Source: a virus
Direction: 5' to 3' (one strand)
IMG/VR virus record: IMGVR_UViG_3300010149_000067
Coordinates: 1-34,336 of that record
DNA length: 34,336 nt
In this document: positions 1 through 34,336 of the stretch, in pieces
Layout of the letters: each line of letters starts with the position of its first letter
Numbering within the stretch: the stretch's first letter is position 1
Made by a program: the position numbers and the translations under genes
The notes under the pieces: model-generated
Seen by the model: only the letters and a program-made list of their open reading frames with translations
Databases searched by the model: none
What the model was told of the DNA's origin: nothing

Positions 1-12
1 CAGTCGCCGACG
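1..12. other. Left copy of 12-nt terminal repeat; candidate cos end
   Basis: The first 12 bases (CAGTCGCCGACG) are identical to the last 12 bases of the window. Joining the ends places this 12-mer exactly in the middle of a GTGCG-N16-CGCAC dyad. This fits the cohesive end of a lambda-type cos phage, and a Nu1/GpA-like terminase pair is encoded immediately downstream, as in lambda. The alternative is a short assembly overlap in a circular contig. The dyad and the terminase type favour cos; the strand polarity of any overhang cannot be told from sequence. Confidence 0.55.
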
Positions 13-96
13 CTCGCACCTTTTATGCATATAGGTCAAAAAGCCAAAAGTGACAAAACGGCGCAGCGCACCCCCCCCGACCCCAAAACGTAAACC

Positions 97-618
97 ATGA
101 GCAGCAACGCAACCGATCTGAAACCAGATGCGTCACAACCTGACAAACTGACCGCGACCAATTTAGCCAAGGCTCTGGGCATCGCCCGCAAGACGCTTTA
201 CCATCTGCGCAAGACCGAAGGCGGCCCGAAGGCAAACGACTTGCGAGCTTGGCAAGCCTACCTTGAAGAGCGCGCCTTGACCACACGCGACGGCAAGAGT
301 GATGAACACCTGACGCAAGACTTACAGACGCTCAAGCGGCGACTGCTCTCGGCCCAAGCTGGCAAAGAGGAGGCGGTCAGGCAACTGAAGGAATTGCAGT
401 TGCAGCGAGAGCGTGACGGGCTTGTGCCGATGTCGGAGGCACGCGAGGCAATCAACCGGACGTTACAGCCTTTGCGCCAGTTGCTCGATGCCTTGCCGAG
501 AGCGGCGGCACTGGCAGCCAATCCAACCGAACCAGCGCACGCCGAGGAGGCAATCCGAGAGGAATTAGACAAGGTTTTCCGCATGATCCAAGAGGGGGAA
601 AATGAGCAAGACGCTTGA
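97..618 (+). CDS. Terminase small subunit, Nu1-like
   Basis: 173 aa. Residues about 18-57 form a helix-turn-helix segment (LTATNLAKALGIARKTLYHL, then a short wing-like stretch), as in lambda Nu1, which binds cos DNA. Residues about 70-105 are a charged coiled coil, probably for self-assembly, followed by a helical C-terminus that would contact the large subunit. It is the first gene after the presumed cos site and overlaps the large terminase gene by 17 nt, suggesting translational coupling. The sequence itself shows HTH plus coiled coil; the name rests on these and on gene order. Confidence 0.8.
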   Translation: MSSNATDLKPDASQPDKLTATNLAKALGIARKTLYHLRKTEGGPKANDLRAWQAYLEERALTTRDGKSDEHLTQDLQTLKRRLLSAQAGKEEAVRQLKELQLQRERDGLVPMSEAREAINRTLQPLRQLLDALPRAAALAANPTEPAHAEEAIREELDKVFRMIQEGENEQDA

Positions 619-2404
619 CGAGTTCGCACGCGAGGCGTTTGCGTATCGCGCCCCGTTATCGGTCGAGGATTGGGCGACTAAATCGGTTGAGCTTTCGGAG
701 CGAGTGACCGAACAGGCTGGCCCCTATACGACCAAAAATCACCCATACGTTTGCGAAATAATTGAGGCAATCCGCAACCCAAGGATCAACAGAGTTTCGC
801 TTTGCTGGGGATCGCAGACGGCAAAGACAACCAGCTTTTATGTCATGCTCGGCTTTGTAATTGATCAAAAGCCGAAGCCGATTTTGTGGGTTTTCCCCAA
901 TGAGAAATTATGCAAAACGTTTGCGGCTGATCGCTGGATGCCATTTTGCCGCGAGTCGAGCGTGATCGCAAAACACTTGCCGCTTAACGGCGAGGGCGGG
1001 ATTGATTCGGACAAGTTCACGCTGACGAAACAAGAGTTTTCACGCTGCACAATGAACCTTGTCGGAGCGGGATCATCGGCCAACGTGCGCAGTTATCCAG
1101 TCAGCGTTTTGGTGTTGGATGAGATCGACGTGATTCCCGAAGGCACGCGCCGCGAATGCCTAGACCGAACGAAGGGAAAGCAGGATTTTACAATCCTCCA
1201 AAGCTCGACCCCCATCAGCGAAACGGGGGGAATCTGGCAAGAGTTCATGGAAGGCGACCGCCGCCGCTTTCATATCCCATGCCCGCATTGCGGGGAGCGT
1301 TTTGTTTTCCGCTGGCTCAATGATGAGGGCAAGCGCAATCTGCAATGGAGCGAGGAGGCAAAAGGCAAGGGTGGCGAGTGGAATATGCGCGAGGTCGAGA
1401 GGTCTGCGCGATACGTCTGCGAGCAGTGCGGGGAACCCATCAGCGACATTCACAAGATGAAAGCACTGCGCGCGGGCAAGTGGATCGCGGGCAACAGCAA
1501 CTCTGAGCGGGGCGTTCGGTCTTATCATCTCAATAGCTTTTATTCGCCTGTTTTGACCTTTGGGCGGATCGCTGTTGAATACCTCAAAGCATCAAAGACA
1601 ATCGAGGGCGAAAAGGCTTTCACCAATGGCTGGCTTGCCGAGCCTTGGCGGCCTGACATTGAGGGGCCAGTTGACGCCAAAGCATTCAGGGAGCATGAGG
1701 GCGAATTTGAGCGGGGCGAAATCGCTGGCGATTATCGGTTGATCGCTGCCGACGTTCAACGCGATCACTTTGTTTGGATTGTGCGCGGCTTTGATCGGGA
1801 CGGGCGCAGCTATTTGATCGACAACGGGCTTGCGTATACGTTTGAAGATTTGCACGCCATCGGCCAAAAATACGCGTGCGCAAAAGGCATCATTGACACG
1901 GGGTATCGCACCCAAGAAATTTACGAAGCGATCTTCAACTTTCGCCCGTTTTGGTTTGGCGCAAAGGGCCAAGACAAAATGCAAACCAGTTACCGGATCA
2001 ACAACCTTGACCCGTTCGCGCATGACCAAAGAAACGGCAAGGCCACGGTCGTATTGTGTCACCTAAATAAAGACATCTGGCAACAAGAGATGTTGCGCAA
2101 GCGATCTGGCGCGGCGATGAATTGGCACGTATACAGGGGGCCAGACTCGGAATATATCCGTCAAATGCTTTCAACGAATTTAGTCGAAAGCACAAACAAA
2201 CGCGGCCAGATTGTGCGCGAATGGAAAGTTGCGGGTCACAAACAGGATCACTTTTGGGATTGCGAAACCTATTGCCTCGCGTTGGCCCATATCTACGGAC
2301 TGACCGGAGCCAAAGCAAAACAGCGGGACGAAGCCCACAAGGTTGAAAAGACAAAGCGACGCGCACCGCGTCGGCAGTCTCAAGACGAAGAAAGTATTTG
2401 GTAA
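602..2404 (+). CDS. Terminase large subunit, lambda GpA family
   Basis: 600 aa, the usual size for GpA-type packaging motors. It should pump DNA into proheads by ATP hydrolysis and cut cos. Visible motifs: Walker-A-like GSQTAKT at residues 70-76, Walker B VLVLDEID at 169-176 with D173/E174, a zinc ribbon with Cys 227/230 and 273/276, and C-terminal nuclease acidic residues near D384 (IAADVQRD) and D432 (GIIDTGYR). The variant Walker A is typical of this family. The ATG overlaps the small subunit gene, and the stop is directly followed by the next ATG. Confidence 0.95.
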   Translation: MSKTLDEFAREAFAYRAPLSVEDWATKSVELSERVTEQAGPYTTKNHPYVCEIIEAIRNPRINRVSLCWGSQTAKTTSFYVMLGFVIDQKPKPILWVFPNEKLCKTFAADRWMPFCRESSVIAKHLPLNGEGGIDSDKFTLTKQEFSRCTMNLVGAGSSANVRSYPVSVLVLDEIDVIPEGTRRECLDRTKGKQDFTILQSSTPISETGGIWQEFMEGDRRRFHIPCPHCGERFVFRWLNDEGKRNLQWSEEAKGKGGEWNMREVERSARYVCEQCGEPISDIHKMKALRAGKWIAGNSNSERGVRSYHLNSFYSPVLTFGRIAVEYLKASKTIEGEKAFTNGWLAEPWRPDIEGPVDAKAFREHEGEFERGEIAGDYRLIAADVQRDHFVWIVRGFDRDGRSYLIDNGLAYTFEDLHAIGQKYACAKGIIDTGYRTQEIYEAIFNFRPFWFGAKGQDKMQTSYRINNLDPFAHDQRNGKATVVLCHLNKDIWQQEMLRKRSGAAMNWHVYRGPDSEYIRQMLSTNLVESTNKRGQIVREWKVAGHKQDHFWDCETYCLALAHIYGLTGAKAKQRDEAHKVEKTKRRAPRRQSQDEESIW

Positions 2405-3298
2405 ATGGCTTTACCTTTGGCAGCAATAGCGGGGCGGGCATTAGCGGGCGGCGCGGGGCGTGCGCTTGGCGGATTGGGTCGCGGATTGCGTGGCGCATTG
2501 GGGGGCGGAAAAGGAAAAGGAAAAAGCAGATCGCAAAATGCCAAGGTTGATTTTGAGCCTTTCAAAAAAGCATTGGCGAAGCTAAAGAAACAACTCTCCC
2601 CGAAGGTCACGGATAAGCAGATGCTTGAGGTCACGCGCTTAATTGCTGGCAGAATTTTAGGGCAAGCGGCAAACAAGACAGGCGTTACAAACAAGCGCGG
2701 GAAATTTTCAACAAGCCTTGGGTCGGGTCGCGCTCACATCAAAAGAAAATACAAATGGCCCGCGCCAGCGACGCGCGGAAAAAACAAGGGCAAAATCCCT
2801 CCTGTCAATCCGTCTGTCGTTAAGTCGATCAAATACAATCGCAAGGTCTACACTTATTCGGGTTGGGTCACTGGCAGAATTTACGCCGACCGAACGCGCA
2901 ACGGGATTCGGGCAATCGTTCAAAAGGGATTGACCAAAGCAAAAAACCGCGCGCTCAAAAGGTTGGGGTCAGGCAAGGCGGCTTGGTACTCGATCGCCAA
3001 GGCGCATCGTCTACCGCTTCAGTCTTTCAAAGACAAAGGACAACTCGGCGTTGCCTTGCGCGCAGTTACTGGCCGATATAAAAACGCAATCAAATCAAAA
3101 CAGGTCAACGCCAATGGGCGCACTGGCATCGAGTTCACAAATTCGGTTTTCAATAGTCTGAACCCGCACACGCGCGGTCTTGATGTTTTCAAAAAAGCAA
3201 TCAAAGGGCAGTCAAGCCAAGTCAGTACCCTAATCCGCAAAGGTTACATCAAAAGCCTTTCAACGGCATTCTCGCACCTCAAGCACACCGCAAAATAA
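2405..3298 (+). CDS. Basic virion-region protein of unknown function
   Basis: 297 aa, starting on the base after the large terminase stop codon. The N-terminal 40 residues are a Gly/Ala-rich amphipathic stretch with repeated GRALGG-like units, followed by a Lys-rich GKGKGKSR segment. The rest is strongly basic with no motif I recognise. Its place among head genes suggests a structural or DNA-associated minor protein, possibly head-tail or internal, but that is inference only. It is the last gene before the inserted early-type cassette. Confidence 0.75.
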   Translation: MALPLAAIAGRALAGGAGRALGGLGRGLRGALGGGKGKGKSRSQNAKVDFEPFKKALAKLKKQLSPKVTDKQMLEVTRLIAGRILGQAANKTGVTNKRGKFSTSLGSGRAHIKRKYKWPAPATRGKNKGKIPPVNPSVVKSIKYNRKVYTYSGWVTGRIYADRTRNGIRAIVQKGLTKAKNRALKRLGSGKAAWYSIAKAHRLPLQSFKDKGQLGVALRAVTGRYKNAIKSKQVNANGRTGIEFTNSVFNSLNPHTRGLDVFKKAIKGQSSQVSTLIRKGYIKSLSTAFSHLKHTAK

Positions 3299-3299
3299 C

Positions 3300-3378
3300 C
3301 CTGTTTTTTCAGGCTCAAAAAAAAGTGAAATTTTCTCTTTACACGCAAGCGGTTTGCCTATACCTTGACATCAACATT
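3300..3378 (+). promoter_or_regulatory. Repeat-family promoter cassette 1 (hairpin, A-tract, operator)
   Basis: In order: CCTG-T6-CAGG hairpin (3300-3313), an A8 tract, -35 TTTACA (3338-3343), 17-nt spacer containing the near-perfect palindrome GCAAGCGGTTTGC (3345-3357), -10 TACCTT (3361-3366), and a 12-nt gap to the ATG at 3379. The layout matches five other cassettes in the window. The hairpin loop is T6 here but A5/A6 in copies 3, 4 and 6. No Shine-Dalgarno sequence lies before the ATG. Confidence 0.75.
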
Positions 3379-3780
3379 ATGAACGACAGCAACAACAACA
3401 ACAGCAGCAACGAACAAGTGATGAACATCAAGGGAATGAAAGTCCGGATTGACGATCCTCTTTATAAGGTTGGCGAGGCCGATGACGGCAGCGATTTTTC
3501 CGCCGAGTGTTATGTTGTGCAGGTCGAAACGCCTTGCGGTCGTCGGTTCAGCCACAAACACGGTTTCCCAACCTCGGAGCTTTGTTACACAGAGGATGGC
3601 CACGAGGCATTTACAGACGAGCGCGAAGAAAAGCGCGCCCAAGCCGAGCGTCTCGCCGATCGTATTCGCTCCGCTGGTCGTATTAACTTAGATCACTGGT
3701 TTGAGGTTCAACCAGTTTACGGCAGCCAAGCCTATGTTGGGCAAGGCGGCGACGCCGCTTTCTTGAGCCAGTACGATTAA
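3379..3780 (+). CDS. Small early-type protein with Asn-rich start
   Basis: 133 aa, unknown function. It begins MNDSNNNNSSNEQV, the Asn/Ser-rich leader shared with other genes directly behind this promoter family. Residues about 20-65 look like a small beta-rich domain with two Cys (ETPCGRR, SELCYTED); the middle is charged helix and the tail Gly-rich. I chose the ATG at 3379 over an upstream in-frame GTG because the GTG lies inside the promoter, upstream of the -35 box. It is first in a small cassette placed between terminase and portal genes. Confidence 0.7.
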   Translation: MNDSNNNNSSNEQVMNIKGMKVRIDDPLYKVGEADDGSDFSAECYVVQVETPCGRRFSHKHGFPTSELCYTEDGHEAFTDEREEKRAQAERLADRIRSAGRINLDHWFEVQPVYGSQAYVGQGGDAAFLSQYD

Positions 3781-3818
3781 AGCAACCCAAACCCAAAACC
3801 AAAAAAGGAAAAAAGAAA

Positions 3819-4085
3819 ATGTTAATTTGCGACCCCAGCCCAATGAGCATCGGACTTGACGAGTTTGAAGCCTTACACGTCCGCGAGGTAATTTTAGAGA
3901 AAGCAAATCAGTTGCACGAAGAGCGTAAACAGTTGCCAGCTTGGAAAGACTTGCGACATCCATCCGAGGAGGAATTGACCAAGGAACAACTGCTAGACGA
4001 TCGCATTGCAACCTTGCGCGGCGTCGCTTCAAAAATCGGCTACGAGCTTGAAAAATTAGAAAGAAAATTAGAAAGGACAAAATGA
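3819..4085 (+). CDS. Small helical protein, unknown
   Basis: 88 aa, mostly charged helix with a likely coiled coil at about residues 60-88 (YELEKLERKLERTK). No family recognised. It is preceded by a CA-rich spacer and AAAAAAGGAAAAAAGAAA, which provides a weak purine-rich ribosome site. The stop overlaps the start of the next gene by 4 nt (ATGA type), so the two are probably translated together from the cassette-1 promoter. Confidence 0.65.
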   Translation: MLICDPSPMSIGLDEFEALHVREVILEKANQLHEERKQLPAWKDLRHPSEEELTKEQLLDDRIATLRGVASKIGYELEKLERKLERTK

Positions 4086-4336
4086 AGTATTGCGAAATCA
4101 ACGGCAGACGATTCAAGATGGAAAAACTCAAGGGCGTAAACTACGACATCGCAATGAGGGTATCAAAGGCGTTGCGCAGCAATGGCGTCAAGGCTCGCGT
4201 CAAAACATCATACCATCACGAGCCGACGATTCACATTTACAATCACGGCGATGAATCAACTCGGCAGAAAATCAAAGAGGTTCGCGAACAGCTTGGGGAA
4301 GATTGGGCGCAAACCCAGCAAGTTCTTTGGGGATAA
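4082..4336 (+). CDS. Small protein, unknown
   Basis: 84 aa, starting in a 4-nt overlap with the preceding gene. Residues 10-60 have an alternating beta/helix pattern (MRVSKALRSNGVKARVKT, then PTIHIYNHG) resembling a small alpha/beta fold; the C-terminus is helical. No motif allows a function to be named. Promoter cassette 2 begins immediately after its stop codon. Confidence 0.65.
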   Translation: MKYCEINGRRFKMEKLKGVNYDIAMRVSKALRSNGVKARVKTSYHHEPTIHIYNHGDESTRQKIKEVREQLGEDWAQTQQVLWG

Positions 4337-4337
4337 C

Positions 4338-4397
4338 TAAAAAAAAGTGAAAGTTTCTCTTTACACGCAAGCCGCTTGGCTGTATCGTGTCCGAACA
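4338..4397 (+). promoter_or_regulatory. Repeat-family promoter cassette 2
   Basis: An A-tract follows directly on the stop codon of the previous gene. Then come -35 TTTACA (4360-4365), a 17-nt spacer containing palindrome GCAAGCCGCTTGG (4367-4379), and -10 TATCGT (4383-4388), with the -10 ending exactly 9 nt before the ATG at 4398. That spacing predicts a 5' leader of only about 2-3 nt. The CCTG/CAGG hairpin of the other copies is absent. The stretch from GTGAAA to the operator is almost identical to cassette 1. Confidence 0.75.
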
Positions 4398-4661
4398 ATG
4401 AACGACAGCAACAAACAAACCAAAACAAACTTCGTGTCTGATAAAATTCTGCGCGATGTCGCCATCGAACTACAACCCGCATTTGAGTTTAGCCTAACCA
4501 GCGCATCGCCCTTGCCAGAAATTGCAGAGGCCGCGCAGGATTTATTTGCTGACAGAGGGATTCGCCCCCGCTGGTCTGCTCTACTGCTGACCGCCAAGAT
4601 CGCAAAAGCGATTTGGATGGGGACAATCGACCGCACAAAGCAGGAAATCCAAAATAACTAA
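4398..4661 (+). CDS. Small early-type protein, unknown
   Basis: 87 aa, starting MNDSNKQTKTN, the same Asn-rich leader as the gene at 3379. The remainder is predicted helical, with a hydrophobic stretch near residues 60-72 (SALLLTAKIAKAIWM). No family recognised. It is the only gene between promoter cassette 2 and the strong terminator at 4682, so it forms a one-gene transcription unit. An in-frame GTG at 4347 lies in the promoter and was not used. Confidence 0.65.
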   Translation: MNDSNKQTKTNFVSDKILRDVAIELQPAFEFSLTSASPLPEIAEAAQDLFADRGIRPRWSALLLTAKIAKAIWMGTIDRTKQEIQNN

Positions 4662-4681
4662 GCCTTGACCCCAAAAAACAC

Positions 4682-4706
4682 GCCCGCCATTTGGCGGGCT
4701 TTTTTT
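4682..4706 (+). terminator. Rho-independent terminator closing the inserted cassette
   Basis: Stem GCCCGCC / GGCGGGC (4682-4688 and 4693-4699), loop ATTT, followed by seven T. A textbook intrinsic terminator. It ends the early-type unit and should insulate the gpW-like and portal genes from those promoters. Confidence 0.9.
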
Positions 4707-4739
4707 GTGCCGTAATGGGACAAACTCGCCAAGAATACA

Positions 4740-4979
4740 GTGGCGGCCAACCTGACATTGACCCAGATCAAAACGTTGCGCGACAACCTCGTGACAGCGT
4801 ACACGACGTTGAGCGATAACCCAACCAAGCAATATCTGCTTGGTGATCGTCAATTTATGTATGAGGATCGAGCGGCAATCTGGGAGGAGATCGGCCATCT
4901 CACGCGCTTGGCTTGCTTACTCGACCCGACCGAAAAAGCCAAGGGATCAAACCGCGCTGATTTACGTTATTGGTCATGA
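4740..4979 (+). CDS. Head-tail joining protein, gpW-like
   Basis: 79 aa from a GTG start. Lambda gpW is 68 aa, lies between the terminase and portal genes, and completes the head for tail joining. This protein has the same position, size and pattern: N-terminal helix (LTLTQIKTLRDNLVTAYTTL), a short beta hairpin (LGDRQFMYED), then a second helix (AAIWEEIGHLTRLACLL). Its stop overlaps the portal ATG. The GTG start is the first in this frame; an overlapping ATG at 4715 opens a different 34-codon frame. The call is by pattern and position, without alignment. Confidence 0.7.
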   Translation: MAANLTLTQIKTLRDNLVTAYTTLSDNPTKQYLLGDRQFMYEDRAAIWEEIGHLTRLACLLDPTEKAKGSNRADLRYWS

Positions 4980-6406
4980 GCATAATCGACAGAGCAAAAA
5001 CGGCGGCCCGTGTGCTGTTCGGCTACGAGGCAATCGCAAACACACGTTATCGCCGCACGCGCGGCGTTGACCCGTTGCGCGGTGAAGAGGTCGAGTTGCA
5101 GGGATACGACCGTGATCGGTTGGTTTCTACCCTGCTAAACCTCAAGCGCAACGATCCTGTCGCAAAGGCAATCTCGCGACTGCGACGCACCGACGTTGTG
5201 GGCGGCGGCATAATCCCCCAGCCATCAACGGGCGACGATTCGACTGACGATCAGATTAGCGAGTTGTGGGCGCAATGGTCGGCCATGCCTGAAGTAACTT
5301 GCACGATGGACATGACCCAACTGCAACAAGAGATTGCAGACGCGCCGCTTTTCTTTGGTGACATTGGCGTGCTGCTGACTCGTGGCGGGCGCGTGCAGCT
5401 AATCGAGGGCGACCGCATCGGGTCGCCTACGCTTTCGGCGTCGGAAAGCAACCCCAACAAAAACGGCGTAATCGTCGGCCCAGCGGGCAAGCCGCGCACT
5501 TACCAGATCGGCGACCGGATCAACGGCACGCTGAAAAATTTCAGAGACGTTCCCGCGCGTAATTTTCTTTTGTTTTACAAGCGGATGAGGCCGCAGCAAT
5601 GGCGAGGGATTCCGGAGCTTGCGCCGTGCGTCAACAGTTTGCAAGACGTTCGCGAATACGAAGCCATCGAAATGATTTCGGCCAAGGTTAGCGCGTCGCT
5701 GGCTGCCGTTATCAAGCGACAGGATTCGGTGCAGTTTGAGCTTTCAAACCGACTTGACGCAAACGATCAAGATGACGTTGGCCGCCTTGAAAGATTTGAG
5801 ACAGGCAAGTTTCATTACCTTGAGCCAAACGAATCAATCGAAACAATCAGCGCAAACGGTCGGCCAAACGTGGACGGCATACAGTTTGTGATGTATCACC
5901 TGCGCAAGGTCGGCGCGGCGGTTGGCATTCCGGTTGAGATGATCATGTCAACAATCGGCGAGTCATCTTTCAGCGCGTCGCAAGGTTTGATCTTGCAATA
6001 TCAAAGCGCGATCGAGGACAACCAAAGACAGGTTGCCGCTTTCCTCAACCGGATTTATCGGTGGAAACTCGGCCAATGGGTTGCCAACGGAATGCTGACA
6101 CCGCCGCAAAATATCAACCTATTTTCCTGCCGCTGGCAGACGCCAGCCTTTCGCTGGGTAAACAAGGCCGCGCAGGTCAAAGCCGATGCCGCATACGTTC
6201 AAATGGGCGCGCAATCCCTTGACGATGTGGCGAGTCAATTCGGGTACACCGCAGAGGCGTCAATGAGGCGTAAAGCGCAAAACATTCGGCAAGCTCAACA
6301 GATCGCCGAAGAGTTTGGCCTTGATGATTGGCGCGACCTGTTCAATCAATTTAACACAACCGCACAAGTCAACTTGACAGAGTTGATGGGAACCGAGGAG
6401 CAATAA
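4976..6406 (+). CDS. Portal protein, lambda gpB family
   Basis: 476 aa. Forms the dodecameric ring at the capsid vertex through which DNA passes. Recognisable features of lambda-type portals are the N-terminal YEAIANTRYRR...GVDPLRGEEVELQGYDRDRL segment, the PLFFGDIGVLL and RVQLIEGDRIGSP region, an ARNFLLFYKRMRPQQWRGIPEL motif, and the GIPVEMIMSTIGESSFSASQG loop. The ATG at 4976 overlaps the gpW-like stop by 4 nt; a TTG six nt upstream is less likely. Length is close to lambda gpB (533 aa). Confidence 0.95.
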   Translation: MSIIDRAKTAARVLFGYEAIANTRYRRTRGVDPLRGEEVELQGYDRDRLVSTLLNLKRNDPVAKAISRLRRTDVVGGGIIPQPSTGDDSTDDQISELWAQWSAMPEVTCTMDMTQLQQEIADAPLFFGDIGVLLTRGGRVQLIEGDRIGSPTLSASESNPNKNGVIVGPAGKPRTYQIGDRINGTLKNFRDVPARNFLLFYKRMRPQQWRGIPELAPCVNSLQDVREYEAIEMISAKVSASLAAVIKRQDSVQFELSNRLDANDQDDVGRLERFETGKFHYLEPNESIETISANGRPNVDGIQFVMYHLRKVGAAVGIPVEMIMSTIGESSFSASQGLILQYQSAIEDNQRQVAAFLNRIYRWKLGQWVANGMLTPPQNINLFSCRWQTPAFRWVNKAAQVKADAAYVQMGAQSLDDVASQFGYTAEASMRRKAQNIRQAQQIAEEFGLDDWRDLFNQFNTTAQVNLTELMGTEEQ

Positions 6407-6407
6407 G

Positions 6408-6581
6408 ATGGCACGACCTAAAGTTGAAAAATACATTGAAACCAAAAACGCAAAACTCTGGGCGCAGTTAACGACCTGCGAACAAAACGCATTACGAAAG
6501 AAAAACCTTGCGCCAGATTCGGCGAAAGAAAAAGCCGAGCGCAAACCCGCAAGGGTTGAGCCGCCGAAAGGCAAAAAATGA
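6408..6581 (+). CDS. Small basic protein between portal and protease
   Basis: 57 aa, Lys/Ala/Glu-rich with a basic tail (PARVEPPKGKK). It starts one base after the portal stop, with GAGGAG a few bases upstream as ribosome site, and its stop overlaps the protease ATG by 4 nt. This tight packing supports a real gene despite the small size. No family recognised. Confidence 0.65.
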   Translation: MARPKVEKYIETKNAKLWAQLTTCEQNALRKKNLAPDSAKEKAERKPARVEPPKGKK

Positions 6582-7690
6582 GCGAAGAGAACCAGAAAAG
6601 ATTTACCTTTCAAGTCAACGTTGGAAACGTAGACCGCGAGAGCGGCGTTTTGCGTGACGTTGTGATAATCGAAGCGGGCGAAGCGCGCGGCCATCGCATG
6701 ATGGTATCGGAGCGCACGCTTGACGCAGCGGTTGACCTTTTGGCCGACGATATTTTGCCCGCGTACATTACGCACAACGGCGCATTTCAAGATCGGCTCT
6801 TGAATGAGATTGGAGCGTTTGAAGGATTTTATCGGGACGGCGACAAGATACGCGCCGAACGGTTTGAAACTCTGCAATCGTGGCGCAAGGCCGAGCCTGA
6901 CAAATACGAGCGACTGTTTGACTTGGCCGAAAAAATGCCCAAGACATTCGGCATCAGTATTGTTTTTGAGGGCGCGCTTGCTTGGGAAACTGACGGGGGC
7001 GAAGTGCCCTTTGCCAGCCTTAACGAAAAACCAGAGGATTCACTTTTTGACCTGCCAACAATCACGCCGTCAAAAATACAGTCGGCGGATTTCGTTGATA
7101 CACCCGCAGCAACGTCGGCCCTGTTCGCGGAGAATTGGGACAAACCCGCAAACGTTGAAGAGGCTTTTATCATGCCCGAAGATATTGAACAAAAAATTGA
7201 GGTCGCTGCGAGCGAATCGGCCAGCGCGGAGTTAGAGCGACGCCAAGCCGAAGAGTCTGTTGCCAGCGAAGAACCGAAAGCCGAAGCCGCTGAAGAAAAG
7301 CCGAAGCGAAAGAAAAAGCTGGAAGAGGCCGAGACTTTAGAAACCGAGCAAGTCGAGCTTGAGGAAATCGAAGAGGAGCAGACCGAAGCCATTGAAGAGG
7401 TCGAGCTTTCCGAACACGCCGCGCAACTTAACGAGCGCGACTCTATGATTTCCGAACAGCAATGCAGAATTGCCGAGCTTGAAAACCAAGTTGCCACGCT
7501 CAAAGCAGTGTTTGGCGGCGAAGAGGAAATTGCTGACGATCTAGCTACTGAAGTCGAGCCAGAGAAAACAAACGATCAACTCAAAGCCGAGTTTATCAAA
7601 GAGCATTTGCGAGCCAATCCGAGCGATTCACCAATGACCGCCGTGCTGGCCGCATACAAAACCAAGCCTGAGTTATTCAGCGCAAACTAA
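6578..7690 (+). CDS. Prohead protease fused to scaffold domain
   Basis: 370 aa. The N-terminal half (about 1-190) fits an HK97-fold capsid maturation protease: a His in a beta strand (AYITHNG, H66), then GISIVF with Ser127 as the likely nucleophile. From about 195 to 370 it is extremely acidic and Glu/Ala-rich with coiled-coil character, as expected for an internal scaffold that is digested during maturation. Position between portal and capsid genes agrees. The internal start for a free scaffold seen in lambda (Nu3) is possible here (for example ATG at 7171) but not demonstrated. Confidence 0.8.
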   Translation: MSEENQKRFTFQVNVGNVDRESGVLRDVVIIEAGEARGHRMMVSERTLDAAVDLLADDILPAYITHNGAFQDRLLNEIGAFEGFYRDGDKIRAERFETLQSWRKAEPDKYERLFDLAEKMPKTFGISIVFEGALAWETDGGEVPFASLNEKPEDSLFDLPTITPSKIQSADFVDTPAATSALFAENWDKPANVEEAFIMPEDIEQKIEVAASESASAELERRQAEESVASEEPKAEAAEEKPKRKKKLEEAETLETEQVELEEIEEEQTEAIEEVELSEHAAQLNERDSMISEQQCRIAELENQVATLKAVFGGEEEIADDLATEVEPEKTNDQLKAEFIKEHLRANPSDSPMTAVLAAYKTKPELFSAN

Positions 7691-7699
7691 AACAAAAAA

Positions 7700-8077
7700 A
7701 TGGGTGATACTACATATAACGACGGGGCGCGGACGTTTCAAGCAACCGCTGTCGCAATCGCCGCCCATGCTCTTGTTGCCGTTGATAGTGACGGCAAGAT
7801 TAGCGTGGCAGGTGACAACGCAACTGATAAAGTAATCGGTGCAACACTTGAGCCAATCGCCGCGAGCGGTTACGGCGCGGTGCGCTTGCTGAATACTGGC
7901 GGCACTTCCGAGGTGTTAGCTTCGGGCGACACGATCGCAGTCGGTGACACGATTTACACGGACGGTTCCGGAAAGGTCGGCACTGACTCAAGCAACACAA
8001 AAATCGGTTACGCACTCGGCGCATCTGCCGCCGATGGCGACGTGATCGAGGTGTTGGTTCACGCGCACTTTATCTAA
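7700..8077 (+). CDS. Capsid decoration protein, DUF2190-like
   Basis: 125 aa, beta-rich, Gly/Ala/Asp-rich. It has the repeated pattern seen in DUF2190-type capsid proteins (ALVAVDSDGKI, VIGATLEPIAASGYGAVRLLN, SGDTIAVGDTIYTD). The position just upstream of the major capsid gene is typical for a decoration or head-stabilising protein. The ribosome site is poor (AAACAAAAAAA before ATG), unusual for a protein needed in many copies; coupling from the upstream gene, which stops 10 nt earlier, may help. Confidence 0.7.
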   Translation: MGDTTYNDGARTFQATAVAIAAHALVAVDSDGKISVAGDNATDKVIGATLEPIAASGYGAVRLLNTGGTSEVLASGDTIAVGDTIYTDGSGKVGTDSSNTKIGYALGASAADGDVIEVLVHAHFI

Positions 8078-8100
8078 TCATTTAACCAAGGAAGAAACTA

Positions 8101-9030
8101 ATGAGCTTTTTTGCATCATCCGCCGCCAGCTTCCAACCCGTTGTTGGCGAAGCAATCAACGAAGTAGATCGCCAACAATTTGTTGGCGCGCAAATCCTGC
8201 CGCTGCAAGGCGTTGCCTCCAAGAAAGGCACTTACGTCAAAATCAAAGCGTCGCAGTTTGACAACGATATAAGCAAGCCGCGCTCCGCTGGGGCCAGCTT
8301 TTCGCAAACGTCCAGCGAGTACGAGAGCGCAACTTTTGAATGCCAAGAATACGGCGTTGAAAATATGCTCGACGATCTCGACGTTGCCGAGGCTGAGACT
8401 GACGCCTTGCTTGACATCGTGACCGTGACCAGCAACCAGCTTGCCGACAACATCATGGTAGGCCACGAGATTCGTGTTGCCAACGCTTTGAGCGGCGCGA
8501 GCTTCAACGGCACTGCCGCGACTGCGGTGATGTCCAACGCTGGGGCCGCGACTCCGATCGCTGACATCAACGCCGCCGTGCAACGCCTGAACGGCAACGG
8601 CATATTCAACAACATTCAGTTGATCATGGAAGCCTCTCTCTATCAAGAGATGACGCAGACCGACGATATGCGCAACCTAATCAACGGCAGCGGCGCGCTG
8701 GCTTACAGCCAAGACCAAGTTGCCCGCGTGTTGGGTGTTGACGGTGTTGTGCTTTGTAACTCGCGTTACAACTCGGCCAAGAAAGGCCAGACCGGAAGCC
8801 GCACCAAAATCTGGCCGACAACCAGCTTTTACGTTGCCAGCATCGCCAACGGCCCGCTGTCAAATGGTGGAGTAGGTCGCACGTTGTTTTACAACGCTCG
8901 CGGAAACGGCGCGTTCACAAGCGAAACCTATCGCTCCGAACAACCCCCCGCCAACGTTGTGCGCGTTCGCTCAAACCTTGACGAGTTAATCGTCAACGAG
9001 TTTGCTGGCGAAAAGATCACCGGAGCCTAG
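8101..9030 (+). CDS. Major capsid protein
   Basis: 309 aa. Position after protease and decoration genes, and features common to HK97-fold capsid proteins of this group: an N-terminal segment with FVGAQILPLQGVASKKGTY, an E-loop-like SFSQTSSEYESATFECQEY, a long helix of the spine type (LDIVTVTSNQLADNIMVGHE) and a C-terminal FTSETYRSEQPPANVVRVRS strand. It has a good Shine-Dalgarno sequence (AAGGAAG, 5 nt before ATG) and is followed directly by a strong terminator, as expected for the most expressed gene. Confidence 0.85.
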   Translation: MSFFASSAASFQPVVGEAINEVDRQQFVGAQILPLQGVASKKGTYVKIKASQFDNDISKPRSAGASFSQTSSEYESATFECQEYGVENMLDDLDVAEAETDALLDIVTVTSNQLADNIMVGHEIRVANALSGASFNGTAATAVMSNAGAATPIADINAAVQRLNGNGIFNNIQLIMEASLYQEMTQTDDMRNLINGSGALAYSQDQVARVLGVDGVVLCNSRYNSAKKGQTGSRTKIWPTTSFYVASIANGPLSNGGVGRTLFYNARGNGAFTSETYRSEQPPANVVRVRSNLDELIVNEFAGEKITGA

Positions 9031-9053
9031 AGAATCCGCAGGGTGGAGAACAG

Positions 9054-9084
9054 GGGGCGGGTGCAAATGCGCCCGCCCCTTTTT
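9054..9084 (+). terminator. Terminator or attenuator after major capsid gene
   Basis: Stem GGGGCGGGTGC / GCGCCCGCCCC (11 pairs, one G-T), loop AAAT, then five T. It lies between the capsid gene and the connector/tail genes, which have no visible promoter of their own. It therefore more likely reduces downstream expression than stops it fully. Confidence 0.88.
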
Positions 9085-9096
9085 AGGATTTAAGAA

Positions 9097-9432
9097 ATGG
9101 CAAGTATAACGCAAGCGCAACTGTCGGCGGATATGAATCACGCCCTTGAGGATTTCGGCGTGACGTTGACGGTTGTGCTGCCGTCCGGATACACGGGCAC
9201 GACATTCAGCGCAACGCGCACTTCAATCACAACAGGCTTTATCTTGGAGACAAACGGGCGCGACGTTCAAATTGATTCGGCCTTTTATCTCAACCTCGTG
9301 AGCTTGTCGCCCGTGCCTGAAAAAGGTTGGATTGTGAACGATGGCACGCGCGACCTAAAGATTGCAATGACCGACAAAGACCCAAGCCGCAGCAGCTTAA
9401 AAATCGACTGCGTTCGGAGGCATTCAAACTAA
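9097..9432 (+). CDS. Probable head-tail connector protein
   Basis: 111 aa, beta-rich (VTLTVVLPSGYTGTTFSATRTS, GWIVNDGTRDLKIAMTDKD). Size and position (first gene after the capsid, coupled to a larger connector or tail gene through TAATG) match head-completion or stopper-type proteins. No specific family recognised. Confidence 0.55.
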   Translation: MASITQAQLSADMNHALEDFGVTLTVVLPSGYTGTTFSATRTSITTGFILETNGRDVQIDSAFYLNLVSLSPVPEKGWIVNDGTRDLKIAMTDKDPSRSSLKIDCVRRHSN

Positions 9433-10190
9433 TGGCGGCAACAAAACTCTGGGAAGTGTACGACATAGAAACGCCTTTTGAAAAGGCGGCAGTCGCGCAC
9501 ATGGCAAACGTGTTTTCCGATGACCTTGCGCAATACTCGATTGTGCGCACGATAAACGATGACACGTTATTGACCCCCCGCATTGAGGTTAGGTTTGAGC
9601 TTGGCGACGCAATGGAACCGATCCCGCAGCGCGGCGGCGGGGCGTCGGCATCCACCCTTGATTATAGAAATTTCAACGCGCAGTTTTTTGCGCGCGTGGT
9701 GACAGACAACGCCCAAGATCAAGAGGACGATCACCACAAGGCGCGCGGAACGGTGCGCCAATGCCTTGCCGTTTCGAGCGACATATTCAGCACGACAGGA
9801 TCAGGAGGCGCGCCGCAGTTGACAGGAACGGTTGACGGCAACACCGCGTTGTCAAACGTGGTAAACGGAGACGGCACGGAGTTCAGCGACGAGCTTGCGG
9901 TTGGCGACACAATCCGGATCGAATCAAGCGCGGGAAACGATACCAAGGTTGTGCAGACAATCAACAGCAACACCCAGTTGCTAGTCACAAGCGACTTTGC
10001 CCTAAACCATAGCGGCGGCAATATCTTTCGGGTGCAGTCTTTTACCTATGGCCCAGCCTTGGAATTGTTCACAGTCAACTACATCAAGCCCGAATCAACA
10101 GTCTACGAAACCGACGGCACGTTTAACGTTTCAGAGTTGAGTTACAACATGGTGATCGGCATCCGGTCGGATGCTTGGCCCGCAAGTTAA
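9432..10190 (+). CDS. Connector/tail completion protein with beta insert
   Basis: 252 aa. The ATG shares one base with the previous stop (TAATG). The N-terminal part (about 1-125, VYDIETPFEKAAVAHMANVF) resembles tail terminator or tail completion proteins in size and layout. Residues about 128-205 form a separate beta domain with a TGTVDGNTALSNVVNGDGT...VGDTIRI pattern, typical of repeat modules in virion proteins. After it the original domain seems to resume (YGPALELFTVNYIKPESTVYE). Function is inferred from position only. Confidence 0.55.
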   Translation: MAATKLWEVYDIETPFEKAAVAHMANVFSDDLAQYSIVRTINDDTLLTPRIEVRFELGDAMEPIPQRGGGASASTLDYRNFNAQFFARVVTDNAQDQEDDHHKARGTVRQCLAVSSDIFSTTGSGGAPQLTGTVDGNTALSNVVNGDGTEFSDELAVGDTIRIESSAGNDTKVVQTINSNTQLLVTSDFALNHSGGNIFRVQSFTYGPALELFTVNYIKPESTVYETDGTFNVSELSYNMVIGIRSDAWPAS

Positions 10191-10252
10191 TGGGACAAAC
10201 TAGCGAAGAGTGGAAAGAATACGCGCCGAAAAGGCCGACCCAAAAAAACTAA
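10190..10252 (+). CDS. Possible 20-aa peptide MGQTSEEWKEY...
   Basis: A 20-codon frame whose ATG shares a base with the previous stop. It is one of three places where a GGACAAAC element lies just after, or beside, a stop codon (also 4715 and 19194). The encoded MGQT start recurs at 4715. Very small; it may be a translated peptide or only a conserved DNA/RNA element. Confidence 0.3.
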   Translation: MGQTSEEWKEYAPKRPTQKN

Positions 10253-10275
10253 TATCAAATTGGAGGAAATGAATA

Positions 10276-10629
10276 ATGGCAGTTACAAGTGATGGCACGC
10301 AAAGTTTCGGGATTGAAGTGTCGCCCGTCGCAATCAATAGCGTGGACTATATTGCGGAAGATTTCAATGTCACTTACGCGGGAAACCGTGTTGACATCAA
10401 CGACAGCAACGGCGAGCCGCTAGGCTCAACGACCGTGCCGCAGCGTGTCGAGTTCAGTGCGACCTTGCAATATGCAACATCGTCAACCGCAAGCCCAACC
10501 ATCGGCCACGAAATGACGCTTGCAACTGGACGGAATGCGGCAACCTATGTGATCACCGAAATTGGCGACGCTCAAACGCAAGGCGACTATGCCAAGTGCA
10601 GTGTTTCCGGTTACGAAAAAATCAACTAG
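10276..10629 (+). CDS. Probable major tail (tube) protein
   Basis: 117 aa, beta-rich, small and acidic, with a strong ribosome site (TTGGAGGAAATGAATA). It lies two genes before the tape measure gene, where siphophages keep the tail tube gene. Short for a tube protein and without a motif I can name, so the assignment is by position; it could instead be a tail-associated minor protein. Confidence 0.5.
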   Translation: MAVTSDGTQSFGIEVSPVAINSVDYIAEDFNVTYAGNRVDINDSNGEPLGSTTVPQRVEFSATLQYATSSTASPTIGHEMTLATGRNAATYVITEIGDAQTQGDYAKCSVSGYEKIN

Positions 10630-10637
10630 GTTTTTGA

Positions 10638-11258
10638 ATGACCGCGCAAGAGCTTTGGGCCGAGTATCGGCCCAAGCTCGACGCCGCGCGGGATCGTGAC
10701 CGAAAAGAGCAACAAGGGGTTTTTCTTTCTGTTCCCGAAAATGTCGGCGGCGTCTGGCTTGAGCCTTTGACCATCGAGCGTTTTTTGCTGCTCGACGGTA
10801 TTGATCATCCTATGCTTACGGGCCGAGGCGTGACGCCTGAGTGCGTTGCGTCTTTCTGTTATATTCTATCCCCTGAATACAGACACGGCGACCAGAAAGC
10901 GGCGCGCGATTTCATCAAATCATTTTCACCTCCAGACGCAAAAGAGTTTGCCGAGCAACTGGCCGAATACGTTCAAGATCAATTTGACCTTGGCGGGGCA
11001 GACTCAAAAAAAGAAAACCAAAGCGGGGCGGGTCAAAGTTGGGTTTGCTCAACGATTGACTTGCTGGCGTCTGAATACAGTTGGAGCGAGCAAGAGATTT
11101 TGCGGCTCCCAATCAAGCGAGCGTTTACCTACGCGCGCGCAATAGTGGCGCGCAAAAGTGAGGGCAACGTTGCGACATTTAGCAAACACCAAGATCGTGT
11201 GAAATCAGAATACCTTGAAGGCATGCAAAAAATAAGGAGCGAAAAAAATGGCGGGTAA
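10638..11258 (+). CDS. Probable tail assembly chaperone
   Basis: 206 aa, helical, directly upstream of the tape measure gene and overlapping it by 11 nt. Chaperones that coat the tape measure protein are normally encoded here. There is a Gln/Ser/Lys-rich linker near residues 123-133 (DSKKENQSGAGQ). I saw no obvious slippery site producing the frameshifted second form found in many phages. Function by position. Confidence 0.5.
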   Translation: MTAQELWAEYRPKLDAARDRDRKEQQGVFLSVPENVGGVWLEPLTIERFLLLDGIDHPMLTGRGVTPECVASFCYILSPEYRHGDQKAARDFIKSFSPPDAKEFAEQLAEYVQDQFDLGGADSKKENQSGAGQSWVCSTIDLLASEYSWSEQEILRLPIKRAFTYARAIVARKSEGNVATFSKHQDRVKSEYLEGMQKIRSEKNGG

Positions 11259-13839
11259 AATCACCTTAATGGCTTTTTTGGGCCTCGACACTTCACAAAT
11301 GAAGGAGGGAATGAGCAAGGCGGAAAAATCTGCGGCCAAAGGCTCCGAAAAAATTGGGCAGAGTTTACGCAAGGGCGTTAACGTGCTTGCCACTGCGGCG
11401 GCTGCCGCTGCCGCTGCCGCTGCCGTTGCGATAACGGCATTCGTCGCCAAGTCGATCATGGAATTTGTAGAGTTTGAGGAAAAGATGAACGAGGTGTTCA
11501 CCTTGTTGCCAGATCAAAGCGCGGCGGCGGAACGGAAGATGACGAAAGACGCAAAGAACCTTGCGCGAGAGTTTGGCGTTTTACCGAATGAAGTTGTGCC
11601 CGCGCTTTATCAAGCAATATCTGCGGGCGTTCCGAAGGAAAATGTTTTTGAGTTTATGGCAGTCGCCAGCAAGGCGGCAATCGGTGGAGTCTCTACCGTA
11701 GAGACTGCGGTTGATGGATTGTCTACCGCAATGAATACATACGGGCAAGACAACTTGAGCGCGAAGGATGCGGCGGACGCAATGTTCACGGCGGTCAAAC
11801 TTGGCAAAACAAACTTTGAATTATTGAGCGGCTCAATGTCAACCGTGCTGCCTATTGCGAAAGCGATGGGTGTTGATTTCGATCAAGTCATGGCGGCGGT
11901 TGCGACACTCACAAAACAGGGCGTTCCCACTGCGCAAGCCATGACCCAAATCCGCGCAGCGATGCAAGCCTTGGGTTCGCCGACAACGAGGCAATCGGCA
12001 TATTTGCAAGAGCTTGGCGTTGATACTGAGAAGATGAAGGCGGCACTTGCTGGCCCAAATGGGTTAGCGGTCGCAATGGGGATGATGGAAAAAGCGGCGG
12101 CTGGGGACAACGAAAAGCTGCGCAAGATGGTTGGAAGTGTTGAGGCTCTAGGCGGCATTCTTGCAGTGACCGCGCGCGGCGGTCTAATTATGGCCGAGTC
12201 AATGGACGAGATGAGTAAGAAAGCGGGCGCAAACGATGTTGCATACGGCAAAATGAATGAATCGCTTAAACGCACGTTTGAAGCACTCAAGGCAACGGTG
12301 AGCGTTGGCCTTACCAATGCAGGTTCGGCGTTCTCGCGTTTGCTTGTTTCGATGGGGCCAGCACTTCAAAGGCTGGCTGACATCTTTGCCGATTTTGATT
12401 GGGGCGGCGTTACTAAAGCGATGAGTGATTTAGGCAAAAGCCTTGCGCCCACTTTGATGAAACTTGCGAACGCTGTCGGCGAATTGATGCGCGAAGTGTT
12501 TGGCTTGTTTGAAGGTATCGGCGCGGGCAAAGGCATTATTGAATCCATTGTTGGCGTGATTATAAAAATAGTTCACGGGGTCAAGGGTGTTGTTCAATTT
12601 GTTAAACAGCTTTTGATTGCGTTTGAAGCGTTGCCAGACGGCGCAAAATCCTTTGCAAAAATTATCGCTGGCTTTGCCCTTGGGCCAATCAAAGCACTGT
12701 TTTCAATCGCTGGTTTTTTACTGAAAACATTTGGCGATCTCGGCATGGCGTTCGGCATTGCAATGGGCGACATAATCGCCGCCACAACAAAAACAATCGG
12801 CAAGTTGCTTCAGCACATTGCGCCGCTTGTCATGGTTGTTGATGAGAGCCAAGGGACGGCGTTGATGAAAGCTGCACTCGAAATGGAAAACGCCGAGCGT
12901 GATCTTGACGCAAAGCGTAAACAGCTTGAAGAGGAACGCAACCAGCGCGCGAGGGAAGCGCACCGCGAGCGCATGCAAATGATAAAAGAGGAAAAGGCCG
13001 CAGAGATAAAAACCGTACAGCAAAAAGAGGAAGCCAAGGTCAAAGACGTAAAAGCAGAGATTGCAAAAAAACGGCAAGCAATGATTGCGCTGACGGGCAA
13101 GCCTTTCTGGACGGTGGCAACCGTAAAGGAATTGGAATCTGTGCCGGATGCAATAATGAAGAAAGCAATGATTGCGCTAACGGCAAAAGGAATAGGTCCG
13201 TTAAAAGAATTGAAAATGGGAAGTGACACTTTTGATCGCAAGACAATTATGGAGGCAACAGGAATGACTCCCGAAATGATTGCCGCAACTAAAAGAAACA
13301 TTTCAATAACTGAGGGGAAAAAGTTGGATGAAATGGTGAAGCACAAAGTAAAGGAATTAGAAGACAAACTTAAAGCAAGTGGTGATCGTATTAAGGAAAA
13401 CGAAGAGTTACGCATGAAAAATTTCTTTTCAATGATTGCTTTGGCTGGCGGCCCATCAGGCCAAGATCATGCGGAAATCCGCGCAAGGTTAAAAACAGCA
13501 GAGCAACGCGCGGCGTTTGATGCAAGAATGGTTGCGCTTTATCAAAGAGGTGTTGCAATACATAGAAGAAACATTGAGCAAAAAACTCGCAAAGCGTTCG
13601 GACAAAAAATGGCCCCTCTTCCTAAAATGGCACCACTTCCGCCAAGCGGGATTTCACTAGGCACGCAGTCGGCTTTTACGCCGCGACCAGTTGGGGCGGC
13701 GCAAACTCCAACAGTGAAAATCGACGCAAACGATATGCTTAAAAAAATGAACACGTTTTATGGCACGGCAATAAAAGACATCCAAAAAAGTTTGCGCTCG
13801 ATTGATTACAGTTTGAAAGGTAAATTTGTAAACCAGTAA
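11248..13839 (+). CDS. Tail tape measure protein, TP901 type
   Basis: 863 aa. The TP901-type core is clear at about residues 85-240: FGVLPNEVVPALYQAISAGV, a MGVDFDQVMAAVATLTKQGV motif and AMTQIRAAMQAL. An Ala-rich run (about 48-60) from a GCTGCC simple repeat precedes it, and hydrophobic membrane-like segments follow at about 430-530. The C-terminal part (600-760) repeats a MIAL-[TA]-G/A peptide three times (QAMIALTGK, KAMIALTAK, SMIALAGG). At about 0.15 nm per residue the length implies a tail of roughly 130 nm. Codon use becomes more AT-rich around 13080-13640, suggesting a recently acquired segment. Confidence 0.92.
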   Translation: MAGKITLMAFLGLDTSQMKEGMSKAEKSAAKGSEKIGQSLRKGVNVLATAAAAAAAAAAVAITAFVAKSIMEFVEFEEKMNEVFTLLPDQSAAAERKMTKDAKNLAREFGVLPNEVVPALYQAISAGVPKENVFEFMAVASKAAIGGVSTVETAVDGLSTAMNTYGQDNLSAKDAADAMFTAVKLGKTNFELLSGSMSTVLPIAKAMGVDFDQVMAAVATLTKQGVPTAQAMTQIRAAMQALGSPTTRQSAYLQELGVDTEKMKAALAGPNGLAVAMGMMEKAAAGDNEKLRKMVGSVEALGGILAVTARGGLIMAESMDEMSKKAGANDVAYGKMNESLKRTFEALKATVSVGLTNAGSAFSRLLVSMGPALQRLADIFADFDWGGVTKAMSDLGKSLAPTLMKLANAVGELMREVFGLFEGIGAGKGIIESIVGVIIKIVHGVKGVVQFVKQLLIAFEALPDGAKSFAKIIAGFALGPIKALFSIAGFLLKTFGDLGMAFGIAMGDIIAATTKTIGKLLQHIAPLVMVVDESQGTALMKAALEMENAERDLDAKRKQLEEERNQRAREAHRERMQMIKEEKAAEIKTVQQKEEAKVKDVKAEIAKKRQAMIALTGKPFWTVATVKELESVPDAIMKKAMIALTAKGIGPLKELKMGSDTFDRKTIMEATGMTPEMIAATKRNISITEGKKLDEMVKHKVKELEDKLKASGDRIKENEELRMKNFFSMIALAGGPSGQDHAEIRARLKTAEQRAAFDARMVALYQRGVAIHRRNIEQKTRKAFGQKMAPLPKMAPLPPSGISLGTQSAFTPRPVGAAQTPTVKIDANDMLKKMNTFYGTAIKDIQKSLRSIDYSLKGKFVNQ

Positions 13840-13849
13840 GGGCGACACT

Positions 13850-14491
13850 ATGCCAAGAAACGACGACGCACCAAATACCGGATGGCAAACCGCTGTTGAA
13901 GTTTCCAGCGTGCCAAGAATCCTGACCCCGTTTTCAGGCATTGGAGACACGAGCGCGAAAATTTACGAACGTGACTTCATTCAAAACGGCGATTACTGGA
14001 CACCCCTCGCGCTTGATACCGCTGACGGTGTTTTTACTAGCGCGTTTCTTATCGAGGAAACGCAGCCGCAACAATTTGGAAATGGGCTTGTGAAATGGAC
14101 TCGACGTTTCGGAACAGTGCCCAGCACGTTTTCACATTATAGCGCGGAGCAGTTCACTTTTTTTGGCTATTATGATAGCTATGAGACAAACACCAGCTAC
14201 CGCGACCCATACCCGCGCGCAACTGTCACCGAAATAACAAACACATTCATCAAGTCAACCGATCCGGAAACTGATTTTCCTTTTGCGTCTGGGGATCAAA
14301 AGTTATTAAGTCAAAACAATCGCGGCGAATTTGTTGGATACGTTGACGGCAACACGACGCCGACAATCTCAACTTATCAAGGCTATGTTTCGGCCAACAC
14401 TCAAATCGTTATTCGTGACCCACTAATCGAGCGTTGTTACGGAAGCGGAAACATCTGGCGCAAACAAGTTTACAAAGCCGAAGCGCAATAA
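13850..14491 (+). CDS. Tail protein of unknown role
   Basis: 213 aa, rich in aromatic residues and beta strands (FTFFGYYDSYETNTSYRD), between the tape measure and tail-fibre-like genes. That position would suit a distal tail or tail-tip component. The sequence shows no recognised domain. Confidence 0.6.
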   Translation: MPRNDDAPNTGWQTAVEVSSVPRILTPFSGIGDTSAKIYERDFIQNGDYWTPLALDTADGVFTSAFLIEETQPQQFGNGLVKWTRRFGTVPSTFSHYSAEQFTFFGYYDSYETNTSYRDPYPRATVTEITNTFIKSTDPETDFPFASGDQKLLSQNNRGEFVGYVDGNTTPTISTYQGYVSANTQIVIRDPLIERCYGSGNIWRKQVYKAEAQ

Positions 14492-14494
14492 AAA

Positions 14495-16387
14495 ATGTCT
14501 GTCCAAAATTCAACAGGTTTGTCATCTCGTGCAAATGAGGGTTACAAGTTTGGCGGCACTTTCTCCCTTGGCACTTCTCCGACATTGCTGGACAGCATTG
14601 AAGCGCGGCGCGTCCAGCGGTTTATTGAAAGCATGGTTTTTAGGTCAGCGTTTGACATTAACACGGGAACGCCCGCAGCAAATCAATTCATTGCAGACTT
14701 TTCAAACAGCGAGGCGGTCAAGTGGCGGCTCGATCTTCAAACAGCTTTGCGTTACGACCGCGAGCCGAGGCTAGGCGCAAATCTAGACTTGCGCGGGCAT
14801 GATATACTTTTTCGCGAGCTTTCGCGCTTGGTTCAATGGGGCGCAAATGGTTTTCAGTTTCACCCGCAAAACTACCCAGCCAACACCGACGCCGATTTGC
14901 GCGTGATCCTCAAGTTGTTCGCTTGGGATTCTGACAACCCTTATCACGTCGGTTTCAAAACTGCATCGGCAAGCGACTTGGCGGGGAGCGGATCACTTGA
15001 CGCAGACAACGGGATTGTGTGGACGTTGCCGCACGAGGACGGCACAAGTGGGCAAGTGCTGCAAACGGACGGCAGCCGAATCTTGTCTTGGGTTGACGGA
15101 GGCAGCGGGCAAAACTTTGGGATCATTTCAATCGCGGGGCAAAGCGATGTTGAGGCTGATCAAAGCAAGGACACGCTCACGCTGATTGCTGGCACTGGCA
15201 TCAGCTTGACGACAGACGCCGCAGCGGATTCGGTGACGATAACAAACACCGACTATGGCGGCGGCACGCTTACGGTTACAGAGCAAGACGGCACGCCCAG
15301 CGTTGCCAATGTCACGACAATCAAATTCAATAACGGCAGCGTGACAGATGACGGCAGCGGAGTTGTTTCTGTTTCCAGTGGCGGCCCCAATGTTGGTGAT
15401 GGAACAATAACAGTAACTTCTCCTTCTTCTTTAAGATTTTCAAATGATTGTGTAACAGAATCGCCAACAGGCGTTGCTAGAGTTTATACAGGTAGGCCAA
15501 TAAATCTTGCTACTACGGGCAACGGCGTAGCAGTAGGCACTTCAGTTGAAACTTACAAATCGGCATCTGTTGGTTATGAGCAATATCATTTCATTGCGGC
15601 AGATGGAATGAAATTTGAGGCCACTGGCAGCGGCACCTCGCAATCGCTTGAAATAAGCGCGCAGTATACAACCGTAGGCACAGACGGCAATAGTTTTGAT
15701 TTTCGTTGCGGCGATGAACTTGCATTCAAAGGCGGCAATGGAATCACTACCTCTTACACCGCTGCGTCATATCCTTATTGGGTAAATCTTGAGGTGAGTG
15801 ATGACGTTGTGCAAAACATCAATTCGATTGCAGCGGTTGGAAATAATTTTGACATTACCGCAGGGTCAGGAATTTCAATAACTGGCGGTACTGCTGAAAT
15901 TACTATTGATTCAGACGTTGCAAATATAGTAGCGGGGACAAATATATCTGTCTCGCAAGATGGGTCAGAGTTCACGATCACCAACGACAAAAGCGCAATC
16001 GTCAAAAGCGTAGACCCTGACCCTGACGCATACGTTGCGGTTTACTGCGATGAATCTCCAGAGGTTAGGTTCAACGATATTCTAACAATCGACAACATTT
16101 CAGAGCATGAAATTGAAACCAAACTTTGCGCGGAGTACGTCCATTCATGTGAGGAGAATACGATCAAAGTCATTGGTCATGCGGCAAGTGATCCTTGCCT
16201 TGTTGGGTTTGCTGTTGATGGTGATTCTCTCTTGCTAAAATTTGCGCACGCAATGCCGTTGCCTGAATCTGTCAACGTTCACTTGTCCGGAATCCGCAAA
16301 GGCTTTGACGGCAAAAGGCATCAACCGAAAACGCTTGAACAAGCGAAACAGAATGATGCATTTTGGGGGTCGGCATATTCTAAATGA
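14495..16387 (+). CDS. Tail fibre / receptor-binding-type protein
   Basis: 630 aa. Residues about 1-165 are a distinct N-terminal domain, probably the virion attachment part. GTSGQVLQTDGSRILSWVDG at about 185-205 is a repeat element common in phage fibres. Several triple-beta repeats follow (IAGTGISLTTD..DSVTITNTD; ITAGSGISITGG..EITIDSD; IVAGTNISVSQDG..FTITND), and the C-terminal 120 residues form a separate Cys-containing domain. DNA from about 15400 to 15960 uses noticeably more AT-rich codons than its flanks, consistent with domain shuffling. Its stop overlaps the glycosyltransferase ATG (ATGA). Confidence 0.75.
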   Translation: MSVQNSTGLSSRANEGYKFGGTFSLGTSPTLLDSIEARRVQRFIESMVFRSAFDINTGTPAANQFIADFSNSEAVKWRLDLQTALRYDREPRLGANLDLRGHDILFRELSRLVQWGANGFQFHPQNYPANTDADLRVILKLFAWDSDNPYHVGFKTASASDLAGSGSLDADNGIVWTLPHEDGTSGQVLQTDGSRILSWVDGGSGQNFGIISIAGQSDVEADQSKDTLTLIAGTGISLTTDAAADSVTITNTDYGGGTLTVTEQDGTPSVANVTTIKFNNGSVTDDGSGVVSVSSGGPNVGDGTITVTSPSSLRFSNDCVTESPTGVARVYTGRPINLATTGNGVAVGTSVETYKSASVGYEQYHFIAADGMKFEATGSGTSQSLEISAQYTTVGTDGNSFDFRCGDELAFKGGNGITTSYTAASYPYWVNLEVSDDVVQNINSIAAVGNNFDITAGSGISITGGTAEITIDSDVANIVAGTNISVSQDGSEFTITNDKSAIVKSVDPDPDAYVAVYCDESPEVRFNDILTIDNISEHEIETKLCAEYVHSCEENTIKVIGHAASDPCLVGFAVDGDSLLLKFAHAMPLPESVNVHLSGIRKGFDGKRHQPKTLEQAKQNDAFWGSAYSK

Positions 16388-17484
16388 TCCACGAAAACCC
16401 CAAGTTGTTTGTTGTCATTCTTGGCGACCTTGGCGAGCGTTGCTTTGACGCTTTAGATTCGCGCTTTCCCGCGCTCCAGAATGGCGCACAAGCGTTTTTG
16501 TTTGCTTCCGCTAGTGGGAACAAGGTTGACATATTGAACGCCTCACAATGGGCATCTCATCGCGGGCAAGAGCATTTGACCGCGTGCTTTGATTGTGGTG
16601 ACGAATCGGTTGCGCTGGGCGCGGCTTGCACGGTCGCCCGTCCTTTCACAAGTCGAGGCTATGAGATCGAGCCTGTTTGGGTTCGCGGCAAGATTGAAAA
16701 GCCAAAGCGTATCAAATCCTTTTCCGTTGTTGCAACTCAGGAGGTTGCGCAAGAGGCCGCGATTTTGATCGCGTCGCTGCGAACATTCCACGCCGACCCG
16801 ATTTTTGTTTTCTGCGATGAGGACGCAAAGGCGTTGATCAAGTCGCACAATTTTGACGGCGTAGAGTTCAAGACTGAGGCAGACGAAAAAACACTGGCAG
16901 CGCATAGCGACCGCTTGGCTGGCAAGGTCGCAGCCAAAAACAGCTTTCATCGTGTCGATTGTATCGCCGCGAAAATGGACGCTTGGCAATGGGCGATTGA
17001 TGAAGCGGGCGCGAGTCTATTCCTTGACGCTGATATTGTTGCCGTCTCAAACCTCAACGGCGGAATGCGGGGCGAGGTTATTTTGTCGCCGCACTATCAT
17101 GGCGTTCCGAAGCTGGAACCCGCGCGCGACTTTGGAATTTTTAACGCGGGCTACATCTGGAGCGACCAACCGGACGCACCAAAAGTTTGGCGTGAAATCT
17201 ACGAGGGCAAGTCTAGGTTTTTTGAACAAGAGGGCATGACACTTTTTGCGCAGCACTTTGACGTCAGCTTTTACTCGCCAGATCACAACGTTGGCTTTTG
17301 GCGCGATCCAGATTTTGATTTGAACGTGCGAAGCTGGCACGCGCACATGACCGACGCGCTCGACGAAAAAGCAAACAACGGGTTGCGCGTCAAATACCAA
17401 GAACACCGCAAGCGCGTTTTTGATTGGCTCGAATATCAAGGGCGCGACGATCTGATTGATTTTATCGAATGCGTGAAAAAATAA
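16384..17484 (+). CDS. Glycosyltransferase, GT-A fold
   Basis: 366 aa. Residues about 112-340 look like a nucleotide-sugar transferase: FSVVATQEVAQEAAILIASL at the start, then SLFLDADIVAV with the metal-binding D215-A-D217, followed by FGIFNAGYIWSD and HNVGFW segments typical of GT8-like or capsular transferases. The first 105 residues are an extra domain I do not recognise. It starts in a 4-nt overlap with the tail fibre gene and its end overlaps the sulfotransferase by 16 nt, so the three are probably translated together late in infection. The acceptor could be the virion (fibre) or a host surface glycan. Confidence 0.75.
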   Translation: MIHENPKLFVVILGDLGERCFDALDSRFPALQNGAQAFLFASASGNKVDILNASQWASHRGQEHLTACFDCGDESVALGAACTVARPFTSRGYEIEPVWVRGKIEKPKRIKSFSVVATQEVAQEAAILIASLRTFHADPIFVFCDEDAKALIKSHNFDGVEFKTEADEKTLAAHSDRLAGKVAAKNSFHRVDCIAAKMDAWQWAIDEAGASLFLDADIVAVSNLNGGMRGEVILSPHYHGVPKLEPARDFGIFNAGYIWSDQPDAPKVWREIYEGKSRFFEQEGMTLFAQHFDVSFYSPDHNVGFWRDPDFDLNVRSWHAHMTDALDEKANNGLRVKYQEHRKRVFDWLEYQGRDDLIDFIECVKK

Positions 17485-18170
17485 TCTTTTGCCATTACGG
17501 GAAGGCGGGCGGCGTTTGGGTCAACGAATACTTGTCAAAGATGTTGCGCCGCGAAGGCTACGCAATCCGCAACTCTTTTTATATGGGCCTCGGCAGAGAC
17601 TTCACAGAGGATGAAGTCATGCACGTTGCCAACACCTGCGAAGGCTTCAAAACCTACATTCACCAACAGCACCTTTCTGTCACAAGTAAAGCCTTGTCGC
17701 ACCTGAAGAGCAAAGGCTTTTGGTCTTTCATGTTTTTGCGCCCGCCTGAAGATGTGATTTGTTCAATTTATTTTTGGGCGTTGCGAAAGATTGAGGACGG
17801 CCAGCCTTGCCCGATTGCGCCACACTTAAACCCGACCGCGATCGAGCTTGGCGATTTCTTTGAAGAGGTGTCGAAAAATAAAAAAGCACTCTGGGCGTTG
17901 CCGCCTTGGGTGAATCAAGTTGATAATGTCGCGATGATTTCAGATAATAATTTAAGGGCATTCTTGCGGCAGCATTTCGCGCATGAATACGATCCGGACA
18001 AATACGAATTGAAAGAGCGGCACATGAACAGATCAAGCAATGAAGGCTTTGCAGAGTACGCGAGGCAAGGGCGCATTACATTGGCGCAGCAATCCGCGCT
18101 TGTGGGGTCGGATGAGTTTGCGGAATTTTCAAACCTAGCGCGGAGGCTGGGACATCGGAGGGAATGGTAA
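17469..18170 (+). CDS. Sulfotransferase-like protein (PAPS-dependent type)
   Basis: 233 aa. Two signatures of the sulfotransferase family are visible with correct spacing: the 5'-phosphosulfate loop HYGKAGGVWVN (K12, G14-G15; compare PKTGGTS) and the 3'-phosphate motif FLRPPEDVICSIY with R91 and S99 eight residues apart, as in RDPxxRxxSxY. Length fits the family. Family knowledge: such enzymes transfer sulfate from PAPS to sugar or protein acceptors. The gene is coupled to a glycosyltransferase, suggesting a sulfated glycan product. Acceptor unknown. Confidence 0.7.
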   Translation: MREKIIFCHYGKAGGVWVNEYLSKMLRREGYAIRNSFYMGLGRDFTEDEVMHVANTCEGFKTYIHQQHLSVTSKALSHLKSKGFWSFMFLRPPEDVICSIYFWALRKIEDGQPCPIAPHLNPTAIELGDFFEEVSKNKKALWALPPWVNQVDNVAMISDNNLRAFLRQHFAHEYDPDKYELKERHMNRSSNEGFAEYARQGRITLAQQSALVGSDEFAEFSNLARRLGHRREW

Positions 18171-18383
18171 ATGGATTTGGCAAGCATTATGCAAGCGGGC
18201 TTTGCGATAGCGATCGCGGTTGGCGGGTTTTTCTTTCGGCGAATACAAAGCACGATTGACGATCAAGCTCGCCGTTTGATCGGCCTTGAAATCAAGGTTG
18301 CGAGGCAGGAACAACAAACCGAAAACTTGATTGACAGATTGGATCGAATAGAGCAAAAGATTGATCAGCTACTTAAAACATGA
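18171..18383 (+). CDS. Small membrane protein with coiled coil, lysis block
   Basis: 70 aa. One N-terminal transmembrane segment (about 5-22, SIMQAGFAIAIAVGGFFF), then a charged coiled coil to the end (LEIKVARQEQQTENLIDRLDRIEQKIDQLL). This is the build of several holin-associated or hemolysin-XhlA-like proteins. It starts on the base after the sulfotransferase stop and overlaps the next membrane gene by 4 nt. Confidence 0.6.
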   Translation: MDLASIMQAGFAIAIAVGGFFFRRIQSTIDDQARRLIGLEIKVARQEQQTENLIDRLDRIEQKIDQLLKT

Positions 18384-18577
18384 GTTTCGACCCTATCAAC
18401 GCAAGTGCTGGCTTTTTGGTCGGCGTGACATTGACCGCCCTGCTGTTTTTGCTTTTCGGAATGCTCACGCATTTTTATCAACTGGCGGATCAAGTCCAAG
18501 ACATAATTCAGCAAGTAAAAGGTGATGAAGCCCATGACCCCACAGGAGATCAAGAAAATGGAACAACCGAAAAATGA
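18380..18577 (+). CDS. Small one-TM protein, lysis block
   Basis: 65 aa with one strong transmembrane segment (about 9-30, AGFLVGVTLTALLFLLFGMLTH) and a polar acidic C-terminus. It overlaps the previous gene by 4 nt and runs into the start of the next one. Probably part of the holin/antiholin set; no family recognised. Confidence 0.55.
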   Translation: MSFDPINASAGFLVGVTLTALLFLLFGMLTHFYQLADQVQDIIQQVKGDEAHDPTGDQENGTTEK

Positions 18578-18794
18578 CCCCGCGCGCAAAGGCGCATTCA
18601 CAAGCGAATTTATTTTTGCAATCCTTTCGTGCGTGATGACGCTCGCAATCGTTGGCGGATGGGTAGACCCTGAAGGCGGCGCGAGCATGACCGACAAAAT
18701 CGCCGCAATCGTTGGCGTTGCCCTGACAAGTTGCGGCTACACCTACGGACGTAGCGCGATCAAGCGCGAGCAGATCAAGGCAGACGCTGAATGA
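18558..18794 (+). CDS. Holin candidate with two membrane segments
   Basis: 78 aa. Two hydrophobic stretches (about 17-36, FIFAILSCVMTLAIVGGWV; and about 48-66, IAAIVGVALTSCGYTYG) and a basic, charged tail (KREQIKADAE), the layout of class II holins. I chose the ATG at 18558 because CAGGAG lies about 10 nt upstream; in-frame starts at 18522, 18525 and 18534 would lengthen it to at most 90 aa. Its stop overlaps the next ATG. Confidence 0.6.
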   Translation: MEQPKNDPARKGAFTSEFIFAILSCVMTLAIVGGWVDPEGGASMTDKIAAIVGVALTSCGYTYGRSAIKREQIKADAE

Positions 18795-18940
18795 AATTGC
18801 TTTTGGCTTTCTTCAATTCATTGCTCAATCATTTGACCAATCTGCTGCTGAAAGACAAATCTGCAACCGATGCCACCACTCCTGAAGATATGCGCCGCCG
18901 CTGGGATAATCATGTGCGCGACAGCTTGCGGGACGACTAA
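18791..18940 (+). CDS. 49-aa amphipathic peptide overlapping lipoprotein gene
   Basis: 49 aa: an N-terminal hydrophobic helix (MKLLLAFFNSLLNHLTNLLL) and a highly charged C-terminus (PEDMRRRWDNHVRDSLRDD). It starts in a 4-nt overlap with the holin candidate. The lipoprotein gene begins inside it in the +1 frame, as Rz1 genes begin inside Rz genes, but at 49 aa it lacks the long periplasmic coiled coil of a normal inner spanin. Possibly an antiholin or a reduced spanin partner. Confidence 0.5.
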   Translation: MKLLLAFFNSLLNHLTNLLLKDKSATDATTPEDMRRRWDNHVRDSLRDD

Positions 18941-19097
18941 AGTCGTTTTCGTCGATACCCAAGCCGACCTTGTGAGACTCGGCCCAGACGTGCGCGGCAC
19001 GGTGTACGTCAACCGAGGCGGCGAATGGATTAAATCAAAAAACAAAGTGACCTTGCCCGAAGGCTGGGTTGCTGGCCCCTTACCAAAAAATGATTAA
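18870..19097 (+). CDS. Lipoprotein in lysis block
   Basis: 75 aa with a signal sequence and lipobox ending ATAC-G (Cys20), so the mature protein would be lipidated at that Cys and anchored in a membrane. The mature part is small and beta-like (KVVFVDTQADLVRLGPDVRG, then a GGEWIKSK segment and LPEGWVAGPL). It starts 79 nt inside the preceding frame. It is a candidate outer-membrane partner in lysis, but it is not Pro-rich like classical Rz1. Confidence 0.65.
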   Translation: MPPLLKICAAAGIIMCATACGTTKVVFVDTQADLVRLGPDVRGTVYVNRGGEWIKSKNKVTLPEGWVAGPLPKND

Positions 19098-19194
19098 GTT
19101 TTTGACCTATTGCTTTTGTCTACTTGTCCCCGCCTCGTTTCTCGCGGGCTTGATCGCAAGCGCGATCTTGCTCTGGCGCGCTGTTCTTAATTAG
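19090..19194 (+). CDS. Possible 34-aa membrane peptide
   Basis: 34 aa with one membrane helix (CFCLLVPASFLAGLIASAIL). The ATG overlaps the lipoprotein stop by 8 nt. Its small size makes it uncertain, but the dense overlapping arrangement of this block and the hydrophobic character support it. Confidence 0.4.
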   Translation: MIKFLTYCFCLLVPASFLAGLIASAILLWRAVLN

Positions 19195-19214
19195 GACAAA
19201 CCGCCCAAGGGTGG

Positions 19215-19976
19215 ATGGGCAAGGCGTGGAAAAAATTCGTTGCCGTTGGGGATAATCACGGCGCACTGATCGACCAAGACACTGCGCGCGCGGTGTTGAA
19301 GTTTTGCGATCATTGGAAACCTGACGCGCGCATTCATCTCGGCGATTGTTTTGACTTCGCAAGCCTCCGCGCTGGAATCAATCCAGACTCTGACGGCGTT
19401 GCGTGCGACGATCTCAGCGAGGATTTATTTCAGGGGTTCAAATTCTTGGAGCAGTTCAGGCCGCACGTTTATCTTGTCGGAAATCACGAGGACAGGCTTT
19501 GGCGGATTGCCTCAAGTCACACTCAAGGCGTGATGCGTTACGCTGCGCGCGATGTGATCGACCGAATCGAAAAACAGTGTAAGCGGATGCGCTGCAAGTT
19601 GTACCTGTACCATGCAGAGAACGGAGTTCATCACGAGGCAAATGGCAAGCTGGCTTTCGCGCACGGATACAGTGCCAACCAAAACGCCGTCAAGGAACAT
19701 GCCACACATTTCGCATCTGAAGGCGGCAGCGTTATCATCGGCCACTTGCACCGCGTAGAAATCCAAACAGGCAAACGCAAAGGCGGCACTCATGGATATT
19801 CTGCGGGATGCCTCGCAAACTTCGCCTCAATGGACTACGCCAAGAACAGGCTGGCAACGGCAGGTTGGGAAAACGCTTTTGCGTTTGGCGTGTGGAAAGG
19901 TGAGACTGCAAACGTGTGGATCGCGCGCAAGTGCGGCCCGCGCTGGTTACTGCCGACAGGCGTGGAGGAGTTTTAA
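19215..19976 (+). CDS. Calcineurin-like metallophosphoesterase
   Basis: 253 aa. The metal-binding motifs are complete and in order: GDNHG (D13, H15), LGDCFD (D44), GNHED (N90-H91-E92), H150 and IIGHLHR (H177, H179). Family enzymes hydrolyse phosphomono- or diesters using two metal ions. No membrane segment or signal is visible, so it should be cytoplasmic. It lies at the end of the late/lysis block, 2 nt before the next gene. Substrate cannot be told. A GGACAAAC element lies 20 nt before the ATG, in frame with it. Confidence 0.85.
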   Translation: MGKAWKKFVAVGDNHGALIDQDTARAVLKFCDHWKPDARIHLGDCFDFASLRAGINPDSDGVACDDLSEDLFQGFKFLEQFRPHVYLVGNHEDRLWRIASSHTQGVMRYAARDVIDRIEKQCKRMRCKLYLYHAENGVHHEANGKLAFAHGYSANQNAVKEHATHFASEGGSVIIGHLHRVEIQTGKRKGGTHGYSAGCLANFASMDYAKNRLATAGWENAFAFGVWKGETANVWIARKCGPRWLLPTGVEEF

Positions 19977-19978
19977 CA

Positions 19979-20215
19979 ATGGACAAAAAGACCGCTTCAA
20001 AATTTGCGCAAGCACTTGGCTCGATTGGCAAGGCCGACGTGATCCCTGAAGGCTGGGCGACCGCAAGAGACATTGCCGAAAGCCAAGACGTTTCAATGCC
20101 GCACATGCAAAAAAAGATTCGTGTGCTTGTCGAGTCAGGCAAAGCAGAAATGAAGAGGTTTAAAATTGAAACCTCGCGCGGCTTTTATCCCGTGCCGCAT
20201 TACCGAATCAAATGA
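19979..20215 (+). CDS. Small winged-helix DNA-binding candidate
   Basis: 78 aa. Residues 28-78 read as helix-turn-helix plus wing: ATARDIAESQDVSMPHMQKKIRVLV, then GKAEMKRFKIETSRGFYPVPHYRI. Such small winged-helix proteins bind DNA or act as phage regulators. It starts 3 nt after the phosphoesterase stop and overlaps the next gene by 4 nt. It is one possible ligand for the palindromic operators in the promoter cassettes, but nothing in the sequence proves that. Confidence 0.6.
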   Translation: MDKKTASKFAQALGSIGKADVIPEGWATARDIAESQDVSMPHMQKKIRVLVESGKAEMKRFKIETSRGFYPVPHYRIK

Positions 20216-20466
20216 AACGCTTGCCGCCCATTGGAACGCTTGCCCGTTTTCATTGGGATGATATTTGCGCGCACACAAACGCACTCGCCAGCGAGGCCAA
20301 GGTTTGCCGCTGCGTGACGATCGGATTGTTGCACGCAGCAAAGCGCGATCACATCGTTGTTGCAACTTCACTTTTTGAGGGCGACCAAAAAGGGCCAGAG
20401 GCTTGCGGCGATTTTGTCGCAATCCCGCGCGGAGTGCTGCGCAAGATTGAGCCAATCAAAAGCTGA
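20212..20466 (+). CDS. Small protein, unknown
   Basis: 84 aa, starting in a 4-nt overlap. Two beta stretches (CRCVTIGLLHAAKRDHIVVATSLF and DFVAIPRGVLRKIEPI) suggest a compact beta-rich fold. No family named. The stop is followed by a C9 run and promoter cassette 3. Confidence 0.6.
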   Translation: MKRLPPIGTLARFHWDDICAHTNALASEAKVCRCVTIGLLHAAKRDHIVVATSLFEGDQKGPEACGDFVAIPRGVLRKIEPIKS

Positions 20467-20481
20467 CCCCCCCCCGTTTGA

Positions 20482-20570
20482 CCCTGAAAAAACAGGGCCA
20501 AAAACTTTTTTCAAAAAAAGTGAAATAAACCCTTTACACACTGGCGGCTTGCCTGTACGCTGTAAGCACA
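20482..20570 (+). promoter_or_regulatory. Repeat-family promoter cassette 3
   Basis: Hairpin CCCTG-A6-CAGGG (20482-20497), two A-rich tracts, GTGAAA, -35 TTTACA (20533-20538), 17-nt spacer with the operator right half intact and left half changed (ACTGGCGGCTTGC, 20540-20552), -10 TACGCT (20556-20561), then exactly 9 nt to the ATG at 20571. The hairpin is followed by A rather than T, so it is not a terminator for + strand transcripts. Confidence 0.75.
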
Positions 20571-20912
20571 ATGAAGGCAGCAAACAACAAACTCCAAGCA
20601 ACCAAATCCGACAACAACCGCGTGAAGGTCGGCCACTCCCTAACCTTCAGCTTTGGCGAATACGACAACACCGTGATCGCGCTGGCTGGCGAAAAATACT
20701 TGCGCCACAAGCTCGGCCTTGATTGCGATGACAAGGCTTTCAATCTCTTGTGCGATATTCAAGAGGTTGAGTCCATCAACCCAATCCACTGGCGCGAGCT
20801 TACGGAATCAGAGCAACGCGCTTTTTCTGAGGAAATGGAATATCACGTCGCCGTCGATGAAATGGAGCAGCAGCAGTATCATCAAGCGATCGGCCTTGCT
20901 GAAGGAATCTAG
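20571..20912 (+). CDS. Early protein, unknown
   Basis: 113 aa, first gene behind promoter cassette 3, with a polar Asn/Lys-rich start (MKAANNKLQATKSDNNR) comparable to other promoter-proximal genes. The central part is mixed alpha/beta and the C-terminal third is acidic helix (SEEMEYHVAVDEMEQQQYHQA). No family recognised. Confidence 0.65.
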   Translation: MKAANNKLQATKSDNNRVKVGHSLTFSFGEYDNTVIALAGEKYLRHKLGLDCDDKAFNLLCDIQEVESINPIHWRELTESEQRAFSEEMEYHVAVDEMEQQQYHQAIGLAEGI

Positions 20913-20947
20913 TAACAAACCCAAACCCAAACAGGAGCATAAAGACA

Positions 20948-21277
20948 ATGAGAATACAAAACCAATTCGGAGCAATGGAACAGAACCCAATCAGCGATCA
21001 ACAACTGGCCGACCGCAAGAAAGTCAAGCGGCACGTCGATTGGACAGAGCGCGGCCTTGTGATTGACCGGATCAGATTGATTGGCGACCCGTCCCCGTTC
21101 ATGCCTTTCTACGATGTGAGTTATTGCACCGGACACATCAACGGCGAACCTGTCAAAGTGAGTTTGCCGTTTTCCCAAGTGCCGAAGAAATACAAAACAT
21201 TTTTATATCAAGAGGCAAAAAAGACGGGCCAATTTATCAACGGCATATTTGACCCCGCAACCGTTTCGATCCTGTAA
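20948..21277 (+). CDS. Early protein, unknown
   Basis: 109 aa, second gene of the cassette-3 operon. The spacer before it is CA-rich (AAACCCAAACCCAAACAGGA) and ends in AAAGACAATG; an AGGAG lies 14 nt upstream of the ATG, further than optimal. The protein has a charged helical start and a beta-rich middle (WTERGLVIDRIRLIGDP, FYDVSYCTGHINGEPVKVSL). No family recognised. Confidence 0.65.
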   Translation: MRIQNQFGAMEQNPISDQQLADRKKVKRHVDWTERGLVIDRIRLIGDPSPFMPFYDVSYCTGHINGEPVKVSLPFSQVPKKYKTFLYQEAKKTGQFINGIFDPATVSIL

Positions 21278-21296
21278 CCCCAAACACAAACGACCA

Positions 21297-21593
21297 ATGC
21301 AAAAAGAAATCACCAAGAACGGGTTGCGCATCCTGCGCGAAGAGATCAACGGATTCCAGATTTGGGAAACCATACCGCGCCGCAATCATATCGGCGGAGT
21401 CATGCGCGAGGTTGGCGACGCCGTAACGATCGACGGCGAGGCGTTCACAGTGACCGACCTCGCCGAAGCTGGGGCGCGTTGCCAGATCACAACCAAGCGC
21501 GTTGTGGACTACGAAACCGTAGCGGGCAAGCGCGTCCACTTCACAACGACCAAAGGCAAGACCGCCCTCGTGTCGCTCTACAAATACCCCTGA
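21297..21593 (+). CDS. Early beta-rich protein, unknown
   Basis: 98 aa from the ATG at 21297; an in-frame non-ATG start further upstream would overlap the previous gene. Strongly beta-patterned (GLRILREEINGFQIWETIP, VGDAVTIDGEAFTVTDL, VHFTTTKGKTALVSLYKYP). It sits behind an SD-less CA-rich leader (CAAACACAAACGACC). Its stop codon is part of the hairpin of promoter cassette 4. No family recognised. Confidence 0.65.
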   Translation: MQKEITKNGLRILREEINGFQIWETIPRRNHIGGVMREVGDAVTIDGEAFTVTDLAEAGARCQITTKRVVDYETVAGKRVHFTTTKGKTALVSLYKYP

Positions 21594-21675
21594 AAAAACA
21601 GGGCCAAAAATTATTTGAAAAAAAATAAAAAAAACGCTGGACAGATTACAGGCAAGCGGCTAGAGTGTACGAACA
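21588..21675 (+). promoter_or_regulatory. Repeat-family promoter cassette 4
   Basis: Hairpin CCCTG-A6-CAGGG (21588-21603) overlapping the previous stop, long A-tracts, -35 TGGACA (21638-21643), 17-nt spacer, -10 TAGAGT (21661-21666), then 9 nt to the ATG at 21676. The operator GCAAGCGGC (left half, centre and start of right half) begins at 21652 and runs into the -10, so it is shifted about 7 nt relative to the other copies. A second register, ATTACA (21645) / TACGAA (21668), keeps the usual operator position but has a poorer -10. Confidence 0.65.
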
Positions 21676-21897
21676 ATGAGCAACGCAAAAAACAAAGTCG
21701 AAGAGATCAAGAACACAATCCGCAACCGTGTCGCGCAGGGTGCAAACCTGAGCGCGCTTATTGACTTGGCCCATCTGCGAGCCGAGGCAACCAACGGCGG
21801 CGACGCCAAGCTGGTTCGCGCTTGCTTGCTCGATGTTTTTCAAGAGGTAAACGGAGAGCAAGCAGTTGATGCCCTACTTGAAAAGCTGGGAATGTAA
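21676..21897 (+). CDS. Small early helical protein, unknown
   Basis: 73 aa, almost entirely helical (MSNAKNKVEEIKNTIRNRV; LSALIDLAHLRAEA; LLDVFQEVNGEQAVDALLEKL). First gene behind promoter cassette 4, with the same polar, Asn/Lys-rich first residues. No family recognised. Confidence 0.6.
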   Translation: MSNAKNKVEEIKNTIRNRVAQGANLSALIDLAHLRAEATNGGDAKLVRACLLDVFQEVNGEQAVDALLEKLGM

Positions 21898-21932
21898 ACC
21901 AAACCAAAACCTAAACCCAAAAGCATAAGACA

Positions 21933-22766
21933 ATGAAACAAATCCAACAAATCCAATCGGATCAAGACCAGATCAAGGGCGCAATGAGCCAAGTGCGCAA
22001 CCGAGTGCAAAACGTTTTCTATTTAGATTTGCCACGCGGCCCAATTTACAATCACCCGCAATCTGGTTTCCCTGTTCAGGATCGCATCGCCCCAGACGGC
22101 ACAAGCTCGGAGGCTTTAACAGAATGCTATTACTCCAATTTCAACAGCACGGAGAAAAGCCTTTTGCGCTGGCTCGCCAAATGGGAAAAGGCTGCGGGCG
22201 TTGACGCGCTCGCGCCATACGCTGAAAAGCTGAAAGCACTGCAAGCCGATCTTGAAGCCAGCAAAAAAGAACTGGCCGAAACTCGCGCCGCAATCAAAGA
22301 GGCCAAAGCATTAAAGGCCGCAGTCAAGCAAGGCTTGCTTACTGGCCCGCTCGGCGAATGCCTTAAAGACTTCCGCCCCGAATACGTCGCAAGATGCCTT
22401 GCCGTTTACGATATGCCAGACGGTGACGGTTACGAAAAAGAGGTTGTGAAATACGATCGCTCGTATCAAAACAAAATCCGCGAAACCGTCTTTGTCAAAA
22501 AGGGATCGGGCGAATGGGAACGCAAAAAGGCGGAGGTTATCGAGTGCGCAAATCATTCTGTTGATGCCTACATTTACAAGCTGGCCGAAAAGATCGGCAA
22601 GAAAGTCACAGCCGCCAGCATCAAGGGCAGCTTGTGGGATCACTCAATCCTGACCGTCACTTGCGAGGGCGGCGAGGTGCAGCAGTGGCGCACTCAGTGC
22701 ATCATAAATGCGCGCTACGAATACAACACCATTTTCAACCAGTGGCCCACACGCCGAATCGACTAG
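21933..22766 (+). CDS. Early protein with central coiled coil, unknown
   Basis: 277 aa. Residues about 85-135 form a strong coiled coil (YAEKLKALQADLEASKKELA and the following heptads). The C-terminal third is mixed alpha/beta with conserved-looking aromatic and Cys residues (LTVTCEGGEVQQWRTQC). The leader is CA-rich and ends AGCATAAGACAATG without a Shine-Dalgarno site. Largest gene of this early unit and followed by a strong hairpin. Function unknown. Confidence 0.7.
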   Translation: MKQIQQIQSDQDQIKGAMSQVRNRVQNVFYLDLPRGPIYNHPQSGFPVQDRIAPDGTSSEALTECYYSNFNSTEKSLLRWLAKWEKAAGVDALAPYAEKLKALQADLEASKKELAETRAAIKEAKALKAAVKQGLLTGPLGECLKDFRPEYVARCLAVYDMPDGDGYEKEVVKYDRSYQNKIRETVFVKKGSGEWERKKAEVIECANHSVDAYIYKLAEKIGKKVTAASIKGSLWDHSILTVTCEGGEVQQWRTQCIINARYEYNTIFNQWPTRRID

Positions 22767-22772
22767 GCAAAC

Positions 22773-22795
22773 GGGGGGCGGCCTAGCCGCCCCCC
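22773..22795 (+). terminator. Strong GC hairpin, probable terminator
   Basis: Perfect 10-bp stem GGGGGGCGGC / GCCGCCCCCC with loop CTA, followed by TTAAAA. It ends the operon of the coiled-coil protein. The T-tail is only two bases, so termination may be partial or need a factor, or the hairpin may protect the 3' end of the mRNA. Confidence 0.6.
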
Positions 22796-22800
22796 TTAAA

Positions 22801-22888
22801 AGCCCACAAAAACAGGCTCGAAAAAAAATCGAAAAAAGTGAGAAACAGAGTTGACAGGCAAGCGGCTTGCGATTAGGGTAAACCCACA
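22801..22888 (+). promoter_or_regulatory. Repeat-family promoter cassette 5 (perfect palindrome)
   Basis: A-tracts, GTGAGA, consensus -35 TTGACA (22851-22856), 17-nt spacer holding the only perfect 13-bp operator GCAAGCGGCTTGC (22858-22870), -10 TAGGGT (22874-22879), then 9 nt to the ATG at 22889. The upstream hairpin is altered (AGCC...GGCT). This copy best defines the operator. Confidence 0.8.
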
Positions 22889-23431
22889 ATGAACGACGCA
22901 AACAACAACAGCAACCAAATCACCAAGCAAGACCTCGACGATCTGAAGATCGACAAAAGCAAGCCGATCCGGATCGTCAAGGTCAAGACGCCAGAAAGCA
23001 ACGTTGCCGCCGCTGGCCGTTGGGTGAGGGGCGGCGTTTCCTCTCACCTGACGCACGGCAGCGGTCGCCAAAAAACGGTTTGCACCTCCGCTGTGCTGGC
23101 TAACTTCAACATCTCGCCAGACTCTTACCATTACAGCGAAAACCGCTCGACGGTTATCGGCGTGTTGCGCCGCAATCGCTGGGCCGTTCGCTCTCGCAAG
23201 TCGGCCTTGAAGGTCGGCAAGGGCAAGCATCCAAGCGTCGGCCAAATCCGCGCAAGCATTCGCAAGCTGGATGCCCCAAGCACTGCGCGTTTTTATGTCA
23301 GCATCAAGGGGCACGCGATGCTTCTTGATTACCAAGGCCGCACCATTGTTGACACTGCCCCGCGCGCCAGAGATCGCCGCCCCGTGCTCGACGTTGCGCT
23401 TGTCGATCGCCAAGAGAATATCAACGACTAA
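22889..23431 (+). CDS. Papain-like cysteine peptidase candidate 1
   Basis: 180 aa. A possible Cys-His-Asp triad is C65 (KTVCTSAVLANFNI), H142 (YVSIKGHAMLLDYQG) and D155 (TIVDTAPRARDRRPV), in the order and spacing of small papain-fold or C39-like phage proteins. The first 20 residues are the Asn-rich leader (MNDANNNSNQ). The protein two genes downstream has the same layout, which strengthens the call. Substrate unknown; a host-directed protease or amidohydrolase role is inference. Confidence 0.5.
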   Translation: MNDANNNSNQITKQDLDDLKIDKSKPIRIVKVKTPESNVAAAGRWVRGGVSSHLTHGSGRQKTVCTSAVLANFNISPDSYHYSENRSTVIGVLRRNRWAVRSRKSALKVGKGKHPSVGQIRASIRKLDAPSTARFYVSIKGHAMLLDYQGRTIVDTAPRARDRRPVLDVALVDRQENIND

Positions 23432-23471
23432 TCCAAACCCAAACCCAAAACCTCAAACACACATACAGACA

Positions 23472-23741
23472 ATGAAAACCAAACTAAAATTGACAACCAA
23501 CCGCAAAGTGACGGTTGACCTAAACGAAGAAACCGCAACCCCTGAGATCATGGACAAGCACAAGATGCAAGAACTGCTTGCCCAGTGGTGGGAAATATCT
23601 TGCGAGCTTGGCGACGAATTGCCGCCCCGCATTCTTGACAAGATCATTGACGCACACAGCGAGGCCGAGGATTGGATTGATGACATCCACCCGCAAGCAA
23701 CTTGGCCCAAGCATCACGGCAACACGGAGGGCGAAGAATGA
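23472..23741 (+). CDS. Small acidic early protein, unknown
   Basis: 89 aa from the ATG at 23472, preceded by the CA-rich SD-less leader (CAAACACACATACAGACA). It is acidic and helical in its second half (LLAQWWEISCELGDELPPRI; IIDAHSEAEDWIDDI). It lies between the two papain-like genes and overlaps the second by 4 nt. No family recognised. Confidence 0.6.
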   Translation: MKTKLKLTTNRKVTVDLNEETATPEIMDKHKMQELLAQWWEISCELGDELPPRILDKIIDAHSEAEDWIDDIHPQATWPKHHGNTEGEE

Positions 23742-24388
23742 TTGAACCAACCGAACTAATCAACGGCAAGCCGATCAAGAGGCAAGGCGTTTGCGGCGTG
23801 ATCGCAACCGCAAACGTGACAGGCCGAACGCCTCAAGAAGTGTTTGACCTGTTCAAAAAATCGCGCGGCCTTGACTGCGGCAAACGCTGGCGCGGCGCAC
23901 TTTACAACTGGGCATTGCTCAAGATGCTGGACAGGCTCAAGGTCAAACACGAGCGAATAAAGGTTGAGCGTTGCACGCTGCAAAAGTTTACGGATTGGCA
24001 CGCAGCCAAAGGCAAGACTTATATCGTGCAAGTAACGGGTCATTTTGTTGTTGTCCGCAACGGGCTGATCGCAGACCAAAACGGAGCCAAGCCGATCCTT
24101 GAAGCATGGGCGCGCCGCCGCTTCATCAGAAAAGTTTGGCACATTAAAAACCCCGCCATTGACAAACAGGCCGTTAGCGTGGCAGCATCGCCCGCTATGG
24201 AAAAACCAACAGTGACCGAAGCCGCCCGCCAATACCTCGCCGAGATCGGACGCAAGGGCGGCAAGAACAACAAGCACCAAGCGCGCGCCGCGCAAACCTA
24301 CTGGGCGCGACTGACCCCAGCGCAACGCAGCGAGGAAATGCGCAAACGTGCCGAGAAACGCCTGAAAAACAGGCTCAAAAAAAAATGA
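23738..24388 (+). CDS. Papain-like cysteine peptidase candidate 2, basic tail
   Basis: 216 aa from the ATG in the 4-nt overlap. Residues 1-120 show C19 (RQGVCGVIATANVTG), H102 (YIVQVTGHFVVVRNG) and D113 (LIADQNG), the pattern of small phage papain-fold/C39-like proteins. Residues about 150-216 are a separate basic region with a GRKGGKNNK motif and a Lys/Arg-rich end. The first domain should be enzymatic; the tail may bind nucleic acid. Candidate 1 at 22889 is a probable distant relative in the same operon. Confidence 0.55.
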   Translation: MIEPTELINGKPIKRQGVCGVIATANVTGRTPQEVFDLFKKSRGLDCGKRWRGALYNWALLKMLDRLKVKHERIKVERCTLQKFTDWHAAKGKTYIVQVTGHFVVVRNGLIADQNGAKPILEAWARRRFIRKVWHIKNPAIDKQAVSVAASPAMEKPTVTEAARQYLAEIGRKGGKNNKHQARAAQTYWARLTPAQRSEEMRKRAEKRLKNRLKKK

Positions 24389-24487
24389 AAAAAAATGCGA
24401 ATCAGTGTTGACAGGCAAGCGGGTTGTGTGAGATAACATAGTCACCGCGAGGAACGCGGCCAACGAAACTCGAAACAGCAAAAGACA
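24360..24487 (+). promoter_or_regulatory. Repeat-family promoter cassette 6 with 5'UTR hairpin
   Basis: Hairpin GCCTG-A5-CAGGC (24360-24374), overlapping the end of the previous gene, then A9 and A8 tracts, -35 TTGACA (24408-24413), operator GCAAGCGGGTTGT (24415-24427), and a -10 best read as GATAAC (24432-24437, 18-nt spacer). Unlike the other copies it has a long leader of about 45 nt containing CCGCG-AGGAA-CGCGG (24445-24459) and the SD-less AAACAGCAAAAGACAATG. It heads the longest run of genes, to about 33167. Confidence 0.7.
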
Positions 24488-24841
24488 ATGAACAAGGACA
24501 CAATCAAACTAGAGGGCAAGAATCATCACGGCAAAACCTTCAACGTGAAATACGTTCGCCCAAATGAAAACCGTTGGCATTCAGACAGTGACCGTTTCAA
24601 ACGTCATGGCGGAGTGCCAAACGAATATGATGAGGCTTTGATTTTAATCTTTGACGCTGAGTATGAAACCCTCTGCGGTTTTGATCCCGAAGGGCAATTC
24701 GTCACAGCTTACGGCGTCTCGACTATCCTAGACCATGCGGAGGGGCGCGGCATCCGGTGTCACGGTGGCATTCCTGCATGGGATTTAACAGAGTGGCACG
24801 TTACCGAGATTAAAACCTTCATAAAGGGGAAACAAAACTAA
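24488..24841 (+). CDS. Early protein, unknown
   Basis: 117 aa, mixed alpha/beta (KTFNVKYVRPNENRW; ALILIFDAEYETLCGFDPEG; GIPAWDLTEWHVTEIKTF). First gene behind cassette 6, but without the Asn-rich start. The leader AAACAGCAAAAGACAATGA is repeated almost exactly before the next two genes. No family recognised. Confidence 0.65.
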   Translation: MNKDTIKLEGKNHHGKTFNVKYVRPNENRWHSDSDRFKRHGGVPNEYDEALILIFDAEYETLCGFDPEGQFVTAYGVSTILDHAEGRGIRCHGGIPAWDLTEWHVTEIKTFIKGKQN

Positions 24842-24868
24842 ACCCAAAACCCTAAACAGCAAAAGACA

Positions 24869-25144
24869 ATGACAACCGAACAAAAAAACCAAGACATGAC
24901 CGTTTACCGTTTTCGCGGAGTATCAAAGCCAGTGAAAACTTGGGGCAAGGAAAGAGGGCAAACGATTCACGGGGATTGTGTGGGCCTCAAGCGTGTTGAA
25001 TGGGTCGAGCATGGTTCTGAGTGTTACGAAATTTTTCTTATCGAGCTTTCCAACGGCGAAAGGTTTGAAGTTCGTGAGGAAGATCATCGAGGGGCTGACC
25101 GCGCTTTAAGTTTTCAGGTCAAAAAGTTTTTCAATAAGAACTAA
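24869..25144 (+). CDS. Small early protein, unknown
   Basis: 91 aa, starting MTTEQKNQDM, similar in its first residues to the next gene (MTTEETTN). Beta-rich centre (MTVYRFRGVSKPVKTW; ECYEIFLIELSNGERFEV). Preceded by CCTAAACAGCAAAAGACA, an SD-less leader. No family recognised. Confidence 0.6.
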   Translation: MTTEQKNQDMTVYRFRGVSKPVKTWGKERGQTIHGDCVGLKRVEWVEHGSECYEIFLIELSNGERFEVREEDHRGADRALSFQVKKFFNKN

Positions 25145-25174
25145 CCCAACCAAAAACCTAAACAGCAAAAGATA

Positions 25175-25444
25175 ATGACAACCGAAGAGACAACAAACGC
25201 ACGCGGCGAAACCTATTTGCCGCCTGTCAGAGTCAACAACAAGGAAATCGACGCGACTTTGATTTTTGAAAAACGCCCAACGGGCAAATTTCAAAGGATC
25301 ACGTTCACCGTTAAAGCAGTCGATGGCGATTTTGGCGATGAGTGGCACGACACCTATAACAAAACTTACGACAGCGAGAAACAGTGGCGCGCCGCGCACG
25401 CTCGGTACTCGAAAAAATACGCCGCACAACAGCGGGAGCAATAA
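25175..25444 (+). CDS. Small early protein, unknown
   Basis: 89 aa. The leader CCTAAACAGCAAAAGATA and the first residues MTTE match the gene upstream, suggesting a copied start region. The body is beta-rich (IDATLIFEKRPTGKFQRITF) with a charged helical end. No family recognised. Confidence 0.6.
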   Translation: MTTEETTNARGETYLPPVRVNNKEIDATLIFEKRPTGKFQRITFTVKAVDGDFGDEWHDTYNKTYDSEKQWRAAHARYSKKYAAQQREQ

Positions 25445-25462
25445 CCCAAAACCCTAAACAGC

Positions 25463-25783
25463 ATGAACATACGAACACTAAACGAGGAGCACTTTCAGCT
25501 TGGCGAGGTTCCTTACAAAAGCGTGCCGCATCTAGGCGAGCTTAAAGATAACCCGCAGTGCGCGACCTATTGCTCCGGATGCCGAAGGATTGCGAAAATA
25601 ACCATCAGCAAATCGCCGTTTGGTTCGACCGTTTACATCAGCACAAAAGGCAAAGAGGTGTTGCCACTTGCGGCAGAGTGCCGCGCGTGCGGTTCGGGTT
25701 GGCCGATCTACTTGGTTAACGAAGAAACCTTGCACCGCAAAGCACCGAAACGGCAGGAACAAAACAACAACCCTTTTAAATAA
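25463..25783 (+). CDS. Zinc-ribbon protein, unknown
   Basis: 106 aa with two CxxC knuckles, CSGC (about 37-40) and CRAC (about 74-77), separated by a beta segment, as in zinc ribbons. Role unknown; such proteins bind nucleic acid or proteins. The leader is the shortened form CCTAAACAGC directly before ATG. Confidence 0.6.
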   Translation: MNIRTLNEEHFQLGEVPYKSVPHLGELKDNPQCATYCSGCRRIAKITISKSPFGSTVYISTKGKEVLPLAAECRACGSGWPIYLVNEETLHRKAPKRQEQNNNPFK

Positions 25784-25790
25784 AAACAGC

Positions 25791-26258
25791 ATGAAAAAAA
25801 TAAAACTAATTGCCGCGCTTGCGGCACTCACGGCAACCGTCTCGGCGGTTGAAATCAACGGCAAACTGATTCACGCTTTTGCGCTGACTGAATCGCCGCC
25901 GCACGGCATAGATCACACCGCGATAGGCGATGGTCAAAAAGCTAGGGGAGCATGGCAAATGCACTTTGCGGCATGGTGGGATGCGTCCGAATGGTTGAAG
26001 GCTCGCGGATACAAAAGCGCACCTTGGAAAACTGGGGCGCACGATCCATCTGTTGCGCATCAGCACGCCAAGGTTTACATGGCTTTGACCCACTCCAGAC
26101 TTGCAAAGCGCATGGGCCGCGATCCTAACGCATTCGAGCTTTACGCCGCTTACAATCTCGGCGTCGGCGGATTCGCCAAGCGAGGCTTTAACATCGACGC
26201 TTGCCCAAGCGCAACGCGCAACGGCATCCAACGTTTGAAAAATCATCTCACGCGATGA
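25791..26258 (+). CDS. Secreted lysozyme-like / transglycosylase candidate
   Basis: 155 aa. The N-terminus is a signal peptide (MKK, hydrophobic core to about residue 17, AVSA-type cleavage site near 19). The mature part shows the lysozyme-superfamily pattern: E34 in ALTESPPHG, AIGDG (44-48), RGAWQM (52-57) and YAAYNLG (118-124). It may be the endolysin, because no other lytic enzyme is visible near the holin block, and export by Sec would make its activity less dependent on a holin. Its place in the early region, not the lysis block, is unusual. I chose the ATG at 25791 for the signal peptide. Confidence 0.65.
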   Translation: MKKIKLIAALAALTATVSAVEINGKLIHAFALTESPPHGIDHTAIGDGQKARGAWQMHFAAWWDASEWLKARGYKSAPWKTGAHDPSVAHQHAKVYMALTHSRLAKRMGRDPNAFELYAAYNLGVGGFAKRGFNIDACPSATRNGIQRLKNHLTR

Positions 26259-26491
26259 CCCCCCCCGCCGTGTCGCCCTCTTTTCAGGCATCTCCTGCCG
26301 ACTCCTTGGAGGGCGGCACGGCAACCCCCCTATGCGTTGTGTGCGCCAAGACGATTCACACGGGCCACGTCTGCGGGCGTTGCTCTTACAAGGTCAACAT
26401 GGAAGCGCGCAGCTATGGCAAGGCCAGAGGGCCAAAAGTTAAGACAAGAAAATTCAAGATTGAGCCAATGACAGGATCAATCGACTTTTAG
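26255..26491 (+). CDS. Small zinc-ribbon protein
   Basis: 78 aa from the ATG overlapping the previous stop by 4 nt. Two CxxC pairs (CVVC and CGRC, about residues 27-41) form a compact zinc knuckle; the tail is basic (ARGPKVKTRKFKIEP). The first 25 codons lie in a large nested inverted repeat (26268-26321), so translation may depend on RNA folding. Function unknown. Confidence 0.55.
   Translation: MTPPAVSPSFQASPADSLEGGTATPLCVVCAKTIHTGHVCGRCSYKVNMEARSYGKARGPKVKTRKFKIEPMTGSIDF
26268..26321 (+). repeat. Nested inverted repeat in start region of zinc-ribbon gene
   Basis: Outer arms CCGTGTCGCCCTC (26268-26280) and GAGGGCGGCACGG (26309-26321) pair over 13 bp with a single G-T wobble. The 28-nt loop contains a second small hairpin, CAGG-CATCT-CCTG. 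It is flanked by runs of C. It could regulate translation of the gene it lies in. Confidence 0.55.
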
Positions 26492-26501
26492 AAAATGACT
26501 G

Positions 26502-26708
26502 ATGGATTACATAAACGACCATATTGAATACAAAAAAATGTGTGAAAAATATTGCGAGGAAGCTATATGGCAAGAACCACCTCACGCAAACGCTCAAGGC
26601 TACATAGAAGGCGATCGAAAAATAACCCACAAAGATTATCCAAAAAGGTTAAGGAGTTATGGCAGAAGAAAATCAAATGAGGAAAATGAACGATCAAAAC
26701 GAATTTAA
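26502..26708 (+). CDS. Small protein, unknown, AT-rich
   Basis: 68 aa, charged, with a basic end (YPKRLRSYGRRKSNEENERSKR). Its codons are more AT-rich than its neighbours. It overlaps the next gene by 50 nt if that gene starts at 26659, or by 23 nt if at 26686, so one of the two limits may be different. No family recognised. Confidence 0.45.
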   Translation: MDYINDHIEYKKMCEKYCEEAIWQEPPHANAQGYIEGDRKITHKDYPKRLRSYGRRKSNEENERSKRI

Positions 26709-27006
26709 TTTTGGGAAACCAGCGGGCAAGATTGCTCTGGCGTTTCAGAAATACGACGCGAACAATCCAAACGTCTGGCGGTTGTTTGTCCAATACTCTC
26801 AGCAAGCCGCGCACGCTGGCCGACAGACATTCAGCGCGCAAGCGATTATTGAACGCATCCGATGGTTTCACTCAGTAGAAAACCCTGACGATGATTTCAA
26901 AATCAACAACGATTTCGCCGCATTCTATGCCCGCAAATTTCACGCGATGAATCCAAACCTAAACGGTTTTTTCCGCACCCGCAAAAGTCAGGCCGACGAT
27001 GAGTGA
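26659..27006 (+). CDS. Conserved-type phage protein, unknown
   Basis: 115 aa. The block GRQTFSAQAIIERIRWFHSV, FKINNDFAAFYARKF and FFRTRKSQ resembles a small protein found next to recombination genes in other phages, whose function I do not know. Starts at 26659, 26677 and 26686 are all possible. AAGGAG lies only 2 nt before the first and GAGGAA just before the last. It overlaps the HAD gene by 8 nt. Confidence 0.6.
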   Translation: MAEENQMRKMNDQNEFNFGKPAGKIALAFQKYDANNPNVWRLFVQYSQQAAHAGRQTFSAQAIIERIRWFHSVENPDDDFKINNDFAAFYARKFHAMNPNLNGFFRTRKSQADDE

Positions 27007-27367
27007 TGAAGGCGACAACATTCTTGCGATTGATTTTGACGGAACAATCATTCCGCAAGGCTCTGGCTTGAGCCGCGAGAGATTAGAAAAGCGACCGATG
27101 GCGGGCGCAGTCAATGCGCTGCAAATGTTGCACGCTCAACGCTGGCGCATCGTTGTCTTTAGTTGTCGCGCAAGAGATGAGCAAGGGCGCGCGCAAATCA
27201 TTAACTGGCTGCGCCGTTACGGCATTGACAATTTGGTTGAGGAAATCACCGCGCAAAAACCTTGGGCAAAATATTACATCGACGACCGCGCGATTGCATT
27301 TGATAATTGGGCAAGCGTCTTGGAAAGGCTAACGGATGAAGGGCAAGAAACTGATGGGCATATTTGA
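26999..27367 (+). CDS. HAD-superfamily phosphatase
   Basis: 122 aa, a minimal HAD fold. Motif I is AIDFDGTI with D12 as nucleophile and D14 as acid/base; motif II is VFSCRA (S55); motif III Lys is K87 or K91; motif IV is YYIDDRAI (D95-D96). Such small HADs without a large cap act on nucleotide, sugar or nucleic-acid phosphates. Lies among DNA metabolism genes. Substrate unknown. Confidence 0.75.
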   Translation: MSDEGDNILAIDFDGTIIPQGSGLSRERLEKRPMAGAVNALQMLHAQRWRIVVFSCRARDEQGRAQIINWLRRYGIDNLVEEITAQKPWAKYYIDDRAIAFDNWASVLERLTDEGQETDGHI

Positions 27368-28046
27368 TTGGTCGCCGCTGGAAGAGTTCGCGCCGATCTG
27401 GCTGACCGATCGGTTGGTTGTGATTTATTCCGACAAATGCGAAAAGCGGATAAGCCGCAACGCGATCCCGATCAAAATCAATCGGTCGTTTACGTTTGGC
27501 ACTGGCGGCCATCCATCAACGCGCGGCGCAGTTCACGCGATCATCTACGCCGTGCGCCAAAAATATGTTGACCCATCAAACGCGACTTTCGTTGACCTTG
27601 GCGACACGTCGGGCTTGATGTCGATTATTGCCAATCACATGGGGTTCAATCCGGTGTATCTGGCAGCCGAAGAGGAGAAAACCCAAGACGAGGCCGAGGC
27701 CAATATAATGTTGAACGATTGCGCCGCCATGATCACAGAACCCTCAACCCTTTTCGGCGTCGCGCAATATCACCGCGAGACGAATCAAGTGTTCGATGTT
27801 CGGCCAGAAATTATTTGCACAATTCAAGGCGGGTCGCCGATGGTTAGACAGTATTTGTCCGACTGCTATGATCTACTGGTTGACGGCGGCGTGCTGATCT
27901 GGGCAGGACATCAACCCAAGGCGACAGGCAAAACACGCGCGGCCCTTGAAGAGTATTTTGATGACATCGAACATTTAATTTGTGACGGCTGGCCCGTTGC
28001 GATTTGCAGAAAAACAAAACTAAAGGAACCAAAAGAAAATGAGTAA
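27336..28046 (+). CDS. PrmA-like methyltransferase-fold protein
   Basis: 236 aa. FTFGTGGHPSTRGAV (52-66) closely matches the FGTGxHPTT loop of ribosomal protein L11 methyltransferase PrmA, and a Rossmann-like SAM domain follows. Motif I is altered (VDLGDTSG at 86-93 instead of DxGxGSG), and the NxxL-type catalytic segment of PrmA is replaced by ICTIQGGSP. The fold is probably retained, but activity or substrate may differ. The start could also be ATG 27354. It overlaps the HAD gene by 32 nt and RecT by 8 nt. Confidence 0.6.
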   Translation: MKGKKLMGIFDWSPLEEFAPIWLTDRLVVIYSDKCEKRISRNAIPIKINRSFTFGTGGHPSTRGAVHAIIYAVRQKYVDPSNATFVDLGDTSGLMSIIANHMGFNPVYLAAEEEKTQDEAEANIMLNDCAAMITEPSTLFGVAQYHRETNQVFDVRPEIICTIQGGSPMVRQYLSDCYDLLVDGGVLIWAGHQPKATGKTRAALEEYFDDIEHLICDGWPVAICRKTKLKEPKENE

Positions 28047-28824
28047 GCAGCAGATAGCAAACCCAAAGACAGAAATCCGCGCGCTCCTTGAGGGCGACGC
28101 ATTCCGTGAACAGGTTGCCAAGGCATTGCCAACGCACCTGACCCCTGACCGCTTTTTGCGCGTCGCCTTAACCGCATTCAACCGGACGCCGAAGCTATAC
28201 GCTTGCACGCGCGAAAGTTTGTTTCAATCAATGCTTGATCTGTCGGCGACTGGATTGGAGCCAGACGGCAGACACGCGCACCTTATCCCCTACGGCAACC
28301 AGTGCCAGTTGATCATTGATTACAAAGGATTACTTGCGCTCGCAAAGCGTAACGGCGTTACATCAGACGCCAAGGTTGTGCGCGAGGCCGATCATTTTGA
28401 AGTAATCGAGGACGACGGCAGCGGCAACACGGTGATCAATCACGCGGTCAACTACCGCAAGGCGCGCGGCGATTCGTTTGCCTTTTACTGCCGCGCCACT
28501 TGGCAAGAGGGCGACAACCGCGTTGTCAGTTACGAGGTTATGACGCGCGAAGAGGTTGAAGCAGTGCGCGCACGATCCAAGGCGGGCAAGTCTGGCCCTT
28601 GGGTGACAGACTTTGACGAAATGGCACGCAAGACTGTCATGCGCCGCCACTCTAAACGCTGGCCCCTATCCTCTGAGATTGCCGACGCTATCAATAAAGA
28701 TTACGACGCGCCAGACTTTGCACGCAAAGCAAGCGCAACGGCCTCGCCGCTGTTTGCAGACGACGACCAGATTGCAGGGGCCGAAGTTGAAACCGAAATA
28801 GTAGAGGAGGGCGGCAATGATTGA
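28039..28824 (+). CDS. recT: RecT-family single-strand annealing protein
   Basis: 261 aa, close to E. coli RecT (269 aa). Recognisable RecT core: LPTHLTPDRFLRVALTAF, LFQSMLDLSATGLEPDGRHAHLIPYG and CQLIIDYKGLLALAKRNG, then the DFDEMARKTVMRRHSKRWPLS segment. It anneals complementary single strands during phage recombination and replication. The nuclease partner is encoded two genes downstream. The C-terminal tail is acidic (EVETEIVEEGG). Confidence 0.93.
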   Translation: MSKQQIANPKTEIRALLEGDAFREQVAKALPTHLTPDRFLRVALTAFNRTPKLYACTRESLFQSMLDLSATGLEPDGRHAHLIPYGNQCQLIIDYKGLLALAKRNGVTSDAKVVREADHFEVIEDDGSGNTVINHAVNYRKARGDSFAFYCRATWQEGDNRVVSYEVMTREEVEAVRARSKAGKSGPWVTDFDEMARKTVMRRHSKRWPLSSEIADAINKDYDAPDFARKASATASPLFADDDQIAGAEVETEIVEEGGND

Positions 28825-28963
28825 CCGCGATTTCTCAGATTGCGAAACGCAAGACGATCCGCTTTGCTTTGACTGTCACGCTTTGGGCCGACCCGAAGAG
28901 TGGAGCGAAACAATCGGTTGGCATTGTAAAGTTTGCAACGGTGAACGAGAGGTTGAGCAATGA
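28817..28963 (+). CDS. 48-aa zinc-ribbon protein
   Basis: 48 aa with CFDC (residues 17-20) and CKVC (37-40), a minimal zinc ribbon. It overlaps recT at its start (8 nt) and the nuclease gene at its end (4 nt), so it is translationally embedded in the recombination operon. Role unknown; it may bind DNA or one of the recombination partners. Confidence 0.6.
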   Translation: MIDRDFSDCETQDDPLCFDCHALGRPEEWSETIGWHCKVCNGEREVEQ

Positions 28964-30039
28964 AAGACATCCGAAGAGGAAAGGCCAGCGCGTCGCGCAT
29001 GGCGCAAATAAAACAATGCCCGCAATCAATGCGCGCGCAAGAGGGATTGCCAGAGGTGCAAAGCGATGTTGCAACCTTTGGCACTGAATGCCACGCCGCG
29101 CAAGAAACGGGCAAGCTGGACAACCTAACAACCGAACAAGTCGAAGCTGTTACGCTGGCGCGCGAGATTGAGGCGGGCATTGTGTCGCAATGGGTCGAAG
29201 AGTTCGGAATTGAAAGCGAGCTTGAGGAAACACGCGAGGCAAGGCTTTGGGGTTTCGATGACAGGTTGAGCGGGCAAAACGACCGCACGATTGAGAGTCA
29301 ATGCAACGCGCTTGTGATCGACTACAAATTCGGGCGCGGCGACGTTGACCCGCCAAGCCGCAACATTCAGTTGCGCGCGCTTGCGTGTCTGCTCAAGGAA
29401 AGCAACCCCGCCTTGCGATCAATCAGCGTCGCCATTGTTCAACCCTATGGGCCGCGATATGATTTCGCGACCTACCTTGACGCCGACTTGATCAAGGCAC
29501 GCGATGAGATCACGCACATCCTCGACGAATCACAAAAGCCAGACGCCGAGCGCAGACCATCAACAACGGCTTGCGAATACTGCAAGGCCAAGCCGACTTG
29601 CCCAGAGGCGCAGGAGGTAGCGATTTCGATCGCGAGAATGGCCCCTGACGCGCTAACCGCCGCCAACCTTCCCGCCATGCTGGATTTGGCGAAAGCGGCT
29701 GAGAAAGCGTTTTCTGCCCGTGTTGACATGATACGCGCCAAGGCGCGCGAGTTACTTCAGGATGACCCCGATGCCCTCGATGGCTGGGAATTGAAAGACG
29801 GGCGCACCATGCGATCAGTCAGCGACGCGCAAGCACTCTTTGACGAGTTGCGCGAGCGCGACTTGATCGACGTAAGCGGCATGATGCGATCGGTCAAGGT
29901 CAGCGTGCCCAGCATTGAAAACGAGGTTGCGGTTTTCTCTGGCACATCGAAGAAAGACGCAAAGCAATTAGTCGCCGACTTTTGCGCTGATCACATCGAA
30001 TCAAAGCAGGGCGCGCCCATGCTTTCAAAAAAGAAATGA
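28960..30039 (+). CDS. Cas4/RecB-like Fe-S nuclease, RecT partner
   Basis: 359 aa. PD-(D/E)XK nuclease motifs: H45 region (FGTECHAA), D101 (LWGFDDRLSG) and VIDYKFG (D121, K123), followed by QLRA. Four cysteines, C20 and C205-x2-C208-x5-C214, match the Fe-S cluster layout of Cas4/AddB nucleases. It probably resects DNA ends for RecT, like RecE or lambda Exo. The C-terminal about 130 residues are helical with no recognised domain. Starts in ATGA overlap. Confidence 0.82.
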   Translation: MKDIRRGKASASRMAQIKQCPQSMRAQEGLPEVQSDVATFGTECHAAQETGKLDNLTTEQVEAVTLAREIEAGIVSQWVEEFGIESELEETREARLWGFDDRLSGQNDRTIESQCNALVIDYKFGRGDVDPPSRNIQLRALACLLKESNPALRSISVAIVQPYGPRYDFATYLDADLIKARDEITHILDESQKPDAERRPSTTACEYCKAKPTCPEAQEVAISIARMAPDALTAANLPAMLDLAKAAEKAFSARVDMIRAKARELLQDDPDALDGWELKDGRTMRSVSDAQALFDELRERDLIDVSGMMRSVKVSVPSIENEVAVFSGTSKKDAKQLVADFCADHIESKQGAPMLSKKK

Positions 30040-30755
30040 CAACGTTGAAACATCTTGCCCGCTTGCTTGTACGCGATTCAGGCACGCATTACATCGAAAA
30101 CGGGCGGCGGCGCATCTTCATTGCAATGCGTCGCCTTCAAGATATTATTCCGACAGGCGCGCGAGTGCTGGACATTGGCGGCCATGACTCGGCAAAGCGG
30201 CTTGGTTATTCGTTCAAAGAATACACGCAAGCGGTTGTTCCGTGCCAATACTTTTTTGAGAACAGAAACACGCTCGACATCCGAACCGATCCGCTGCCGT
30301 ATGAGGACAACACTTTTGACGTTGTTGTTTCATCGGAGAGCATCGAGCATTTTTGGCTTCAACGTGATGGCGGAATGATCTCTTGGGATGGCATCGAAAA
30401 CTTTTGGCGCGAGTCGCATCGCGTGCTAAAGCCGAACGGATTGTTTTTTTGCAGCACACGCAACCGCTCTTGCGTGTTTGCTTGGATGATGGCGGCCCAA
30501 GGCGAAGAGTTGCAGGTTGCGTTTTCCTCCCCTACCCGTTGCGGCCATGTGCGCGAGCTTTGCAAATTAGACTTTGAACGCATTGCGCAAAGCACTGGAT
30601 TATTTACGCGCCACATGATTGAAACCGAGTCGAGCATTCCAAAACCATTACAGGCGCGCGTTAACCTTTTTAGGCCAAAGGTCGAGCGGCTATTAAGTCG
30701 CAGCATCAAGCCAGACGAGGAACACGACACGATTTTTTTTACGTCACGCAAATGA
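30036..30755 (+). CDS. SAM-dependent methyltransferase, class I
   Basis: 239 aa. Motif I VLDIGGHD (44-51), the acidic segment DPLPYEDNTFDVVVSSESIEH and RVLKPNGLFFCST are typical of the Methyltransf_11 type, which modifies small molecules, lipids, sugars or proteins rather than being a standard DNA methylase. Overlaps both neighbours by 4 nt. Two operator-like sequences lie in its first 200 nt, probably by chance. Confidence 0.78.
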   Translation: MTTLKHLARLLVRDSGTHYIENGRRRIFIAMRRLQDIIPTGARVLDIGGHDSAKRLGYSFKEYTQAVVPCQYFFENRNTLDIRTDPLPYEDNTFDVVVSSESIEHFWLQRDGGMISWDGIENFWRESHRVLKPNGLFFCSTRNRSCVFAWMMAAQGEELQVAFSSPTRCGHVRELCKLDFERIAQSTGLFTRHMIETESSIPKPLQARVNLFRPKVERLLSRSIKPDEEHDTIFFTSRK

Positions 30756-31165
30756 GCATTGAAAGATTTATTGAAGGCACGCCCAAGCCGCAACCAAGAC
30801 CGCGCGCAGTCGCTCGCGGCGGGTTTGCTCGCGTTTACAATCCAAAGACCGCAGATGATTGGAAACAATGCGTGCGCGATGGATTCAAAGACGTGCGGCT
30901 TGATTGTGAGCAAGTCAGTGTTTTTTTGCTTTTCAAAATGCCGCGCGCTAAATTACATTTTAATACTCGCGGCGAGCTAAAGCCAAGCGCGCCACGAGAT
31001 CACACCAAGAGGCCAGACGTTGACAATCTGGCTAAGGCAGTGCTTGACGCGCTGGTTGATCAAGGCGTGATCAAAGACGATTCTCTTGTGACCCGCTTGG
31101 AGGTCGCGAAAGAGTACGCAAACGAAACCGAGGCGGGTTGCCTCATAAAAATAAAAACAGCATGA
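30752..31165 (+). CDS. rusA: RusA-like Holliday junction resolvase
   Basis: 137 aa. Family motifs: EGTPKPQPRPRAV at the start, KRPDVDNLAKAVLDAL (86-101) and GVIKDDSLV with the catalytic Asp pair 109-110. RusA dimers cut Holliday junctions. It sits between methyltransferase and SSB-tailed protein and overlaps both neighbours by 4 nt. Confidence 0.9.
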   Translation: MSIERFIEGTPKPQPRPRAVARGGFARVYNPKTADDWKQCVRDGFKDVRLDCEQVSVFLLFKMPRAKLHFNTRGELKPSAPRDHTKRPDVDNLAKAVLDALVDQGVIKDDSLVTRLEVAKEYANETEAGCLIKIKTA

Positions 31166-31494
31166 ACGAAAACCAAAACAGCAATCAGCGCGGCGCAAAA
31201 TTCAAAGGCTCCGCAGGACAAAACAAAAACAAGGAAAAAGCCACGCACCCCGATTTCAAGGGGAGTCAAACAATCGACGGAAAAGATTATTGGGTTGCCG
31301 CTTGGGTTAACCGAAACGATGACGGCTCTCCGTGGCTTTCTATTGAACACGAGGCCAAGGAAAAGCTGCCGAACCTTGTTAATGAGTTCAAGAAAGAGGT
31401 CGGTGGCGATCCTCTTGCAGAGTTTGGCGGATCGCAGCAAGCACCCGCTCAAACTCAGGGCCAACAAACCGAAGATGATGACGTTCCCTTTTAA
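31162..31494 (+). CDS. SSB-tail-bearing small protein
   Basis: 110 aa. The polar start (MNENQNSNQRG) is followed by a small beta-rich domain (HPDFKGSQTIDGKDYWVAAW, then DDGSPWLSIE), a Gln/Ala-rich linker, and the terminal residues DDDVPF. The last six mimic the DDDIPF tip of bacterial SSB, which recruits DNA repair and replication proteins. Probable role in single-strand DNA handling; it is not a clear OB-fold SSB. The leader is AAAAACAGC-ATG without Shine-Dalgarno. Confidence 0.6.
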   Translation: MNENQNSNQRGAKFKGSAGQNKNKEKATHPDFKGSQTIDGKDYWVAAWVNRNDDGSPWLSIEHEAKEKLPNLVNEFKKEVGGDPLAEFGGSQQAPAQTQGQQTEDDDVPF

Positions 31495-31497
31495 GCT

Positions 31498-32439
31498 ATG
31501 CCAAACCGTATTGTGCGGGACGGCATACTTACAAGCGAGCGTGTCAACTCCCTGAGCCTAGAGGCCGAACTTTTTTATAGGCGCGTCATGTCGATCGTGG
31601 ACGATTACGGTCGTTTTGATGGTCGCGCGTCAATCATCCGAGCGCAGTGCTATCCGTTGCGCATCGCCGAAGTATCCGAGCAAAATATTTCTTGCTGGCT
31701 TAATGAAGTAATCAAAGCTGATTTGGTTTTGCGTTACGAGTGCGATTCAAAGCCGTTCATTGAGTTGACAGACTTCCGCCAGCGAACGCGCGCGAAGGCC
31801 AGCAAGTGGCCGTCACCTGACGGTCAAGTGGCAGTCATGTGTCAGTCACATGACGGTCACGAAGTTAACGCCAACCCACAAAAACAGGCACAAACAAAAA
31901 ATGACGGTCACATGACGGACACATGCGCGCAGATGACAGCACTTTCCCGCCTAGACGGAGACGGAGACGAAGGCGGAGGCGAAGGCGGAGGCGAGGGCGT
32001 AGACGGTGCGAGCAAGCTCGCGCCCGCGCCCGCTCACATTCCAACAATCGAGGAGGTGATTGCCATCGCTGACCGTTCAGGCATCCCGCCTTGGTATGCG
32101 CGCAAATACTTTGCCAAGAAAGAGGAAACGCAAACATGGACTAACAAGCACGGCAGGATCATCCAATGGCAACGCGAAATGGCCCGCTGGCACGCCGAAG
32201 ATGGCAAACCCTTGTCCGAACCCTCTGCGGGAAACAAAACGCCGCAAAACGCATTCTCAGGCCAAACGGCCCCTTGGCGACGAATGCAAGAGATCGACGC
32301 GCGCATGGCAGAGTTGCGCCGCGCACATTGCAGCGAGGTTGCTGGCGGCGATGTTGTTTGGTCGAGCGACGAGGGACGCGCTGAGTTTTACGCGCTAACT
32401 AAAAAGAAAAAGCAGGTTCAAAAGGAAATGATTGGCTAA
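31498..32439 (+). CDS. Replication initiator-like protein (O-like)
   Basis: 313 aa. The N-terminal about 100 residues (MPNRIVRDGILTSERVNSLS, then FYRRVMSIVDDYGRFDGRAS) look like the winged-helix part of phage replication proteins that begin by reading the phage origin. A low-complexity DGDEGGGEGGGEG linker follows, then a C-terminal region with IPPWYARKYF and WQREMARWH, possibly contacting host helicase machinery. The gene contains seven 11-bp iterons between the two domains, the arrangement of lambda O and ori. Function by pattern and context. Confidence 0.65.
   Translation: MPNRIVRDGILTSERVNSLSLEAELFYRRVMSIVDDYGRFDGRASIIRAQCYPLRIAEVSEQNISCWLNEVIKADLVLRYECDSKPFIELTDFRQRTRAKASKWPSPDGQVAVMCQSHDGHEVNANPQKQAQTKNDGHMTDTCAQMTALSRLDGDGDEGGGEGGGEGVDGASKLAPAPAHIPTIEEVIAIADRSGIPPWYARKYFAKKEETQTWTNKHGRIIQWQREMARWHAEDGKPLSEPSAGNKTPQNAFSGQTAPWRRMQEIDARMAELRRAHCSEVAGGDVVWSSDEGRAEFYALTKKKKQVQKEMIG
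31806..31922 (+). other. Candidate replication origin with 11-bp iterons
   Basis: Five 11-bp repeats stand head to tail in perfect register at 31806, 31817, 31828, 31839 and 31850 (consensus ATGACGGTCAC or GTGNCAGTCAC). Then comes a 40-bp gap including an A/C-only stretch (31868-31886 and beyond), then two more at 31901 and 31912. Because 11 is not a multiple of 3, the repeat cannot come from protein repetition. Location inside the initiator gene is as in lambda ori. The A-rich gap may be the unwinding element. Confidence 0.72.
31950..32000 (+). repeat. GGAGGC/GAAGGC simple repeat encoding acidic Gly linker
   Basis: A short run of GGAGAC, GGAGGC and GAAGGC hexamers encodes a Gly/Glu/Asp linker between the two domains of the initiator. 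Hexamers keep the frame, so it can lengthen or shorten without harm. It lies just after the iterons. Confidence 0.6.
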
Positions 32440-32444
32440 CAATT

Positions 32445-32472
32445 TTGATCGGCAAAAAATGTTGCCGATCAA
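32445..32472 (+). terminator. Perfect stem-loop after initiator gene
   Basis: Arms TTGATCGGCAA / TTGCCGATCAA (11 bp, perfect) with loop AAAATG, six bases after the initiator stop, followed by TTT only. It may be a weak terminator, a processing or mRNA-stability signal, or a binding site. A half copy (AATCGGCGAAAT) lies 16 nt further on. Confidence 0.45.
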
Positions 32473-32499
32473 TTTACGCAAAAACTAATCGGCGAAATA

Positions 32500-32736
32500 A
32501 TGACCCCGCCCAACCCTTACAACCCCGACCAGACAGAGCGCGAGCTGTTCACATCAAGCCGCACCCGCTCGTATTCGCGCGCAGATGCTTCACCTCGGCG
32601 CAAGGATGCAATGGGTGCGGTCTTGATGGCCCCAGTCACCAAAGAGATTGCAAAACAGTTTTACGACCAAGCCAAATCTGAAGGCGTGACCCCTTGCGAC
32701 CTGCTTGCGAGTATGTTATCAGAGAGGATCAAATGA
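32500..32736 (+). CDS. Small protein with RHH-like C-terminus
   Basis: 78 aa. A disordered basic first half (SSRTRSYSRADASPRRK) precedes APVTKEIAKQFYDQAKSEGV and LLASMLSERIK, which resembles a ribbon-helix-helix DNA-binding unit (strand, helix, turn, helix). It overlaps the kinase gene by 4 nt. A possible regulator; no certain family. Confidence 0.5.
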   Translation: MTPPNPYNPDQTERELFTSSRTRSYSRADASPRRKDAMGAVLMAPVTKEIAKQFYDQAKSEGVTPCDLLASMLSERIK

Positions 32737-33167
32737 TTATTTATTTATATGGCCAGCCAGCGAGCGGCAAGACAACGCTTGCGCAACGTCTCAAGGAAGA
32801 GCTTGGGCCTGAAAAGTTTGTTGTGATTGATGGCGATGAGTTGCGCGCAATAACCAAAAATTTTGATTACTCGATTAAAGGACGGATTGAGAATATTTGT
32901 GCCGCCCATACAATCGCACGCTATCAAAAAAACCAACAGGGGAGGGGGGTCATTATTGCAATGGTTTCGCCTATTGAAGCGTTGCGCCGTGAATTGCAAA
33001 ACTCCGAAAGCGATTGCTTTCTGTTTTTACTGGAGAGCGAAAGGACGCGCGGCGATGAATTTGTTTGCTACGACTTTGAAGCTGGCACCCCAAACTTGAG
33101 GATCAACACCGATTTAGATGTTGAGGGATGCGTTGAGGGAATCATTGACGCACTGGGGTCAATGTAA
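32733..33167 (+). CDS. APS-kinase-like P-loop kinase
   Basis: 144 aa from the ATG in a 4-nt overlap. Walker A GQPASGKTT (7-15), VVIDGDELR (31-38, compare LDGDNVR), YSIKGRIENI (46-55, compare DRxENIRR) and MVSPIEALRRE (compare SPYRADR) follow the order of adenylylsulfate kinase CysC, as does the end (PNLRINTDLDVEGCVEGII). It is shorter than CysC (about 180-200 aa) because the RDPKGLY lid region is missing, so its substrate may differ. If it makes PAPS, it would feed the sulfotransferase at 17469. Confidence 0.65.
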   Translation: MIIYLYGQPASGKTTLAQRLKEELGPEKFVVIDGDELRAITKNFDYSIKGRIENICAAHTIARYQKNQQGRGVIIAMVSPIEALRRELQNSESDCFLFLLESERTRGDEFVCYDFEAGTPNLRINTDLDVEGCVEGIIDALGSM

Positions 33168-33178
33168 GCAAACCGAAA

Positions 33179-33208
33179 TTGACAAACAGGGACGGCAAAA
33201 GGTATGGA
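33179..33208 (+). promoter_or_regulatory. Possible promoter of right-end operon
   Basis: Consensus -35 TTGACA (33179-33184) and -10 TATGGA (33203-33208) with an 18-nt spacer. There is no palindromic operator or A-tract, so it differs from the six cassettes. It would drive the right-end genes and, through joined ends, could read into the terminase genes. Confidence 0.4.
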
Positions 33209-33333
33209 AACACTCCAAACAAATTTTAGCAGGGGAAGAGAGCAATGCGGCGCGCTAAGTCTATGCGTGGTTAATGCTGTGGCTCGCGGGGGAAAATCGC
33301 ATAAAATCCCCGCCCCCTGCTTACCTTTTCAGA

Positions 33334-33621
33334 ATGGAAACGAAAGACCCCAGTGCCGAGGGATTTCAGCGATTGGCTGCCGCCATTATCGTGCAAGCGT
33401 TCGACGATCTGAAGAAACAAAAACGCACCCGCCTGTATTATCGAAACCTTTGCAAATCATCCAAGCGCACGGCAGTCAAGAGGCACAACAGCGATATCAT
33501 CAAATTTATTTTTGGCCCCGCCCCCACAATGGACGCGCTGATTTCATTGGCTGGGCTACGGGTAGACGCAAACGTTTTGCGAGAAAGGGCACGTCAAATT
33601 TTAGATGAGCGAAAGAAATGA
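33334..33621 (+). CDS. Small right-end protein, unknown
   Basis: 95 aa from ATG 33334; an in-frame ATG at 33274 (TAATG-coupled to a 9-codon frame at 33245) would give 115 aa. Helical, with SAEGFQRLAAAIIVQAFDDL and an IIKFIFGPAPTMDALISLAG segment. It resembles small regulatory or DNA-associated phage proteins, but I cannot name a family. It overlaps the next gene by 17 nt. Confidence 0.6.
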   Translation: METKDPSAEGFQRLAAAIIVQAFDDLKKQKRTRLYYRNLCKSSKRTAVKRHNSDIIKFIFGPAPTMDALISLAGLRVDANVLRERARQILDERKK

Positions 33622-33781
33622 ATCCCCCTTGGCACCTGACCCGAAAGAAAGTCTTGGCTGGCTACGCAAGCGGATTGCGAAGCTCGAAAACGAATTGGCC
33701 GCCCTCAAGGAACGCGAGGCACGTCTTGCCAAAAGGGCAGCCGATAAAAATCAACCCACTCTTTTTTTGCTCGATGAGTGA
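33605..33781 (+). CDS. 58-aa coiled-coil protein
   Basis: 58 aa. A single heptad helix (LRKRIAKLENELAALKEREARL) and a hydrophobic end (TLFLLDE). Start and stop overlap the neighbouring genes (17 nt; TGATG), which supports a real gene. Its DNA contains GCAAGCGGATTGC, one base from the perfect operator palindrome. Confidence 0.55.
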   Translation: MSERNESPLAPDPKESLGWLRKRIAKLENELAALKEREARLAKRAADKNQPTLFLLDE

Positions 33782-34161
33782 TGACTGAAGATGGGCGCAC
33801 ATATGAGGGCCAAACGGACTTTGACTTTGACGCCATAGATCGCGGCCTGAGTACCTACGCCGCCCGCGCGCCAGACGCTTCGCACTCGGCAGCGGCTCAA
33901 GATGCGATCGCAAGGTTGCTTGCGTTTGTCTGTCATTCTGGCGATGCTAAAAAATCCGCGCACAAATTTATTGCGTTTGTTTATGTGTTGCGTCCTGACT
34001 TACTCGGCGGCTTGCCTATCCGCTCGATTGCCTCGCAACTTGAGATTCCGCGCACAAACTTTGAACGCGAAGTTTCGCGCGCCAGAAAGTCGCTGAAGTT
34101 TGATGGCATTTTGAGAGAACCAAACAGAAGTTTTTCGCGCAAAAATCGCGGCAAGAAGTGA
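33781..34161 (+). CDS. HTH protein, candidate late regulator
   Basis: 126 aa from ATG 33781 (GTG 33778 is also possible). The C-terminal part GLPIRSIASQLEIPRTNFERE followed by VSRARKSL reads as a helix-turn-helix with the look of sigma-70 region 4 or a related activator. It is the last gene before cos and the terminase genes, a usual place for late-gene activators. Function is inferred from motif and position. Confidence 0.55.
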   Translation: MTEDGRTYEGQTDFDFDAIDRGLSTYAARAPDASHSAAAQDAIARLLAFVCHSGDAKKSAHKFIAFVYVLRPDLLGGLPIRSIASQLEIPRTNFEREVSRARKSLKFDGILREPNRSFSRKNRGKK

Positions 34162-34192
34162 ACAATCCTAACAAAAACGCAAGCATCGCCTC

Positions 34193-34294
34193 AAAATCAA
34201 AACACGCTAAAAGAGGCAAAAGCACGCAAAAACCTTGAAAAGAATTTCTGAAAACAGCTAAAAATGCGCAAAAATAGCCAAATACACCCAAAAA
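34193..34294. other. Phased A-tracts: intrinsically curved DNA next to cos
   Basis: A-tracts of 3-5 bases start at 34199, 34209, 34218, 34228 and 34238, then at 34251, 34260, 34270, 34280 and 34290. That is two sets of five with 9-10 bp spacing, one helical turn each. Such phasing produces intrinsic curvature. It lies in the only non-coding stretch at the right end (34162-34336), 30 bp from the terminal repeat, so it may help terminase or a host bending protein assemble at cos. Confidence 0.7.
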
Positions 34295-34324
34295 GGTACT
34301 GCTGTGAATTGCAAGAAGTGCGCC

Positions 34325-34336
34325 CAGTCGCCGACG
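34325..34336. other. Right copy of 12-nt terminal repeat; candidate cos end
   Basis: Identical to bases 1-12. On joining the ends, GTGCG (34319-34323) and CGCAC (15-19 of the left end) flank the 12-mer at equal 2-nt distances, giving exact twofold symmetry about its centre. The symmetry is expected for a site cut by a terminase dimer. Confidence 0.55.

Follow-up and report, generated by a model that had tools for sequence, protein, structure and literature searches.

The uncultivated phage genome IMGVR_UViG_3300010149_000067, analysed here over its full 34,336 nucleotides (the window), carries ten phased A-tracts immediately to the left of what appears to be a lambda-type cos site, and the DNA that they form is predicted to be naturally curved. 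Our best explanation, to which we assign a probability of about 45%, is that this array is the outer, cosQ-side wing of cos, a static bend that would help terminase to recognise cos or to pause there.

A phased A-tract array at the right end of the genome

Direct reading of the sequence places the tract starts at 34199 (A4), 34209 (A4), 34218 (A4), 34228 (A5) and 34238 (A4) in the first block, and at 34251 (A4), 34260 (A5), 34270 (A5), 34280 (A3) and 34290 (A5) in the second. Successive starts are separated by 10, 9, 10, 10, 13, 9, 10, 10 and 10 bp, which agrees with the initial annotation of ten A-tracts at 9–10-bp steps with one 13-bp step. Two corrections apply: the range given there, 34193–34294, opens on an additional A4 that precedes the first array tract by 6 bp and is out of register, and the ninth member is weak, consisting of AAA only (AAATA). 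The region had also been described as non-coding, and on the plus strand it is: the last gene stops at 34161, upstream of the array, and no plus-strand gene crosses it. Because the array steps of 10 bp are not multiples of 3, a coding origin was rejected for this strand; an open minus-strand frame overlaps the array region (Table 1).

The centres of the two blocks lie 51.9 bp apart, and the offset between them is only −3 degrees at 10.4 bp per turn. The 13-bp step therefore acts as a phase correction, keeping the half-arrays in helical phase so that together they would give a single large bend, planar and roughly 100 bp long. Equal phasing was reached in 9 of 2000 trials when the same A/T-tracts were placed at random. 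Curvature was calculated with simple wedge models (AA-wedge and Bolshoy, with manually entered wedge parameters). Under the AA-wedge model the array comes first in the genome for curvature at stretch lengths of 60, 90 and 120 bp, and under the Bolshoy model it ranks fourth at 90 bp and third at 120 bp. Block shuffles that kept every A-tract matched its curvature in 8 of 2000 cases, and dinucleotide shuffles did so in 1/500 (AA-wedge) and 4/500 (Bolshoy). Tracts of A4 or longer thus recur every ~10–10.5 bp above chance, as in intrinsically bent phased A-tract DNA, and the strong curvature first proposed, with curvature prediction as its suggested check, is borne out by prediction.

Table 1. Positions of the array, the predicted cos elements and the neighbouring genes in the window
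Feature	Position	Strand	Basis or remark
cosN, left copy of 12-bp cohesive end	1..12	.	shared first base of contigs L001, L003 and L009
Left flank of cosN: CTCG, T-run 21-24 (like lambda I2), TCAAAAAGCCAAAAGTGAC at 36-54	13..58	+	conserved in L001, L003 and L009; candidate cosB side
terS (small terminase), predicted to have an HTH at the N-terminus and long helices	97..618	+	phrog_57, E 2.8e-9; AlphaFold2 pLDDT 75
terL, lambda GpA-type large terminase	602..2404	+	phrog_15, E 1.1e-108
Last gene before array: small HTH protein with DFDWDAIDP and weak similarity to sigma-70 region 4	33778..34161	+	
Open minus-strand frame overlapping array region	34016-34336	-	
Two extra A-tracts out of array register (34173-34177, 34193-34196)	34173..34196	+	direct reading
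Block 1, five A-tracts, steps 10, 9, 10, 10 bp	34199..34241	+	direct reading; phase coherence of 0.84 among its tracts (10.4-bp pitch)
Block 2, five A-tracts, steps 9, 10, 10, 10 bp, fourth = AAA	34251..34294	+	direct reading; phase coherence of 0.85 among its tracts (10.4-bp pitch); phase agrees with that of block 1
cosQ-like hexamer GGTACT, set exactly 30 bp to the left of cosN	34295..34300	+	GGTWCT at -30 in 6/6 complete genomes; cos-region alignment
cosN, right copy of 12-bp cohesive end CAGTCGCCGACG	34325..34336	.	12-bp terminal direct repeat; same length, different sequences in other complete relatives

A predicted lambda-type cos site

A 12-bp terminal repeat is present in six complete genomes: the window itself and those of five relatives whose TerL is 64% down to 30% identical to that of the window. 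The six repeats are all different (CAGTCGCCGACG, GTGCGGTCGCAG, TGACGCAAGGCA, CCGCGACCGCGG, GAGCGGCCGCGA and AACCGGGCGCGG); that of G015 has one additional matching base beyond the 12 bp, and contig L145 reads across the joined end of G010. Three contigs with 97–100% identical terL (L001, L003 and L009) start at the first base of the window, the end of L009 having diverged to CGGCCGCCGACG. An assembly artefact was rejected as the source of the repeat, since six records share its length but not its sequence and separate contigs have a common first base. We infer a 12-nt 5' overhang: if such ends were filled in, each end of the genome would carry the same 12 bp.

The last A-tract of the array directly adjoins a putative cosQ, an element with a role in termination of packaging (PMC4669245). 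The motif GGTWCT stands at exactly the same distance from cosN in the window and in each of the other five complete genomes, and the same analysis places the cosQ core of lambda and N15, GGTCCT, 29 bp left of cosN. On the other side, the gap between cosN and terS is only 84 bp and includes one conserved A-rich stretch (36–54). Fixed 12-bp ends, cosQ at −30 and a TerL of the GpA family together make the assignment as a lambda-type cos site, with cosQ, cosN and the T-run as positioned in Table 1, well supported by sequence. The location beside cos that the initial annotation gave to the array is thus sustained by the terminal repeats, the common contig start and the fixed spacing of cosQ. An SPP1-type pac site, with headful packaging and variable ends, was set aside because the ends are fixed at 12 bp in six genomes. 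The arrangement GGTWCT, 24 bp and a 12-nt repeat may serve as a practical rule for recognising the true ends of uncultivated phages. A search of viral contigs with a cosN/cosQ DNA pattern gave 18 matches, none with a terminase relative, and these were judged to be due to chance.

Two further observations concern the same region. In most relatives a run of 5–9 C lies 5–15 bp left of GGTWCT, and in several a G-run follows the motif (sites at L142:750-795, L264:4410-4455, L152:30-80, L280 and L297), so that in these relatives cosQ could sit in a stem loop. Contig L165 begins with Nextera-type adapter sequence (1–31) fused near the cos end.

Recurrence of the bend among relatives

Right cos flanks for comparison were taken from complete records or from contigs spanning cos; L001, L003 and L009, which supply left ends only, were left out. 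With the AA-wedge model, curvature peaks left of cosQ, over the whole genome or over the available sequence, in the window, G017, G030 and L142, and in L269 this position tops the 5.8-kb contig. In the window, G030, L142 and L269 the curvature there also exceeds that of AT-matched segments of the same genomes. The predicted bend is kept while the spacers and sequences of the arrays are unrelated, and the strand that carries the A-tracts differs: A on the plus strand in the window and G030, T in G017, and a mixture in L142 and L269. The bend of L142 lies next to cosQ in spite of genes between cos and terS, with the array ~2.47 kb and cosQ 2.39 kb before terL.

Empirical p-values were calculated per genome for a 250-bp test segment and combined by Fisher's method. 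Over the eight core relatives, with the window excluded, the combination gives 1.8e-6 (AA-wedge) and 1.3e-5 (Bolshoy), values that are optimistic because the segment was chosen after the first cases had been seen. For the distant group with TerL of about 30% identity the combined p is ~0.01, carried by G030 and L282, and most members of that group are without a bend left of cosQ.

The signal is marginal in G015 and L264, and the wedge-model calculation gives no clear bend left of cosQ in G010, G029 and L012; in L012, cosQ follows directly on the HTH gene and leaves no room for an array. G010 and G019 have unphased, low-complexity T-rich blocks at the array position (GTTT-rich and CTTT-rich, respectively). 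Nor is the geometry fixed: bend centre and cosQ are anywhere from about 35 to 185 bp apart. Conservation of phasing, put forward in the initial annotation as a test, is clear in the window, G017 and G030 but is lacking in G019, G010 and G015.

Curved DNA occurs elsewhere in two of these genomes. The strongest bend of G019 (L161:339-429) is on the terminase side of cosN, ~340 bp in, and has A- and T-tracts set close together. In G015, the AA-wedge model puts the strongest curvature away from cos, ~5.5–6.0 kb from the right end of the genome in L210, where T7 tracts spaced by CGAGGGG and GCCTCTG are repeated over a long block.

How a bend beside cosQ might act

If the array is a static-bend wing of cos, the layout would read curved block, cosQ (GGTACT), 24 bp, cosN (12 nt), T-run and terS, and the pre-bent DNA would presumably be recognised by its shape and not by its sequence. 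On concatemeric DNA, the bend could help the small terminase and TerL to assemble at cos. Alternatively, it could make the motor slow down and register cosQ and cosN when the end of a genome arrives; the bend may serve either initiation or termination. This proposal has precedents. The small terminase of SF6/SPP1 has been proposed to select intrinsically bent DNA of ~100 bp (PMC4737164); that of HK97 needs a deformable A-tract, and the model for HK97 has the motor stall at cos (PMC11331095). In lambda, packaging requires I2, itself a static bend (PMC4856287).

A broader version of this reading seems unlikely to us as it stands: that these viruses form an uncultivated group of lambda-type cos phages with a dedicated shape signal on the cosQ side, in which selection would keep the curvature while leaving sequence and A-strand free, and in which terminase would recognise, or pause at, the genome end through the bend without a host bending protein. 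Understanding of how cos phages signal the end of the genome to the motor is still partial. On the cosB side of lambda, static bends are already known, and cosQ, which signals termination, is known as a short sequence. A bend that recurs next to cosQ irrespective of sequence would, if real, suggest that DNA shape takes part on the termination side too. Relatives with and without a bend around the same cosQ offer a clean pair of test sets.

Genes flanking cos and a possible late promoter

The large terminase matches phrog_15, the terL family; the assignment to GpA rests also on INPHARED relatives and on general knowledge. Foldseek gave no significant match for the model of TerS, with weak likeness to a winged HTH, nor for that of the HTH protein encoded before the array, with weak likeness to sigma region 4. 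A gene with the N-terminal DFDWDAIDP motif and HTH is also the last before cos in G017, G015, G010, L142 and L012 (copies at L204:438-884, L210:229-681, L208:1009-1461, L142:159-566 and L012:1978-2289). INPHARED returned no match to the whole window by megablast and none to a relative of the HTH protein by tblastn. Within the sequence collection, the right-end gene retrieved one weak additional relative only (L012), and the rep protein retrieved none. A near relative of the window (L002:1-1350, terL 97%) has a cos-like left end, and an inserted methylase-like gene then separates cos from terS.

Phased A-tracts are a classic feature of the DNA upstream of promoters, and the array lies between the sigma-region-4-like HTH gene and a late operon starting with terS. 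It could therefore be the curved upstream DNA of a late promoter, aiding RNA polymerase or the HTH regulator across the joined cos, and the repeated occurrence of that gene as the last before cos, in the window and the five relatives just named, is consistent with this. We regard such a function as possible but doubtful. A search confined to sigma-70-like promoters found none in 33700–34336 or in 1–700. The HTH gene and the array are also uncoupled: G030 has the strongest array without an HTH neighbour, and G010, G015 and L012 have the HTH gene without a strong array. Moreover, L142 and G017 have enough sequence between cos and terS to accommodate other genes.

Drift and host bending proteins

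The right end offers only one sizeable non-coding spot, and this could drift towards A/T-richness by slippage, with the helical spacing derived from degenerate 10-bp tandem repeats and no selection on curvature. Such an origin would account for the unphased low-complexity blocks that G010 and G019 have at the same place, and the block of G017 indeed reads as a 10-bp tandem array, while the window gives weak period-10 repeats. We nevertheless find it unlikely that the array is such a by-product. By eye, the spacers in the window, G030, L142 and L269 are not repeats of one another, and TRF detects no tandem array in the G030 block. The curvature above AT-matched segments in these same four sequences and the 13-bp step, which restores phase and is not favoured by slippage, likewise argue against it.

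The initial annotation had suggested that lambda uses IHF to bend cos and that curvature built into the DNA could here free packaging from a host bending protein. Its first half does not hold for IHF as the sole means, since I1 (~35 degrees) and I2 (~28 degrees) of lambda themselves contain static bends, and bends have been reported on both sides of cosN (PMC4856287); built-in curvature at cos is thus a known principle. Its second half survives as predicted curvature beside cos that recurs in relatives, but not as a counterpart of the IHF site. The array lies left of cosQ, whereas the IHF site I1, in cosB, and the static bend I2 are across cosN from that position (PMC4856287), so the array is no positional substitute for I1. 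As to the host protein INDEPENDENCE, the sole relatives of terL in the genome collection (33%) are in two Verrucomicrobia MAGs (L298 and L299), which give HU/IHF-superfamily matches only, below the IHF-beta cut-off. That no match exceeds this cut-off is suggestive at most, and HU/IHF-superfamily proteins are present in both. Strong predicted curvature beside cos notwithstanding, a built-in replacement for the IHF bend of lambda cosB is highly improbable, given the wrong side of cosN and the growth of lambda without IHF at ~30% yield (PMC4856287). The host of the phage is probably an uncultivated bacterium, and the two MAGs provide a hint of its phylum.

Comparison with known packaging signals

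Viewed as a static-bend wing of cos, the array finds its nearest counterparts in lambda and N15. The window shares with them a GpA-type TerL, 12-nt ends, a GGTNCT cosQ 29–30 bp left of cosN, a T-run just right of cosN and static bending as part of cos. The ten phased A-tracts left of cosQ set this phage apart from lambda and N15, in which the same calculation gives no curvature of this kind at that place, and the known static bends of lambda, with its IHF site, are mainly on the cosB side, unlike the cosQ-side array described here. Curved DNA upstream of bacterial or phage promoters likewise places phased A-tracts before an operon in non-coding sequence, but in these relatives the position of the curved block follows cosQ, not terS.

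The pac site of SPP1/SF6 resembles the array in that the DNA next to the terminase cut is intrinsically bent over ~100 bp, with shape readout proposed, although SPP1 is a headful phage and this one has fixed 12-nt cos ends. HK97 also has A-tract DNA at cos, the deformability of which is used by its terminase. Its single A-tract, however, is on the downstream side, at +15 to +29, and its ends are 10-nt 3' overhangs, whereas the phage analysed here has ten A-tracts on the upstream side and 12-nt ends.
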